From: Allobrachymonas chironomi DSM 19884
GTDB taxonomy: Bacteria > Pseudomonadota > Gammaproteobacteria > Burkholderiales > Burkholderiaceae_C
Assembly: GCF_000374625.1 (NCBI RefSeq)
Contig: NZ_KB894770.1
Coordinates: 62,001 to 126,000, forward strand
Length of the DNA stretch: 64,000 nucleotides
Direction: 5' to 3'
Below are positions 1 through 64,000 of this stretch, piece after piece. The notes under the pieces were generated by a model that was not told where the DNA came from, did no database searches, and saw only the letters and a list, made by a program, of their open reading frames with translations. Positions within the stretch are counted from its first letter, which is position 1; each line of letters starts with the position of its first letter. The position numbers were made by a program, and so were the translations under genes.

Positions 1-264
1 CGCACCCGGCGGCTGGAACGTGAGGGTGGCAATGCCTTCCGCGAGTATTTCCTGCCGGAAACCGCGGTGATGCTGAAGCAGGGGGCCGGGCGGCTGATCC
101 GCAGCGAAACAGACCAGGGCGTACTCATCATCGGCGATGCACGCCTGTTGCAGAAGAATTACGGCAATCGTCTGTTGCGCGTACTGGGTGATGTGCGTCG
201 TCTGCCGGACGAGGCGGCACTGGACACGGCGCTGCAGCAGCTGGCCAAAACACATCAGGCCTGA
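1..264 (+). CDS. ATP-dependent DNA helicase, DinG/YoaA family (3' end only)
   Basis: C-terminal 87 codons of an open frame that runs in from before the window. The sequence LKQGAGRLIRSETDQGVL matches helicase motif VI (QxxGRLIR) of the XPD-like superfamily 2 helicases DinG and YoaA, followed by the typical tail with a YGNRLLRVL segment. These helicases unwind DNA 5'-3' in repair and carry an iron-sulfur cluster in a domain that lies outside this window. YoaA-type fits better than DinG from the short tail, but the two cannot be separated from this fragment. The gene ends in a perfect palindrome that also faces the convergent bamD. Confidence 0.85.
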   Translation, partial: RTRRLEREGGNAFREYFLPETAVMLKQGAGRLIRSETDQGVLIIGDARLLQKNYGNRLLRVLGDVRRLPDEAALDTALQQLAKTHQA

Positions 265-280
265 AATTTCAGGCCTGATG
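253..280. terminator. Perfect 28-bp palindrome between convergent genes
   Basis: The two halves CATCAGGCCTGAAA and TTTCAGGCCTGATG are exact reverse complements with no spacer. It overlaps the last codons and stop of the helicase gene and ends 8 bp before the bamD stop. Position between converging genes suggests a bidirectional terminator, but neither side has a run of T, so the termination role is inferred. Confidence 0.5.
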
Positions 281-288
281 AGGGGAGA

Positions 289-1122
289 TTACCAGAGGCG
301 GAACAGCGAGCGCTTTTCCCTGGGCTTGTAGTTCGGATCCAGATAGCGGCTCTGCGGATAGTTTTCCTTGAGCACGCGCAGGGCATCGTCACGGGGCTGC
401 TCCATGCCCATGGCGTGGTAGGACTGCGCCATGATGCCGAGCGCCTGTTCCTGGGCTGGCGTGCCAGGATAGTTGGTCAGCGTGGACTGGGCGCGGTTGA
501 TGGCCGCCACATAGGCTTCACGGCTGAAGTAGTAGTTGGCGATGGCGACTTCGGACGAGGCCATGGCATTGACGATATAGGTCATGCGCGCGCGGGCATC
601 GGGCGTGTAGCGCGAGTTGGGGAAGCGTGTCACCAGCTCCTTGAAGGCGGCGAAGGATTCGCGCGCGGCAGCCATGTCGCGCTCGGACAGGTCATTCGCG
701 TTCAGGAAGTCCAGCCAGCCGGACTGCTCGTTGAAGTTGACCAGGCCCTTCAGGTAATAGGCATAGTCCAGTGCCGGGCTGGTGGGGTTCATCTGGATGA
801 AGCGGTCGAGCGTGAAGTTGGCGTCAACGTAGTCTTCGTTCTGGTACTGGGCGTAGGCCTTTTCGAGCTGGGCCTGCTGGGCCAGCGGCGTGCCCTGGGC
901 ACGTGCTTCCAGCACGTTGTATAGCGGAATGGCCTGGTCGTAGCCACCGGACAGGCGCTCCTCGCGGGCTTCGCTGTAGATGCGGTTGGGGCTCCAGTCG
1001 GCCGTTTTCTCCTGTACCGTGGGCGGGGTCTTGCAGGCAGCCAGCAGCGTGGCCGTGCCAAGGCCCAACAGGACGGGACGGAGGTAACGGGAGATTAGAA
1101 TGCTGCGATTCGGTTGAGGCAT
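289..1122 (-). CDS. bamD: Outer membrane protein assembly factor BamD
   Basis: 277-residue lipoprotein. A signal peptide ends in the lipobox LAAC with the lipidated cysteine at residue 30. The mature part is made of TPR-like helices, with recognisable BamD stretches such as AYAQYQNEDY and YYLKGLVNF and a terminal YPQSRYLD segment. BamD is the essential lipoprotein of the BAM complex: it sits on the inner face of the outer membrane, binds BamA and helps insert beta-barrel proteins. bamB, another BAM lipoprotein, lies at 11 kb. The gene is divergent from rluD, the usual bamD-rluD arrangement of proteobacteria, and shares a 71-bp upstream region with it. Confidence 0.95.
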   Translation of the reverse strand: MPQPNRSILISRYLRPVLLGLGTATLLAACKTPPTVQEKTADWSPNRIYSEAREERLSGGYDQAIPLYNVLEARAQGTPLAQQAQLEKAYAQYQNEDYVDANFTLDRFIQMNPTSPALDYAYYLKGLVNFNEQSGWLDFLNANDLSERDMAAARESFAAFKELVTRFPNSRYTPDARARMTYIVNAMASSEVAIANYYFSREAYVAAINRAQSTLTNYPGTPAQEQALGIMAQSYHAMGMEQPRDDALRVLKENYPQSRYLDPNYKPREKRSLFRLW

Positions 1123-1158
1123 GGGTGACTACTCTTCGGTCAGGTCAGATTGCCAAAG

Positions 1159-1164
1159 ATTATA
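1159..1164 (-). promoter_or_regulatory. Probable -10 box of bamD
   Basis: Read on the minus strand this is an exact TATAAT, 37 bp upstream of the bamD start codon, in the short divergent region shared with rluD. I do not see a good -35 box at 16-18 bp, so the promoter assignment is tentative. Confidence 0.4.
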
Positions 1165-1193
1165 GCCAGCAGACTTTGGCCACCAGTGAGGAA

Positions 1194-2186
1194 ATGCAAG
1201 TGCAAGCCATAGATGACGAGGAACAGCCAGGCGCAGACGAGGTTCAGGCCGAGGCCGAACTGCGTGTGCTGCAGGTAGATGCTGCCGGCAACGGCATGCG
1301 ACTGGACCGTTATCTGGCGGAGCAGGTGTCGGAGTTTTCACGCAGTTATCTGCAGCAGCTGATTGAGCAGGGGCTGTTGCGCCGTCTGGGCCAGCCCTGC
1401 AGCAAGGCGGCGACCAAGCTGCGCGTGGGCGACCGGCTGGAGCTGGAACTGCGTCCGACGGCGCAGTCCCAGGCCTTCGTGCCGCAGGATATTCCACTCG
1501 ACATCGTGCATGAGGATGCGCACCTGGCCATCGTGCACAAGCCGGCCGGGCTGGTGGTGCATCCGGCAGCGGGCAACTGGAGCGGCACCTTGCTGAATGC
1601 GCTGTTGCACCATTACCCCGAATCGCGCATGTTGCCGCGTGCCGGCATCGTGCATCGGCTGGACAAGGATACCAGCGGCCTGATGGTGGTGGCGCGTGAC
1701 CGCGCAGCCATGGATGGCCTGGTGCGGCAGATTGCGGCACGCGAGGTGCATCGTGAATACCAGGCGCTGGCGCATGGCATCTGGCGCGAATCGGCTGGCG
1801 GCGTGACCGCGGTCGATGCGGCCATTGGGCGCGATGTGCGCAACCGGCTGCGCATGGCAGTGGTGGATCTGGCGCACCAGGCTGGCAAGCCGGCACGCAC
1901 CGACTTTCGTCTGCTGCGCCAGGGCCTGCTCGATGGTCAGCCGGTCTGCCATGTACAGGCCACGCTGCACACCGGCCGTACGCATCAGATCCGCGTGCAC
2001 ATGCAGCACCTCGGCCATCCACTGCTGGCCGATGCCGTGTACGGCGGCAAGCCGGTGGCCGGACTGCAGCGCCAGGCCCTGCATGCCTTCCGGCTGTCGT
2101 TGCAGCACCCGCTGACGCAGCAGCCGATACAATGCGAAGCGCCCTTGCCGGCAGACCTGCAGCAGGTGCTGCAGGCGCTGGCATGA
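1194..2186 (+). CDS. rluD: 23S rRNA pseudouridine synthase RluD
   Basis: 330 residues. An N-terminal S4 RNA-binding domain (about residues 25-90, starting near [11 protein letters not shown]) is followed by the RsuA/RluA catalytic domain with the signature [15 protein letters not shown], whose aspartate is the catalytic residue, and the later [17 protein letters not shown] motif. RluD makes pseudouridines 1911, 1915 and 1917 in helix 69 of 23S rRNA. The ATG at 1194 was chosen because it follows a GAGGA sequence and gives the family length; the open frame continues upstream without a better start. Divergent from bamD. Confidence 0.93.
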
Positions 2187-2223
2187 CTTTTCCCATCTGT
2201 TGCCGCCGTTGCGGTTTTCCGGC

Positions 2224-2970
2224 ATGAACGCTTTCCAGGCCCGACGCATTCTCGAAACAGCGCTGCTGTGCGCCCAGCAGCCGCTATCGCTGCGCGAGAT
2301 GCGCCAGTTGTTCGAGGATAGCGTCGCGCCCGACACCATTCGCCAGCTGCTGCACGAGATCGGCCAGAGCTGGGAGCAGCGCGGCATGGAGCTGTGTTGC
2401 GTGTCTACCGGCTGGCGTTTTCAGAGCCGGCCCGAAATGCGCGAATACCTGGACCGGCTGCACCCCGAAAAACCGCCACGCTACAGTCGCGCCACGCTGG
2501 AAACTCTGGCCATCATCGCCTACCGGCAGCCGGTGACGCGTGGCGATATCGAGGATATCCGGGGTGTCACGGTCAACTCGCAGCTGATCAGGCAGCTGGA
2601 GGATCGTGGCTGGATCGAAACCATCGGCTACCGCGAAACCGTCGGCCGGCCGGCATTGCTGGCCACCACGCGGCAGTTCCTGGATGATCTCGGCCTGTCG
2701 GCCCTGGACCAGCTGCCGGTGCTGGAAGATGCCGATCAGGCGGTGCTGCTGGAGCAGCTGGCCAGTCTGGACGCGCTGCCGGCGCAAGGCGATGCGGACA
2801 GCGATCAGCCCGAACTCGACATCACGCTGCAGCCGGTGCTTGATTCTGCTGTCGCAGAAGCGGACAATACGGGTGTTGCCAAAACGGCACCAGCGGTTGC
2901 GGACACCTCGGGAGAGGCATCCGGTTCTGCTGACACCTCCGATACATCCGATATCCCTTCGCATTCCTGA
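2224..2970 (+). CDS. scpB: Segregation and condensation protein B
   Basis: 248 residues. Two winged-helix domains of ScpB are recognisable, including [20 protein letters not shown] and a later [15 protein letters not shown] stretch. ScpB dimers bind ScpA, and together with SMC form the condensin that compacts and segregates the chromosome. The last ~60 residues form an acidic, Ser/Thr/Asp-rich tail (ending [13 protein letters not shown]) likely to be disordered. The ATG at 2224 begins [11 protein letters not shown], the expected start; no strong ribosome binding site is visible. scpA is not next to it. The neighbouring rluB downstream is the common arrangement. Confidence 0.9.
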
Positions 2971-3040
2971 TCCGGCACACGGCCGCATCCGCACGATATC
3001 CTGCCGGCATTTCTGCCGGCAGCCATGCAGGTACCACCTT

Positions 3041-4348
3041 ATGCAAACCCCATCTGAACACGATTCCGACCAGCAGCCGTCTGCCGAGGGCAACGAGACA
3101 CCGCGTCCGCGCAGCCGCAAGCCAGCCAGTCAGCCGCGCAGCCGCGCACCGCGCAAGCCTGCAGCAGATGCTACGCGCCGCCCGCGCAAGCCCGCTGAGG
3201 TTGCCGAGGGAGAGGCCATCGAGCGCGATGAAGACCTGTTTGCCGCCGTCATCTCCGGCGAATTCGATGTGGACGGACAGGGCGAGGCAGCCGAAGCACC
3301 GGCCAAGCGTGTGCTGCTGCCGCAACCCGACGCGCCCAAGCTGCACAAGGTGCTGGCCCAGGCTGGCCTGGGCTCGCGCCTGGAAATGGAACAGATGATC
3401 ACCGAAGGTCGCATTTCGGTGAACAACGAGCCGGCCCACGTGGGCCAGCGCATCCAGTTTGGCGATGTCGTCAAGATCAATGGCAAACCGGTGCGCCTGC
3501 GCATTGCGCCGCCGCCCACGCGCGTGATTGCCTACCACAAACCGGTTGGCGAGCTGGTCACGCATGACGATCCGCAGAACCGCCCGACCGTGTTCCGCAA
3601 GCTGCCGCGCCTGCCGCAGGGCAAGTGGCAGTCGGTCGGTCGTCTGGACCTGAACACCGAGGGCCTGTTGCTGATCACCAACTCCGGTGCCCTGGCCAAC
3701 CAGCTGATGCACCCGCGCTTCGGCCTGCAGCGCGAATACGCCGTGCGCGTCCTTGGTGCGCTGTCGGATGAGGAAAAGCAGCGTCTGCTCGACGGAGTGC
3801 AGCTCGATGATGGTCCGGCACAGTTCGGCAGCATCGAGGAGGGCGGTGGTGAAGGCGCCAACTGCTGGTATCGCGTGACGATTTCCGAAGGCCGCAACCG
3901 CGAGGTGCGCCGCATGTTCGAGGCGGTGGGCCATGCCGTGAGCCGCCTGATCCGTATCCGCTACGGCATGATGAACCTGCCGCGCTTCCTGCGTCGAGGT
4001 GCCTGGATGGAGCTGTCCGAACGCGATGTCAAGAACCTGATGGCCGAAGTCGGCCTGAAGGAAAGTGTCGATCTGGAACAGCTGCGTCGCCAGGAGCAGG
4101 GCGTGCGTCGTCGCAACCCGGATCGCCCGGGTTCTGCCGCCAGCAAGCGCGCCAAGTCCGGCCCGGGTCGCTCGGCGCCGCGCGCCGCCAGTCAGCCTGA
4201 TCCGCTGCAGACCTCGTTCGGCTATCTGGATGGCCGCAAGCCGGAATCGCGTGGCAAGCGCCCGAGCGGTGGTGGTGGCCGCAGTGCGCCGGCAGGCTGG
4301 ATGGGGCAGGGCAATGGCTCATCCGGCAAGCCGCGTCGCGGCAAGTAA
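3041..4348 (+). CDS. rluB: 23S rRNA pseudouridine synthase RluB
   Basis: 435 residues. A basic/proline-rich N-terminal extension of ~100 residues precedes the S4 domain (KLHKVLAQAGLGSR) and the RsuA-type catalytic domain with GRLDLNTEGLLLITN, where the aspartate is catalytic, and NREVRRMFEAVGH. RluB modifies U2605 of 23S rRNA. Another low-complexity Arg/Gly/Pro tail follows the domain (residues ~355-435). Such tails on both ends are common in Burkholderiales homologues and probably add RNA affinity. Follows scpB, 70 bp apart. Confidence 0.92.
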   Translation: MQTPSEHDSDQQPSAEGNETPRPRSRKPASQPRSRAPRKPAADATRRPRKPAEVAEGEAIERDEDLFAAVISGEFDVDGQGEAAEAPAKRVLLPQPDAPKLHKVLAQAGLGSRLEMEQMITEGRISVNNEPAHVGQRIQFGDVVKINGKPVRLRIAPPPTRVIAYHKPVGELVTHDDPQNRPTVFRKLPRLPQGKWQSVGRLDLNTEGLLLITNSGALANQLMHPRFGLQREYAVRVLGALSDEEKQRLLDGVQLDDGPAQFGSIEEGGGEGANCWYRVTISEGRNREVRRMFEAVGHAVSRLIRIRYGMMNLPRFLRRGAWMELSERDVKNLMAEVGLKESVDLEQLRRQEQGVRRRNPDRPGSAASKRAKSGPGRSAPRAASQPDPLQTSFGYLDGRKPESRGKRPSGGGGRSAPAGWMGQGNGSSGKPRRGK

Positions 4349-4355
4349 GCGCCTG

Positions 4356-4389
4356 TTGCCATGGCCTGTTCCCGCGAATGCCATGGCAA
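4356..4389. repeat. Inverted repeat downstream of rluB
   Basis: Perfect 10-bp arms TTGCCATGGC and GCCATGGCAA separated by 14 bases, starting 7 bp after the rluB stop. It could act as a weak terminator of rluB, but no T run follows. A TAAAAT hexamer at 4395-4400, just past it, is a possible -10 box for ndk. Confidence 0.4.
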
Positions 4390-4501
4390 GCAGGTAAAAT
4401 CCCGGGGTTGTGCAGCTGACCGCATGGGCAGGTTGCGCAATCCATCCAGCCGGCCAACCCGGCCGCCCCGGATTTCATTCTCCCAACTATCAGGAAAACA
4501 C

Positions 4502-4927
4502 ATGGCTATCGAACGCACCCTCTCCATCATCAAGCCCGACGCCGTTGCCAAGAACGTGATCGGCCAGATCTACGCCCGTTTCGAGGCTGCCGGCCTGAAG
4601 GTCATCGCTGCCCGCATGATGCACCTGTCCCGCAACGAAGCCGAGGCTTTCTACGCCGTGCACAAGGAGCGTCCCTTCTTCAAGGACCTGGTCGACTTCA
4701 TGATTTCCGGTCCCGTGATGGTGCAGTGTCTGGAAGGCGAAGGTGCCATCCTGAAGAACCGTGACCTGATGGGCGCCACCGATCCCAAGAAGGCCGACAA
4801 GGGCACCATCCGCGCCGACTTCGCCGACAGCATCGATGCCAACGCCGTGCACGGCTCCGACGCCGCCGAAACTGCTGCCGTGGAAGTGGCCTTCTTCTTC
4901 CCGGGCATGAACGTCTACTCCCGCTGA
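4502..4927 (+). CDS. ndk: Nucleoside diphosphate kinase
   Basis: 141 residues, the family's normal length. Moves the gamma phosphate between nucleoside triphosphates and diphosphates through a phosphohistidine: the catalytic His117 lies in [10 protein letters not shown]. The N terminus [15 protein letters not shown] is diagnostic. AGGA precedes the ATG. It begins the forward run that continues with rlmN 24 bp later, as in most Burkholderiales. Confidence 0.97.
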
Positions 4928-4951
4928 TCGGCGGCTGACGAGGACATCACC

Positions 4952-6088
4952 ATGACCACCACCAATCTGCTCGACTTCGATCTGGAAGGCCTGGTGGCGT
5001 GGTGCGGCCAGCTGGGCGAAAAGCGCTTTCGCGCCACCCAGCTGTTCCGCTGGATCCACCAGAAGGGTGTATCCGATTTCTCCCTGATGAGTGACCTGGC
5101 CAAATCGCTGCGCGAAAAGCTGGCTGCCCAGGCCACCATCACCCCATTGCCGGTGCTGACGCAGCAGATGTCTGCGGACGGCACCATCAAGTGGCTGTTC
5201 GACGTGGGCGGCGGCAATGCTGTCGAGGCCGTCTTCATTCCTGAAACCGACCGCGGCACGCTGTGCGTGTCCTCGCAGGCCGGTTGCGCCGTGGGCTGTC
5301 GTTTCTGCTCCACTGGCCATCAGGGTTTCAGCCGCAACCTGACCACTGGCGAAATCACGGCGCAGCTGTGGTTTGCCGAGCATTTTCTGCGCAAGCACCT
5401 GAACACCGACGAGCGCGTCATCTCCAACGTGGTGATGATGGGCATGGGTGAGCCGCTGCAGAACTACTCGGCGCTGGTGCCGGCGCTGCGCACCATGCTG
5501 GATGACCACGGCTACGGCCTGTCGCGCCGCCGCGTCACGGTGTCCACCTCGGGCGTGGTGCCCATGATGGACCGTCTGTCGCAGGATTGCCCGGTGGCGC
5601 TGGCGGTATCGCTGCATGCGCCCAATGATCCTCTGCGTGACCATCTGGTGCCGCTCAACCGCAAGTACCCGCTGGCCGAGCTGATGCAGGCCTGCCAGCG
5701 CTATCTGGAGTTCGCGCCACGCGACTTCATCACCTTCGAATATTGCATGCTGGATGGCGTCAACGACCAACCCGAGCATGCCCGTCAGCTGATCGAGCTG
5801 GTGCGCCAGTCCGGCAAGGGAGCCTGGTGCAAGTTCAACCTGATCCCGTTCAACCCCTTCCCGGAATCGGGGCTGAAGTGCTCGCCGCGTGGCACCGTGC
5901 TGGAATTCGGTCGCCTGCTGAACGAGGCCGGCATTGTCACCACGGTGCGCAAGACGCGCGGTGACGATATCGATGCCGCCTGTGGCCAGCTGGCCGGCGA
6001 CGTGCAGGATCGCACGCGCGTGGAGCGCCGCATCGTGCTGCAGCGCATGGCTGATATCCAGCTGGCGCCAGGAGGGCAGGATGACTGA
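4952..6088 (+). CDS. rlmN: Dual-specificity 23S rRNA/tRNA adenine-C2 methyltransferase RlmN
   Basis: 378-residue radical SAM enzyme. Cys112, Cys116 and Cys119 in [11 protein letters not shown] hold the 4Fe-4S cluster that activates SAM. Methylates C2 of A2503 in 23S rRNA and A37 of some tRNAs, improving proofreading at the ribosome. Further family motifs are GMGEPLQNY and the C-terminal region with [11 protein letters not shown] holding the second methyl-carrying cysteine. Its stop overlaps the next start by 8 bp, so the two are translationally linked. Confidence 0.96.
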
Positions 6089-6587
6089 GTCCGGCCTGGT
6101 CCGAAGCCTGGTGGCCCTGGTGCTGACGCTGCTGCTGGCAGCCTGCAGCAGCACGCCGCCATCGATGTTCCGGGAAACGCAGGCCACACCGGCTGAACGC
6201 ACACAGGCCCATCTGCAGTTGGCCATGGCCTATCTGCAACAGGGGCAGACCGATATTGCCCTGCAGGAAATCGGCAGCGTGCTGCAAGCCGATCCGGCTC
6301 AGGCCACGGCCTGGCATCTGCAAGGCATGGCCCTGCAGCAGCAGGGGCAGGGCGAACAGGCGGAGCGCAGCCTGCGCCAGGCCCTGCAGCTGGCACCGCA
6401 GGATGCCGGCATTCAACACAACCTGGCTGTGCTGCTGTGCGAGCGGCAGCAGCGCGCCGAAGCCGACCGCCTGTTTGCATCGGCCCTGACACTGCAGCCA
6501 CCTGCTGCACAAGACCTGACCTTGCAGGCACGTGCGCAGTGCGCATCGTCCTCTCCCATCTCCCTATCTCAAGAGCCTCAGGAATGA
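6081..6587 (+). CDS. Short PilF/PilW-like TPR lipoprotein
   Basis: 168 residues. Signal peptide with lipobox LAAC, cysteine at residue 22. About three TPR units follow (residues ~40-145; for example [19 protein letters not shown] and [21 protein letters not shown]). Position between rlmN and the RodZ-like gene is that of pilF/pilW, the pilotin-like lipoprotein that places the PilQ secretin in the outer membrane. Family members are usually about 250 residues with six TPRs, so the C-terminal half is missing. I found no continuation in other frames, so this is a short form rather than a recent frameshift. The stop overlaps the next start by 4 bp (ATGA). Confidence 0.75.
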
Positions 6588-7507
6588 CCGACGTACAGAA
6601 CGAGTTCCCCGCAACCGGATCCCAGGACAAGCCCCGGATTCGTCTGGATGAGCACCTCAGCCCCGGCAAGATGCTGCGCAGCGCGCGCGAGCAGGCCGGT
6701 GTGCAGATGGAAGTGCTGGCGACTGCCCTGAAGGTGCCGCCACAGCGTATCCAGGACCTCGAAAGCGATGATCTGTCGGCCATGCCGGGCGTATTTTTTG
6801 CACGCGGGCTGGCAGCCAATATCTGCCGTTACCTGGGTATCGATGCCCAGCCCGTACTATCGCGCATGCCGTCGGACAAGCCACATATCCACACCGATGA
6901 CGAGTCGATCAATGCGCCGATCAACCAGTCGCGTTTCGGTGCCGGCATGCGTGGCGGCATGGGGCTGCCACTCTGGGCGATCGCCCTGGTGGCAGCGCTG
7001 GCCATCGGAGCCGTGCTGCTGTTCCTGCTGCCGACGTTCTCTGCCAAGTGGACCAGCTCCAGTGCTGCCAGTGCCGTTGCCAGCGCGCCGGCTGCTCCGA
7101 TGGTGACTGGCCAGCTGGCTCCGGCAGCGGGCACGACCCTGGCTCCGGCCCCGGCATTGGCTCCCGCACCGGCGTCTGCCGCAGCACCTGCACTGCAGCC
7201 GGCAGCGCCTGCTGCCGTCACGCTGACTCCGGCCAGTGCGCCTGCATCCGCAGCGGCAACCAGCAGCGCCGGCCTGGTATTCCGCGCCAGCGGCGAAACC
7301 TGGGTACAGGTACGTGATCAGAACAACCGCACCGTGTTCGAACGCACCCTGGCTGCCGGCCAGGAGCAGGCCGTTCCGGTGGCAGCCTATCCGATCCGCG
7401 TCACGATTGGCCGCGCCGAAAACATCCAGCAGCTGCTGGATCGTGGTCAGAGCTTTGATCTGGCCGGTGTGGCGCGTACCGGCGTGGCACGCTTCCAGCT
7501 TCAGTAA
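6584..7507 (+). CDS. RodZ-like helix-turn-helix membrane protein
   Basis: 307 residues. Cytoplasmic N terminus with an Xre-type helix-turn-helix (residues ~25-90: [20 protein letters not shown], then [12 protein letters not shown]), one transmembrane segment (~residues 128-148), an Ala/Pro-rich linker and a C-terminal beta domain of the DUF4115 type ([15 protein letters not shown]). This is the architecture of RodZ, which links MreB filaments to the elongation machinery in rods. The link to cell shape here rests on homology only. Co-transcribed with the TPR lipoprotein and ispG. Confidence 0.85.
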
Positions 7508-7526
7508 GCCAGCAAGGAGAGTACAG

Positions 7527-8789
<1,263 letters not shown>

Positions 8790-8800
8790 GCCCACCCTGT

Positions 8801-8825
8801 GGCCCGCCTGGCGGGCCTTGTGTTT
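8801..8825 (+). terminator. Hairpin between ispG and hisS
   Basis: GGCCCG-loop-CGGGCC hairpin followed by TTGTGTTT, 12 bp after the ispG stop. Resembles a weak intrinsic terminator; since hisS follows in the same direction it may only reduce read-through. Confidence 0.5.
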
Positions 8826-8846
8826 CCTGCATCCGACAACAATTCA

Positions 8847-10136
8847 ATGGCACAGAAAATTACCGCGATCAAGGGCATGAACGACATCCTGCCGCCACAC
8901 TCCGCCCACTGGGAGTGGCTGGAAGGCCAGGTGCGCGAGGTCATGTCGCGTTTCGCCTACCGCAACATCCGTACCCCCATCGTCGAGCCTACCGGCCTGT
9001 TCGTGCGCAGCCTGGGTGAGGTGACTGATGTGGTCGAGAAGGAAATGTATTCCTTTGAAGACCGCCTGAACGGCGAGGCGCTGACGCTGCGCCCGGAAAA
9101 CACCGCTGGCGTGGTGCGTGCCGTGGTCGAGCACAACCTGTTGTACGAGGGCGGCAAGCGCCTGTACTACATGGGCCCGATGTTCCGCCACGAGCGCCCG
9201 CAGCGCGGCCGCTACCGCCAGTTTCACCAGATTGGTGCCGAGGCACTGGGCTTTTCCGGCGCGCATGTCGATGCCGAACTGATCCTGCTGGCGCACAGCC
9301 TGTGGCAGGCGCTGGGCGTGCGTGACGTGCGCCTGGAAATCAACAGCCTGGGTCAGCCCGAAGAGCGCAAGGCGCACCGCGAGGCCCTGATCCGCCATTT
9401 CGAGGCACACCAGGAGTTGCTGGACGAAGACGGCCAGCGCCGCCTGTACAGCAACCCGCTGCGCATCCTGGACACCAAGAATCCGGCCATGAAGGACGTG
9501 GTGGAAAGTGCGCCGCGCCTGCTGGACTTTCTGGGCGAGGCCTCGCTGCAGGCCTTCGAGACGCTGCAGCAGATCCTGCGTGCGCACGACGTGGCCTATA
9601 CCATCAACCCGCGCCTGGTGCGCGGCCTGGACTACTACAACCTCACGGTGTTCGAATTCATCACCGACAGCCTGGGCGCGCAGGGCACCATCTGCGCCGG
9701 GGGCCGTTATGATGGCCTGATCGAACAGGTCGGCGGCAAGCCGGCACCCGGCGTGGGTTGGGCCATGGGCGTGGAGCGCGTGCTGGAACTGCTCAAGGAG
9801 CAGGACCTGCTGCCTGCCGCACCGGTACCCGATGCCTATGCCGTGATCCCCGACATGCAATCGCTGCCGGTGGCGATGCAGGCACTGCAGCAGCTGCGCC
9901 AGGCCGGCCTGGCGGTGCAGATGCATGCCACGCCCACGGGCGAGATGGGCAGCTTCAAGTCCCAGTTCAAGAAGGCCGATGCCAGCGGCGCGCGTTTTGC
10001 GCTGGTATTTGGTGCCGACGAGCTGGCCGAAGGCTGCGTGACCATCAAGCAGCTGCGCGATGGTGCCGGCGAACAAAGCAAAAAACCGCTGGCCGAGCTG
10101 GCGCAATGGGCGAACAGCCTACAATCACAGGATTAA
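8847..10136 (+). CDS. hisS: Histidine-tRNA ligase
   Basis: 429-residue class II aminoacyl-tRNA synthetase that charges tRNA-His. Visible signatures: IKGMNDILP near the start, motif 2 ([19 protein letters not shown]), the histidine-binding [14 protein letters not shown], motif 3 ([12 protein letters not shown]) and a C-terminal anticodon-binding domain from about residue 325. Start chosen at ATG 8847 by family alignment; there is no clear ribosome binding site. Order ispG-hisS-yfgM-bamB-der is conserved in proteobacteria. Confidence 0.97.
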
Positions 10137-10139
10137 TCC

Positions 10140-10156
10140 GCCCGCCGCTGGCGGGC
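10140..10156. repeat. Hairpin between hisS and yfgM
   Basis: GCCCGCC-GCT-GGCGGGC: a 7-bp perfect stem immediately after the hisS stop, without a T run. Similar in sequence to the hairpin after ispG. Possibly an mRNA stabilising or pausing element. Confidence 0.4.
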
Positions 10157-10172
10157 CAGATACGGAACAAGC

Positions 10173-10928
10173 ATGGCGATTCAGAATCTCGACCTCGAAG
10201 AACAGGAACAACTCGACAAGCTCAGGCACTTCTGGGAGAAGTGGGGCACGCTGATCACGACCGTGGTGGTGCTGGCCCTGCTGGCGTTTGCCGGCTGGCG
10301 TGGCTACCAGTGGTACGAATCCAACCAGGCTGTCAAGGCCTCGGCCCTGTACGACCAGATCCAGGCGGATGCCGATGCCGGCGATACCGCCAAGCTGGCC
10401 AACAGCCTCAAGCTGATGCAGGATGACTTTGCCTCCACCACCTACGGACAGCATGCCGGTCTGCTGGCAGCACAGGTGTTCCTGGAGAAAGGGCAGGCCG
10501 AGCAAAGCCGTGCCGCCCTGGGCATGGTCGCCGAAAAGGGCCCGGACAAGGGCCTGCAGGGTCTGGCACGCCTGCAGCTGGCGCAGCAGATGATCGGGGA
10601 GAAGCAGTTTGAGCAGGCGCAGCAGCAGCTGCAACAGGTTGATGCCAGCTATGCTGCGCTGGTGGCTGACCTGACAGGCGATATCCATACGCTGCAGAAC
10701 CAGCAGCCGCAGGCGATCGAGGCCTATACCAGGGCCTGGCGCGAGCTCGACAGCAACCTGGCTTACCAGCAGATGGTGGGCATCAAGCTGACAGCACTGG
10801 GTGTGGATCTGGCCACGCTGGAAACTCCTGCAGCGGCTGCTCCTGCCAGTGCGGCAGCACCAGCAGCGGCCAGCTCTGCCACTCCGGCAGCTGCGTCGAG
10901 TGCGGCCAGTGCCTCCAGCGCAGGCTGA
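10173..10928 (+). CDS. YfgM family ancillary SecYEG translocon subunit
   Basis: 251 residues. Short cytoplasmic N terminus, one membrane segment (~residues 25-45, LITTVVVLALLAFAGW), then a periplasmic TPR-like helical domain (DUF2133). In E. coli YfgM works with PpiD at the Sec translocon and hands secreted proteins to periplasmic chaperones. The last ~35 residues are an Ala/Ser/Pro-rich tail. Placed between hisS and bamB as in other proteobacteria. Confidence 0.88.
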   Translation: MAIQNLDLEEQEQLDKLRHFWEKWGTLITTVVVLALLAFAGWRGYQWYESNQAVKASALYDQIQADADAGDTAKLANSLKLMQDDFASTTYGQHAGLLAAQVFLEKGQAEQSRAALGMVAEKGPDKGLQGLARLQLAQQMIGEKQFEQAQQQLQQVDASYAALVADLTGDIHTLQNQQPQAIEAYTRAWRELDSNLAYQQMVGIKLTALGVDLATLETPAAAAPASAAAPAAASSATPAAASSAASASSAG

Positions 10929-10964
10929 TTTTCCCGGTTCAGGATCCCGCAACAAGGAGTACGG

Positions 10965-12113
10965 ATGATGCAAGCAACGGTTTCCCGCAAGACTGCCACC
11001 TGGCTGGCCACCCTGTTGATGGGTGCGGCCCTGACGGCCTGTTCCAGCTACAAGCCGCCCAAGCCCACACCGCTGCAGCAAAATCCTGCCAGCGTGCCGG
11101 CCGTGACCAGCTGGACGCAGAAACTGGCCGGCAATGTGCATTTCCCGCTGCTGGTATCGGCAGAAGGCGGCCAGGTCGTGCTGGGCAGCTCCAATGGCCA
11201 GGTGCAGGCCCTGCAGGCTTCCAGCGGAGCGAGCCTGTGGCAGGCGCAGGCCGGCAAATCGCTGAGTGCCGGCGTTGGCACCGATGGCACGACTACCGCC
11301 GTGGTGGTAGACAACAACATGCTGGTGGCGCTGCGCAACGGTCAGGAAGTCTGGCGCACGCGACTGGCTTCGCAGGCCTATACGGCACCGCTGGTGGCTG
11401 GTGGTCGCGTCTTCGTGCTGACGGCTGACCGCGGCATTACCAGTTACGATGCCGCCAACGGCTACCGCCTGTGGCAGCAGACCGCCCGTGGCAACAGCGC
11501 CGACCGCATGGTGCTGGAGCAGTCCTCCCTGCTGATGCCGGCGGGCGGCATGCTGCTGGCCGGCGTTTCCGGCCGTGTGGTGGTGTTCAACCCCGACAAC
11601 GGCACCGGCATGCTGGAAATGGTGCTGGCCAGCCCGCGTGGCATCCACCAGGTGGCCTCCATGGCAGACGTGATTGCCCCGGCCACGCGCGCCGATACCA
11701 GCCTGTGCGCGCGCAGCTTCCAGGCGGCGGTGGGCTGTGTCGACATGACCAATGGCAGCACCGTCTGGACGCAGCCGAGTGACGGCGCGACCGGCGTCAC
11801 CGGCGATGCCGGTATCGTGATCGGCACCGACCGCACCGGCGACGTGATCGCCTGGAACCGCCAGAATGGTGACCAGCTCTGGCAGAACCGCAATCTGCGC
11901 TACCGCAACCTGAGCGCACCGCTGCTGGTGGGCAATCTGGTGGTAGTGGGTGATGGCGATGGCATGGTGCACATCCTGGACCGCAACACCGGTCTGCTGC
12001 GCAACCGCATCGCCACCGACGGCTCTGCCATCCAGACAGCACCGGTACTGGCCGGTAATACGGTGGTGGTCGTGACCTCCAGGGGCACGGTCACCGGCAT
12101 CCGCCTGAACTGA
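10965..12113 (+). CDS. bamB: Outer membrane protein assembly factor BamB
   Basis: 382-residue lipoprotein; lipobox LTAC with cysteine at residue 26 (counting from the first of two adjacent ATGs). The mature part is an eight-bladed beta-propeller of PQQ-like repeats, seen as repeated stretches such as GSSNGQVQALQASSGASLWQ and GVSGRVVVFNPDNGTG. BamB binds BamA on the periplasmic side of the BAM complex. AAGGAG lies 5 bp before ATG 10965 and 8 bp before ATG 10968, so the second may be the true start. Confidence 0.94.
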   Translation: MMQATVSRKTATWLATLLMGAALTACSSYKPPKPTPLQQNPASVPAVTSWTQKLAGNVHFPLLVSAEGGQVVLGSSNGQVQALQASSGASLWQAQAGKSLSAGVGTDGTTTAVVVDNNMLVALRNGQEVWRTRLASQAYTAPLVAGGRVFVLTADRGITSYDAANGYRLWQQTARGNSADRMVLEQSSLLMPAGGMLLAGVSGRVVVFNPDNGTGMLEMVLASPRGIHQVASMADVIAPATRADTSLCARSFQAAVGCVDMTNGSTVWTQPSDGATGVTGDAGIVIGTDRTGDVIAWNRQNGDQLWQNRNLRYRNLSAPLLVGNLVVVGDGDGMVHILDRNTGLLRNRIATDGSAIQTAPVLAGNTVVVVTSRGTVTGIRLN

Positions 12114-12147
12114 TTCAGGCGGAATCTGAATAAAGGAAACGGCGTAC

Positions 12148-13491
12148 ATGAAACCCGTGATCGCCCTGGTGGGGCGGCCCAACGTGGGCAAGTCCACCCT
12201 GTTCAACCGCATGACCAAGTCGCGCGATGCCATCGTGGCCGATTTTGCCGGCCTGACGCGTGATCGCCATTACGGCAATGGTCGCCAGGGCCGCCGCGAG
12301 TTCATCGTCATCGATACCGGCGGTTTCGAGCCGGATGCCGGAACCGGCAGCATTTTCCGTGAAATGGCACGCCAGACGCAGCAGGCGGTGGCCGAAGCCG
12401 ATGTCGTGATCTTCGTGGTCGATGCGCGCGAGGGCCTGTCGGCGCAGGACCATGACATTGCCAACTACCTGCGCCGCCTCGGCAAGTCCACCATTCTCGC
12501 GGCCAACAAGGCCGAGGGCATGAAGGAGGGGCAGCAGCTGACCGATTTCTACGAGCTGGGCCTGGGCGAGGTGCATGCGGTATCCGCGGCGCACGGCCAG
12601 GGCATCCGCGGCCTGGTTGACCTGGCGCTGGACAGCATCGGCATTCCCGAGCCCGACGAGGACGAGGATGGCGGCGAGGAAAACAAGACCATCAAGCTGG
12701 CCGTGGCCGGTCGTCCGAACGTCGGCAAGTCCACGCTGATCAACACCTGGCTGGGCGAGGAGCGCCTGGTTGCGTTCGACCTGCCGGGTACCACGCGCGA
12801 TGCCATCAGCGTGCCGTTCGAGCGTGACGGCCAGACTTACGAGCTGATCGATACGGCCGGACTGCGCCGCAAGGGCAAGGTGTTCGAGGCGATCGAAAAA
12901 TTCTCGGTGGTGAAGACACTGCAGGCGATCGAATCCGCCAATGTGGTGCTGCTGTTGCTGGATGCCACGCAGGGCGTGACCGACCAGGATGCGCACATTG
13001 CCGGCTACATCCTGGAATCGGGCCGGGCCGTGGTGATTGCCATCAACAAGTGGGATGCGGTAGATGACTACCAGCGCGAGCTGGTGCTGCGCTCGGTCGA
13101 AACCCGTCTGGGCTTCCTCAAGTTCGCGGCCCTGCACTATATTTCCGCCATCAAGCGCCAGGGGGTCGGCCCGCTGTGGAAGTCGATTGCTCAGGCCTAT
13201 GCGGCGGCCAACTGCAAGATGCCGACGCCGGCACTCACGCGTGCGCTGCACGAGGCGGTGCAATTCCAGGCTCCCAAGCGCTCCGGCATGTACCGTCCCA
13301 AGTTGCGTTATGCGCACCAGGGCGGCATGAACCCGCCGGTGGTGGTGGTGCACGGCAACTCGCTCGAGCACGTGACCGATGCCTACAAGCGCTATCTGGA
13401 AGGCCGTCTGCGCAAGATCTTCAATCTGACCGGTACGCCGCTGCGTATCGAGATGAAGACTTCGCACAACCCCTACGCCGACAAGGACTGA
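12148..13491 (+). CDS. der: Ribosome biogenesis GTPase Der (EngA)
   Basis: 447 residues with two tandem G domains, the hallmark of Der. Each carries the P-loop GRPNVGKST (residues ~9 and ~187), with switch motifs DTGGF and DTAGL and base-recognition motifs NKAEG and NKWD, followed by a KH-like C-terminal domain. Der is needed to assemble the 50S subunit. AAGGAA precedes the ATG. The 3' end overlaps the convergent hpnE by 19 bp; the hfq-hflX genes that usually follow der in Burkholderiales are absent here. Confidence 0.97.
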
Positions 13492-14810
13492 GCGGCCAAC
13501 AGGCCGCTGCGTACCGCGCCTTCGAGCGTGGCCGGATAGTCGCCTTCCACGTAGTCGCCGCAGGCGCGCAGCCCCGGCAGAATCTGCATGGGCGGGCGCT
13601 GCACATCGGCGCTGCAGACAAACGTGGCGCGTTTGTCCACCAGGGTGCGGATCAGTGTCAGCAGTGACAGACCCAGTTCTGCCCGCGCCTGTTCCAACAG
13701 CGCCTGTTCATGCGCTTCCCGTGGCAGTTCGCTGCAGCTGGCGACAAAGGCCAGCAGGCGTTGGCCAGGTTGCACGCCGTCCTGTTCCGGATGGCTGAAG
13801 ACAAACTGGGCCGGACCACCGGCAAGTGCCTGCATGCGCGGCAGGCGTGCCGCATCGTCCAGCGCGCACCAGGCATAGGTGGTGGCAATCGGCATCCAGC
13901 GCAGACTGTGGGCCAGCCTGATCCAGCGCTGGTAGCGTTTGTGCTGCACTTCGCAAAGGTGCGTCTGCATGCCTTGCAGCAGGCGTGCTGCCTCGGTTGC
14001 TGGCGTGGCCAGAATCACGCGATCTACCTGCAGCAGGCTGCCGTCATCCAGCTGCAATTGCCAGCCGGCGTTGGGGGAACTGGCACGCAGTGGTTCCAGG
14101 CCCTGTACCCGGCAAGCCAGACGTACATTGGCCCCCTGCGCCTGCAGCCAGTGCACGGCAGGTTCGGGCAGCAGCTGGCCCAGGGGTACGCGTGCCACCA
14201 GCGCGTCCGATCCGCCGCGCTGTGCCATCAGGGCGTCGTGGATCACGCGCAGAAAGACCTGGCCGCTGGTATGTTCTGGCAGGCTGTTGAAGGCCGATAC
14301 ACACAGGGGCGTAATCAGGGTGCGCAGAATGTCGGCATGCAGTCCCTGGCAGACCTGCAGCACCGTGGCACCGCTGTCACAACGGTAGCCCTGGCGTTGC
14401 CAGCGCGCAGCCACACGCAGCAGCGAGAGTCTGGCCGACGGGCTCCAGCCCTTGGCCTGCCAGATGGCGCGCAGCACGTCCCAGGCGGGCAGGGCGGAGG
14501 CCGGTGGCATGCGCAGGCCATGGCGATCGGGGCTGCGCAGATCCAGCGGCGCGCGATGCAGCAGCTGAGCCGCATCGACGCCGACTTGCTGCATCAGCTG
14601 GAGGCAGCGGGTGTATGCACCGATCAGGATATGCTGGCCGTTATCCATGGTCAGCGTGTCAGTCAGCGCCACGCTGCGGGCTCGGCCGCCGGGTTGGCGT
14701 GCGGCTTCGATCAGGCTGACATGCCAGCCCATGCGTTGTGCCTCCACCGCTGCAGCACAGCCGGCCCAGCCGGCACCGACAACGACCACATGGCCGGGGG
14801 ACGCGCTCAT
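13473..14810 (-). CDS. hpnE: Hydroxysqualene dehydroxylase HpnE
   Basis: 445-residue flavoprotein. The N terminus [20 protein letters not shown] is an FAD-binding Rossmann motif, followed by GGRARS and the active-centre stretch [19 protein letters not shown] typical of HpnE within the amine-oxidase/phytoene-desaturase family. It reduces hydroxysqualene to squalene, the third step of the HpnC-D-E route. Start is 5 bp after the hpnD stop, so the genes are one operon. No squalene-hopene cyclase lies in the window. Confidence 0.88.
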
Positions 14811-14815
14811 GCCGC

Positions 14816-15679
14816 TCAGAGCTTGCGCACGCCGAGCGCCTGCACCTTCCAGGCCAGCCAGAATTTGCGCAGTGGCGTCAGGCTGATGCGCTGGTGCAGC
14901 ACCTGGAAGTCGGACTGCTCGATTTCGCGCAGCAGCGTGCGGTAGATGCTGGCCATCATCAGGCCGGGCTTCTGGCTGCGCCGGTCGATCGTGGGCAGCA
15001 GGTCGAGCGCCCGGTCGTAGTACTGGTGGGCACGTTGCCCCTGGTACTGCATCAGGCGCCGGAAGTCTTCGGAATATTCGCGCTTGAGAAGGGTGTTGGC
15101 CTTGACGCCAAACTGTTGCAGCTCGTTGATCGGCAGGTAGATGCGGCCACGCATGGCGTCTTCGCCCACGTCGCGGATGATGTTGGTGAGCTGCAGGGCC
15201 AGACCCAGCTCGTGGGCATAGCGGGTGGTCTGCTCGTCCTGCTGGCCGAAGATGCGTGCCGAGACTTCGCCGACGATGCCGGCAACCAGATGGCAGTAGC
15301 GCTGCAGGCCGGGGAAATCCAGATAGCGCGTCTGCTGCAGATCCATCTGGCAGCCCTCGATCACCGCCAGCAGATGGCGCTGCTCGATGCCGAAGCGATC
15401 GGTCCAGGGCATTAAGGCCCGCATGACCGGATGGGTTGGCTGGCCGGCGTAGGCCTGGTGCACCTCGTTGTGCCACCAGGCCAGCTTGGCCTGGGCCACG
15501 CCGGGATCTTCCACCTCGTCCACCACATCATCCACCTCGCGACAGAAGGCGTAGAAGGCGACGATGGCGGCGCGCCGCTCGGGCGCCAGGAACAGGAAGG
15601 CATAGTAGAAGCTGCTGCCGGAGGAGGCAGCCTTCTGCTGGACGTACTCTTGCGGAGAGGCGGGCGTGGTGTCAGACAT
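14816..15679 (-). CDS. hpnD: Presqualene diphosphate synthase HpnD
   Basis: 287-residue all-helical prenyltransferase. Joins two farnesyl diphosphates to presqualene diphosphate. Two aspartate-rich Mg/diphosphate-binding motifs are seen: CREVDDVVDEVED (residues ~47-59) and NIIRDVGEDA. Starting at the ATG at 15679 (MSDTTPASPQEYVQQ) fits the family; an upstream in-frame ATG at 15712 would add 11 residues. It lies 39 bp after hpnC. Confidence 0.88.
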   Translation of the reverse strand: MSDTTPASPQEYVQQKAASSGSSFYYAFLFLAPERRAAIVAFYAFCREVDDVVDEVEDPGVAQAKLAWWHNEVHQAYAGQPTHPVMRALMPWTDRFGIEQRHLLAVIEGCQMDLQQTRYLDFPGLQRYCHLVAGIVGEVSARIFGQQDEQTTRYAHELGLALQLTNIIRDVGEDAMRGRIYLPINELQQFGVKANTLLKREYSEDFRRLMQYQGQRAHQYYDRALDLLPTIDRRSQKPGLMMASIYRTLLREIEQSDFQVLHQRISLTPLRKFWLAWKVQALGVRKL

Positions 15680-15718
15680 GGTGGCCGCTATTGTCCCATG
15701 TTCACGGGCCAATCCGGC

Positions 15719-16648
15719 TCAGGTCAGGCGATGTCGCAGGCTGGCCCAGAGCAGGGCGGGGGCATCGGCCTTGCCGATGCGCGGGCGTTGCGTGGCAATG
15801 CGTCCGCCCAGGGCGCGTGTCTTGCGGCCAATGCGCCAGCCACCTTGCATGACCAGGCGCAGTTCCCAGCCGGACAGGTGGCCGGCCTGGTGGCTGACCG
15901 TGGCCGGCAACGGCATGCCGGTGTGCATCAGGTCATCGGCACGATCCAGCAGCGCGGCAACCAGGGCCTGGATGGCGGGCTGCGGACTGGCTGCCGGCCG
16001 GCGTGCATCCACGCCGTGGGCCTGGCACAGATCCTGCGGCAGATAGTAGCGGCCTCGCGGCACATCGACCGAGATGTCCTGCCAGAAGTTGTAGAGCTGC
16101 AGCGCGCTGCAGATGGCATCGCTCTGCTGCAGCGAGACGGCATCGTGCACGCCATACAGGTGCAGCATCAGCCGTCCCACCGGGTTGGCCGAATAGCGGG
16201 CGTAATCCAGCAGATCATCATGGCTGGCGTAAATGGCAGCCTGTTCGCTATGGTGAATATCGCGGCGAAAGGCGGTCAACAGGTCCTGCAGCAGCGACAG
16301 TGGCAGCTGATGCTGGTGGATCGCCGCTTGCAGCGGCTGCATGATGCCGTGCCAGGGGGCGGCAGCCGGATAGGGCGTGCTGCTGTCAGCCAGCAGCAGC
16401 GCTTCACCATAGCGATCCAGTTCCAGCAGGCGCTGCGCGGCAGTTTGCGTGCCTTCGTCGGCGATATCGTCAGCGGTACGTGCAAAGTGGTAGAGCGCCG
16501 CCACGGCGGGCCGGATGGCGCGCGGGCACAGCCAGCTGGCCACCGGAAAGTTCTCGTAGTGGGTTACGGGCCGGGCCTGAACGGAGGAGGCAGTCATGGG
16601 ATCGGTGTTTTGTGTGAATTCTGGTGTTGACCGTGAATTGTCGGTCAT
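15719..16648 (-). CDS. hpnC: Hydroxysqualene synthase HpnC
   Basis: 309 residues, or 292 if translation begins at the in-frame ATG at 16597; neither start has a clear ribosome binding site. Family features are HYENFPVASWL, the first aspartate motif ARTADDIADEG and the second LYNFWQDISVDVPRGRYYLP. HpnC converts presqualene diphosphate to hydroxysqualene. First gene of the hpnCDE operon, divergent from tRNA-Leu. Confidence 0.86.
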   Translation of the reverse strand: MTDNSRSTPEFTQNTDPMTASSVQARPVTHYENFPVASWLCPRAIRPAVAALYHFARTADDIADEGTQTAAQRLLELDRYGEALLLADSSTPYPAAAPWHGIMQPLQAAIHQHQLPLSLLQDLLTAFRRDIHHSEQAAIYASHDDLLDYARYSANPVGRLMLHLYGVHDAVSLQQSDAICSALQLYNFWQDISVDVPRGRYYLPQDLCQAHGVDARRPAASPQPAIQALVAALLDRADDLMHTGMPLPATVSHQAGHLSGWELRLVMQGGWRIGRKTRALGGRIATQRPRIGKADAPALLWASLRHRLT

Positions 16649-16714
16649 TGCAAGCTAAAATCATTGATTACCTGTTTGACGTGATGCGCCTGCATGGCTG
16701 CATCACCGGAATCT

Positions 16715-16801
16715 GCGCGGGTGGCGAAATTGGTAGACGCACCAGGTTTAGGTCCTGACGCCAGCAATGGTGTGGGGGTTCGAGTCCCCCCCCGCGCACC
16801 A
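16715..16801 (+). tRNA. tRNA-Leu (anticodon TAG)
   Basis: 87 nt including an encoded CCA. Acceptor stem GCGCGGG/CCCGCGC, D-arm with AATTGGTAGACGC, anticodon loop TTTAGGT giving anticodon TAG (reads CUA/CUN), a long variable arm as in class II tRNAs, and T-loop GGTTCGAGTCC. Sits 68 bp upstream of tig, a common betaproteobacterial arrangement. Confidence 0.96.
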
Positions 16802-16869
16802 GCGATTTTCAAGATCGCAGGCTGGCGCCGTGCGCTATGGCCTGCCCTTATCCAGCAAAGGAAATATCC

Positions 16870-18183
16870 ATGTCCGTGAATGTTGAAACCCTCGAAAAGC
16901 TCGAGCGCAAGATCACCCTGTCCCTGCCCGTGAAAGAGGTGCAGGACGAAGTCACCAAGCGCCTGCAGCGCCTGGCCCGCACCGTGAAGATGGACGGCTT
17001 CCGTCCGGGCAAGGTGCCGGTCAGCGTGGTGGCCAACCAGTACGGCCCGGCCGTGCAGTACGAAGTGATCAACGACAAGGTCGGCCAGGCGTTCTACCAG
17101 GCCGCCAACGAAGCCGAACTGCGCGTGGCTGGCCAGCCGGCCATCAGCGAGAAGGATGGCGCTGCCGAAGGCGAAATGCTGTTCGAAGCCGTGTTCGAAG
17201 TGCTCCCCGAAGTCAAGATCAACGATCTGGCCGAAACCGAAGTCGAAAAAATCGCTGCCGAAGTGGACGATGAAGCCATCGACCGCACCATCGACATCCT
17301 GCGCAAGCAGCGCCGTACCTTTGCCCAACGTGGCAAGGACGAGCCGGCCGTGGACGGCGACCGCGTGACCGTGGACTTCGAAGGCAAGATCGACGGTGAA
17401 CCTTTCGCCGGCGGCAAGGCCGAAGGCTTCCAGTACCTGGTCGGCGAAGGCCAGATGCTGGCCGAGTTTGAAGATGCCGTGCGTGGCATGAAGATCGGCG
17501 AGAGCAAGACTTTTCCGCTGGCCTTCCCCGAGGACTACCATGGTCAGGAAGTGGCCGGCAAGACTGCCGATTTCCTGGTGACCGTGCAGAAGCTGGAAGC
17601 AGCCAACCTGCCCGAAGTGAACGAAGAGTTCGCCAAGCAGCTGGGCGTGGGTGATGCGACCGTGGAAGGCCTGCGTGCCGACATCCGCAAGAACCTGGAG
17701 CGCGAAGTCAAGTACCGCCTGCTGGCCCGCAACAAGAATGCCGTGATGGACGCCCTGATCAAGAGCGCCGAACTGGATCTGCCCAAGGCCAGCATCCAGG
17801 CCGAAGTCAACGCCATGGCCCAGGCTGCGCGCCAGGACCTGGTGCAGCGCGGCATGAAGGACGCTGCCAATGCGGAACTGCCGGCCGAGCTGTTCCAGCC
17901 GCAAGCCGAGCGCCGCGTGCGTCTGGGCCTGATCGTGGCCGAGCTGGTGCGAGCTGAAAACCTGCTGGCTACGCCCGAGCAGGTCAAGGCCTACATCGAT
18001 GATCTGTCCGCCAGCTACGAGAAGCCGGAAGAAGTGGCTCGCTGGTACCTGAACGACCAGCAGCGCATGGCCGAGATCGAGGCCGTGGTGACGGAAGCCA
18101 ACGTGACCGACTTCGTGCTGGGCAAGGCCAAGGTCAGCGACAAGCAGGTCAGCTTCCAGGAGCTGATGGACCAGCCGGTCTGA
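16870..18183 (+). CDS. tig: Trigger factor
   Basis: 437 residues. Ribosome-bound chaperone and prolyl isomerase that meets nascent chains at the exit tunnel. N-terminal ribosome-binding domain contains the signature GFRPGKVP (residues ~44-51), followed by the FKBP-type PPIase domain (~155-245, VDGDRVTVDFEGKIDG) and the helical C-terminal chaperone domain. AAGGA precedes ATG 16870. Upstream of clpP-clpX-lon, the standard order. Confidence 0.97.
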   Translation: MSVNVETLEKLERKITLSLPVKEVQDEVTKRLQRLARTVKMDGFRPGKVPVSVVANQYGPAVQYEVINDKVGQAFYQAANEAELRVAGQPAISEKDGAAEGEMLFEAVFEVLPEVKINDLAETEVEKIAAEVDDEAIDRTIDILRKQRRTFAQRGKDEPAVDGDRVTVDFEGKIDGEPFAGGKAEGFQYLVGEGQMLAEFEDAVRGMKIGESKTFPLAFPEDYHGQEVAGKTADFLVTVQKLEAANLPEVNEEFAKQLGVGDATVEGLRADIRKNLEREVKYRLLARNKNAVMDALIKSAELDLPKASIQAEVNAMAQAARQDLVQRGMKDAANAELPAELFQPQAERRVRLGLIVAELVRAENLLATPEQVKAYIDDLSASYEKPEEVARWYLNDQQRMAEIEAVVTEANVTDFVLGKAKVSDKQVSFQELMDQPV

Positions 18184-18241
18184 GACTGATGCAGTAACGG
18201 CCGGCAGCTCCGGTCGTGCTGACAGGCCTGTGTGACGGACT

Positions 18242-18270
18242 CTTGCAGTCTGGCACCCAGGCCTTATTTA
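18242..18270 (+). promoter_or_regulatory. Possible sigma32-type promoter of clpP
   Basis: CTTGCA, a 14-nt spacer and CCTTATTTA resemble the heat-shock consensus CTTGAA-N14-CCCCATNT with one mismatch in the -35 and two in the -10. It lies 79 bp before the chosen clpP start. A CATAAT at 18286-18291 could be part of another promoter. Confidence 0.4.
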
Positions 18271-18348
18271 TTCGGCATCATTCCCGTCATAATGTATGAC
18301 AGCCAGGCCGGCAGTATTGCCCGGCCGGAAACCTTTGGAGCCCTACGC

Positions 18349-18981
18349 ATGCAAACTTCGCGCAACAGTGCACTCGACGCCCAGGCCCTGGGCCTGATCC
18401 CCATGGTGGTGGAGCAATCCGGCCGTGGCGAGCGCTCCTACGACATCTACTCCCGCCTGCTGAAAGAGCGCGTGGTGTTTCTGGTCGGTCCGGTGAACGA
18501 CCAGACCGCCAACCTGGTGGTGGCGCAGTTGCTGTTCCTGGAAAGCGAAAATCCGGACAAGGACATTTCCTTCTACATCAATTCCCCGGGCGGCTCCGTC
18601 AGCGCCGGCATGGCCATCTACGATACGATGAACTTCATCAAGCCCGATGTGTCCACGCTGTGCATGGGCATGGCCGCCAGCATGGGGGCCTTCCTGCTGT
18701 CGTCCGGCACCAAGGGCAAGCGCTTCTGCCTGCCTAACTCGCGCGTCATGATCCACCAGCCGCTGGGCGGCGCCCAGGGTCAGGCCACGGACATCGAGAT
18801 CCATGCCCGCGAGATCCTGCGCCTGCGCAAGGAACTGAACCAGATCCTGGCCACCAACACCGGTCAGCCGCTGGACAAGATCGAGCGCGATACCGAGCGT
18901 GACTACTTCATGGCGGCTCACGAAGCGCGTGACTATGGCCTGGTCGATCAGGTGATCCGCCAGCGCGGCGAAGCGATCTGA
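18349..18981 (+). CDS. clpP: ATP-dependent Clp protease proteolytic subunit
   Basis: 210-residue serine protease; forms the double heptamer used by ClpX (and ClpA if present). The triad aligns with E. coli numbering: Ser111 in [11 protein letters not shown], His136 in MIHQPLGG and Asp185 in TERDYFM. GGAG 8 bp before ATG 18349 supports this start; in-frame upstream ATGs would add a poorly conserved extension. Followed by clpX after 88 bp. Confidence 0.97.
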
Positions 18982-19041
18982 GCCCTCTGACTGCCAGGCC
19001 TGCGGGTCTGGCGGTTTCCTGATTTTTCTTCTGATATTGCC

Positions 19042-19057
19042 TGCGGCTGTAGCCGCA
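19042..19057 (+). repeat. Hairpin just before clpX
   Basis: TGCGGC-TGTA-GCCGCA, a 6-bp stem with a 4-nt loop ending 12 bp before the clpX start codon. It occupies the place of the ribosome binding site and could affect clpX translation; this is inference. Confidence 0.35.
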
Positions 19058-19069
19058 TGGCCTGATTGC

Positions 19070-20347
<1,278 letters not shown>

Positions 20348-20366
20348 GGTCTGACTGCTGCCAGAT

Positions 20367-20391
20367 GCCCGCCAGCCAGCGGGCTTTTTTT
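20367..20391 (+). terminator. Intrinsic terminator of clpX
   Basis: GCCCGC-CAGCCA-GCGGGC stem-loop followed directly by seven T residues, 19 bp after the clpX stop. A textbook Rho-independent terminator. Confidence 0.9.
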
Positions 20392-20421
20392 GCGCCCGGC
20401 GCCGGCCGGGACGAATCCATG

Positions 20422-20449
20422 CTTGAATATCCGTGCACAGCGCCCATAA
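20422..20449 (+). promoter_or_regulatory. Sigma32-type heat-shock promoter of lon
   Basis: Perfect -35 CTTGAA, a 15-nt spacer and CCCATAA, matching the heat-shock consensus CTTGAA-N14-CCCCATNT closely (the spacer is 14 if the preceding G is counted as the first -10 base). It lies 36 bp upstream of the lon ATG and just past the clpX terminator, so lon has its own transcription start. Confidence 0.7.
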
Positions 20450-20485
20450 CTGGTAGCTGAACCTAGAAGACGAGAGTACGCCTAC

Positions 20486-22960
20486 ATGACCGATTTTGCC
20501 TATCTGCCCCCCGAGAGCGTTGAGCTGCCCATGCTGCCGCTGCGCGATGTGGTGGTGTTCCCGCACATGGTGATCCCGCTGTTCGTGGGCCGCGCCAAGA
20601 GCATTGCGGCACTGGAAGCCGCCATGGAAGCGGATCGTACCGTGATGCTGGTGGCCCAGAAGTCGGCCGCCGATGATGAGCCGTCCATCGAGGACATGTT
20701 CGAGACCGGCTGCGTGGCCTCCATCCTGCAGCTGCTGAAACTGCCCGACGGCACTGTCAAGGTGCTGGTGGAAGGGCGCCAGCGTGCCAGGATCGAGGCC
20801 GTGACTGATGGTGAGGAATACTTCACCGCCAAGGTGCTGCCGGTTGCTGCCGACGAAACGCAGAAACCCGACACGGAAGACGCTGGCCGCGAGCAGGAGG
20901 CCCTGCGCCGTGCGCTGATGCAGTCCTTCGAGCAGTACGTCAAGCTCAACAAGAAGGTGCCGCAGGAGATCCTGACCTCCATCACCGGCATCGATGAAGT
21001 CGGCCGTCTGGCCGATACCATTGCCGCGCATTTGCCGTTGAGCCTGGAAAACAAGCAGCAGGTGCTGGACCAGGGCCAGGTACAACAGCGTCTGGAATTC
21101 CTGTTTGCTCGCATCGAGCACGAGCTCGACATCCTCAACATGGACAAGCGCATCCGTGGCCGCGTCAAGCGCCAGATGGAAAAAAGCCAGCGCGACTTTT
21201 ACCTGAACGAGCAGGTCAAGGCGATCCAGAAGGAACTGGGCGATGGCGAGGAGGGGGCCGACCTTGAGGAGCTGGAAAAGAAGATCAAGGCCGCCCGCAT
21301 GCCCAAGGCCGCACTGACCAAGGCCGAATCCGAGCTGCGCAAGCTCAAGCTAATGTCGCCGATGTCGGCCGAGGCCGGCGTGGCGCGCAACTACCTGGAC
21401 GTGCTGGTCAATCTGCCCTGGAGCAAGAAGACCCGCATCAAGACCAGCCTGGCCGAGGCGCAGCGCATCCTGGACGAAGACCACTACGGTCTGGAGCGTG
21501 TCAAGGAACGCATTCTGGAATATCTTGCCGTGCAGCAGCGCGTGGACAAGATCAAGGCGCCGATCCTGTGCCTGGTCGGCCCGCCGGGTGTGGGCAAGAC
21601 CTCGCTGGGCCAGTCGGTGGCCAAGGCGACCGGCCGCAAGTACGTGCGCATGGCGCTGGGCGGCATGCGTGACGAGGCCGAGATCCGTGGTCACCGCCGC
21701 ACCTATATCGGTGCGCTGCCGGGCAAGATCCTGCAGAACCTGACCAAGGCCGGTACCCGCAATCCGCTGTTCCTGCTCGATGAAATCGACAAGCTCGGAG
21801 CGGATTTCCGGGGCGATCCTTCCAGCGCGCTGCTGGAAGTGCTGGACCCGGAACAGAACCACACCTTCAACGATCACTACGTTGAGCTGGATTTTGACCT
21901 GAGCGACGTGATGTTCGTGGCCACCTCCAATTCCATGAAGATCCCGGCTGCGCTGCTGGATCGCATGGAGGTGATCCGCCTGTCGGGTTACACCGAGGAC
22001 GAGAAGGTCAACATCGCGCGTCGCTACCTGCTGCCCAAGCAGATGGAAAACAACGGCGTCAAGGACAGCGAACTCGAAGTGGCCGATGACGCGATCCGCG
22101 ACATCGTGCGCTACTACACGCGTGAAGCCGGTGTGCGCGGCCTGGAGCGTGAGCTGGCCAAGATCTGCCGCAAGGTGGTGATGCAGGTGCAGCTCAAGCA
22201 GGTGAGCGACAAGGTCACGGTCGATAGCGAGAAGCTCAACGATTACCTGGGCGTGCGCCGTCACCGCTTTGGCCGTGCTTCCGAAGCCAACAAGGTGGGC
22301 GAAGTGGTGGGCCTGGCCTGGACCGAGGTGGGCGGCGAGCTGCTGACCATCGAAACCGCCATCATGCCGGGCAAGGGCGTGATCCAGCGCACCGGTTCGC
22401 TGGGCGACGTGATGAAGGAGTCGGTCGAGGCAGCGCGCACGGTGGTGCGCAGCCGCGCCGGCCAGCTCGGCATTGCCGATGAAGCCTTCGAAAAGAAGGA
22501 CATCCACATCCACGTGCCCGACGGTGCCACGCCCAAGGATGGCCCGAGCGCCGGTGCCGCGATGACGACGGCCTTGGTGTCGGCGCTGACCGGCATTCCG
22601 GTGCGCAGCGATGTCGCCATGACCGGCGAGATCACGCTGCGCGGCGAGGTCACCATCATTGGCGGCCTGAAGGAAAAACTGCTGGCAGCGCTGCGTGGTG
22701 GTATCCGCCAGGTGATCATTCCCGAAGAAAACATGAAGGATCTGCAGGAAATTCCGGACAACGTGAAGGAAGACTTGGAGATCACCCCGGTGAAGTGGAT
22801 TGACCAGGTACTGGCGATTGCGCTGGAGCGTCAGCCGGAACCGCTGCCGGGAGCCGAGCCGGTGGCTGGTACGGATGCTGACGAGGCGCTGGCGGATGTG
22901 CCGCCGGTGGCCAAGGCGAAGCGTGCCACGCGTAGCAAGCGGCAGGCGACCAAGCATTGA
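20486..22960 (+). CDS. lon: Endopeptidase La (Lon protease)
   Basis: 824 residues. N-terminal substrate-binding domain ([20 protein letters not shown]), AAA+ module with Walker A GPPGVGKT at residues 365-372 and sensor/Walker [12 protein letters not shown], then the protease domain with catalytic Ser688 in PKDGPSAG and a lysine about 43 residues later. Degrades misfolded and short-lived regulatory proteins in the cytoplasm. The C terminus has a basic tail after the protease domain. Preceded by a sigma32-like promoter. Confidence 0.97.
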
Positions 22961-22991
22961 GCTGACTGCCGGAGCGGGGTGCATGTTGGTA

Positions 22992-23022
22992 GGTGAAGAA
23001 AAGATGAAAAAATTTCTTCACC
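22992..23022 (+). terminator. Stem-loop downstream of lon
   Basis: Perfect 10-bp arms GGTGAAGAAA and TTTCTTCACC around an 11-nt A-rich loop, 31 bp after the lon stop. Immediately followed by a second small hairpin, TTGCC-AAAAA-GGCAA (23023-23037). No T run, so termination is inferred from position. Confidence 0.5.
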
Positions 23023-23052
23023 TTGCCAAAAAGGCAAAAAACACGCTACAAT
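23023..23052 (+). promoter_or_regulatory. Promoter of tRNA-Gly
   Basis: -35 TTGCCA and -10 TACAAT separated by 18 bp, with the -10 ending 12 bp before the mature tRNA. The -35 box lies inside the small hairpin that follows the lon stem-loop. Confidence 0.65.
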
Positions 23053-23064
23053 AATTGCTTCAGC

Positions 23065-23140
23065 GCGGGAATAGCTCAGTTGGTAGAGCGCAACCTTGCC
23101 AAGGTTGAGGTCGCGAGTTCGAGCCTCGTTTCCCGCTCCA
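23065..23140 (+). tRNA. tRNA-Gly (anticodon GCC)
   Basis: 76 nt with encoded CCA. Acceptor stem GCGGGAA/TTCCCGC, D-arm AGCTCAGTTGGTAGAGC, anticodon stem CAACC/GGTTG with loop TTGCCAA (anticodon GCC), T-arm GCGAGTTCGAGCCTCGT. All stems pair. Confidence 0.97.
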
Positions 23141-23151
23141 TATTCCAGAAC

Positions 23152-23176
23152 AAGGGAAGCTTCTGCTTCCCTTTTT
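23152..23176 (+). terminator. Intrinsic terminator after tRNA-Gly
   Basis: AAGGGAAGC-TTCT-GCTTCCCTT hairpin with a 9-bp stem running into TTTTT. It lies between tRNA-Gly and tRNA-Cys, implying the two are at least partly transcribed separately. Confidence 0.85.
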
Positions 23177-23211
23177 CATCAGTCAGCTAGCTGGCTGCAT
23201 GGAACCACTTT

Positions 23212-23285
23212 GGCGCGATAGCAAAGCGGTTATGCAACGGATTGCAAATCCGTCTAGTCCGGTTCGACTCCGGATCGCGCCTCCA
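23212..23285 (+). tRNA. tRNA-Cys (anticodon GCA)
   Basis: 74 nt with encoded CCA. Acceptor stem GGCGCGA/TCGCGCC, anticodon stem CGGAT/ATCCG with loop TGCAA around anticodon GCA, T-arm TCCGGTTCGACTCCGGA. All arms fold normally. Confidence 0.96.
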
Positions 23286-23303
23286 AGAAACCACAGAAGT
23301 TTC

Positions 23304-23343
23304 AAGCACTTAGCTCCTTCGGGACTAGGTGCTTTTTCTTTTG
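23304..23343 (+). terminator. Intrinsic terminator after tRNA-Cys
   Basis: Long hairpin with outer stem AGCACTTAG/CTAGGTGCT, an inner TCC/GGA stem capped by a TTCG tetraloop, and TTTTTCTTTT after it. The reverse strand also has an A/T-rich flank, so it may serve the convergent membrane-protein gene as well. Confidence 0.88.
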
Positions 23344-23415
23344 TGCGATAGTCGCCGCGCTGCAAGATACTTGCCTTGCAATCTGGACGGATTGGCAATC
23401 CGCTTGCACGCCGGT

Positions 23416-24348
23416 CTAGCCCAGCAGCACATGCCCGACGATCCGCACCGCCATCCCCACCAGCGATCCCAGCGCCGCATACTTCCACACTGCCGCAATG
23501 CGCCGCCCGGCAGAGATCAGCACGGCGATGCCGGTCAGGTCCAGCGGTGACAGCAGCCAGCCGGCAGACAGGTTGATCAGGGCGGCATCGACCTGGCCAG
23601 CCCGATGCAGCTCCGACATCACGGCCAGCATGGCGCTGCCGCCAGCCAGGTACTTGGTCAGTGTGGGCAGCACCAGCACCGGGTCGATGTGCAGCAGGGT
23701 GAGCAGGGGAGTGAGAGCCGTCGTCAGCCAGGCGATGCTGCCGCTGCGCTGCAGCAAGCCGACCACCACCAGCGACAGCACCATGATCGGAATCGCGCCC
23801 AGGGCAATCTTGAACGCCTCGGAGCCGGCAGCGTTGATCACATCCAGCAGGCCCTTGCCGCCGCTGACAGTGGCGTGATTGAGCTTGTCCGGGCTGGGGG
23901 CTTCCTTGTCCGGTAGTCTGCGTCCGATCAGATGCCAGGTGACGGCTGCAGCGATCAGGCCGCCGACAAGCGACAGCAGCAGCGTCAGCCCGATATCCAG
24001 CCCGAGCGCCATCATCGGGAACGAGGCATTGGCCTGCGCCATGGCGAACACCATGGCCAGGGTGGCGGCGATCTGCCGTTGCGAGGTGCCGCGCTGGTCC
24101 ATGATGCTCAGCGTGGCAACCGGTGCGGCAAAGCTGACGAAGCTGATCTGCAAGGCGGCAAAAATGCCGAGACCGCCGAGACCAAAGGGCTTGAGCACCG
24201 GTGTGAGCTTGTGCACGATCCAGTCCAGCCAGCCGTGCGCTTCCATCAGCCGCATCAGGAACAGCATGACGATCATGATGGGCAGCATCACGAACAGGGA
24301 AAACTCGATGCCGGCGCGGCCGGCTTGCAGGATGATGTCGATCAGCAT
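23416..24348 (-). CDS. Nucleoside recognition (Gate) domain membrane protein
   Basis: 310 residues, strongly hydrophobic, about eight membrane segments in two halves that each resemble the Gate domain of nucleoside transporters and spore-maturation proteins SpmA/SpmB (for example PFGLGGLGIFAALQISFVSF and the later LPTLTKYLAGGSAMLAV). Substrate and role are unknown; related proteins are annotated only as nucleoside recognition domain proteins. Start chosen at ATG 24348 because the frame upstream lacks conservation-like sequence. Single gene, convergent with the tRNA cluster. Confidence 0.7.
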   Translation of the reverse strand: MLIDIILQAGRAGIEFSLFVMLPIMIVMLFLMRLMEAHGWLDWIVHKLTPVLKPFGLGGLGIFAALQISFVSFAAPVATLSIMDQRGTSQRQIAATLAMVFAMAQANASFPMMALGLDIGLTLLLSLVGGLIAAAVTWHLIGRRLPDKEAPSPDKLNHATVSGGKGLLDVINAAGSEAFKIALGAIPIMVLSLVVVGLLQRSGSIAWLTTALTPLLTLLHIDPVLVLPTLTKYLAGGSAMLAVMSELHRAGQVDAALINLSAGWLLSPLDLTGIAVLISAGRRIAAVWKYAALGSLVGMAVRIVGHVLLG

Positions 24349-24542
24349 GGTGACAAGGTCAGGGCAATCCTGCACTGTAGCAAAAGGCCGTGCCCGTACC
24401 CGTGCCGGATGCGACTTCCGTCACGCTGGTGCCCCCGGGAAAATCCCGATGCCACCCTGAAGCCGGCTTTCCATCTGCTACATTGAAGCGCAGATGCCGG
24501 CCACGAGAGGCTGTGCAGTGTGCCAACCAGAATCTGTTTGCC

Positions 24543-26108
24543 ATGACGCCATCTGCTTTTTCCCTGTCCCGATTCTGTTTGCCGGCCCTGGCCGGTTGTG
24601 GTGTGCTGGCCTTCAGTCCCTGGGCGCAGGCGGCCAGCTGGCTGCAGGAGGATCAACTCACGCTGCGGCCGCAGGCCAGCCAGGCGGTGCAGGTGCTGGG
24701 CCAGGCCCGTGCCGAAGGCTTGAACCCAGCCGATTACAGCGCCGCTGCCTTGCAGAAAGCCGTGCAGCAGGCCGCCAGCCAGCCACTCGGTGCCGACCAG
24801 GCCGCCAGTCTGGATGCCAGATTGCACCAGGCCGTGCAGCGCTATCTGACTGACCTGCACAATGGCCGGGTCGATCCGCGCACGCTGAAGGAAAACTACA
24901 AGGATGACCACCGCAAGGATTTTGATGCCTCCGTGGTGCTGAACCAGGCACTGGACAACGGCGACCTGGGCCAGGCCTGGAAGGCCGCTACGCCTTCGTT
25001 TCCGGCCTACGCCAGCCTGCGCAAGGCCTTGCATCAGCTGCAGGCGCTGTCCGGCCATGCGGCCTGGAACAGCCAGCTGCCGGCATTGCCCAAATCGGGA
25101 CGGATTGCCGCCGGCCAGGAGTGGGCCGGCCTGCCTGTCGTGGCGCAGCGTCTGGCTGCACTGGGCGATATGGCCGCGGTTCCTGCAGGCACGCCTGCCA
25201 CGCTGACGCCGGCGCTGCGTGAGGGTCTCAAGGCTTTCCAGGCGCGCCATAGCCTCAGCGCCAATGGCTTGCTGGATCGCAAGACGGTCGATGCGCTGAA
25301 TATCAAGCCGGAGGCCCGCGCGGAGCAGGTAGCGCTGGCGATGGAGCGCGCACGCTGGACGCCACTGGCGCAGGGCAAGCGCATGATTGTGGTCAACGTC
25401 CCGCAGTTCCGCCTGTACGGCTATGAAATCGATCAGGGCAAGGTGATTCCCAAGGTCAGCATGCGTGTCATCGTCGGCAAGTCGCTGGATACGCGCACGC
25501 CAATGTTCGACGAGGACATGACCTACGTCGAGTTCAGCCCCTACTGGAACGTGCCGATCTCGATTGCGCGCAGCGAAACCATTCCGCGCATCAAGCGCGA
25601 TCCCGGTTACATGGCACGCCAGGGCTTCGAGATCGTGCAGGGCAATTCGGTCAGCAGCAGCCCGTCGGCTGCCAATCTGAATGCGGTGCTGAATGGCAGT
25701 GCCCGCATTCGCCAGAAGCCGGGGCCGCGCAACGCGCTGGGCGACGTGAAGTTCATGTTCCCCAACAACATGAATATCTATCTGCATCACACGCCATCGA
25801 CCGGACTGTTCAACCGCGACAAGCGCGATCTGAGTCATGGCTGCGTGCGCGTGGAAGAGCCGGTGCAACTGGCGCAATTCGTGCTGCAGGATGATCCGTC
25901 CTGGACCAAGGAGCGCATCAGCAAGGCCATGGGGGGCAGCAAGCCGACCATTGCCCGCCTGAAGGAACCGCTGCCGGTGGTGCTGACCTACAGCACCACG
26001 GTGGTGCTGGACGGCAAGCCGCATTACTTTGCCGACCTGTACGGCCACGACAAGCTGCTGGCACAGCAGCTGGCCAAACGCAGTCCTGCAACTGTCAGCT
26101 CCAAGTAG
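24543..26108 (+). CDS. L,D-transpeptidase, YcbB/LdtD-like
   Basis: 521 residues. Signal peptide ending near AQAA, an N-terminal scaffold domain, a peptidoglycan-binding domain (~residues 215-255, LKAFQARHSLSANGLLDRKT) and a YkuD catalytic domain with the motif HHTPSTGLF followed by SHGCVRV, where Cys434 is the nucleophile. Makes 3-3 (mDAP-mDAP) cross-links in peptidoglycan in the periplasm. The domain order and length match LdtD (YcbB) of E. coli. Followed after 136 bp by a MepK-like gene, the same neighbour as in E. coli. Confidence 0.87.
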   Translation: MTPSAFSLSRFCLPALAGCGVLAFSPWAQAASWLQEDQLTLRPQASQAVQVLGQARAEGLNPADYSAAALQKAVQQAASQPLGADQAASLDARLHQAVQRYLTDLHNGRVDPRTLKENYKDDHRKDFDASVVLNQALDNGDLGQAWKAATPSFPAYASLRKALHQLQALSGHAAWNSQLPALPKSGRIAAGQEWAGLPVVAQRLAALGDMAAVPAGTPATLTPALREGLKAFQARHSLSANGLLDRKTVDALNIKPEARAEQVALAMERARWTPLAQGKRMIVVNVPQFRLYGYEIDQGKVIPKVSMRVIVGKSLDTRTPMFDEDMTYVEFSPYWNVPISIARSETIPRIKRDPGYMARQGFEIVQGNSVSSSPSAANLNAVLNGSARIRQKPGPRNALGDVKFMFPNNMNIYLHHTPSTGLFNRDKRDLSHGCVRVEEPVQLAQFVLQDDPSWTKERISKAMGGSKPTIARLKEPLPVVLTYSTTVVLDGKPHYFADLYGHDKLLAQQLAKRSPATVSSK

Positions 26109-26244
26109 GCGTCGGCGTTACAAAAAACCTCTGGCGCGCAAAAACCCTACTGCCTACAATGTCAGGTTAAGTAGTATCCAACCTGTGTCTATCTGTAGCC
26201 ATCTGCAGTCAAAACACGGGTTTTGCAGTTGGAGTAACAGGGGT

Positions 26245-26793
26245 ATGCGATCTTCTCGCCGTGGTTTTCTGGGACATGGCCTGCGCGCAGTGGCGGCAGG
26301 CGGATTGGTGATGCAGGCAGCGCCTGCGATGGCGGCTTTCGGTTATGGGCAGCGTCGGCTGTCGCTGGACCATTTGCATACCAACGAGCGCCTGTCGCTG
26401 GTGTATGCCGTGGGCGAGGACTTTCTGCCGCAATCCATCAGCCGGCTCAACTATTTCCTGCGTGACCACTACACCGGCATTGCTGGCATCATGGATCCGC
26501 GTTTGTACGACATCATGCACCAGGTGCGTGGCCTGCTCGCGACCAACGCTCCCTTCGAGATCATCTCCGGCTACCGCAGCCCGGCAACCAACGAACGCCT
26601 GCGTACCACGCGCGGCGGCGGTGTTGCCAAGCAGAGTCTGCACACGCAGGGCAAGGCGGTGGATATCCGCATGACTGGCGTACCGCTGGCCGAACTGCGC
26701 GATGCGGCCAAGTCTCTGGAGGCCGGCGGTGTCGGCTATTACCCGCGCGACAACTTCGTGCATATCGATACCGGCCGCGTACGCTACTGGTAA
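26245..26793 (+). CDS. MepK-like peptidoglycan endopeptidase (DUF882, YcbK family)
   Basis: 182 residues. N-terminal twin-arginine signal (SRRGFLGHGL) with cleavage near AMAA, then an M15-type peptidase fold. Candidate zinc ligands are His and Asp in SLHTQGKAVDIRM and His in FVHIDTG. E. coli MepK (YcbK) cleaves 3-3 cross-links made by L,D-transpeptidases and precedes its own Tat export. Pairing with the upstream LdtD-like gene supports the same job. A TACAAT at 26155-26160 is a possible -10, and a CAAAAC-ACGG-GTTTTG hairpin (26210-26225) sits in the leader. Confidence 0.84.
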   Translation: MRSSRRGFLGHGLRAVAAGGLVMQAAPAMAAFGYGQRRLSLDHLHTNERLSLVYAVGEDFLPQSISRLNYFLRDHYTGIAGIMDPRLYDIMHQVRGLLATNAPFEIISGYRSPATNERLRTTRGGGVAKQSLHTQGKAVDIRMTGVPLAELRDAAKSLEAGGVGYYPRDNFVHIDTGRVRYW

Positions 26794-26828
26794 GCCGCCG
26801 TATCGCGCAGCGGGCCGGGCAGGGCGGA

Positions 26829-27308
26829 TCAGGCCGGGGCCTGCCAGTGACCGCTCTTGCCGCCGATTTTTTCGAGCAGGCGTACGCCGCCAATCTCCAT
26901 GCCGCGATCCACGGCCTTGAGCATGTCATAGATGGTCAGCAGACCGGCCATGGTGCCGCTCAGGGCTTCCATTTCCACGCCGGTACGGCCCACGGTCTCG
27001 GTGGTCACGCGCAGGTGCATGCGATGCAGCGCGGCTTCGGGTTCGAATTCCACGCCCACATGCGTCAGCGCCAGCGGGTGGCACAGCGGAATCAGCTGGG
27101 CTGTCTGCTTGGTGCCCTGAATGGCGGCCAGGCGCGCCACGCCCAGTACATCGCCCTTTTTGGCGCTGCCGGCCATCAGCATGGCGAAGGTGTCCGGCTG
27201 CATGCTGATGTGGCCGGTGGCCGTGGCGATGCGGCGGGTTTCGGACTTGCTGCCGACATCGACCATATGGGCCTGGCCGGAGCTGTCAAAATGGGTCAGT
27301 TCACTCAT
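26829..27308 (-). CDS. moaC: Cyclic pyranopterin monophosphate synthase MoaC
   Basis: 159 residues, normal length. With MoaA it turns GTP into cPMP, the first step of molybdenum cofactor synthesis. Family motifs: [30 protein letters not shown] and GVEMEALSG, ending with the active-site KAVDRGMEI. Transcribed away from mobB with only 10 bp between the two start codons, so any mobB promoter must lie inside moaC and the moaC promoter inside mobB. Confidence 0.95.
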
Positions 27309-27318
27309 GGGGAAAACA

Positions 27319-27882
27319 ATGGGAATGGCTGAAGACAATGCAGCAAGTGTAGCCGCTGCACAAAGACTGCCTCCGGTGCTGGGCATGGTCGGCTGGTCCG
27401 GCAGCGGCAAGACCACGCTGCTGGAACAGCTGCTACCGGTGCTGCGGGCACGTGGCGTCTCGGTGTCGGTGATCAAGCACAGCCACCATGACATCGTGCT
27501 GGATGTGCCGGGCAAGGACAGCGATCGTCATCGCCGCGCCGGAGCGCAGGAGGTGATGGTGGTATCGCCGCAGCGCTGGGGCCTGTTTGCCGAAACGACG
27601 GAGATGCCGACGCTGGAGCAGCAGCTGCAGCGGCTGGCGCCGGTCGATCTGGTGCTGGTGGAAGGGCAGAAACAGCTGGCGATTCCCAAGATCGAGATTG
27701 TCCGGCCTGCGGTAGGCGCATTGCCGCGCTATCCGGCGGACTGTCATATCATTGCCGTAGCCAGTGACGCGGCCCCCGCAGCGGAGGGCGTGCCACCGGG
27801 CATCGCCTGGCTGGACCTGAACGATGTGCCCGGTGTGGCCGATTTCCTGCAGCAGTGGCTGCAGCGACAGCAACAGAAGTGA
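27319..27882 (+). CDS. mobB: Molybdopterin-guanine dinucleotide biosynthesis protein MobB
   Basis: 187 residues. Walker [11 protein letters not shown] (residues ~25-34) and the family stretch VIKHSHHD ... [10 protein letters not shown]. MobB is a small GTPase that helps MobA attach GMP to molybdopterin. GGGGAA precedes ATG 27319; a second in-frame ATG follows at 27325. First gene of a forward Moco operon mobB-moaD-moaE-mobA-moeA-mog. Confidence 0.9.
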
Positions 27883-27890
27883 TCCCAACC

Positions 27891-28139
27891 ATGATTCGAA
27901 TTCTTTACTTTGGCATGCTGCGTGACAAGCTGGGCCGCGACCAGGAACAGCTCGAATGGCAGGGCGGCAGCACCAGCGAACTGCTGGCACAACTGCGCAG
28001 CCGCGATACGCAATGGGCCGAGGCGCTGGCGCCCGGCCAGGTGTTCCGCGTGGCGGTGAACCGCCAGATGGCCTACGAAGACATGCCGATTCCGGACGGT
28101 GCCGAAGTCGGCATTCTGCCGCCAGTGACGGGAGGCTGA
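27891..28139 (+). CDS. moaD: Molybdopterin synthase sulfur carrier subunit MoaD
   Basis: 82-residue ubiquitin-fold protein ending in the required Gly-Gly (PPVTGG), whose C terminus is thiocarboxylated and donates sulfur to cPMP in the MoaD/MoaE complex. Begins IRILYFGMLRDKLG. 8 bp after mobB and 2 bp before moaE. Confidence 0.93.
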   Translation: MIRILYFGMLRDKLGRDQEQLEWQGGSTSELLAQLRSRDTQWAEALAPGQVFRVAVNRQMAYEDMPIPDGAEVGILPPVTGG

Positions 28140-28141
28140 AC

Positions 28142-28603
28142 ATGTGGCTGAAGGTGACGGTGCAGGAAGAGGCCTTCGACCTGCAGCACGAAGAGCAGCG
28201 GCTGTTGCAACAGGCCGGCGATGCCGGCGCACTGGTGGCCTTTCAGGGCATGGTGCGTGCGCATGACCAGCAGCATCCGCTGGCTGCGCTGCATCTGGAA
28301 CACTACCCCGGCATGACCGAAGCCGAAATCGAGCGCATTGCGCACCAGGCCGCTGAACGCTGGCCGGTATCGGCCTGCCGCGTGATCCACCGCGTGGGTC
28401 GGCTCACGCCCGGCGCGGGCATCGTGCTGGTGCTGGTGGCATCGGCACACCGCCGCGCTGCATTTGCCGCCTGCGAATACCTGATGGACTTCCTGAAAAC
28501 CGAGGCTCCCTTCTGGAAACGCGAGGAATTTGCCGACGGCAGTCACAGCTGGGTGGCTGCCAAATCCAGCGATGATGCAGCGCGCGAGCGCTGGCAGGCA
28601 TGA
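28142..28603 (+). CDS. moaE: Molybdopterin synthase catalytic subunit MoaE
   Basis: 153 residues. Converts cPMP to molybdopterin using sulfur from MoaD. Conserved features include GALVAFQGMVR near residue 32, LHLEHYPGM, HRVGRLTPG and the two catalytic lysines in FLKTEAPFWKRE. Overlaps mobA by 4 bp (ATGA). Confidence 0.94.
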   Translation: MWLKVTVQEEAFDLQHEEQRLLQQAGDAGALVAFQGMVRAHDQQHPLAALHLEHYPGMTEAEIERIAHQAAERWPVSACRVIHRVGRLTPGAGIVLVLVASAHRRAAFAACEYLMDFLKTEAPFWKREEFADGSHSWVAAKSSDDAARERWQA

Positions 28604-29193
28604 CGCAGGTGCTGGGCCTGCTGCTGGCCGGCGGGGAAGGGCGGCGCATGGGTGGCCTGGACAAGGGCCAGCTGCTGTTGCAGGGCAGGCCGCTGGCGCA
28701 GCATGTGTTGCAGCGGCTGCAGCCCCAGGTGCAGCAGTTGCTGATCAGCGCCAATCGCCATCTGCCGCAGTATGCGGCACTGGGTGCACCGGTGCAGACC
28801 GATGCCCCCGCCTGGCAGGGCATGGGCCCGCTGGCAGCACTGGCCACGCTGGCCGGTCAGGCCGCACCCGGGCCCGCGCCTGATTACCTGCAACTGGTGC
28901 CCTGCGACACCCCGCATCTGCCCGCCGATCTGGTGGCGCAGCTGTTGCAGCGCCTGCAGCAGGATCCGTCACTCGAACTGGTCTACCCCTCTACCAAGGA
29001 GGGGGTGCAGCCCGCCTGTCTGCTGGCACAATGGTCTATCGTGGCCAGCGTGCCTGGCTACCTGACGCAGGGCGGACGCAGCCTGCGTGGCTGGATCGCC
29101 ACCCGCAGGGCCGCTGTCGTACCCTTTGCGGCAGCCGCCGATTTTGCCAATGCCAATGATCCCCAGACCCTGGCACGGCTTGAACAACACTGA
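28600..29193 (+). CDS. mobA: Molybdenum cofactor guanylyltransferase MobA
   Basis: 197 residues. The nucleotide-binding LLLAGGEGRRMGGLDKG near the start and VPCDTPHLP further on are diagnostic. Adds GMP from GTP to Mo-molybdopterin, making the MGD form used by DMSO-reductase-type enzymes. Its presence implies the cell has at least one such enzyme, encoded outside the window. Confidence 0.92.
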   Translation: MTQVLGLLLAGGEGRRMGGLDKGQLLLQGRPLAQHVLQRLQPQVQQLLISANRHLPQYAALGAPVQTDAPAWQGMGPLAALATLAGQAAPGPAPDYLQLVPCDTPHLPADLVAQLLQRLQQDPSLELVYPSTKEGVQPACLLAQWSIVASVPGYLTQGGRSLRGWIATRRAAVVPFAAAADFANANDPQTLARLEQH

Positions 29194-29205
29194 TTCCGAG
29201 ACGCC

Positions 29206-30417
29206 ATGCTTCTAGACTACTACGATGCACGCCGGCAGCTGCTGGCCTCCCTGCCGGCCGTGAGCGATAGCCAGGTGCTGCCGCTGACACAGGCCGTGGG
29301 CCAGGTGCTGGCCGCCGATGTGACGGCCAGTTATGACACCCCGCAATTCGACAACAGCGCCATGGACGGCTACGCGATTGCCGATCCGCAGGCCGAACGG
29401 CTGCAGTTCAGCCTGGTCGGTCGCATTGCTGCCGGTGACAGCGCCGAGGGCGTGCAGCTGCAGCCGGGACAGGCGGTGCGCATTTTTACTGGCGCGCCGG
29501 TGCCTGCCGGCACCAGTGCCGTGGTGCCGCAGGAAGAGATCGAAGCCGGCGACGGCCAGATCACGCTGCAGCGTCCGGCCCGCGTTGGCCAGCATATCCG
29601 CTACCGTGCCGAGGAATATGCGGCCGGCAGCCAATTGCTGGCCGCCGGCACCCGGCTCGATGCGGCGGCCATCGGCCTGGCCGCCAGCCAGGGGCATGCC
29701 AGCCTGCCGGTGCTGCGCCCGCTGCGCGTCACGGTGTTTTCCAGCGGCGACGAGCTGCGCGAGCCGGGCCAGCCACTCGGTCCGGGCCAGATCTACGATG
29801 CCAACCGTTTCCAGATGCTGGCCTGGCTGGCCGGCATGCAGGTCGAACTGGTGGACGGCGGTGCCTTGCCCGATGATGCGCAAGTCACCAGCGAACGCCT
29901 GGAAGCCGCAGCGCAGCAATCCGATGTGATCCTGACCAGTGGCGGCGTGTCCGTGGGCGAAGAGGACCATGTGCGCAATGCCCTGCAACGCATCGGCAGG
30001 ATCGAATTCTGGAAGCTGGCGATCAAGCCGGGCAAGCCGTTTGCCTGGGGCCAGTCCGGCCGCGCGCAGATCTTCATGCTGCCGGGCAACCCGGTCGCCA
30101 CTTTCGTCACCTTCTTCATGCTGGTGGCGCCGGCGCTGCGCCGCATGCAGGGGCTGTCCCGGCCCGATCCGGTCAGTTTCCGGGCCACCTCCAGCTTTGA
30201 GCGCAGCAAGCGCGAACCGCGTCGCGAGTTCCTGCGCGGTGTGGCCAGCATCGGGCCGGATGGCCAGTGGAGTGTGCGTGCACTGCAGGGCCAGAGCTCG
30301 GCCATGTTGTCGGCCTGCGTGGCCGCCAATGTGCTGATCGAGATCCTGCCCGATACCCCGGTGGCCGTGGGCGATACGCTGACGGTATACCCGCTGCCCG
30401 GAAAAGGAGTGCTGTGA
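29206..30417 (+). CDS. moeA: Molybdopterin molybdenumtransferase MoeA
   Basis: 403 residues. Inserts molybdate into adenylated molybdopterin. Shows the MoeA order of domains, with DNSAMDGYAI (residues ~45-54), GAPVPAGTSAVV, the MoCF-binding TSGGVSVGEEDHV and LPGNPVATFVTF. The stop overlaps the mog start by 1 bp and AAGGAG lies just before it. Confidence 0.95.
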   Translation: MLLDYYDARRQLLASLPAVSDSQVLPLTQAVGQVLAADVTASYDTPQFDNSAMDGYAIADPQAERLQFSLVGRIAAGDSAEGVQLQPGQAVRIFTGAPVPAGTSAVVPQEEIEAGDGQITLQRPARVGQHIRYRAEEYAAGSQLLAAGTRLDAAAIGLAASQGHASLPVLRPLRVTVFSSGDELREPGQPLGPGQIYDANRFQMLAWLAGMQVELVDGGALPDDAQVTSERLEAAAQQSDVILTSGGVSVGEEDHVRNALQRIGRIEFWKLAIKPGKPFAWGQSGRAQIFMLPGNPVATFVTFFMLVAPALRRMQGLSRPDPVSFRATSSFERSKREPRREFLRGVASIGPDGQWSVRALQGQSSAMLSACVAANVLIEILPDTPVAVGDTLTVYPLPGKGVL

Positions 30418-31001
30418 TGACGGAAGCCACCTTGCCTGCCATCACCATCGGTCTGGTATCGGTCAGTGACCGCGCTAGCAGCGGCGTATACCAGGATGAG
30501 GGCCTGCCGGCGCTGCGCGAGTGGCTGCAGGCGGCCCTGTGCAACCCGGTGCAGTTCGAGCAGCGCCTGATTCCCGACGAGCAGCCGCTGATCGAGTCCA
30601 CTCTGAAGGAATTGGCCGATGAGCGTGGTTGCTGCCTGGTGCTGACTACCGGCGGTACCGGCCCGTCCCCGCGCGATGTGACGCCGGAAGCCACGCTGGC
30701 CGTGGCCGATCGCGTCATGCCGGGCTTTGGCGAGCAGATGCGTCAGGTCAGCCTGCATTACGTACCCACCGCCATCCTGTCACGCCAGGTGGGCGTGACG
30801 CGCGGCAGCTGCCTGGTGCTGAATCTGCCGGGTCGTCCCAAATCGATCCGTGAAACGCTGGAAGGCGTACGCGCGGATGACGGCCAGGTGCTGGTACACG
30901 GCGTATTTGCCTCGGTGCCGTATTGCATCGAGCTGATGGGCGGCCCTTATATCGAGACGCGCCCGGAGTACGTTACTGCTTTCCGCCCGAAGAAAAAGTA
31001 G
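30417..31001 (+). CDS. mog: Molybdopterin adenylyltransferase Mog
   Basis: 194 residues. Adenylates molybdopterin before MoeA inserts the metal. MoCF-binding motif LTTGGTGPSPRDVTPEAT, with GLVSVSDRASSGVY at the N terminus and LNLPGRPKSI near the C terminus. AAGGAG is 8 bp upstream of the ATG. Last gene of the forward Moco operon; moaA converges on it with 5 bp between stops. Confidence 0.93.
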   Translation: MTEATLPAITIGLVSVSDRASSGVYQDEGLPALREWLQAALCNPVQFEQRLIPDEQPLIESTLKELADERGCCLVLTTGGTGPSPRDVTPEATLAVADRVMPGFGEQMRQVSLHYVPTAILSRQVGVTRGSCLVLNLPGRPKSIRETLEGVRADDGQVLVHGVFASVPYCIELMGGPYIETRPEYVTAFRPKKK

Positions 31002-31006
31002 CCGCT

Positions 31007-31990
31007 TCAGCCGCCAGTCATCGACATGAAGCGGATGGACTGCTCGGGTTTTTCCAGAAACTCGTGGCGCTCCGGCTTGAGTTCGATGGCTTCGCGGATG
31101 GCGGCTTCCAGTTCGTCATCGGTACAGCCGGCGCGCAGCAGCGGGCGCAGCTCGAAGCTTTGCTCCTGGCCCAGGCACATGTACAGCGTGCCGTCCACTG
31201 CCAGCCGCACGCGGTTGCAGGCGGCACAGAAATGCTGCGACATGGGGGTGATCAGGCCGAGCGTGAAGCCGGAATCAGGGCTGGTCCAGTAGCGCGCCGG
31301 GCCGCCACCCAGCTTGACATCGCTCGGGATCAGGCCGTATTTCTGCTGCAATTCCCAGGTCAGGTCGGTCAGTGACAGCCCCTGGGTTTCGCGGCCGGTG
31401 TGGCCCATCGGCATGGCCTCGATCAGGCGCAGCACGAAATCGTTGTCCATGCAGAATGTCACCATGGCATCGAGATCGATATCGTTCACACCGATCATCG
31501 GCACCATGTTGATCTTGATGCGGGTAAAGCCGGCCTGCTTGGCCGCCTGCAGGCCGTTGAGCACCTTTTCCAGACTGTCGCTGCCGGTGATCTGCTGCAC
31601 GCATTCGCCGCGCAACGAGTCCAGGCTGACGTTGAGACGATCCACGCCGGCATCGCGCAGCGCCTGCGCATGCTTGACCAGCTGCGTGCCGTTGGTGGTG
31701 AGCGACAGGTCTTCCACATGGGGCAGGGCGGCAATGCGTGCCGCCAGCGCGGGCAGATTGCGGCGCAACAGCGGCTCGCCTCCGGTCAGGCGAAAGCGCG
31801 TGGTGCCCATGCGCGCAAAGGCGGCGATCACGCGTTCGACCTCGTCAAAGGTGAGCCAGTTGTCCGGCTCCTCGAAATCGCGGAACCCCTTGGGGATGCA
31901 ATAGCTGCAACGCAGGTCGCAGCGATCCGTCACCGATACGCGCAGGTAGTCGATGGTGCGGCCAAAACGGTCTTGCAGGCTGGTAGTCAT
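31007..31990 (-). CDS. moaA: GTP 3',8-cyclase MoaA
   Basis: 327-residue radical SAM enzyme. N-terminal SAM cluster Cys24, Cys28 and Cys31 (CDLRCSYC); C-terminal substrate-binding cluster in CAACNRVR and a later CL; C-terminal Gly-Gly (MTGG), needed for activity. Works with MoaC on GTP. Divided from the other moa genes in orientation: it is read together with, and downstream of, the GNAT and RluA-type genes (52 bp gap). Confidence 0.96.
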   Translation of the reverse strand: MTTSLQDRFGRTIDYLRVSVTDRCDLRCSYCIPKGFRDFEEPDNWLTFDEVERVIAAFARMGTTRFRLTGGEPLLRRNLPALAARIAALPHVEDLSLTTNGTQLVKHAQALRDAGVDRLNVSLDSLRGECVQQITGSDSLEKVLNGLQAAKQAGFTRIKINMVPMIGVNDIDLDAMVTFCMDNDFVLRLIEAMPMGHTGRETQGLSLTDLTWELQQKYGLIPSDVKLGGGPARYWTSPDSGFTLGLITPMSQHFCAACNRVRLAVDGTLYMCLGQEQSFELRPLLRAGCTDDELEAAIREAIELKPERHEFLEKPEQSIRFMSMTGG

Positions 31991-32042
31991 GCGCTGATTG
32001 TCGCTGTTTTGAGAGTCCGCACAGCGGATGGGCTTACGCGAG

Positions 32043-32723
32043 TCAGGCGAATCGGGTCGGACAGCAGAAATGCATGTCCTGGCTGCTGACCGGATGCGGG
32101 ATCTGCAGCGCATAGGCGTGCAGTAGCAGGCGTGTTGCCATGGCCTGATTCGCGGCATCGCCATACAGGGTGTCGCCGGCAATCGGGTGGCCGATGGAGA
32201 GCAGGTGTACGCGCAGCTGGTGCGAGCGGCCGGTGACCGGCTCCAGATCCAGCACGCTGTGCGCCTGCGCCGGGCGGAAGTGGTCCCGCGCCAGACCGAC
32301 ACAAGATTCCTGTTCGCCCAGATGCCGCCAATGCGTCACACTCGGCTTGCCGATGGCGTGGTCCACCTTGCTGCGCGGCCGGTTCGGCCAGTCCACGATC
32401 AGCGGCGCGTCAATCGTGCTCCAATCGGCCCGTTGCGGCAGCTCACCTTGTGCGATGGCGACATAGCGCTTGCGCGTACGGCGTTCGGCAAAGTGCTGGC
32501 TCAGCGTGCGCTGTGCCTCGATGCCGCGTGCCATCACCAGCAGGCCGCTGGTGCCCATGTCGAGCCGATGCACGATCAGCGCATCGGGAAACTGCGCCTG
32601 GACGCGCACGCTCAGCGAGTCGTGGTTTTCCGGGCCACGGCCAGGAACGGAGAGCAAGCCGGAGGGCTTGTCCAGCACGATCATGGCCTCATCGGCATAC
32701 ACAATGGGCAGGGCGGCACTCAT
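32043..32723 (-). CDS. RluA-family pseudouridine synthase
   Basis: 226 residues, with no S4 domain. Catalytic motif HRLDMGTSGLLVMAR and later GRSHQLRVHLLSIGHPI place it in the RluA group, whose best-known member modifies U746 of 23S rRNA and U32 of some tRNAs. Length agrees with RluA rather than RluC/D. The start (ATG 32723) overlaps the stop of the GNAT gene by 4 bp. Confidence 0.88.
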   Translation of the reverse strand: MSAALPIVYADEAMIVLDKPSGLLSVPGRGPENHDSLSVRVQAQFPDALIVHRLDMGTSGLLVMARGIEAQRTLSQHFAERRTRKRYVAIAQGELPQRADWSTIDAPLIVDWPNRPRSKVDHAIGKPSVTHWRHLGEQESCVGLARDHFRPAQAHSVLDLEPVTGRSHQLRVHLLSIGHPIAGDTLYGDAANQAMATRLLLHAYALQIPHPVSSQDMHFCCPTRFA

Positions 32724-33250
32724 TCGGGCAGCGTTTCCGCACCGGCGCCGAGCACGCGTTCCACCATCACGATATCGAGCCAGCGTCCATGCTTCCAGCC
32801 GCAATTGCGGATGATGCCGGCTTCGGTAAAACCGTGGCGGCGGTGCAGGCCGCGCGAGGCCTGATTGTGCGAATCGCCAATCACCGCAATCAGCTTGCGG
32901 ATGCCGAGCGCCTCGGCCCGACGGATCAGCTCACCCAGCAGCAGCGTGCCCAGACCCTGGCCACCGGCTTCCGGAGCCAGGTAGATACTGTCCTCCGCGC
33001 TGTAGCGGAAGGCCGCACGTGGCCGGAACCAGTTGCAGTAGGCAAAGCCCGCTACCTGGCCGTCCAGCTCTGCCACCAGCCAGGGCAGGTCGCGGCTGTA
33101 GACTTCCTGCAGTCGCTGGCGCATCTGTTCCAGCGTGGGTGGTTCGGTTTCGAATGTGCCGGTGCCATGCAGCACATGGTGGCTGTAGATGGCGGTAATG
33201 CGTGGCAGGTCGGCCTCGGTGGCCGGCCGGATCTGGGGCGTTGCAGACAT
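32720..33250 (-). CDS. GNAT family N-acetyltransferase
   Basis: 176 residues. Acetyl-CoA-binding motif A of the GNAT fold in LAPEAGGQGLGTLLLGELI. The start IRPATEADLPRITAIYSHHV and tail with HRRHGFTEAG are like the phosphinothricin/methionine-sulfone acetyltransferase subfamily (Pat/YncA). The real substrate cannot be told from sequence. Start at ATG 33250 chosen over an upstream in-frame ATG at 33289, which lies in the rpsP promoter. Confidence 0.82.
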   Translation of the reverse strand: MSATPQIRPATEADLPRITAIYSHHVLHGTGTFETEPPTLEQMRQRLQEVYSRDLPWLVAELDGQVAGFAYCNWFRPRAAFRYSAEDSIYLAPEAGGQGLGTLLLGELIRRAEALGIRKLIAVIGDSHNQASRGLHRRHGFTEAGIIRNCGWKHGRWLDIVMVERVLGAGAETLPE

Positions 33251-33281
33251 GGGACGGAATTGGTGAAAAAGTGCGCTGGGC

Positions 33282-33311
33282 TTGAGCAAGCCGAAGGTAT
33301 GCGTTTATAAT
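33282..33311 (+). promoter_or_regulatory. Strong sigma70-type promoter of rpsP
   Basis: -35 TTGAGC, 18-bp spacer, perfect -10 TATAAT. About 80 bp upstream of the rpsP start, leaving a leader of roughly that length. Confidence 0.75.
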
Positions 33312-33331
33312 CTTGTGTTTTCAGTGTGTCG

Positions 33332-33347
33332 CTGGCCGGGTGGCCAG
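33332..33347 (+). promoter_or_regulatory. Hairpin in rpsP leader
   Basis: CTGGCC-GGGT-GGCCAG, a 6-bp GC-rich stem in the untranslated leader of rpsP, 49 bp before the start codon. Could be an autoregulatory or stabilising structure; no known S16-binding leader motif is recognised. Confidence 0.3.
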
Positions 33348-33396
33348 TCGCGTGTCTCAAACGCTGAAAGAACTTTTACCACCCAAGGATATCACC

Positions 33397-33648
33397 ATGG
33401 TCGTTATTCGACTCTCTCGCGGCGGCAGCAAGGGCCGTCCGTTCTTCAACGTTGTTGTGGCTGACAAGCGCGTGCGTCGCGATGGCCGTTTCATTGAGCG
33501 CATCGGTTTCTACAACCCCAGCGCCAAGGAAGCTGCCGAAGGCCTGCGCATCGCCCAGGACCGTCTGGCCTACTGGAAGAGCGTGGGTGCACAGGTGTCT
33601 CCCACCGTGCAACGCCTGGAAAAGCAGCTGGCCAAGACTGCTGCCTGA
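33397..33648 (+). CDS. rpsP: 30S ribosomal protein S16
   Basis: 83 residues, normal length; [20 protein letters not shown] and [11 protein letters not shown] are diagnostic. Assembly protein of the 30S 5' domain. AAGGA lies 8 bp before the ATG. Followed by a strong intrinsic terminator before rimM, which is unusual for this operon. Confidence 0.97.
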
Positions 33649-33668
33649 TCCATCCGTCACTTGACGAG

Positions 33669-33702
33669 CAAAGCCCAGTGCGATCCACTGGGCTTTGTTT
33701 TT
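33669..33702 (+). terminator. Intrinsic terminator between rpsP and rimM
   Basis: CAAAGCCCAGTG-CGATC-CACTGGGCTTTG, a perfect 12-bp stem followed by TTTTT, 20 bp after the rpsP stop and 19 bp before the rimM start. Strong by sequence. Confidence 0.88.
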
Positions 33703-33721
33703 CCCGATTGCCGAAAAAGCC

Positions 33722-34297
33722 ATGAGCATTGACCTGACAAGCCTGCTGGATACCGCATCACTGCCCGAAGACGCGGTTGAAGTCGCCCGTATCGGCGAAG
33801 CCTGGGGCATCAAGGGCTGGTTCCGCGTGATTCCCTACAACACGCTGACCGAAGCCCTGTTTGCCTGCAAACAGTGGTATCTGTTGCCGGCCGAACGCGG
33901 AGCGCGCCATTTCAGCGGCACGCTGACCATGCCGGTAGCGCAGGTGCGCGAACATGGCGATGGCCTGGTGGCGCACAGCCGCAGCATTGCCGACCGCAAT
34001 GCCTCCGAACTGCTCAAGGGCGCGCGCATCTGCGTACCGCGCTCGGCCTTCCCGCCGCCGGAAGAGGGCGAGTTCTACTGGGTGGATCTGATCGGCTGTG
34101 CCGTCAGCAACCGCGAAGGCGTAGCCTTGGGCGCGGTGCGCGATCTGCTGGCCACCGGCCCGCAGACCACGCTGGTCCTCGAAGCCCAGGAAGATGACAA
34201 GACGGTCGAACGCCTGATTCCCTTTGTCGCCGCCTTTATCGACGAGGTGGATGTGGCCGGCAAGCGCATCATCGCCGACTGGCAACCCGACTACTGA
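33722..34297 (+). CDS. rimM: Ribosome maturation factor RimM
   Basis: 191 residues. N-terminal RimM domain (VARIGEAWGIKGWFRV) and C-terminal PRC-barrel (FYWVDLIGCAV). Helps the 30S head region mature and binds S19. Lies between rpsP and trmD as usual. Start ATG 33722 gives MSIDLTSLL; no strong ribosome binding site, and the rpsP terminator ends just upstream. Confidence 0.95.
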   Translation: MSIDLTSLLDTASLPEDAVEVARIGEAWGIKGWFRVIPYNTLTEALFACKQWYLLPAERGARHFSGTLTMPVAQVREHGDGLVAHSRSIADRNASELLKGARICVPRSAFPPPEEGEFYWVDLIGCAVSNREGVALGAVRDLLATGPQTTLVLEAQEDDKTVERLIPFVAAFIDEVDVAGKRIIADWQPDY

Positions 34298-34317
34298 TTT
34301 TCCGGCAAAGCCTGTCC

Positions 34318-35079
34318 ATGCGCTTCGACATCATCACCCTGTTCCCGGAACTGATCGAGCCCTGGCTGCACAGCGGCGTGACGCGTCGCGCCTATGACAG
34401 CGGCCAGGTGCAGGTGCGCCTGTGGCAGCTGCGCGATTTTGCCGAGGGCAATTACCGCCGCGTCGATGACCGTCCGTTTGGTGGCGGTCCCGGCATGGTG
34501 ATGCAGGCCGGGCCGCTGGCACGCTGCCTGCAGGCGATCCGCACCGATCGGGCCGAAGCGGTGCAGGAGCAGGCCCCGGTGGTGCTGTTCAGCCCGATTG
34601 GCGAACGGCTCGACCATGCCGGTGTCAGCCGCTGGGCCGAAAGCCGTGGTGCGATCCTGCTGTGTGGTCGCTACGAGGGCATGGACCAGCGCTTTGTCGA
34701 TCGCCATGTGGACCGGCAGATCAGCCTGGGGGATTTTGTCGTTTCCGGTGGCGAGATTGCCGCCGTGACCCTGCTCGATGCCGTGGCGCGCCTGCAGCCC
34801 GGCGTGCTGCAGGACGAGGCCAGCCATATCCAGGACAGTTTCAATCCGGCGCTGGATGGCCTGCTCGATTGCCCGCACTACACGCGTCCGGAAATCTGGG
34901 AAGGCGAGGCCGTGCCCGAGGTGCTGCTGGGCGGCAACCACGCCGCGATTGCACGCTGGCGGCGTGAACAAAGCCTGCGCCTGACGCGCCAGCACCGGCC
35001 GGAACTGCTGGAGCAGGCCCGTGCACAGGGTCTGCTGGACGCGAAGGACGAGGCCTGGCTGGCCGCGCAGCGGGGCTGA
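34318..35079 (+). CDS. trmD: tRNA (guanine-N1)-methyltransferase TrmD
   Basis: 253 residues, SPOUT (knotted) methyltransferase that makes m1G37 in tRNAs and prevents frameshifting. MRFDIITLFPELI, PFGGGPGMVM, GRYEGMDQRF and ISLGDFVVSGGE are all present. Ends 3 bp from a convergent membrane protein gene; rplS, its usual downstream partner, is missing. Confidence 0.97.
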   Translation: MRFDIITLFPELIEPWLHSGVTRRAYDSGQVQVRLWQLRDFAEGNYRRVDDRPFGGGPGMVMQAGPLARCLQAIRTDRAEAVQEQAPVVLFSPIGERLDHAGVSRWAESRGAILLCGRYEGMDQRFVDRHVDRQISLGDFVVSGGEIAAVTLLDAVARLQPGVLQDEASHIQDSFNPALDGLLDCPHYTRPEIWEGEAVPEVLLGGNHAAIARWRREQSLRLTRQHRPELLEQARAQGLLDAKDEAWLAAQRG

Positions 35080-35082
35080 GGC

Positions 35083-35904
35083 TCAGAACGCCGGCGGCGT
35101 TTGCTGACGCGCCTGGTGGTCGAGCGCCGTGGCCTCGACAAAGCAGTCCACATAGCTGAAGTACTGCGAGGCAAAAAACATGCAGGTGACGATGATCATC
35201 AGGAATTGCATGACCACGGCGGCCACCATGGAACCAAACAGCGTGGCCAGCAGCAGCGATGCGCCAAAAATCACCGCCACGGCAACCCCGACCCAGCCCA
35301 GCAGGAACAGCACATAGGCCGGGAAGTTGCGGATGCAGGCCACCAGACTGAAGAACATCGCCTTGATGGCCGGCACCTGGTGCCAGTGCAGCAGCGCCGA
35401 GGCATGCCAGAACAGCATGGCAATCAGCACATTGCTGACCGCCGCCACCAGCGTGGCCAGCTGAAAGCTGCCATCACCGGCAATCTGGCGGATTTCTTCC
35501 GGCGAGGTGCTCACGCCCAGCAGATACAGCTTGATGAACTGGCCGCCATCGATCAGCTGCGTCAGCGCCATGCTGGCGCCGAACAGCATGGCGTAGATGC
35601 CACCCAGCAGCAGCATGCCGTGCAGCTGCTCCTTGCCGGCCCGGAACGCCGTCAGCAGCACTGTCGGCATCGGAAAATCCCCGTGCGCGACGGTACGCGT
35701 GGCGCTCATGAAGCCCAGCGTCACCGCCGGCAGCAAGGCCAGCGCCAGCACCAGTCCGATCCACGGGATCATCGCCAGAATGCTCATGGCGAGCAGGAAG
35801 ATCATGAACAGGCCGAGCAGGGCGACCGGCCGTTTGCCAAAGGTGCGGATGCCCTGCTGCATCCAGGCAAAGCCACGGCTGGCAGGAACGAGCTGCAACT
35901 GCAT
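35083..35904 (-). CDS. BPSS1780-family membrane protein
   Basis: 273 residues with five or six hydrophobic membrane segments, starting MQLQLVPASRGFAWMQQGI, which matches the N terminus of the BPSS1780 family of betaproteobacterial membrane proteins (related to DUF975-like families). Function unknown. Third gene of a minus operon DUF2782-thrB-this gene, 10 bp after thrB. Confidence 0.75.
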   Translation of the reverse strand: MQLQLVPASRGFAWMQQGIRTFGKRPVALLGLFMIFLLAMSILAMIPWIGLVLALALLPAVTLGFMSATRTVAHGDFPMPTVLLTAFRAGKEQLHGMLLLGGIYAMLFGASMALTQLIDGGQFIKLYLLGVSTSPEEIRQIAGDGSFQLATLVAAVSNVLIAMLFWHASALLHWHQVPAIKAMFFSLVACIRNFPAYVLFLLGWVGVAVAVIFGASLLLATLFGSMVAAVVMQFLMIIVTCMFFASQYFSYVDCFVEATALDHQARQQTPPAF

Positions 35905-35914
35905 GCGCCGTGAC

Positions 35915-36886
35915 TCAGGCCAGCACCGGCGCGTCGGCCAGCGTCAGCGGATGGGCAATGCGTTCACGCAGCACGCGCTCGAAGTGGGTCGGATCGTGCG
36001 GCACCAGCATGCTGGCCTCGCGCGGCAGGTGGAAATCCCACAGGCGCGAGATCCAGAAGCGCAGCGCGGCAGCGCGCAGCATGGCCGGCAGCAGCTCGCG
36101 CTCGGCGGCCTGCAGCGGACGCACCGTCTGGTAGGCATCGAGCAGGGCACGTGTCTTGTCCAGCTCAAGGGCGCCGCTGGCATGGTCGATACACCAGTCG
36201 TTCAGGCAGACCGCCAGGTCGAACAGCCAGCTGTCGTTGCCGGCAAAGTAGAAATCGAAGAAACCGGTCAGGGTCTCGCCGTCGAACATGGCGTTGTCGC
36301 GGAACAGATCGGCGTGGATCGGGCCGCGTGGCAAGGCCTGGAAGGCGCTGCCGGCAGCGACGTGGTTCTGGTAGGCCAGTTCGGCGCGCAGCAGGGTGCT
36401 CTGCTGTTCGTCCAGGTGCGGATAGACCAGTGGAGCGGTCTCGTTCCACCAGGGCAGACCACGCAGATTGGGCTGTTCGCGACCGAAATCCTGGGCTACC
36501 AGATGCATGCGCGCCAGCGTGCTGCCGACGGCCGTGCAGTGCACCGGCTGCGGTTGCAGCTGGCTGCTGCCACGCAGCTTCTCGACCACGGCAACCGGCT
36601 TGCCGCACAGGGTGAACAGGATGTCGCCATCGGCATCGCTGGCCGGCAGCGGCACCGGAATGCCGCGCTGTGCCAGATGCTGCATCAGGTACAGATAGTA
36701 GGGCAGCTGCTCATGCGTCAGGCGCTCGAACAGGGTCAGCACATACTCGCCCTGATCGGTGGTGGCGAAATAATTGGTGTTTTCAATACCGCCCTGGATG
36801 CCACGCAGCTGCGTGAGCGTGCCCAGGTCGAGGCGCTGGAACAGCGGCTGTGCTGTCTCCAGCGAGACTTCCGTATAGACTGCCAT
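35915..36886 (-). CDS. thrB: Homoserine kinase, type II (ThrB, aminoglycoside-phosphotransferase fold)
   Basis: 323 residues. Phosphorylates homoserine in threonine synthesis. It is the APH-fold form typical of beta- and gamma-proteobacteria such as Pseudomonas and not the GHMP-kinase form of E. coli: GIENTNYFATT (nucleotide loop), GPIHADLFRDNAMF (catalytic Asp and Asn) and GFFDFYFAGND (Mg-binding Asp). In the same operon as a DUF2782 lipoprotein, 6 bp downstream of it, as seen in many Burkholderiales. Confidence 0.92.
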   Translation of the reverse strand: MAVYTEVSLETAQPLFQRLDLGTLTQLRGIQGGIENTNYFATTDQGEYVLTLFERLTHEQLPYYLYLMQHLAQRGIPVPLPASDADGDILFTLCGKPVAVVEKLRGSSQLQPQPVHCTAVGSTLARMHLVAQDFGREQPNLRGLPWWNETAPLVYPHLDEQQSTLLRAELAYQNHVAAGSAFQALPRGPIHADLFRDNAMFDGETLTGFFDFYFAGNDSWLFDLAVCLNDWCIDHASGALELDKTRALLDAYQTVRPLQAAERELLPAMLRAAALRFWISRLWDFHLPREASMLVPHDPTHFERVLRERIAHPLTLADAPVLA

Positions 36887-36892
36887 GGATGC

Positions 36893-37237
36893 TCAGAATT
36901 TCAGCAGGTTCCAGACGCGTTGGCCGCTGCTGGTGCTGGGGGTGGGAGTAGTGGGCTTGATTTCGTAGGCGGCACCAGCGCGGCTGGGGGTCACGATCAG
37001 GCTGCGGGTTTCGCCACCCACGCGCAGTTCGTCGACCGAGCCGCCGGCATCGCTGTGGTGGATGCGCTCGATGCGCTGGTCACCGGCCTGCAGCGGCTCG
37101 GCCTGGCCCGTGGGGGTGGCGATGACCGGAGCTGCCGCATCGTGGCCGGCAGCGGCATGCTGGCCGGTCTGGGCACAGCCCGCCAATGCCAGCGTCAGGG
37201 AAGCCGCCAGGGCGGAAAGCGTCAGGGAGTGTTTCAT
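36893..37237 (-). CDS. DUF2782 lipoprotein
   Basis: 114 residues. Signal peptide with lipobox LAGC, cysteine at residue 21. The core (QRIERIHHSDAGGSVDELRV, then YEIKP) matches DUF2782, a small family that travels with thrB and polA. Function unknown. Start at ATG 37237, since the upstream in-frame ATG at 37276 lacks signal-peptide character. Confidence 0.78.
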   Translation of the reverse strand: MKHSLTLSALAASLTLALAGCAQTGQHAAAGHDAAAPVIATPTGQAEPLQAGDQRIERIHHSDAGGSVDELRVGGETRSLIVTPSRAGAAYEIKPTTPTPSTSSGQRVWNLLKF

Positions 37238-37370
37238 GCTGGAAGTGGCTGAAAGAGGCGCACGGCATGGGCTCATGGCTGGCGCAATGTTCCGATTTTA
37301 AACGATTACCGTCGTGCGACAGGGCGCAGGGAGATGTCCCGGCAGCACGCTTTGCAGGCACAATGCCCAC

Positions 37371-40181
37371 ATGCAAGAATCCCCCGCCACCCCCGTCATT
37401 TCCGAACCCGCCACACCGGACAACACCCTGTTGCTGGTGGATGGCTCCAGCTATATCTACCGCGCCTTCCATGCCGGCGGAAACTGGAGTGTGCCGCTGC
37501 CGGACGGCAGCCAGCAGCCGACCGGCGCACTGCGCATCATGGTCAACATGATGCAGTCGCTGACGAAGGAGTATCCGGCTGCCTACGCGGTCTGCGTATT
37601 CGATGCCAAGGGCACAACTTTCCGCAACGATATCTATCCCGAGTACAAGGCCCAGCGCGCGCCCATGCCGGACGATTTGCGCAGCCAGATCGAGCCGATT
37701 CACGAGGTGGTGCGATTGCTGGGCTGGCAGGTGCTGGCGATTAAGGGGGTCGAGGCCGACGACGTGATCGGCACGCTGGCACACATGGCGTCGGAGCGCG
37801 GCATGCGCGTGGTGATTTCCAGCGGCGACAAGGACCTGAGCCAGCTGGTCAACGCGCAGGTCAGCATCATCGATACCATGAGTGGCAAGGTGCGTGACGT
37901 GGCCGGCGTGACGACAGAATTTGGCGTGCCGCCCGCCCTGATGGTCGATTACCAGACGCTGGTCGGCGACCCGGTCGACAACGTGCCCGGTGTGGACAAG
38001 GTCGGCCCGAAGACGGCTGCGAAGTGGCTGAACGCCTATGGCTCGCTGGATGCGCTGATGCAGCGTGCCGACGAGATCAAGGGCGTGGCCGGCGAGAACC
38101 TGCGCAAGGCGGCCGACTGGCTGCCGACCGGCCGCAAGCTGGTCACCATCGTCACCGATTGCGATCTGTCGCCGCATGTCAGTGGCTTGCCGGACATGCA
38201 GGCGCTGACCCTGCAATCGCCCGATGTTGCCGCGCTGCGCGATTTCTACACGCGCTACCAGTTCCGTTCGCTGCTGAAGGCGCTGCCGGATGAGCGCCAG
38301 GCTGTGGCAGCCGGCAACGGGGCTACCGACGACCTGTTTGCCTCGCCAGCCACGGCCGAAGCCGGCCCGGCAGCGACTGAAACCGATTACCGCATGATCA
38401 CCACAGAGCAGCAGCTGCAGGAGCTGCTGCAGCGTCTGCAACAAGCCGAGCTGGTCGCCCTCGATACCGAAACCACCTCGCTGAACGCGCTGCAGGCGAC
38501 ACTGGTCGGCATGAGCTTTTCGATCCGGGCGGGTGAGGGCGTGTATATCCCGATCGCGCACGATGGCATGGATGCGCCACCGCAGCTGCCACTTCAGCTG
38601 GTACTGGAAACGCTGCGCCCGTGGCTGGAAAATGCCGGCCGCGCCAAGCTGGGCCAGCACATCAAGTACGACCGCCATGTGTTTGCCAACCACGGCGTGC
38701 AGGTGCACGGCTATGTCCACGACACCATGCTGCAGAGCTATGTGCTGGAAGCCCACCGTCCGCACGGTCTGGAAAGCCTGGCGTTGCGCCACCTGAGCCG
38801 CGACGGTACCAGTTACGAGGAGTTGTGTGGCAAGGGGGCGAGCCAGATTCCGTTCAGCCAGGTGCCAGTCGACAAGGCGACCCACTATGCCTGTGAGGAC
38901 ACCGACTTCACCCTGCAGGTGCACCAGCTGCTGTGGCCGCAACTGGAGCAGGACGAGCAGCTGCGCGCGATTTACGAGCTCGAAATCGCCACCAGCGAGG
39001 TGCTGTTCCGCATGGAGCGCGAAGGCGTACTGGTGGATGCGCAGCAGCTGGCGCGACAGGGTAACGAGCTCGGCATGCGTCTGCTGGAGCTGGAGAAACA
39101 GGCCCATGCTGTCGCCGAACAGAGCTTCAACCTGGGATCGCCCAAGCAGATTGGCGAGATCTTCTTTGGCAAGTTGGGTCTGCCGGTGATCAAGAAAACC
39201 TCGACCGGCGCACCCAGCACGGACGAGGAAGTGCTGGAAAAACTGGCCGAGGACTTTCCGTTGCCGCGCATCATTCTCGAATACCGCGGCCTGTCCAAGC
39301 TCAAGAATACCTATACCGACAAGCTGGCCGGCCTGGCCGATCCGGTGACGGGCCGCGTGCATACCAATTACGCGCAGGCCGTGGCCGTGACCGGCCGCCT
39401 GTCCAGCAACGATCCCAACCTGCAGAACATCCCGGTGCGCACACCGGAAGGCCGCAAGATCCGCGAAGCCTTTGTGGCACCGCCCGGCAGCCTGATTGCC
39501 AGTGCCGATTACAGCCAGATCGAGCTGCGCATCATGGCGCATATCAGCCAGGACCCGGCCCTGATCCATGCCTTCGAGACCGGCGCCGATGTGCACCGCG
39601 CCACCGCCGCCGAGGTATTTGGCGTGGCCCCGGATCAGGTCAGCAGCGAGCAGCGCCGCTATGCCAAGGTGATCAACTTTGGCCTGATCTACGGCATGAG
39701 CAGCTTTGGCCTGGCCAAGTCGCTCGGCATCGACAACACGGCAGCACGCAACTATATCCAGCGCTATTTTGAGCGCTACCCCGGTGTGCAGGCCTACATG
39801 GAGCGCACGCGCGAACTGGCGCGTGACCAGGGCTATGTGGAAACCGTGTTCGGCCGCCGCCTGTACCTGCCCGATATCCGCAGCGGCAATGGCCAGCGCC
39901 GTGCCGGTGCCGAGCGCGCGGCCATCAACGCACCCATGCAGGGTACCGCCGCCGACCTGATCAAGAAAAGCATGGTCGAGGTACAGCGCGTGCTCGATAC
40001 CGGCGGCCATGCCACCCGCATGATCATGCAGGTACACGACGAACTGGTGTTCGAGGTGCCCGAAGCCGAAGCCGACTGGGTACGGCAGGAGATTCCGCGC
40101 ATCATGGCTGGTGTGGCGCAGCTGCGTGTGCCCTTGCTGGCCGAAATCGGTCTGGGACCCAACTGGGAACAGGCCCACTGA
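37371..40181 (+). CDS. polA: DNA polymerase I
   Basis: 936 residues. Three domains: 5'-3' exonuclease (residues ~15-300, LLVDGSSYIYRAF, VEADDVIG), a 3'-5' proofreading domain with intact Asp365 and Glu367 in LVALDTETTSL, and the polymerase with motif A ADYSQIELR, motif B RRYAKVINFGLIYGM and motif C MQVHDELVF. Fills gaps and removes primers. ATG 37371 follows no strong ribosome binding site. Divergent from the DUF2782-thrB operon. Confidence 0.97.
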   Translation: MQESPATPVISEPATPDNTLLLVDGSSYIYRAFHAGGNWSVPLPDGSQQPTGALRIMVNMMQSLTKEYPAAYAVCVFDAKGTTFRNDIYPEYKAQRAPMPDDLRSQIEPIHEVVRLLGWQVLAIKGVEADDVIGTLAHMASERGMRVVISSGDKDLSQLVNAQVSIIDTMSGKVRDVAGVTTEFGVPPALMVDYQTLVGDPVDNVPGVDKVGPKTAAKWLNAYGSLDALMQRADEIKGVAGENLRKAADWLPTGRKLVTIVTDCDLSPHVSGLPDMQALTLQSPDVAALRDFYTRYQFRSLLKALPDERQAVAAGNGATDDLFASPATAEAGPAATETDYRMITTEQQLQELLQRLQQAELVALDTETTSLNALQATLVGMSFSIRAGEGVYIPIAHDGMDAPPQLPLQLVLETLRPWLENAGRAKLGQHIKYDRHVFANHGVQVHGYVHDTMLQSYVLEAHRPHGLESLALRHLSRDGTSYEELCGKGASQIPFSQVPVDKATHYACEDTDFTLQVHQLLWPQLEQDEQLRAIYELEIATSEVLFRMEREGVLVDAQQLARQGNELGMRLLELEKQAHAVAEQSFNLGSPKQIGEIFFGKLGLPVIKKTSTGAPSTDEEVLEKLAEDFPLPRIILEYRGLSKLKNTYTDKLAGLADPVTGRVHTNYAQAVAVTGRLSSNDPNLQNIPVRTPEGRKIREAFVAPPGSLIASADYSQIELRIMAHISQDPALIHAFETGADVHRATAAEVFGVAPDQVSSEQRRYAKVINFGLIYGMSSFGLAKSLGIDNTAARNYIQRYFERYPGVQAYMERTRELARDQGYVETVFGRRLYLPDIRSGNGQRRAGAERAAINAPMQGTAADLIKKSMVEVQRVLDTGGHATRMIMQVHDELVFEVPEAEADWVRQEIPRIMAGVAQLRVPLLAEIGLGPNWEQAH

Positions 40182-40208
40182 TTCTTTCACTCGTACCGGA
40201 GACAAGCC

Positions 40209-41117
40209 ATGCCGAACCGTGACCAGATCCAGGATGCCAGGGCGTTGCTGCCCGAAGGCCCGTCAGGCACCAGCCGCCGTACCGTGTTGCAGGCGGCCAT
40301 CGCCAGCGGCCTGTTCGCGGCGGCAGTGCAGCCGGTCAGCGCACAGACCATGATCGTGACCTCCTCCGATGGCCTGAAGGCGGGCGATGTCCGCATCGAT
40401 GTGAACGGTTTTGCCATGCCGGCCTACCGCGCTGCGCCCCAAGGCAGGCAAAACCTGCCGGTGGTGCTGGTGCTATCGGAAATTTTTGGCGTGCATGCGC
40501 ATATCGCCGATGTGGCACGTCGGCTGGCGCACCAGGGCTATCTGGCGATTGCGCCGCAGCTGTTCGTGCGGCAGGGCGATGCCGCCAGCTACACCGATAT
40601 CCCGACGCTGATGCGCGAGGTGATCGCGAAAGTGCCGGATGCGCAGGTGCTGGCCGATCTGGACGCCACGGTGCGCTGGGCCGGCCAGCATGGTGGCGAT
40701 ACCAGCCGTCTCGGCGTGACCGGTTTCTGCTGGGGCGGTCGCATGACCTGGCTCTATGCCGCGCACAACCCGCAGGTCAAGGCTGGCGTGGCCTGGTATG
40801 GCCGGCTGGTGGGTGACAAGACAGCGCTCACGCCGCAGCAGCCGGTCGATCTGGCCGCGCAGCTCAAGGCTCCGGTGCTCGGCCTCTATGGCGAGGCCGA
40901 TACCGGCATCCCGATGGAGACCGTGGAACGCATGTCCGACGCGCTGAAAGCCGCGGGCGAGCAGGGTAATGCGGCGGCACGCAAGAGCCTGATCGGCGTC
41001 TACAAGGATGCGCCGCATGCCTTCCATGCCGATTACCGCGCCAGTTACCGCGAGCAGGATGCCCGGCACGGCTGGAAAGCGATGCTGGACTGGTTCCGCC
41101 AGAACGGTGTGCGCTGA
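40209..41117 (+). CDS. Dienelactone hydrolase family protein
   Basis: 302 residues, alpha/beta hydrolase. The nucleophile is Cys174 in GFCWGG, as in dienelactone hydrolases, with His in KDAPHAFHAD and Asp in the YGEADTGI region completing the triad. A twin-arginine-like signal (TSRRTVLQAAIASGLF) suggests export. Natural substrate unknown. GGAG precedes the ATG; 27 bp after polA. Confidence 0.85.
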   Translation: MPNRDQIQDARALLPEGPSGTSRRTVLQAAIASGLFAAAVQPVSAQTMIVTSSDGLKAGDVRIDVNGFAMPAYRAAPQGRQNLPVVLVLSEIFGVHAHIADVARRLAHQGYLAIAPQLFVRQGDAASYTDIPTLMREVIAKVPDAQVLADLDATVRWAGQHGGDTSRLGVTGFCWGGRMTWLYAAHNPQVKAGVAWYGRLVGDKTALTPQQPVDLAAQLKAPVLGLYGEADTGIPMETVERMSDALKAAGEQGNAAARKSLIGVYKDAPHAFHADYRASYREQDARHGWKAMLDWFRQNGVR

Positions 41118-41181
41118 CCCAAGGGTTGCCGCTGGCTGATCCACGCCGGTGCTGCGTGGATGCCAGCCGGAGCTGGAGAAC

Positions 41182-42045
41182 TCAGCCGCGCTCCACCGGC
41201 AGTGCCGGCTCGGTCGTGCACCATTCGCTCCAGCTGCCGGCATAAAGGGCAGGGCGGGGCAGTCCGGCCAGCTCCATCGCCACGATGTTGGGCACGGCAC
41301 TGACACCGCTGCCACAGTGAATGGTCACGCCAGCCGGATCACGGCCCTGCAGCAGCTGTGCAAACTCCTGGCGCAGCTGGGCGGCCGGCTTGAAGCGGCC
41401 CTCGGCATCCATGTTCAGCGGGAACGGGCGATTCAGTGCGCCGGGAATATGGCCAGCCACCGGATCGATGGGTTCCTCGGCTCCGCTGTAACGTGCCGGG
41501 CCACGGGAATCGATCAGGGTGTGTTGCGGCTGTTCCAGCCCGGCGACCACGCTGGCGGTATCGGCCAGACGCACGCGCGATGCACCGATAACAAAGGGCG
41601 CATTGCTGGAGGATGAGGTGACGGTGCCGCTTTCCAGCGGCAGGCCAGCCGCCTTCCAGGCCGCCAGACCGCCATCGAGTATCGCCACGGCCTCATGGCC
41701 CAGCCAGTTCAGCATCCACCACAGACGACCGCAGTAGTTGTTGCCGTTGCGGTCATAGACCACGGCCTGCATGTCGTTGCGGAAACCGATGGCCTGCAGC
41801 GCAGCCGCAAAATCCTCGCGCAAGGGCAGCGGATGGCGGCCGCCACTGGCACGGCGCTGCGCATCCTGGCTGCTGAGCAAGCGGTCCAGATCGGCATGCA
41901 CGGCGCCCGGAATATGCGCCTCGGCAAACATCGCTGCGCCCAGGGCAGGATCGGACAGGTCAAAGCTGCAGTCAAACACCATCAGGGGCTTGCCGGAGGT
42001 CTGCAGGAGCTGAAGTTGTTCGACGCTGATCAGGTGGGTATACAT
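41182..42045 (-). CDS. Sulfurtransferase, SseA / 3-mercaptopyruvate type
   Basis: 287 residues, two rhodanese domains. The second holds catalytic Cys244 in CGSGVSA, the loop form typical of 3-mercaptopyruvate sulfurtransferases (CGSGVT), not the thiosulfate type (CRxGxR). Transfers sulfur from 3-mercaptopyruvate to thiols or cyanide. Downstream of the EamA gene by 80 bp on the same strand. Confidence 0.87.
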   Translation of the reverse strand: MYTHLISVEQLQLLQTSGKPLMVFDCSFDLSDPALGAAMFAEAHIPGAVHADLDRLLSSQDAQRRASGGRHPLPLREDFAAALQAIGFRNDMQAVVYDRNGNNYCGRLWWMLNWLGHEAVAILDGGLAAWKAAGLPLESGTVTSSSSNAPFVIGASRVRLADTASVVAGLEQPQHTLIDSRGPARYSGAEEPIDPVAGHIPGALNRPFPLNMDAEGRFKPAAQLRQEFAQLLQGRDPAGVTIHCGSGVSAVPNIVAMELAGLPRPALYAGSWSEWCTTEPALPVERG

Positions 42046-42125
42046 GGCTTGTCCAGAAAATGGGAGCAGAATTACCGATTCTAGAGATTATTCCCTCCCG
42101 GACATGGCAGCGTCGGGCACAGGGC

Positions 42126-43010
42126 CTACTCGACAGCCGCCAGCGCCGCCTTGCGCACCTGATGCCCGCGCACCGCTGTCGCCGCCACGCCGCTCAGAAT
42201 GATGATGGTCATGCCCAGCCAGGCCAGTGGCTGCGGCATCTCATCAAACAGCCACAGGCCAAACAGGGTGCCATACACGATATTCAGATACTGCAGCGTC
42301 GCGGCCAGCATGGTGGCTCCGCGCGAGTAGGCGCGCGTCAGGCACCACTGCCCGAGCGAGGCAAACACGCCGCTGCCGAGCAGCCAGATGGCGTTTTCAC
42401 GCGTGACCGGGTGAAATTCCCCTGTGGCCAGTACCCCCAGCAGGCCCAGCAACACGGTGCCCACCGAAAAATAGAACACCACGCGCGACTCCGGCTCGCC
42501 CGCCTTGCCCAGCGCACCCACCTGCATGTAGGCCAGTGCTGCCATCATGCCTGCCCCCAAGCCGATCATGCCGGCCAGTGGCGGCAGGCTGTCAAAACGC
42601 GGATTCAGCAGCATCAGCACGCCGGCGAAGCCGGTCAGCACAATCACGAACAGCCAGGGATGGGTAATGCGGCGCAGCCGCCACCAGTTGCCGGCCAGCA
42701 CGATGGTGCCCACCCAGACACTGCTCATGCTGTTGAGCGACATGGCGGTGGACATGGGCAGATGGGCAATCGTGTAGAACCACAGCGACATCGACAGCAC
42801 GCCCACGATGCTGCGGCGCACATGCAGTACCGGCACCGGCGTGGCCAGGGAGACACCCTGCAACCGCATCAGCAGCCCGAACAGCACGATGCCGACCAGG
42901 CCGCGGTAGACCAGAATCTCCATGATGCCGTGGGCTTCCGAGGCGAGGCGGATGCACAGCGCCATCAGGGTGAAAAACAGGGCACCCAGGGCCATCCAGA
43001 GGGCTTGCAT
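42126..43010 (-). CDS. EamA/DMT family transporter
   Basis: 294 residues with ten predicted membrane helices in two EamA repeats (for example SMSLWFYTIAHLPMSTAMSL and the C-terminal LIFG-type helices). Drug/metabolite exporter superfamily; substrate not predictable. It lies 25 bp beyond the terminator that ends the Rieske gene, so it likely has its own promoter in that gap. Confidence 0.82.
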   Translation of the reverse strand: MQALWMALGALFFTLMALCIRLASEAHGIMEILVYRGLVGIVLFGLLMRLQGVSLATPVPVLHVRRSIVGVLSMSLWFYTIAHLPMSTAMSLNSMSSVWVGTIVLAGNWWRLRRITHPWLFVIVLTGFAGVLMLLNPRFDSLPPLAGMIGLGAGMMAALAYMQVGALGKAGEPESRVVFYFSVGTVLLGLLGVLATGEFHPVTRENAIWLLGSGVFASLGQWCLTRAYSRGATMLAATLQYLNIVYGTLFGLWLFDEMPQPLAWLGMTIIILSGVAATAVRGHQVRKAALAAVE

Positions 43011-43035
43011 AAATCAGTAGGGGAGTGAATCGGAC

Positions 43036-43070
43036 AAAAAAAGAGATGGCGTCATGAAAAACGCCATCTC
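43036..43070 (-). terminator. Intrinsic terminator of the Rieske gene
   Basis: On the minus strand: GAGATGGCGT-loop-ACGCCATCTC, a perfect 10-bp stem with 8-nt loop, followed by TTTTTTT. It lies 29 bp past the Rieske stop. Confidence 0.9.
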
Positions 43071-43099
43071 ATATTGTAGGAAATCAGGCCGGATCGTGC

Positions 43100-44233
43100 T
43101 TAACGCAGGGCATCCACGGCCAGTTCCTCGGGGTGGCCCACCTTGCGACGGTACCACGCGTGAAAATGCTGCATGCCATCTTCCATCGGGCTCTGGTAGG
43201 GGCCGACCTCGTTGTCGCCACGCTCCAGCAGCGCCTTGCGGCCGGCATCCATGCGCTCGGCAATCTCGTCATCCTCGATGCAGGTTTCCATGTAGGCGGC
43301 CTTTTGCGCCTCGATGAATTCCGGCTCGAAAGCGGCAATCTCCTCGGGATAGAAGAACTCCACCAGATTGAGTGTCTTGTCCACGGCGAGCGGATGCAGG
43401 GTGGACACGGTCAGCACATTGGGATACCACTCGACCATGATGTGCGGGTAGTAGGTCAGCCAGATCGCACCCTGTTCGGGCAGTTCGCCATTGCGATACT
43501 GCATCAGCACCTCGTGCCACTTCTGGTAGACCGGGCTGCCGGGCTTCTGCAGCTGGTTGGCGATGCCGACCGTCTGCACCGAGTACTCGGGCTTGAATTC
43601 CCAGGCCAGATCGTCGCAGGTGACAAAGTTGCCCAGGCCGGGATGGAACGGACCCACGTGGTAGTCTTCCAGATAGACCTCGATAAAGGTCTTCCAGTTG
43701 TAGTTGCAGATGTGCGATTCGACATGGCTCAGTACAAAGCCGTCGAAGTTGAGCGCAGACGCCGGGCCCATATCGGCCAGATCGGCGTGAATGTCACGGC
43801 CGTTGTCCTCGAACAGCAGGCCGTTCCAGCTCTGCAGCTGGTACTTGTTCAGATTGAGGCAGGGATCCTCGGGAAAATGCGGTGCGCCCAGCAGGGTGCC
43901 TTCACTGCTGTAGGTCCAGCGGTGCAGCGGGCAGACGATGTTGTTGCCCTGCGGCAGCGTGCCGCGGCCTTTCAGCATCACGGCCTGGCGATGCCGGCAG
44001 ACGTTGGAAATCAGCTGGATGCCGTTGGGCGTGTGCACCAGTGCACGGCCCTCGTTTTCCTGGGGCAGGGCGTAGTAATCGCCCACATGGGGCACGGCAG
44101 CAGCATGCCCCACGTAGCGCGGGCCTTTCGCAAAAATGGTTTCCAGCTCACGCTGGAACAGGGCCTCGCTGAAATAGCTGCTGACGGGGAATTGGCTTGT
44201 GGCCTGCTGTAATTGAAGACTCAAATCAGACAT
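43100..44233 (-). CDS. Rieske non-heme iron oxygenase, alpha subunit
   Basis: 377 residues. Rieske 2Fe-2S ligands Cys79, His81, Cys101 and His104 (CRHRQ and CPLHRW), and a mononuclear iron region NYNWKTFIEVYLEDYHVGPFH with Asp/His candidates. Family members oxidise aromatic rings or quaternary amines such as carnitine and glycine betaine; the substrate here cannot be deduced. No ferredoxin or reductase partner is adjacent, so electrons must come from elsewhere. Position beside xseB-ispA-dxs is conserved in several Burkholderiales, suggesting a core role. Confidence 0.85.
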   Translation of the reverse strand: MSDLSLQLQQATSQFPVSSYFSEALFQRELETIFAKGPRYVGHAAAVPHVGDYYALPQENEGRALVHTPNGIQLISNVCRHRQAVMLKGRGTLPQGNNIVCPLHRWTYSSEGTLLGAPHFPEDPCLNLNKYQLQSWNGLLFEDNGRDIHADLADMGPASALNFDGFVLSHVESHICNYNWKTFIEVYLEDYHVGPFHPGLGNFVTCDDLAWEFKPEYSVQTVGIANQLQKPGSPVYQKWHEVLMQYRNGELPEQGAIWLTYYPHIMVEWYPNVLTVSTLHPLAVDKTLNLVEFFYPEEIAAFEPEFIEAQKAAYMETCIEDDEIAERMDAGRKALLERGDNEVGPYQSPMEDGMQHFHAWYRRKVGHPEELAVDALR

Positions 44234-44548
44234 TGTGTCCTGACCTAAAGACTCCCCCTATGAAGGGGCAGGGTGCGCGTAGCGCGGAAAAGGTGAAGCA
44301 TGAGAGGTACATGCGAAGGAAGCACATGCCACCATGCCTCCACCGGCGAACAGCGATTCTACCCGCAGCCCCCGATTTGCGGGTGATTTTCGTGGTTTTT
44401 ATGTAGCAATTCGCGTCAATTCGGGCATTTCATGTAGATAAAAATCCAGATTGTCATATGGCTTGCATATTTCTGTCGGATTTGGCTGGCAATTCTTGCC
44501 TCCGTAGGGCACCGGTACAATGGTCCTCATCACATTGGCAGGAAACGC
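44234..44548. promoter_or_regulatory. 315-bp intergenic region with structured leader
   Basis: Divergent control region between the Rieske gene (minus) and xseB (plus). No gene seen. Near the Rieske start are hairpins CCCCT-ATGA-AGGGG (44255-44268), GCGC-GTA-GCGC (44275-44285) and GCATG-N7-CATGC (44298-44314), with two more CATGC copies at 44324 and 44333. ACCCGC/GCGGGT arms lie at 44361-44384. A TACAAT at 44516-44521 is a probable -10 for xseB. No known riboswitch is recognised. Confidence 0.45.
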
Positions 44549-44791
44549 ATGAGCACGCACACCGATTCTCCCGATCAACTCCCCGAAACCTACGAGGCTG
44601 CCCTGGCAGAACTCGAAGCCCTGGTGCAGGCGCTGGAAACCGGTCAGACCCCGCTGGAACAGTTGCTGACCAGCTACCAGCGTGGCGCGGCGCTGCTGGC
44701 GTTCTGCCGTGGCAAGCTGCAGGCGGTGGAAGACCAGATTCGCGTGCTCGATGCCGGCAATGGCCAGTTGCGTCCCTGGGAGGATGCGTGA
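44549..44791 (+). CDS. xseB: Exodeoxyribonuclease VII small subunit
   Basis: 80 residues. [29 protein letters not shown] is the conserved core of XseB, which binds XseA to degrade single-stranded DNA. AGGA precedes ATG 44549. Its stop overlaps the ispA start by one base (TGATG), as in the usual xseB-ispA-dxs operon. Confidence 0.94.
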
Positions 44792-45687
44792 TGACAGAGC
44801 ACCGCGACTTTGACGCCTGGACCTCCGCCCGTCTCCAGCAAGTGGAACAGGCGCTGCAGGGCTGGGTCGGCGAGGCTGCTCCGGCAGGCCTGCGCGAGGC
44901 CATGCGCTATGCCGTCCTGGACGGGGGCAAGCGCCTGCGCCCCTTGCTGGTGCTGGCCGCCAGCGAAGCCGTGCAGGGCCAGCCCGAAGCCGCCCTGCGT
45001 GCTGCCTGCGCCATCGAGCTGATCCATGCCTATTCGCTGGTGCACGATGACATGCCCTGCATGGACAATGACGTGCTGCGCCGTGGCAAGCCGACCGTGC
45101 ACGTGCAATTTGGTGAAGCGGCTGCGCTGCTGGCCGGCGATGCGCTGCAGACCCAGGCCTTCGAGTTGCTGACGCCGCCGGATACCGCCCTGGTCCCGGC
45201 AGCCATGCAGGCCGACCTGTGCCGTATCCTGGCACGGGCATCGGGCGGGCAGGGCATGGCCGGCGGACAGGCGATTGATCTGGCCAGCGTCGGCCTGCAG
45301 TTGTCGCAGGACGAGTTGCAGCACATGCATGCGCTCAAGACCGGTGCGTTGCTACAGGCCAGCGTGATGCTGGGCGTGGCCACCGGCCAGGGCAGTGCCG
45401 ATGCCGTGGCCCAGCTGCAGCAGTATGCCGCGGCCATCGGCCTGGCGTTCCAGGTGGTAGACGACATCCTCGATGTGACGGCCGATTCCCAGACCCTGGG
45501 CAAGACTGCCGGCAAGGATGCCGCCAACGACAAGCCGACCTATGTCTCGCTGATGGGCCTGGAGGCATCACGCCAATATGCACAACAGCTGCAGCAGCAG
45601 GCGCAGGCGGCACTGCAGGCCAGCGGCCTTGCCAATACGGACAAATTGCACGCGATTGCCGACTGGGTGATCGATCGTGCTTACTGA
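44791..45687 (+). CDS. ispA: Farnesyl diphosphate synthase IspA
   Basis: 298 residues, polyprenyl synthetase. Condenses IPP with DMAPP and GPP to FPP. First aspartate-rich motif DDMPCMDND (~residue 88), second DDILDVT (~residue 228), and GGKRLRPLL for IPP binding. The short form of the first motif spacing marks an FPP synthase. FPP is the substrate of HpnC/D/E at 13-16 kb and of quinone and carrier-lipid synthesis. Confidence 0.95.
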   Translation: MTEHRDFDAWTSARLQQVEQALQGWVGEAAPAGLREAMRYAVLDGGKRLRPLLVLAASEAVQGQPEAALRAACAIELIHAYSLVHDDMPCMDNDVLRRGKPTVHVQFGEAAALLAGDALQTQAFELLTPPDTALVPAAMQADLCRILARASGGQGMAGGQAIDLASVGLQLSQDELQHMHALKTGALLQASVMLGVATGQGSADAVAQLQQYAAAIGLAFQVVDDILDVTADSQTLGKTAGKDAANDKPTYVSLMGLEASRQYAQQLQQQAQAALQASGLANTDKLHAIADWVIDRAY

Positions 45688-45811
45688 TGCACGGTCGTCA
45701 GAAGCTACAATGAACTTTTGGTCGCGACAGAAGTCGGGCGTCAGCCTGTCCTCTCGTGACCTGACAGTCTGATCTGTCTGCCTTCCATCATGCTTTCAGG
45801 ATTCATCCGCG

Positions 45812-47665
45812 ATGTCCGATCTGCTAGCCAGCATTCAATCTCCCCATGACCTGCGCAAGTTGCCGCGCGAGCAGCTCAAGCCCCTGGCCAAAGAGTTGCG
45901 GGAGTTTCTGCTGGACAGCGTTTCCCGTACCGGTGGTCACCTGAGTTCCAACCTGGGCACGGTCGAGCTGACGGTGGCCCTGCATTACGTGTTCAACACG
46001 CCCGAAGACCGCATCGTCTGGGACGTGGGCCACCAGACCTATCCGCACAAGATCCTGACCGGCCGCCGCGACCGCATGCCGACGCTGCGCCAGCTCGACG
46101 GCCTGAGCGGCTTCCCGCGCCGCGATGAAAGCGAATACGACACTTTTGGCACGGCCCATTCCTCCACCAGCATTTCTGCCGCGCTGGGCATGGCTGCTGC
46201 CGCGCGCCAGAAGGGCGAGCAGCGCCACAGCATCGCCGTGATTGGCGACGGTGCCATGACGGCCGGCATGGCCTTCGAGGCGCTGAACAATGCCGGCGTG
46301 GAAGACAATATCCGCCTGCTGGTGATCCTGAACGACAACGACATGAGCATCAGCCCGCCGGTGGGTGCGCTGAATCGCTATCTGGCACAGCTGATGAGCG
46401 GCCAGTTTTACGCGGCAGCCAAGCAGGTCGGCAAGAGCGTGCTCAAGAATGCGCCGCCGCTGTTGAACCTGGCACGCCGTATCGAGCAAGGGGCCAAGGG
46501 CATCGTGGTGCCGGGCACGCTGTTCGAGAAGTTCGGCTTCAACTACGTTGGTCCGATTGACGGCCATGACCTGGATTCGCTGATTCCGACGCTGGAAAAC
46601 CTGCGCCAGCTGGAAGGCCCGCAGTTCCTGCACGTGGTCACGCGCAAGGGGCAAGGCTACAGCCTGGCCGAGGCCGATCCGATCGCCTACCACGGCCCGG
46701 GCAAGTTCGATCCGGCTGTCGGCCTGCAAAAGCCGGCCACGCCGCCCAAGCCCACCTTTACCCAGATCTTCGGTACCTGGCTGTGCGACATGGCCGAGCA
46801 GGACCCGCGCCTGGTCGGCATCACGCCGGCGATGCGCGAGGGCTCCGGCATGGTCGAGTTCCACAAGCGTTTCCCGGAGCGCTACTACGATGTCGGCATT
46901 GCCGAGCAGCATGCCGTGACCTTTGCCGCCGGCATGGCCTGCGAGGGCTTGAAGCCGGTCGTGGCCATTTACTCCACCTTCCTGCAGCGCGCCTATGACC
47001 AGCTGATCCACGATGTGGCGCTGCAAAACCTGCCGGTGGTGTTTGCTCTGGACCGCGCCGGTCTGGTCGGTGCCGACGGTGCCACCCATGCCGGCAATTA
47101 CGACATCGCTTTCACACGCTGCATTCCCAACATGAGTGTGGCCTGCCCGGCAGACGAAGCCGAATGCCGCCAGCTGCTGAGCACCGCCTACGAACAGGAT
47201 CACCCGGTCACCGTGCGTTATCCGCGTGGCACCGGTGCTGGTGTCACGCCGGCCGCATCACTCGAAGGCCTGCCGTTCGGCAAGGGCGAGATCCGGCGTC
47301 AGGGGCAGGGCGGTGTTGCCATGCTGGTGTTCGGCTCGCTGCTGTACCCGGCCCTGCAGGCCGCCGAGCAGCTTGATGCCACCGTGGTCAACATGCGCTG
47401 GGCCAAGCCGCTGGACGAGGCACTGCTGCTGCAGGTTGCCGGCAGCCATGCGCAGCTGGTCACCATCGAGGATGGCTGCATCATGGGTGGGGCCGGCAGT
47501 GCCGTGCTGGAGGTGCTGGAAGCGCACCAGATCGAGCGTCAGGTGCTGCAACTGGGTCTGCCCGACAGCTTTATCGAGCATGGTGACCCGGCCAGGCTGT
47601 ACCAGATGCAGGGTCTGGATGCCGATGGCATTGCGGCGTCTATCCGCAAGCGTTTTGCTGCCTGA
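45812..47665 (+). CDS. dxs: 1-deoxy-D-xylulose-5-phosphate synthase
   Basis: 617 residues, thiamine-diphosphate enzyme that makes DXP from pyruvate and glyceraldehyde 3-phosphate, the first step of the MEP pathway. ThDP-binding motif [17 protein letters not shown] through NDNDMSIS; transketolase-like central domain with [16 protein letters not shown]-terminal domain last. AGGA precedes the ATG. 124 bp after ispA, with a possible -10 TACAAT near 45708; no TPP riboswitch is visible. Confidence 0.97.
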
Positions 47666-47755
47666 AGCCGGGCCGGGCTCAAATACATCGCCTGACATAT
47701 TTACAAATCGCTGCAGGCCGGGTAAAACCGGTCTGTCTGCCTGTTTCCGGGAATC

Positions 47756-47761
47756 TATAAT
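47756..47761 (+). promoter_or_regulatory. Probable -10 of dctP
   Basis: Exact TATAAT 48 bp before the dctP start, in the 144-bp gap after dxs. No good -35 sequence at 16-18 bp, so recognition may need an activator. Confidence 0.45.
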
Positions 47762-47809
47762 TTTCCGGTTAAGCCAATCCTTTTTTACAACTACTTCCTG
47801 GAGATATAC

Positions 47810-48970
47810 ATGGATCGTCGTTCCATCGTCAAGAGCATCGGCATTGCCGGTGCTACCGTTGCAGCTGGTGCACTGGCTGCCTGCGGCAAGAAAGAAGATG
47901 CCGCTGCACCTGCTGCCTCGGGCGCAGCGCCGGCTCCGGGCGGTGCTCCGGCGGTACACACCTCGGATTCCGTGCGTTGGCGCCTGGCTTCCAGCTTCCC
48001 CAAGTCGCTGGACACCATTTTCGGTAGCGCCGAGCGCTTTGCCCATACCGTGAAGGAACTGTCTGGCGGCAAATTCGAAGTGACCGTGCACGCTGCTGGC
48101 GAGCTGATGCCCGCTTTCGGCGTGGTCGATGCGATCCAGAACGACACCGTGGAAATGGCCCAGTCCGCTTCCTACTACTACACCGGCAAGGATCCGATCT
48201 TTGCCTTTGGCTGCGCCGTGCCTTTCGGCCTGACCGCACGCCAGATGGACGCCTGGATGGAAGTCGGCAATGGCCGCAAACTGATGGACGAGTTCTACGC
48301 CCGTTACAACATCAAGAGCGCCAGCGCCGGCAACACCACCACCCAGATGGGTGGCTGGTATCGCCGCGAGATCAACACCGTTGCCGACCTGAACGGCCTG
48401 AAGATGCGCATGGGTGGCGGCCTGTTCGGCGAAGCCATGCAGAAGCTGGGCGTGGTGCCGCAGAACATGCCGGCCGGCGACGTCTACCAGTCGCTGGAAA
48501 AGGGCACGCTGGACGCGACCGAATTCGTTGGTCCGCACGATGACGAAAAGCTGGGCTTCAACAAGGTGGCTCCGTACTATTACTACCCGGGCTGGTGGGA
48601 AGGCGGTGCCGAGCTGGAGTTCTACATCAACAAGAAGGCCTACGAAGCGCTGTCCGCTACCAACAAGGCCATCGTGGACGCTGCAACCCGCGTGGCGGCC
48701 CGTGAAATGACCAACAAGTACGATGCCTTCAACCCGATCGCCCTGAAGAAGCTGGTGGCTGCCGGTACGCAGTTGAAGCCGTTCTCCAAGGAGATTCTGG
48801 ACGCCGGCTTCAAGGCTTCCATGGAAGTGTTTGCCGAGCACGAGGCGCGTTCTCCGGAGTTCAAGAAGATCCACCAGGACATGCGCGCCTTCCAGCGTGA
48901 CCAGCTGCTGTGGAACCGCTTCTCGCAGTTCCGCTATGACAGCTACATGGCTACCGTGACCAATCTGTAA
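47810..48970 (+). CDS. TRAP transporter solute-binding protein (DctP/TakP type)
   Basis: 386 residues. Starts MDRRSIVKSIG with a twin-arginine pair and the lipobox LAAC (Cys25), so a Tat-exported lipoprotein is likely. An Ala/Pro-rich linker leads to a DctP fold with the family pattern MAQSASYYYTGKDPIFAFG and MRMGGGLFGEAMQKLG; closest by eye to TakP, which binds 2-keto acids with a metal ion. Conserved YKxxE-like elements of carboxylate binding are inferred. Transcribed against the permease genes and ended by a shared terminator. Confidence 0.88.
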   Translation: MDRRSIVKSIGIAGATVAAGALAACGKKEDAAAPAASGAAPAPGGAPAVHTSDSVRWRLASSFPKSLDTIFGSAERFAHTVKELSGGKFEVTVHAAGELMPAFGVVDAIQNDTVEMAQSASYYYTGKDPIFAFGCAVPFGLTARQMDAWMEVGNGRKLMDEFYARYNIKSASAGNTTTQMGGWYRREINTVADLNGLKMRMGGGLFGEAMQKLGVVPQNMPAGDVYQSLEKGTLDATEFVGPHDDEKLGFNKVAPYYYYPGWWEGGAELEFYINKKAYEALSATNKAIVDAATRVAAREMTNKYDAFNPIALKKLVAAGTQLKPFSKEILDAGFKASMEVFAEHEARSPEFKKIHQDMRAFQRDQLLWNRFSQFRYDSYMATVTNL

Positions 48971-49014
48971 TTCACGCAGCTTCGGCCAGCTGTTGCTGGC
49001 CGCGCACAAGCCAC

Positions 49015-49049
49015 AAAAAACCCGGATCGCGCAAGCGTCCGGGTTTTTT
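49015..49049. terminator. Bidirectional terminator between dctP and dctM
   Basis: AAAAAACCCGGA and TCCGGGTTTTTT flank a GCAA-capped CGC/GCG stem: a 12-bp symmetric stem with A-run and T-run on the two sides, which works on either strand. It lies between converging dctP and dctM. Confidence 0.88.
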
Positions 49050-49091
49050 GCTGGATGCCTGCCACACGCGGTGGCAGGCGGGACAGGAGAC

Positions 49092-51002
49092 TTACTGGCC
49101 CTTTTTCTCCTGCTCCAGCATGCGCTGCAGATCCTTCATCGGATCGTCGGCCAGGCCGTCGCTGCCGATCGGTGCCGGAGCCAGGCCGCCAGCGGCTGCA
49201 GGTGCCGCCGGAGCAGGCTGCACCGCAGCGCCAGCCGAGGCCGGTGCTGCAGGAGTCTCGTCCGCGAACGGATTGCCCAGATCGTGGTTCAGCGTACTGC
49301 CAACCGAGGGCATGCCCGGTGCTGCCGGTTGCTGCAGATCGCCTTCCAGACTCTCGTTCTGCAGGCTCTGGAACATCTGTTCGGTGACCTTGTCCATGTC
49401 GACCTCGACCTGCTTGTCCAGGCTGCCAGTCACCAGCTGCGGGAAGGCAATCAGCAGACCGACCATGCAGATCTGGATGATCAGGAAGGGAATCGCGCCC
49501 TTGTAGATCTGCATGGTGGTGATGGGCTCGATGGTTTTCTTCGTCACGCGGTCGACATAGGCCTTGGCCGGTGCCACCGAGCGCAGGAAGAACAGCGCGA
49601 AGCCGAACGGCGGGTGCAGGAAGGAAGTCTGCATGTTGACCGCCAGCAGCACGCCAAACCAGATCAGGTCGATACCGAGCTTTTCTGCCACCGGAGCCAG
49701 CAGCGGCACGATGATGAAGGACAGCTCGAAGTAATCCAGGAAGAACGCCAGGAAGAAGATCAGCACGTTCACGAAGATCAGGAAGCCGATCGGACCGCCA
49801 GGCAGGTTGGCCAGCAGGCCTTCCACCCACAACGAGCCATCCACGCCCTGGAACACCAGGCTGAACATGGTGGCACCGATCAGGATGAACATCACGAAGG
49901 CGGACAGCTTGGTGGTGGATTCCAGCGCCTGGCGCAGTTGTGCAAACGGCAGGCGACGCTTGACCCAGCCCATGATCAGCGCACCCACGGCACCCATGGC
50001 ACCGCCTTCGGTTGGCGTGGCTACACCCAGGAAGATCGTGCCCAGTACCAGGAAGATCAGCAGCAGCGGTGGAATCAGCACGAAGGTGACACGCTCGGCC
50101 AGACGCGACAGCAGGCTCAGCTTGAACAGGCGGTTCAGGCTGGCAATGACAAAGGCCAGGAAAGTACCGGCACACAGGGCCACCACGACTTTTTCGTCGG
50201 TGGCGACAGCCGTGACCTCATGGCCGAACCAGGCATAGACGTCGATGATGTGGCGTGCCAGGAAGATGGCAACCAGGGCGGAGATGACACTCAGCACCAC
50301 CAGGGACGGGTAGCCGCTGCTGCCATTCGCCTGGCGGTAGGTACGTGCCTCCGGGGGCAGGGCAGGGACCATCTTGGGACGGAACACGGCCAGCAGCAGC
50401 ACGAACAGGATGTAGAAGCCCATCAGCATGAAGCCGGGAACAAAGGCGCCCTTGTACATGTCGGCCACGCTGCGGCCCAGCTGGTCGGCCATGATGATCA
50501 GTACCAGCGATGGCGGGATAATCTGCGCCAGCGTGCCGGAGGCGGCAATCACGCCGGAGGCAACGCGCCGGTCATAGCCGTAACGCAGCATGATGGGCAA
50601 CGAGATCAGGCCCATGGAAATGACAGAGGCGGCCACCACGCCGGTGGTGGCGGCGAGCAGGGCGCCCACCAGCACCACGGCCAGCGCCAGACCGCCGCGC
50701 ATGGGGCCGAATACCTGGCCAATGGTGTCCAGCAGGTCCTCGGCCATGCCACTGCGCTCCAGAACCAGACCCATCAGGGTAAAGAACGGAATCGCCAGCA
50801 TGGTGTCGTTGGTGATGATGCCGAAAATGCGCAGCGGCAACGCCTGCATCAGGGCTTGCGGCAGAATGCCGAGCTCGATGCCGAGAAAACCGAAGAACAG
50901 GCCGCAGGCACCGAGGCTGAATGCCACCGGAAAACCCAGCAGCAGGAAGGCGATCAGGCCGCCGAACATGATCGGCGCGAAGTTGGAGAGAATGAAATCC
51001 AT
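49092..51002 (-). CDS. TRAP transporter large permease DctM
   Basis: 636 residues, longer than the ~430-residue core DctM. About 14 membrane helices are seen, starting GGLIAFLLLGFPVAFSL, with the family's IPPSLVLIIMADQLG and TPTEGGAMGAVG motifs. A loop of ~80 residues inserted midway (near residue 215) has its own hydrophobic segment. The last ~110 residues after the final helix form an acidic segment and an Ala/Pro-rich linker ending in a short charged helix (MKDLQRMLEQEKKG). This tail has no known role. Works with DctQ and DctP as a Na+-driven solute symporter. Confidence 0.9.
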   Translation of the reverse strand: MDFILSNFAPIMFGGLIAFLLLGFPVAFSLGACGLFFGFLGIELGILPQALMQALPLRIFGIITNDTMLAIPFFTLMGLVLERSGMAEDLLDTIGQVFGPMRGGLALAVVLVGALLAATTGVVAASVISMGLISLPIMLRYGYDRRVASGVIAASGTLAQIIPPSLVLIIMADQLGRSVADMYKGAFVPGFMLMGFYILFVLLLAVFRPKMVPALPPEARTYRQANGSSGYPSLVVLSVISALVAIFLARHIIDVYAWFGHEVTAVATDEKVVVALCAGTFLAFVIASLNRLFKLSLLSRLAERVTFVLIPPLLLIFLVLGTIFLGVATPTEGGAMGAVGALIMGWVKRRLPFAQLRQALESTTKLSAFVMFILIGATMFSLVFQGVDGSLWVEGLLANLPGGPIGFLIFVNVLIFFLAFFLDYFELSFIIVPLLAPVAEKLGIDLIWFGVLLAVNMQTSFLHPPFGFALFFLRSVAPAKAYVDRVTKKTIEPITTMQIYKGAIPFLIIQICMVGLLIAFPQLVTGSLDKQVEVDMDKVTEQMFQSLQNESLEGDLQQPAAPGMPSVGSTLNHDLGNPFADETPAAPASAGAAVQPAPAAPAAAGGLAPAPIGSDGLADDPMKDLQRMLEQEKKGQ

Positions 51003-51019
51003 GGTGTCAGGCTCCGGGA

Positions 51020-51634
51020 TCAGGCTTTCTGGTGGCCGGGAGCCGGCACGTCATTCTGATTGGTACGCAGGGCATCAAGCAGTTCCTGCCCGTCGCCCGG
51101 GGTTTCGTCCTGCTTGTCAGCGGGGTCCGGAATGCGGCCCTGGAGGAAGGCAAAACGCTTGATCAGCTCGGACCAGCCCTGCAGCATCAGCAGCGTCACG
51201 CCGATCGGAATCGGCAACCAGGCCGGCCAGCGGATCAGGCCACCGGTGTTCTGCGAGGATTCACCGGAGACATACATGTACTGGACCATGGGGATCGCGT
51301 AATACAGGATGATCAGGCAGAACGGCGTGAGAAAGAAGAGGAAGCCGAAGATCTCGATCCAGACCTGGGTACGGCGTTTCAGCGTGCCGTAGAGTACGTC
51401 GATCTTCACGTGCTCCTGGCGCAATAACGTGTAGCCGGCAGCCAGCAGGAAGGCCCAGGCAAACAGGTACCACTGGACTTCCAGGTAGGCGTTGGAGCTG
51501 GTGTGGAAGATCTTGCGCACCACGGCGTTGAGGGCGCTGATCACGGTAGATGCCAGAATCAGCCAGATCACGGCCTTGCCAACAAAGCGGTTCAGCGCAT
51601 CGATCAGCTGTGACAGCTTGAGAAGAATGGTCAT
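51020..51634 (-). CDS. TRAP transporter small permease DctQ
   Basis: 204 residues with four membrane helices, including the conserved EVQWYLFAWAFLLAAGYTL and HVKIDVLYGTL. Partner of DctM, whose start is 17 bp downstream. GGGAG precedes the ATG by 5 bp. The C-terminal ~40 residues are hydrophilic. Confidence 0.88.
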   Translation of the reverse strand: MTILLKLSQLIDALNRFVGKAVIWLILASTVISALNAVVRKIFHTSSNAYLEVQWYLFAWAFLLAAGYTLLRQEHVKIDVLYGTLKRRTQVWIEIFGFLFFLTPFCLIILYYAIPMVQYMYVSGESSQNTGGLIRWPAWLPIPIGVTLLMLQGWSELIKRFAFLQGRIPDPADKQDETPGDGQELLDALRTNQNDVPAPGHQKA

Positions 51635-51850
51635 GGGTCACTCCCTGCACCGGCGACGGCAGAGTCAGGTTGTGCGAGACCTTGCCGTTGTTACCCGGAG
51701 CTTACAAAAACGGAAGCTGCAATTCTACGTGTTCGAACGGATGTTCGCATACCGGAAATGTAAGACAGGGATGTGCTTGCAGCTTCTTCTTGACTTAATT
51801 TTACATAATATACATTGTATTAATTGCCTGGAGAGTGCTGCAGATACGGA
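51635..51850. promoter_or_regulatory. Upstream region of dctQ with an AT-rich island
   Basis: No gene is seen. Bases ~51785-51830 form an unusually AT-rich stretch for this chromosome (TTAATTTTACATAATATACA and nearby). On the minus strand it contains TATATT and TATTAT hexamers usable as -10 boxes for dctQM, about 170 bp upstream of dctQ. Confidence 0.4.
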
Positions 51851-51873
51851 AATGGCCGGGATTCCCGGCCATT
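51851..51873. terminator. Hairpin after the ankyrin gene
   Basis: AATGGCCGGG-ATT-CCCGGCCATT: perfect 10-bp stem with 3-nt loop, 30 bp past the stop of the ankyrin gene (minus strand). Only a weak T stretch follows, so termination strength is uncertain. Confidence 0.55.
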
Positions 51874-51902
51874 GTCATCGTGCTTGCTGCGAACTGCAGT
51901 TG

Positions 51903-52706
51903 TCAGCGCGGCAGGTTCTGCCACAGCCCCGGTGCAGCTACTGGCGCCACGGTGGCTGCGGTTCCGGTTGCATCTGCTGCACCATCAGCAGCCGGCACCG
52001 GATCCCCGCGCAGCGCTGCCGCCTGTTCCGGAGTCAGCGGTTTCAGCGGTTGGACCTTGCCCGGATCGCGACGCTTGCGCTGCTCCTGCTGGATCAGGTC
52101 GATATTGGCCTGTACACCACCGTATTTGGCAAATTCCAGCGCCGTCATGTTCAGGTCATTGCGCTCCCAGACCAAGGCACCGCGCTGGATCAGGTAGCGG
52201 ATGGTATCGGTGTTGCCGAGCCAGGCTGCCATCATCAGCGGCGTGCTGTTGTTGGGCGAATCGGCGTTGATGTCGGCACCACGCGCCAGCAGCAGCTTGA
52301 TCATGTCCAGGTTGGAGCGCGATGCGGCGTAATGCAGCGGCGTCCAGCCATAGCGATCGGTTTCCGCACCACGGTTGATGAGGCGGCGCGCCAGATCGTT
52401 CTGGTCAGTGTAGATGGCCATCATCAGCGGCGTTTCGTTGTTGGCGTTGGTCGCGTTGATGTCGATGTTGCGGGCTGCCAGCAGCACCGGCAGCACCTTG
52501 GCGGATTTTTCCTGGATGGCGTGGATCAGCGGTGTCTTGCCGTTTTCGCCGCGCAGGTTGGGATTGACGCCCTCCTGCAGCACTTCACGGGCGCGGATAT
52601 CGCTGTCGCGCTTGACCGCCACCATCAGGTCTTCAATGGTTGCTGCGGAGGCGATGCTGGCGAAAGAAATGGCTGTAATGGCAAAGGCCTGGAGAATCTT
52701 CTTCAT
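51903..52706 (-). CDS. Exported ankyrin-repeat protein
   Basis: 267 residues. Signal peptide (MKKILQAFAITAISFASIASA), then about five ankyrin repeats (for example GKTPLIHAIQEKSAKVLPVL, NETPLMMAIYTDQNDLARRL, GWTPLHYAASRSNLDMIKLL), then a Pro/Ala-rich tail. Probably a periplasmic protein-protein adaptor; function unknown. Downstream of tatD by 76 bp, the usual betaproteobacterial place. Confidence 0.85.
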   Translation of the reverse strand: MKKILQAFAITAISFASIASAATIEDLMVAVKRDSDIRAREVLQEGVNPNLRGENGKTPLIHAIQEKSAKVLPVLLAARNIDINATNANNETPLMMAIYTDQNDLARRLINRGAETDRYGWTPLHYAASRSNLDMIKLLLARGADINADSPNNSTPLMMAAWLGNTDTIRYLIQRGALVWERNDLNMTALEFAKYGGVQANIDLIQQEQRKRRDPGKVQPLKPLTPEQAAALRGDPVPAADGAADATGTAATVAPVAAPGLWQNLPR

Positions 52707-52782
52707 GTTTTACCTGACTCCTCTCGAGAGATTTTGCATGAACTTGTGATGCATCTGATTACAAGTCATTGACTCATGAAAA

Positions 52783-53613
52783 TCATATGGTTGTGATGAT
52801 ATCCTGATGTGCTTTGGCATCTTGATTGGCGAGCGGAAACAAGGCGTCAAAGTTGCGTGTGGTGATCTCTGCCACCGATTCCACGGCCATCTTGCGCACC
52901 TCGGCCAGCAGCCTGGCCACATGTGGCACATAGGCTGGCGAGTTGGTCTTGCCACGATACGGCACCGGTGCCAGATACGGGCTGTCGGTTTCGATCAGCA
53001 TGCGGTCCAGTGGCACATAGCGTGCCACATCACGCAAATCCTCGGCGTTACGGAAGGTGACGATGCCCGAGAACGAGATGTAAAAACCCATGTCGAGTGC
53101 AGCGCGCGCCACTTCCATGGTTTCCGTAAAGCAGTGGAATACGCCCCCGGCGGCACCGGAAGAGCCATCTTCGCCCTCTTCCCGCAGGATGCCCAGCGTG
53201 TGGTCGGAAGCGCTGCGCGTGTGGATCACCAGCGGCAGCGCCAGCTCGCGTGCGGCACGGATATGGATGCGAAAGCGTTCGCGCTGCCACTCCATCTCGG
53301 CCAGCGTGCGGCCATTCAGGCGGTAGTAATCGAGCCCGGTTTCACCGATGCCGACCACGCGCGGCAGGCGGCCGCGCTGCAGCAGATCGTCCAGCGTGGG
53401 CTCCTGCACCTCGTCGCTGTCCGGATGGACGCCGACGGTGGCCCAGAAGTTGTCATGCTGCAGTGCCAGTGCATGTACATCGGGAAATTCTTCCAGCGTG
53501 GTGCTGATGACCAGGGCGCGTTCGACCCGTGCTTCGGCCATGGCCTGGCGGATGGCGGGAATGTGATCGCGCAGATCGGGGAAATTGAGGTGGCAGTGGG
53601 AATCGACAAACAT
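52783..53613 (-). CDS. tatD: TatD family hydrolase (metal-dependent DNase)
   Basis: 276 residues. Metal ligands in the start DSHCHLNF, in GIGETGLDYYR, in VIHTRSA, HCFTE and ETDSPYL. TatD-type proteins are Mg-dependent exonucleases. Start codon lies 3 bp after the holB stop. In many relatives a pilZ gene sits between holB and tatD; there is no room for it here. Confidence 0.93.
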   Translation of the reverse strand: MFVDSHCHLNFPDLRDHIPAIRQAMAEARVERALVISTTLEEFPDVHALALQHDNFWATVGVHPDSDEVQEPTLDDLLQRGRLPRVVGIGETGLDYYRLNGRTLAEMEWQRERFRIHIRAARELALPLVIHTRSASDHTLGILREEGEDGSSGAAGGVFHCFTETMEVARAALDMGFYISFSGIVTFRNAEDLRDVARYVPLDRMLIETDSPYLAPVPYRGKTNSPAYVPHVARLLAEVRKMAVESVAEITTRNFDALFPLANQDAKAHQDIITTI

Positions 53614-53616
53614 GGA

Positions 53617-54717
53617 TCAACGGTAAGTGGCAGCAGGACGGACTGCAGGGGCTGCCGCCCTGCCCGCTGGCTGGCTGCGTGGCTGTAGCGCCAGTCGGGC
53701 CTGCGACAGCAGGTCTTCCAGGAACAGGTCGGCCTTGTAGGGGTGTTCGGCAGAACGGCGGTCACGTGCCAGCTGGCGGCTCCAGCGCGTCAGCTGGTTC
53801 CAGCCGGCCAGGCGTTCCGCCGCGGGAAAGTCTTCCGGGACAAAAAAACGTGGCGTGCTACCACTGCGCACCAGCAGGGCATCGTGGCAGATTTTCTGTA
53901 GCGCGTCGATCGCCTGCAATGGGGTAAAGCCGGCAAAAGCCGTCACCTGACCATTCCAGGCGGCCTGCGGCAGCTGCTTCCAGTTGACCGCCAATACACC
54001 CTGGCTGGCCAGCGCCAGCGCATCATGCGGACGGCCGCCAGCAGCTTGCAGCAGCATGGCGGCATCATGCGCTGGCAGACCCTGTTGCACCAGCCAGGCG
54101 GCGGCCTGGTCCTGCTGCGGCCAGGCCATGGTGTGGCTCATGCAGCGGCTGCGGATAGTGGGCAGCAGCTGGTGTACGGCTTCGGTTGCGAGCACGAAGC
54201 GCACATCGCCGGGCGGCTCTTCCAGCGTCTTGAGCAAGGCGTTGGCCGTGACATGGTTCATGCGTTCGGCCGGGTAGATCAGCACCGCCTTGCCCCGATT
54301 GCGGCTGCTGGTACGCTGCGAAAATTCCACGGCATCACGCATGCTCTCGATACGGATTTCCTTGCTCGGCTTGCGCTTTTTGTCGTCGAGATCCTTCTGC
54401 GCCTTTTCGCCCAACGGCCAGTTCAGCTCCTGGAGCTGGGTTTCGGGCATCAGCACGAACAGGTCCGGATGGGTACGCACTTCCACGCCATGACAACTCT
54501 CGCAGTGGCCACAGGCGCTGCCATCCGGCTGTGGTTGTTCACACAACCAGGAGCGCACCAGACCCAGCGCCATGGCGTACTGGCCCAGGCCGGATGGCCC
54601 CTGCAGCAGCCAGGCATGGCCACGCTGCTGTAGCAAGTCCAGCATCTGCTGCTGCAGCCAGGGCGGCAGGGGGCCATCCTGTGGCGGGGCGACAAAGGCC
54701 GGTTTGCGGGTACTCAT
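53617..54717 (-). CDS. holB: DNA polymerase III subunit delta'
   Basis: 366 residues. Clamp-loader subunit of the replisome. P-loop position is the non-ATP-binding variant [11 protein letters not shown], as expected for delta'; zinc module with CGHCESC (residues ~70-76); SRC motif in IRSRCMSHT. Start ATG 54717 overlaps the tmk stop by 4 bp. The C terminus is an Ala/Pro-rich tail. Confidence 0.92.
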
Positions 54718-55355
54718 GCCAGCCAACCTTTCGCACGCACCACCTGCTCGACCTGCTGCCAGACTTCGGCGGGTGTCAGGGCGGCATCGATACGCACAAA
54801 GCGCTCGGGTGCTTCGCTGGCGCGGCGCGCATAGCCGGACGCGACGCGCTCGAAAAAGTCCTGCTGTTCGGCTTCGAACTTGTCGGGCTGGCGTGCATCG
54901 GCCAGGCGTTGCGCCGCGACTTCGGTAGGCAGGTCGAACCAGAGTGTCAGTGCCGGCTGGAGCTGGCTGTCCTGCTGGTGCAGCACCATGTGCTCCAGCG
55001 TTTGCAGCGTGAACCAGTCAAAGCCGCGACCGGCACCCTGGTAGGCAAAGGTGGCATCGGCAAAACGGTCGCACAGCACCACCTCGCCGCGCTCCAGCGC
55101 CGGCAGGATCACCTGCTGCACATGGTCGCGTCTTGCGGCAAAAACCAGCAGGGCTTCGGTCAGCGCATCCATGTCCTGGTGCAGCACCAGCTCACGCAGC
55201 GATTCGGCCAGTGGCGTGCCGCCGGGCTCACGCGTGCGCAGCACCGCCCTGCCCTGGTCGCGGAAAGCCGCTTCGAGCGTGGCGATATGTGTGGTCTTGC
55301 CGGCTCCATCGATACCTTCAAAACTCAGGAACAGGCCGGGAAGTTGCAGCTCCAT
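54714..55355 (-). CDS. tmk: Thymidylate kinase
   Basis: 213 residues. P-loop [15 protein letters not shown] motif in [17 protein letters not shown] and LID region. Phosphorylates dTMP to dTDP. Start overlaps the mltG stop by one base; mltG-tmk-holB-tatD-ankyrin look like one operon. Confidence 0.96.
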
Positions 55356-56344
55356 CAGCGCCCCCGGATATATTTGTTGACGGCGCGGTTATGCGCGTCC
55401 AGCGAATCGCTGAATTCGGAACTGCCATCGCCACGCGCCACGAAATACAGCGCCTTGCTGCTGGCCGGATGCGCCGCAGCCGCCAGCGAAGCCTCGCCCG
55501 GCATGCTGATCGGCGTGGGGGGCAGGCCGGCCCGGGTATAGGTGTTGTAGGGGGTATCGGTCTGCAGGTGGATCTTGCGCAGATTGCCGTCAAAGCTCTC
55601 GCCAATGCCGTAGATCACGGTCGGATCGGTTTGCAGGCGCATGCCGATGCGCAGCCGATTGACGAACACCGAAGCCACCATGGCCCGATCCTGCGGGCGG
55701 CCGGTTTCCTTTTCGATGATGCTGGCCATGATCAGCATCTCGTAGGGGTTCTTGTAGGGCAGATCGGCATCGCGGCTGGCCCAGGCTGCTTCCAGCTTGC
55801 GGTCCATGGTGCGCATGGCCAGACGCAGCACCGTCATGTCGGAGGCGTTTTTGGCGTACTTGTAGGTATCGGGGAAGAGCAGGCCTTCGAGCGAGCTTTC
55901 CTTGCGTTCCAGCGCCTTGAGCAGGGCCTGCTCGTCCAGTTGGGCCGAATCGGAACGCAGGTGATCGCCCTGTGCCAGCGCAGCGCGTGCCTGGCGCAGG
56001 TTCCAGCCCTCGCCGATGCGTACCTGGCGCAGCGCAAATTCGCCATTGCTGAGCTTGCGCAACAGCACGCGCGGGGAGTCACCGGTCTTGATTTCGTAGG
56101 TGCCGGCCTTGAACTGGGCACCGCGTGCCTGCCCCGCCAGACGCAGCCACCATGACAGCAATTCGGGAGACGTCTGCACGCCGGCAGCTACGGCTTCGCG
56201 GGCAATCTGGATCGATCCTTCGCCCGGCGTGACTTCCAGATCAACCATCTCCTGTGACAGGCGCAGTGGTTGCGAGGCCCACCAGGCCACGCCGCCTGCG
56301 GCCAGACCCAGCAATAGCAGGATGAAAACTATGATTTTGCGCAC
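55355..56344 (-). CDS. mltG: Endolytic transglycosylase MltG
   Basis: 329 residues. One N-terminal membrane segment ([20 protein letters not shown]), a LysM-like domain and the YceG catalytic domain with Glu211 in [10 protein letters not shown]. Cuts nascent glycan strands. I set the start at the GTG at 56344 because AAGGA lies 6 bp upstream and it brings the membrane segment right to the N terminus; in-frame ATGs further upstream (56404, 56380) lack a ribosome binding site. Confidence 0.92.
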
Positions 56345-56418
56345 ACGGTATCCTTGAAGACAGCTCAACAGAGCGGGCATGGTAGCAGCCCGCCACAGAA
56401 CCACATCATAATTCAGCC

Positions 56419-57465
56419 ATGCAAAGCTCCCCTGTCATCCCCCGTTCCCCCCTGCTGTCCTATGGCCTGCCCGATGGCGTGGCGCTGCTCTCCGGTGCCG
56501 ACAGCCGCTGGGGCCTGATCGAGGCACGCGGTGCCGAGGCCACCCGTTTCCTGCACAGCCAGTTGACCAACGATCTCGCCTTGCTGCAGCCCGGCGAGGC
56601 GCGTCTGGCGGCATTCTGCTCGGCCAAGGGCCGCATGCAGGCCAGCTTCGTTGTCGTACGCACGTTGCACACGGCTGCCGAGGACAGCTACCTGCTGCTG
56701 TGCCGCCAGGACCTGCTGGCCAACATCCTCAAGCGCCTGACCATGTTCAAGCTGCGCAGCCAGCTGACGCTGACCGATGTCAGTGCCGACTACGCCATTT
56801 ACGGCCTGCTGGGCGAAGCCGCGCGCCAGGCCGTGCAAGGTGCCACCCTGCCCCTGTGGGCGCACCAGCAACAGGAACAGCGCCAGCTGGTCTGGCTCTA
56901 TCCGGCCGTCGATCTGGAATCGCATGTGCCGCGTGCGCTGTGCATCCAGCCCGCCGGTTTGCCGGCACCGGCCGGTGCCAGCGTTGGGGTGCAGGACTGG
57001 GAACTGTCTGAAGTACGCAGCGGCGTGGCCACAATCTCGCTGGCTACCTGGGAAGCCTTTGTGCCGCAGATGCTGAATTACGAAAGTGTGGGCGGCGTGA
57101 GTTTCAAGAAAGGCTGCTACCCGGGCCAGGAGGTGGTGGCACGCAGCCAGTTCCGTGGCGCCATCAAGCGTCGCGGCTGTATCGCTGCCGGGGTGCTGAC
57201 TGCTGGAGCTGCGCTGCCCGAAGCCGGGCAGGACATCTTCCTGGTGCCGACGGCCAGTGCGGACGAAGAGATCCGTGCCGGCGAATGCGGCCTGATCGCC
57301 CAGGTGGCCTCGTTGCCGCAAGACGGATTCGAACTGATTGCCTCGCTGCAGCTGTCTGCAGCCGAGGCCGCCAGCCAGGGTCTGGCCACGCTGCATGCCG
57401 GATCGGAAACCGGCCCGGAACTGCTGCTGCTGCCCTTGCCCTACCCGCTGCTCGAGGATATCTGA
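56419..57465 (+). CDS. ygfZ: tRNA-modifying / iron-sulfur maturation protein YgfZ
   Basis: 348 residues, folate-binding protein related to glycine-cleavage T-protein. The signature KKGCYPGQEVVAR with Cys233 is complete. Needed for some iron-sulfur enzymes, such as MiaB, to work. Divergent from mltG with 74 bp between them. Ends at a long hairpin facing the hipA-like gene. Confidence 0.9.
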   Translation: MQSSPVIPRSPLLSYGLPDGVALLSGADSRWGLIEARGAEATRFLHSQLTNDLALLQPGEARLAAFCSAKGRMQASFVVVRTLHTAAEDSYLLLCRQDLLANILKRLTMFKLRSQLTLTDVSADYAIYGLLGEAARQAVQGATLPLWAHQQQEQRQLVWLYPAVDLESHVPRALCIQPAGLPAPAGASVGVQDWELSEVRSGVATISLATWEAFVPQMLNYESVGGVSFKKGCYPGQEVVARSQFRGAIKRRGCIAAGVLTAGAALPEAGQDIFLVPTASADEEIRAGECGLIAQVASLPQDGFELIASLQLSAAEAASQGLATLHAGSETGPELLLLPLPYPLLEDI

Positions 57466-57477
57466 GGCCATGCCCCT

Positions 57478-57506
57478 GCTGAGCGCTGCCTGTGGCAGCG
57501 CTCAGC
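57478..57506. terminator. Hairpin between convergent ygfZ and hipA-like gene
   Basis: GCTGAGCGCTGCC-TGT-GGCAGCGCTCAGC: perfect 13-bp stem, 12 bp after the ygfZ stop and 7 bp before the hipA-like stop. No T tracts; a shared terminator by position. Confidence 0.55.
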
Positions 57507-57513
57507 CCGCCAT

Positions 57514-58875
57514 TTACACCTGTTGCAAGGCCCGCGCACGTACCAACAGAAAGGCTGCCACAGCCTGCAGTTCCTGCCGCTGCAGCAACAGGTCGTCCTG
57601 CTCATCCTGCTGCCGTTGCAGTTGCTGTTCCAGTGCCTGCGCCAGCTGACGCACGCGCTTGCGTACCTGGTTGGGTGACAGCTGACAATCCAGCGCAAAG
57701 CGCTCCCAGGCGAGCGATCCCGGCGGCGTCGCCAACTGATGCCGGCCGATCGACAGGGCCATGCGCTGCGCCCCGGGCTGGCAGCGCAGGTCGTGCAGCG
57801 GTGCCAGTGTCACGCCCTCCTCCGCGCTGCGGGGCCGGCGCAGCAGCAGCTGGTGCGGTGCCATATCGGCCATGCCGAAAAGCACGCCGGTGATGATGGC
57901 GTCCAGCAATTGCAGCATCAGGCTGGCGTGCGGCCTAACCTGCGCGCGCAGCAGGGCAAACGCCGCCGGCCAGCCCGCCGCCTGGCGTGACTGGATCGCG
58001 CCGGGAGCCAGACCCAGTGCCTGGCCCAGGGTCTCGGCCGGCCAGCGCTGGCAGCGTTGTTCATCATCGTAATAGCGGTCCGGGCGCAGTTGCAGCAGCG
58101 CCGTCATTTCGCCGGGTGGCATCGCCTGCATCGGCATGACGGGAACCCCCATTGCCTGCAACCGCTGCTGCAGCCAGAGACGCTGGAACAGTTCGGCATC
58201 GTGGCCAGGCGCTGCCAGCCAGAGCAGATGGCTGCTGCAGGGCTGTACGTCCTGGCCGTCCTGCTGTTGCCAGAGCGGTACCAGCGTGTGCTCGCCCGGC
58301 CAACCGCCGCGCGCAGTCTGGGGCCGTGCCAGCAGCAGGCTGATGCAGGCACTGCGCTCGACCTGACCTGCCGGCAAGGCCGGCAGATCCTGCCTGATGT
58401 CGGGATCATCAAAAAAGGACAGCTGCTGTGCCTCGGCCTGCAGCTGCTCCAGCGTCAGTGTGCCGGCCTTCCAGCGACGGCGATTGGGCGGCAGCGCGTG
58501 CAGCGTGACGGCTCCCAGCAGATCGGTGCCGAGGGCATCGAGCAGTGCGATATCGTCATCCAGGCCGGTCTGCAGCCGCTGGGCCAGGGCCTCGCGCATG
58601 TCGCCGGCTGGCAGCAGGCTGCCAAAAAACGCCAGGCTGGGCCAGTGGCCAAAGGCTTCGGCCTGCAAGGGCAGGTGCAGTGACAGCGGCACGGCATCGG
58701 GCCTGGCCAGCCAGTCGCGGTGGTAGCGGAACTGCAGCCAGCCCTGGGACGGCATGGCCAGGTGTGAACGGCCACGGTTGCCGGCTGCGGTACCGCTGCT
58801 GCCCAGGGTGCCGACGACCTGGCCCAGCAGGCGCACCTGCAGCCGGGTATGGGCGCGATCGGGGGCGGCGTTCAT
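57514..58875 (-). CDS. Divergent HipA-like protein (probable degenerate kinase)
   Basis: 453 residues, HipA length and overall order: an N-terminal HipA_N-like region (LLGQVVGTLG), a middle with WPGEHTLVPLWQ, and QRWPAETLGQALGLAPGAI, which fits the RWHxEDxxQxLGL stretch. Key kinase residues are changed: the nucleotide lysine in THILK is replaced (SHLLWL), and the NxDxHxKN catalytic loop reads MADMAPHQ, keeping Asp337 but losing His, Lys and Asn. The Asp of the YDV/HDL element is kept. HipA phosphorylates Glu-tRNA synthetase in persistence; here activity is doubtful. Overlaps the hipB-like gene by 4 bp. Confidence 0.72.
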   Translation of the reverse strand: MNAAPDRAHTRLQVRLLGQVVGTLGSSGTAAGNRGRSHLAMPSQGWLQFRYHRDWLARPDAVPLSLHLPLQAEAFGHWPSLAFFGSLLPAGDMREALAQRLQTGLDDDIALLDALGTDLLGAVTLHALPPNRRRWKAGTLTLEQLQAEAQQLSFFDDPDIRQDLPALPAGQVERSACISLLLARPQTARGGWPGEHTLVPLWQQQDGQDVQPCSSHLLWLAAPGHDAELFQRLWLQQRLQAMGVPVMPMQAMPPGEMTALLQLRPDRYYDDEQRCQRWPAETLGQALGLAPGAIQSRQAAGWPAAFALLRAQVRPHASLMLQLLDAIITGVLFGMADMAPHQLLLRRPRSAEEGVTLAPLHDLRCQPGAQRMALSIGRHQLATPPGSLAWERFALDCQLSPNQVRKRVRQLAQALEQQLQRQQDEQDDLLLQRQELQAVAAFLLVRARALQQV

Positions 58876-59117
58876 GGCTGCTCCTGCAGGTCGGCAGCCA
58901 GTGGAACGCCAGCCAGCTGCAGTTGTGCGCCCAGCGCCTGCAATACCTGCAGCACTTTTTCCAGGCGCACGGTGCGCTTGCCGGCTTCCAGCTCGACGAC
59001 AAAACGCAGGCCGACACCGGCTGCCAGTGCCAGTTCGGCCTGGGTCAGACCCTGTTGCTTGCGTGTGCGGTAGACCGCCAGTCCCAGATCCTGGGGGGTA
59101 TCGACAGGTTGCAGCAT
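58872..59117 (-). CDS. HipB-like helix-turn-helix antitoxin/regulator
   Basis: 81 residues with an Xre-type helix-turn-helix (GLTQAELALAAGVGLRFVVE, residues ~23-42). Like HipB it precedes the hipA-type gene and overlaps it (ATGA). Start at ATG 59117; an upstream in-frame ATG at 59147 would add ten residues. Would repress its own promoter if it acts as HipB. Confidence 0.78.
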   Translation of the reverse strand: MLQPVDTPQDLGLAVYRTRKQQGLTQAELALAAGVGLRFVVELEAGKRTVRLEKVLQVLQALGAQLQLAGVPLAADLQEQP

Positions 59118-59120
59118 GGA

Positions 59121-59150
59121 GAATATTCCCGCTCGGGCATGTTTCACATG
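59121..59150 (-). promoter_or_regulatory. Candidate HipB operator region
   Basis: Two palindromes just upstream of the hipB-like start: GAATATTC (59121-59128) and CATGT-TTC-ACATG (59138-59150). Position next to an autoregulatory HTH gene suggests operators; they do not match the E. coli HipB site TATCC-N8-GGATA. Confidence 0.3.
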
Positions 59151-59267
59151 TCTGCGATTCTATGCGAGATGCTCGCCAAGGGTTTACACGCAGCAGCCGT
59201 GCCTGCGACAAGGCCTATACTCACGCGATCGAACGATCGTGCTTTTTATTTTTTCAACGGCTGACCG

Positions 59268-59729
59268 ATGCAATTTACCCCGCGCAACATCCTGCTCTAC
59301 ACCTTCTTCAAGCTGCCCTCTGCCTTCTGGTGTGGCGTCCGCGTGGAATCGCTGGGTGACTGGAGCTGCACCACCACGGTGAAGCACCGCTGGATCAACC
59401 AGAATCCGTTCCAGTCCATGTATTTTGCCGTGCAGGCGATGGCCGCAGAAATGTCTACCGGCGTGTTGCTGATGAAGAAAATCCATGCCAGCGGCCAGCC
59501 GGTATCGATGCTGGTGGCCAACAACCGTTCCAGCTTTGGCAAGAAGGCACGTGGCCGCATCCGCTTCCGTTGCGATCAGGGCGCGGAATTTGAGCAGGCG
59601 CTGCAGCAGGCGCTTGCGCAGGATGAGGGCGTGACGGTCTGGGTCAGCAGCATCGGTACCGATGAGGCCGGAGACGAAGTCAGCCGCTTCGACTTTGAAT
59701 GGACGCTGCGCCGCAAGAAACCGGCCTGA
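59268..59729 (+). CDS. DUF4442 hotdog-fold protein
   Basis: 153 residues. A PaaI/YiiD-like hotdog fold, DUF4442: KLPSAFWCGVRVESLGDWSC and FQSMYFAVQAMAAEMSTG are family-like. Probably a thioesterase of acyl-CoA or acyl-ACP type; substrate unknown. Reads away from the hipB-like gene. Confidence 0.75.
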   Translation: MQFTPRNILLYTFFKLPSAFWCGVRVESLGDWSCTTTVKHRWINQNPFQSMYFAVQAMAAEMSTGVLLMKKIHASGQPVSMLVANNRSSFGKKARGRIRFRCDQGAEFEQALQQALAQDEGVTVWVSSIGTDEAGDEVSRFDFEWTLRRKKPA

Positions 59730-59756
59730 CGCCGGCGGAACGCTGGTCGTGGCGGA

Positions 59757-60113
59757 TCAGAACACCAGTACCTTGTCGGCTTCGAGCGTGTAATCGGCCA
59801 GTTCGCCCAGATTGCCGATTTCGCAGCCGGCGATCAGCGGCAGATTGATCAGGCCGCGATTCTGCATGCAGGTGCGGCAGACGCGAACCGTGCCGCCCAT
59901 CTCGACCAGCATTTCCACCATTTCCTGCAGGGTGCTGCCGCTGGCATGGGCCTGGTTCGGCAGCGCCACCACGGTGGCATCGGACATCAGGAACATGGTC
60001 ACCCTGGGCTGGCTGTCCTTGCCGGCCAGCGACAGGGCCAGACGCAGGGCGGAATGGCAGTTTTCGTTACCGTAGGGCGCAGCATTGACGATGAACAGGA
60101 TGTGCTGGGACAT
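59757..60113 (-). CDS. DsrE family protein
   Basis: 118 residues. DsrE/F-like sulfur-relay fold with Cys79 and Cys82 (VCRTCMQNRG) where the sulfur-carrying cysteine of the family lies. Small soluble protein possibly carrying persulfide sulfur. Sole gene on its strand here. Confidence 0.8.
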   Translation of the reverse strand: MSQHILFIVNAAPYGNENCHSALRLALSLAGKDSQPRVTMFLMSDATVVALPNQAHASGSTLQEMVEMLVEMGGTVRVCRTCMQNRGLINLPLIAGCEIGNLGELADYTLEADKVLVF

Positions 60114-60229
60114 GGATGCCTCGTGTCGGTGTGGCAGCTGCCCTTGTCCTGCATGTGCGCCAGCATGGCAGCTGGCCGGTTCAGGTAAGGGCGCACATCA
60201 GTCTATTATCAGCGAAATCGTTGTGTTGG

Positions 60230-62623
60230 TCAGCGCTTCAACCCCTTGAGTTTTTCAAAAGCCGAAGCCATGGCGGTCGGCTGCGCCTGTCCCCTGCCCT
60301 GACCTGCACCGTGGCTGCGCGAGCCTTGATTGCCGCCACCGCCACGGCGCTCCTGTCCCGGCGGGCGCTGGCTGCCAGCAGGCGCATCGAGCTTCATGGT
60401 CAGGCTGATACGCTTGCGCGCCACGTCCACTTCCAGCACCTTGACCTTGACGATCTGGCCGGTTTTCACGACTTCGTGCGCGTCCTGCACGAAACGGTTG
60501 GAGAGCTGGCTCACGTGCACCAGGCCGTCCTGGTGCACTCCCAGATCGACAAAGGCACCAAAGGCGGCGACGTTGCTGACAGTGCCTTCCAGCACCATGC
60601 CTTCGCGCAGGTCGGCCATATCTTCCACGCCCTCGTTGAAGCGTGCCACGGCAAAATCGGGGCGCGGGTCACGTCCCGGTTTTTCCAGCTCCTGCAGGAT
60701 ATCCCTGACCGTGATGACGCCGAACTGCTCGTTGGCAAACAGCTCGGGGCGCAGGGTCTTGAGCAGCTCGGCACGGCCCATCAACTGGTCCACCGGCTTG
60801 CCCACCTGAGTGATGATGCGTTCCACTAGCGGATAGGTTTCCGGGTGTACGCCAGTCATGTCGAGCGGATTGCTGCCGTCGCGAATGCGCAGAAAGCCGG
60901 CGCTCTGCTCGAAGGTCTTGGGCCCCAGGCCGGTCACCTTGAGCAGCTGGGCGCGATCGGCAAAAGCACCGTTGGCCTCGCGCCACTTGACGATGGCCTT
61001 GGCTACCGTCCCGCTCAAGCCGGAAACACGGCTCAGCAGCGGCGCACTGGCGGTGTTCAGGTCAACGCCGACACCGTTCACGCAGTCCTCGACTACGGCA
61101 TCCAGCGTACGGGCCAGTTCGCTCTGGTTGACATCGTGCTGGTACTGGCCCACGCCAATGCTCTTGGGATCGATCTTGACCAGCTCGGCCAGCGGATCCT
61201 GCAGGCGGCGCGCAATACTGGCGGCACCGCGCAGGCTCACGTCCACATCGGGCATTTCCTGGCTGGCGTATTCGCTGGCGCTGTAGACCGAGGCACCGGC
61301 TTCGCTCACCACCACCTTCTGGATGGGCAGTCTGGGCATGTGGTTGGCGGCTGCGGTTTTCTCCAGCAGCTTGATCAGGTCGGCCGCCAGTTTGTCGGTT
61401 TCGCGGCTGGCGGTGCCGTTGCCAATGGCGATCAACTGCACGCCATGCTGCGCACACAGGCGCGCCAGCGTGTGCAGGCTGCCGTCCCAGTCGCGGCGCG
61501 GTTCGTGCGGGAACACGGTAGCAGTCTCCAGCAGCTTGCCGGTGGCATCCACCACCGCCACCTTGACACCGGTGCGGATGCCCGGGTCCAGGCCCATCAC
61601 GGCTTTCTGGCCGGCCGGCGCGGCCAGCAACAGGTCACGCAGATTGTCGCCAAACACCTTGATGGCCACCTGCTCGGCATCTTCACGCAGGCGCGCAAAC
61701 AGGTCACGCTCCAGCGACAGCGACAGCTTGACGCGCCAGGTCCAGGCCACGCACTTGCGCAGCAGGTCGTCCGCCGGGCGGCCCTGGTGGCTCCAGCCCA
61801 GGTGCAGCGCGATACGGCCTTCGGCCAGGCTGGGCTGCTGCAGGCGGGAACGCGCATCGGCAGCCGGGGCATCCATCTCGGGCAGCACCAGTTTGGCGTC
61901 CAGGATGTCCTGGCTGCGGCCACGGAATACCGCCAGCGCACGGTGCGAGGGCACGCGGCCAATCGGCTCGTCGTAGTCGAAATAGTCGCGGAACTTGGCC
62001 ACTTCCGCATCGTTTTCATTCTTGCCGTCCATCAGCTTGCTCTGGAACAGGCCCTCTTCCCAGAGCCAGCCGCGCAGCAGTTGCACCAGGCTGGCGTCTT
62101 CCGCCCAGCGTTCGCTCAGGATGTCGCGCACGCCATCCAGTACCGCCGGGATGGTGGTGAAGTCTTCACCGCCCTCGCCTTTTTCGGCCAGCACAAAGGG
62201 CTGGGCTTCGGTTTGCGGGTCCAGAGCCGGGTCGGCAAACAGCTTGTCAGCCAGCGGTTCGATGCCGAATTCGCGCGCGATCTGGCCCTTGGTGCGGCGC
62301 TTGGGCTTGTACGGCAGGTAGAGGTCTTCCAGCTCCTGCTTGGTCGGTGCGGCGTCGATGGCGGCACGCAGTTCCGGCGTGAGCTTGCCCTGCTCGTCGA
62401 TGCTCTTGAGGATGGCCTCGCGGCGGCTGGCCAGTTCGCGCAGGTAGGACAGGCGGGCCTCCAGCTCGCGCAGCTGGATATCGTCCAGGCCGCCAGTAGC
62501 CTCCTTGCGGTAACGCGCAATGAAGGGGACGGTGGCACCGCCATCCAGAAGTTCGACTGCTGTCTGAACTTGCTTTGGCAGCACCTTGATTTCATTCGCT
62601 ATTTGCTGGATGATGGCGGTCAC
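60230..62623 (-). CDS. tex: Tex family RNA-binding transcription accessory protein
   Basis: 797 residues. N-terminal helical Tex region ([17 protein letters not shown]), YqgF-like RNase-H-fold ([18 protein letters not shown]), helix-hairpin-helix pair ([17 protein letters not shown]) and S1 domain ([21 protein letters not shown]), then a Gly/Arg/Gln-rich tail. Binds nucleic acid and affects expression of several genes; structural homologue of eukaryotic Spt6. Starts with GTG at 62623; AGG lies 7 bp upstream. Confidence 0.95.
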
Positions 62624-62828
62624 TTGAGCCTGCTCCCCATGGGTCTAGGTAAATCGGAAACGCTAGAGTATGCCACTTTGCAGCCGCGTTTCCGGCGCGC
62701 TGGCCCGACCAGCCGGAGATCGTGCCTATGTCACGCCCGGCGCCTCGGATGCCATGCTGTCCTGCGTGCAGGGCCGGTGCTGCGGTATATTGGCGCTGTT
62801 GCGGCATCTCGCCGCCCTAGGAGATTCC

Positions 62829-63374
62829 ATGCGCTTCCGTTCCCTGATCATGATCATTTTCTTTGTCCTGGTGGGTGGCTTTGTCACCCTGAACTGGATG
62901 GAACTGTCCCGCAACACGGTGCTCAATCTGGGCGTGACCACGGTCGAAGGGCCGCTGGGACTGGTCATGCTGGGCCTGTTGCTGCTGGCGGTGATCCTGT
63001 TTCTGGGCTATGCCGTGATGATCCAGACCAGCTCGCTGCTGGAGACGCGTGCCCACACCAAGGAAATGAAGACGCAGCGCGAGCTGGCCGACAAGGCCGA
63101 GGCCAGCCGCTACACCGAGCTGCGCGGCTTGATCGACAAGATCGAGACCGAATCACGCGACCGCCAAAGCCAGCTGCAGCAGTGGATGGACAGCCGCCTG
63201 AACACGCTGCAGGACCAGGTCTGCAGCCGTGTCGATACCAGTGGCAACACCATCGCTTCCTACATGGGGGAACTGGAAGATCGCCTGGAGGCGCAAGGCC
63301 TGCCGCCGAATGCGGCCATGGATCGACGTGTCCCGGCAGATGCGGTGGAGATCAAGCGCGAGTATCCGCTGTAA
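62829..63374 (+). CDS. LapA-domain membrane protein (DUF1049)
   Basis: 181 residues. Two N-terminal membrane helices (FRSLIMIIFFVLVGGFVTL and GLVMLGLLLLAVILFLGYAV) with the short loop of LapA/DUF1049, then a long, partly coiled-coil cytoplasmic tail. LapA in E. coli helps control LPS synthesis with LapB; this form has a longer tail and no lapB beside it, so the job may differ. TATATT at 62787-62792 is a possible -10. Confidence 0.7.
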   Translation: MRFRSLIMIIFFVLVGGFVTLNWMELSRNTVLNLGVTTVEGPLGLVMLGLLLLAVILFLGYAVMIQTSSLLETRAHTKEMKTQRELADKAEASRYTELRGLIDKIETESRDRQSQLQQWMDSRLNTLQDQVCSRVDTSGNTIASYMGELEDRLEAQGLPPNAAMDRRVPADAVEIKREYPL

Positions 63375-63391
63375 GCGGCTGACAAGCAGGC

Positions 63392-63862
63392 TCAGTCGGT
63401 GGCAATCACCGGCTGCATGTCCTTGGGCAGTTGCAGCGACTGTGCCTTGCGGCTGCCTACCGCCAGCTTGCGCACGTACTTGAAGGTACCGGTACCATGG
63501 GTGCACAGCTGGCCTTTGGCATCGCGCACTGCGGCCTCGACAAAGGCCATGGTGGCCGTGCGATGCAGCACCTTGCCCTCGGCCACCAGCTCGCCCTGGG
63601 CCGGCCGCATGAAGCTTGATTTGAGCTCGATGGTGACCACGCCCATGCCGTCTTCCAGCGAACGTGCTGCCGTGGCCATGGCCACATCCAGCAGCGTCAT
63701 GCAGACACCGCCGTGCACCACGTGGAAGGAATTCAGGTGCTCCGGCAGCGGCGTGTAGCCCACTTCCGAGCGCCCTTGCGCCGCCATGCGGATCTGCAGA
63801 CCCAGATGGTCGGCAAACGGTACCAGCGGGATATTGACGCGTGGCGGCTGTGCTTCGCTCAT
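63392..63862 (-). CDS. PaaI family thioesterase
   Basis: 156 residues, hotdog fold. NSFHVVHGGVCMTLLDVAMA is the PaaI signature, with the conserved HGG and following Asp acting in catalysis. Hydrolyses acyl-CoAs, often phenylacetyl-CoA intermediates. Start overlaps the stop of the upstream Dabb gene by 4 bp (ATGA). Confidence 0.85.
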   Translation of the reverse strand: MSEAQPPRVNIPLVPFADHLGLQIRMAAQGRSEVGYTPLPEHLNSFHVVHGGVCMTLLDVAMATAARSLEDGMGVVTIELKSSFMRPAQGELVAEGKVLHRTATMAFVEAAVRDAKGQLCTHGTGTFKYVRKLAVGSRKAQSLQLPKDMQPVIATD

Positions 63863-64000
63863 GCAGCGTAGTCCAGCACGGTGCGGCTGGAGCACATCGG
63901 CTTGACCTGGGCCTTGACCGCCATGTGATCGGGATGATCCTGGTAGGCATCAAGCGTGGCCTTGTCCTCGAACACGGAGTACAGCACCACATCGCCATTG
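63859..64000 (-). CDS. Dabb (stress-responsive A/B barrel) family protein, 3' end
   Basis: C-terminal 46 codons of a gene that starts outside the window. VVLYSVFEDKATLDAYQDHP followed by DHMAV is characteristic of Dabb/alpha-beta barrel proteins. Role unknown. Overlaps the thioesterase by 4 bp, so the two are co-transcribed. Confidence 0.78.
   Translation of the reverse strand, partial: NGDVVLYSVFEDKATLDAYQDHPDHMAVKAQVKPMCSSRTVLDYAA

Follow-up and report, generated by a model that had tools for sequence, protein, structure and literature searches.

The window analysed here, a 64,000-nucleotide stretch of the Allobrachymonas chironomi DSM 19884 genome, carries a HipBA-like gene pair whose HipA-like protein is, on the evidence of its residues, very probably a pseudokinase. 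What is new is that the same catalytic losses recur in four Brachymonas-group genomes at one core-gene locus. Conservation of the disarmed pair, with its HipB partner and a likely DNA site, in four bacteria suggests that it serves as a gene regulator and not as a toxin. The explanation we favor, and consider somewhat more probable than all others together, is that of a disarmed HipBA that was passed on vertically and persists as a complex which binds DNA and regulates itself.

The gene pair and its substituted kinase site

The features discussed below are as follows.

57514-58875, minus strand: HipA-like protein of 453 aa, a very probable pseudokinase (open reading frame, Pfam and NCBIfam matches, fold, motif losses, Lys count)
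58872-59117, minus strand: HipB-like, Xre-type HTH protein of 81 aa (open reading frame, Pfam HTH_3, TIGR03070, orthologue identity)
59126-59137, minus strand: likely HipB operator CCCGAGCGGGAA, just upstream of the hipB start and invariant in four loci (alignment)
58219-58221, minus strand: codon of Trp219, which replaces the nucleotide-binding Lys; SSHLLWL, compared with SSHILKP in intact relatives (motif alignment, codon read)
57847-57873, minus strand: former catalytic loop, residues 335-343, MADMAPHQL compared with NHDAHAKNF in intact relatives; Asp337 kept, His, Lys and Asn lost (alignment)

The coordinates, strand, 453 codons and intact HTH partner given in the original prediction all agree with the open reading frames and with Pfam and NCBIfam. 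hipB lies upstream of hipA, and the two frames share 4 bases (58872-58875). The hipB start is the ATG at 59117, with an in-frame GTG at 59147 also possible. Both Pfam domains of the HipA family are found above their curated cut-offs, namely Couple_hipA (1.2e-16; 61.4 bits, cut-off 22.5) at about residues 38-125 and HipA_C (8.6e-10; 39.1 bits, cut-off 30.5), and the protein also matches TIGR03071 of NCBIfam (72.8, cut-off 27.8). The kinase-fold C-terminal part spans roughly residues 194-453, and no HTH family of Pfam matches the N-terminus. The HipB-like protein matches HTH_3 (7e-10, Pfam) and TIGR03070, the Y4mF-type antitoxin family of NCBIfam (80.2 bits, cut-off 71.65), so that a HipB-type HTH antitoxin gene adjoins hipA upstream as in a HipBA module. 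The neighboring genes are of core type and encode DNA polymerase III delta', thymidylate kinase, YceG (MltG), a GCV_T-domain protein that we take to be ygfZ-like, a DUF4442 protein, DsrE, and Tex.

Structure prediction, which had been proposed as a check, yielded a HipA fold. The AlphaFold2 model, built from an input alignment of 25 rows, has a mean pLDDT of 75.5 and a pTM of 0.81, with values below 50 for 67 residues in total (1-5, 30-40, 130-168, 203-205, and 207-212). Its best Foldseek match is the HipBA entry 2wiu (2wiu_A, 6.2e-20), and it superimposes on E. coli HipA (3dnt_A) with a Z of 34.7 and an rmsd of 3.2 over 384 residues, the first and last aligned being 10 and 453. The protein is thus predicted to adopt the HipA fold over its whole length.

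Catalytic residues were compared in an alignment of 74 tree-set rows, three of them from the Brachymonas group, and the two pieces of the interrupted G006 protein as separate rows, which leaves 71 other HipA homologues. These 71 are not a random sample of HipA proteins, because they were gathered by similarity searches begun with the window's HipA-like family and limited to frames of at least 340 residues. The Lys of HILK is K in 71/71 of them and W219 in the window protein, as had been noted beforehand. The D, H, K, and N of the DxHxKN loop are likewise invariant in all 71; the window protein reads D337, A, H, and Q, bearing out the claim that the His, Lys, and Asn are replaced and the Asp337 equivalent is kept. 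The Mg-site Asp (D in 71/71) is retained as D362 and is present in all four pseudokinases. In the Gly loop, the G and K that are invariant in the 71 read L and Q, which fits the reported lack of a clear GAQ-type P-loop, although placement of the loop is uncertain because the stretch aligns poorly and model confidence there is low. Overlooked earlier was the Glu of the NE motif, which by our reading would be the alpha-C Glu; it is E in 71/71 others and Arg in the window protein. The G004 and G002 proteins have W for the Lys of HILK, L or T, S, H, and R in the DxHxKN loop, D at the Mg site, R in the NE motif, and H and E in the Gly loop. Also overlooked was that Asp337 itself is replaced in two of three orthologues, by Leu in one and by Thr in the other. 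Measured against the Hip kinase motifs of Gerdes and colleagues, the window protein has lost the Gly loop and the catalytic motif and has kept the Mg-site Asp362.

A Lys at a shifted position, named at the outset as a finding that would speak against a dead kinase, was looked for and excluded as a rescue of the window protein, in which Lys occurs at positions 136 and 406 only. From these losses we infer that phosphotransfer has been lost entirely. The original prediction had also entertained a kinase that uses another residue; this is unlikely because of the near absence of Lys and the loss of the catalytic Asp in two orthologues. Another reading is that the protein is a transferase with some other chemistry, for example the transfer of nucleotides known from other enzymes with a pseudokinase fold. 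SelO and SidJ are examples of kinase folds put to new use, and this precedent, together with the presence of both Asp337 and Asp362 in the window protein and G006, speaks for it. Against it, there is no Lys at or near the HILK and catalytic-loop positions, and Asp337 is Leu or Thr in two more distant orthologues that are under similar purifying selection. Such an activity therefore seems very improbable.

Relatives, descent and selection

The pair is present in four of nine genomes of the genus that were examined (G000-G008): the window genome (G000), G006, G004, and G002. HipA identity to the window protein is 85% and 83% for the two contig pieces of G006, 48% for G004, and 46% for G002; the corresponding values for HipB are 96%, 76%, and 81%. 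The orthologue search, also proposed as a check, showed the same changes to be conserved, catalytic residues being lost in all four Brachymonas-group loci and kept in the 71 others. In G006, hipA is split over two contig ends, and each piece (303 and 192 aa) was read separately. About 41 residues are common to the two pieces, which points to an assembly break and not to a split gene.

All four genomes have hipBA flanked by ygfZ on one side and DsrE/Tex on the other, although in G006 the locus is spread over two contig ends; the DUF4442 gene is absent from the locus in G002. The other five genomes of the genus are 62-86% complete. hipBA was not found beside ygfZ in the fetched stretches of the four of these with a ygfZ neighborhood, and this neighborhood was not found in G001. 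A quickly built tree of 74 proteins groups the three full-length pseudokinase rows in one clade (SH-aLRT 100) on a long stem of 2.3, with a single change of state for catalytic loss. The tree program flagged the window row as long-branched and all three pseudokinase rows as odd in composition, and their exact place in the tree is unsure for these reasons.

No member outside the Brachymonas group was found in samples of 399 family genomes, where the next best match (G359, 164 bits) has intact motifs, or of 369 class genomes, which gave two further matches with intact motifs; a further scan of genome contigs gave two loci and no outside member. A mobile origin of the HipA-like protein was considered and rejected: phage records gave no match at E 1e-5, and the four matching plasmid records cover only 33-37% of it at 30-32% identity. 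Among viral contigs, 29 loci carry HipA relatives, the best at 32% identity, and a script found a DxHxKN-type loop in 29/29.

Selection was estimated as dN/dS (Nei-Gojobori, own script) within two pairs of genomes. For hipA, the values are 0.150 (302 codons) and 0.158 (192 codons) between the window and G006 and 0.146 between G004 and G002, the last including some leader codons, as do the other G004-G002 values, since frames outside the window genome were taken from stop to stop. The two values obtained for other genes are 0.037 and 0.101 for hipB, 0.142 and 0.180 for ygfZ, 0.134 and 0.114 for mltG, 0.060 and 0.038 for tex, and 0.162 and 0.073 for DsrE; DUF4442 gave 0.080. hipA is under purifying selection, with a dN/dS of about 0.15 that lies inside the range of its neighbors, and hipB is kept still better. 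Values for hipA across the two pairs (0.394 and 0.491) are not relied on because dS exceeds 1.

These data bear on the idea that hipA is a decaying pseudogene carried behind a useful hipB. HipA does diverge faster than HipB (46-48% compared with 76-81% identity), and its ex-catalytic regions are loosened. However, none of the four genomes has a stop codon inside the frame (read in G006 as pieces of 303 and 192 aa), the gene as a whole has a dN/dS of about 0.15, and residues 367-420 are more conserved than in equally diverged pairs of other HipAs. The pseudogene reading was rejected on the open frames and dN/dS; it is strongly disfavored and hardly credible. The earlier argument against a neutral pseudogene is thereby strengthened, since the same losses are conserved in four genomes at such a dN/dS, as befits a pseudokinase.

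Where conservation lies within the protein was examined at 43-55% overall identity by setting the window-G004 and window-G002 pairs (n=2) beside 376 pairs of other HipAs, which have sequences in common and so are not independent. Identity in the catalytic and Mg loops is 0.41 and 0.39 in the pseudokinase pairs, compared with a mean of 0.66 in other HipAs (5th percentile 0.56), and in the Gly-loop region 0.31 and 0.27 compared with 0.48 (5th percentile 0.40). By contrast, the N-terminal domain stands at 0.64 and 0.63 against 0.54 in others, at about the 95th percentile (0.64), and residues 367-420 at 0.57 and 0.59 against 0.38, above the 95th percentile (0.49). At matched divergence, conservation thus no longer centers on the catalytic loops but on the N-terminal domain and residues 367-420.

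Two further alternatives were considered. In the first, the protein would be a ligand-sensing pseudokinase whose remodelled pocket binds a nucleotide or metabolite and so switches HipAB on or off its operator. The Mg-site Asp is retained in all four proteins, conservation of residues 214-300 is close to that in other HipAs (0.56 compared with a mean of 0.59), and the predicted fold is complete. This is nevertheless unlikely, as the elements that hold ATP-Mg (Gly-rich loop, Lys, and Asn) have disappeared and conservation has dropped exactly in the Gly-loop and catalytic-loop regions.

In the second, the dead HipA and HipB would act as an antidote or decoy against other Hip kinases, whether the cell's own HipH-like protein or those borne by mobile elements, by analogy with HipS, an N-terminal subdomain that stands alone and neutralizes HipT. 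The well-kept N-terminal subdomain (0.63-0.64) would suit such a role, and other HipA-like genes exist in G000, G002, G004, G005, and G008, with a DxHxKN- or DxHxGN-type loop in those of G000, G005, and G008. These proteins match the window protein weakly, though, and their HipB-like partners are 29-36% identical to the window HipB, so that cross-neutralization is not expected; in addition, the hipBA locus sits among core genes. An antidote function is accordingly judged quite unlikely.

The putative operator and the search for further targets

Promoters of intact relatives contain the full palindrome TTCCCGNNCGGGAA, which in several loci is repeated about 50 bases apart. Within 150 bases upstream of hipB, CCCGNNCGGG is found in 4/4 pseudokinase loci and in 16/21 other loci whose HipB is of the same kind, the latter carrying one to three copies each; the remaining five of the 21 are without the palindrome. 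With 200 dinucleotide shuffles, the mean number of loci with CCCGNNCGGG was 0 for the pseudokinase set and 0.1 for the others. Each of the four pseudokinase loci has one CCCGAGCGGGAA, invariant amid diverged upstream DNA. This sequence, by its presence and position, is likely the operator palindrome of a HipBA module. Its left arm is without the TT of TTCCCG, and the pseudokinase operator may for that reason be weaker. Conservation of CGGGAA may partly reflect a ribosome-binding site, since the palindrome sits where one would be. A scan found no sigma-70 sites. A separate palindrome, CGATCGAACGATCG, lies at 59226-59239 between hipB and the divergent DUF4442 gene and is terminator-like on the plus strand (pattern scan); it is partly kept in G006 and G004 and was not seen in G002, which lacks DUF4442 there.

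Exact copies of CCCGAGCGGGAA, the pseudokinase site included, number 1 in G000, 1 in G006, 4 in G004, and 3 in G002, compared with 5, 3, 6, and 5 for a backward control. At one mismatch or fewer there are 13 in G000 and 14 in G006, against 32 and 22 in the control. Among the matches listed, TTCCCGAWCGGGAA-like sites with at most two mismatches number 50, 88, 85, and 59 in G000, G002, G004, and G006, and their backward controls 66, 81, 88, and 52. Genome-wide, and among the matches listed, there is no clear excess of operator-like sites over controls, and a regulon is therefore not supported.

Five palindromic near-matches and one looser site were inspected in G000. One of these is intergenic, upstream of ppsA, with a counterpart in G006. 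This site, TTCCCGATCGGG (G000:C1:137656 and G006:C23:6292), touches the likely -35 box (by eye) and lies inside a long identical block common to G000 and G006; G002 and G004 do not have it. Among 26 stretches upstream of ppsA, of which the one from G001 was set aside, G000 and G006 have the site, G013 has a different palindrome elsewhere, and the rest have none. The ppsA promoter is a weak lead to a target, being a single site out of many that could have turned up. A bolder reading is that the toxin-antitoxin module was converted into a dedicated two-protein transcription factor, in which the ex-toxin would be an obligate signal-sensing pseudokinase subunit and which would have come to control one or more metabolic genes, perhaps that for PEP synthase; this is conceivable but doubtful.

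Proposed role and comparison with known Hip systems

According to a review (PMC3920265), HipA of E. coli acts with HipB as a co-repressor. HipB there has HipA on either side; the N-terminal domain of HipA contacts one HipB subunit, the C-terminal domain mainly the other, and HipA makes further contacts to the DNA backbone. By the explanation we favor, a chromosomal HipBA pair was disarmed a single time, in the common ancestor of the four Brachymonas-group species, and would have been retained for its DNA-binding half. HipB dimers would bind the single palindromic operator directly before hipB. The HipA-like protein, with a HipA fold and without kinase chemistry, would use its N-terminal subdomain and its C-terminal helices to bind HipB, acting as a structural co-repressor. 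We infer that it still binds HipB and that the complex binds the palindrome and represses. The parts kept are those that a DNA-binding, co-repressor role needs and the parts lost are those for ATP and phosphotransfer, which argues for a disarmed HipBA kept as a DNA-binding complex. Of the three options originally offered, a regulator best fits the kept HipB and operator.

Some observations count against this explanation. Autoregulation alone is an odd reason to keep a gene, and the pseudokinase loci have one operator copy compared with up to three elsewhere. Moreover, Lys379 and Arg382 of E. coli HipA, which touch DNA, fall on Leu395 and Gln398 of the window protein by our own reading of the alignment.

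The pair can be viewed as a separation of function that arose in nature: the protein has lost its kinase residues, yet it is still under selection and still accompanied by its partner and the likely DNA site. One can thus test whether toxin-antitoxin pairs on chromosomes can be retained for DNA-binding regulation alone and whether the co-repressor role of HipA can stand without the kinase. In the literature searched, judged mostly by title, no natural kinase-dead HipBA pair is described, and the pseudokinases named in the accessible part of PMC9758233 are Legionella families and not HipBA pairs. According to the portion of PMC8262856 consulted, Gerdes et al. (2021) required all four kinase motifs for inclusion in their main HipA phylogeny; disarmed HipAs are missing from it because intact motifs were the inclusion criterion.

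Among known systems, HipH (YjjJ) shares the HipA_C kinase fold. In the consulted portion of PMC8262856 it carries an N-terminal HTH of its own along with the kinase motifs and lacks a neighboring antitoxin gene, whereas the HTH of the window pair is a separate upstream gene. The sole other HipA_C match in the window genome is a HipH-like protein (G000:C9:91879-92433) that has a stretch resembling an HTH (by eye) at its N-terminus and a loop reading GNTDMHTGN. HipBST offers a HipS-like N-terminal subdomain and a HipT-like kinase fold, which in the window are one chain; HipT lacks N-terminal subdomain 1, and here Couple_hipA is fused. HipT keeps four kinase motifs, as far as the same portion of PMC8262856 goes, and the window protein does not. 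E. coli K-12 HipBA resembles the pair in predicted fold, as the superposition indicates, but its HipA is an active Ser/Thr kinase and its operator consensus is TATCCN8GGATA (PMC3920265, available text), compared with CCCGAGCGGG here. Closest are the HipBA type II modules of the same family and order with a TIGR03070 HipB and a SLAGAQDK/SSHILK/GNHDAHAKN HipA, which share gene order, Couple_hipA and HipA_C, HipB family, and CCCGNNCGGG. Unlike these intact modules, the window pair is without the Gly loop, the Lys, the NE-motif Glu, and the His, Lys, and Asn, and it has a single operator copy in place of up to three and a longer stretch before SSH.
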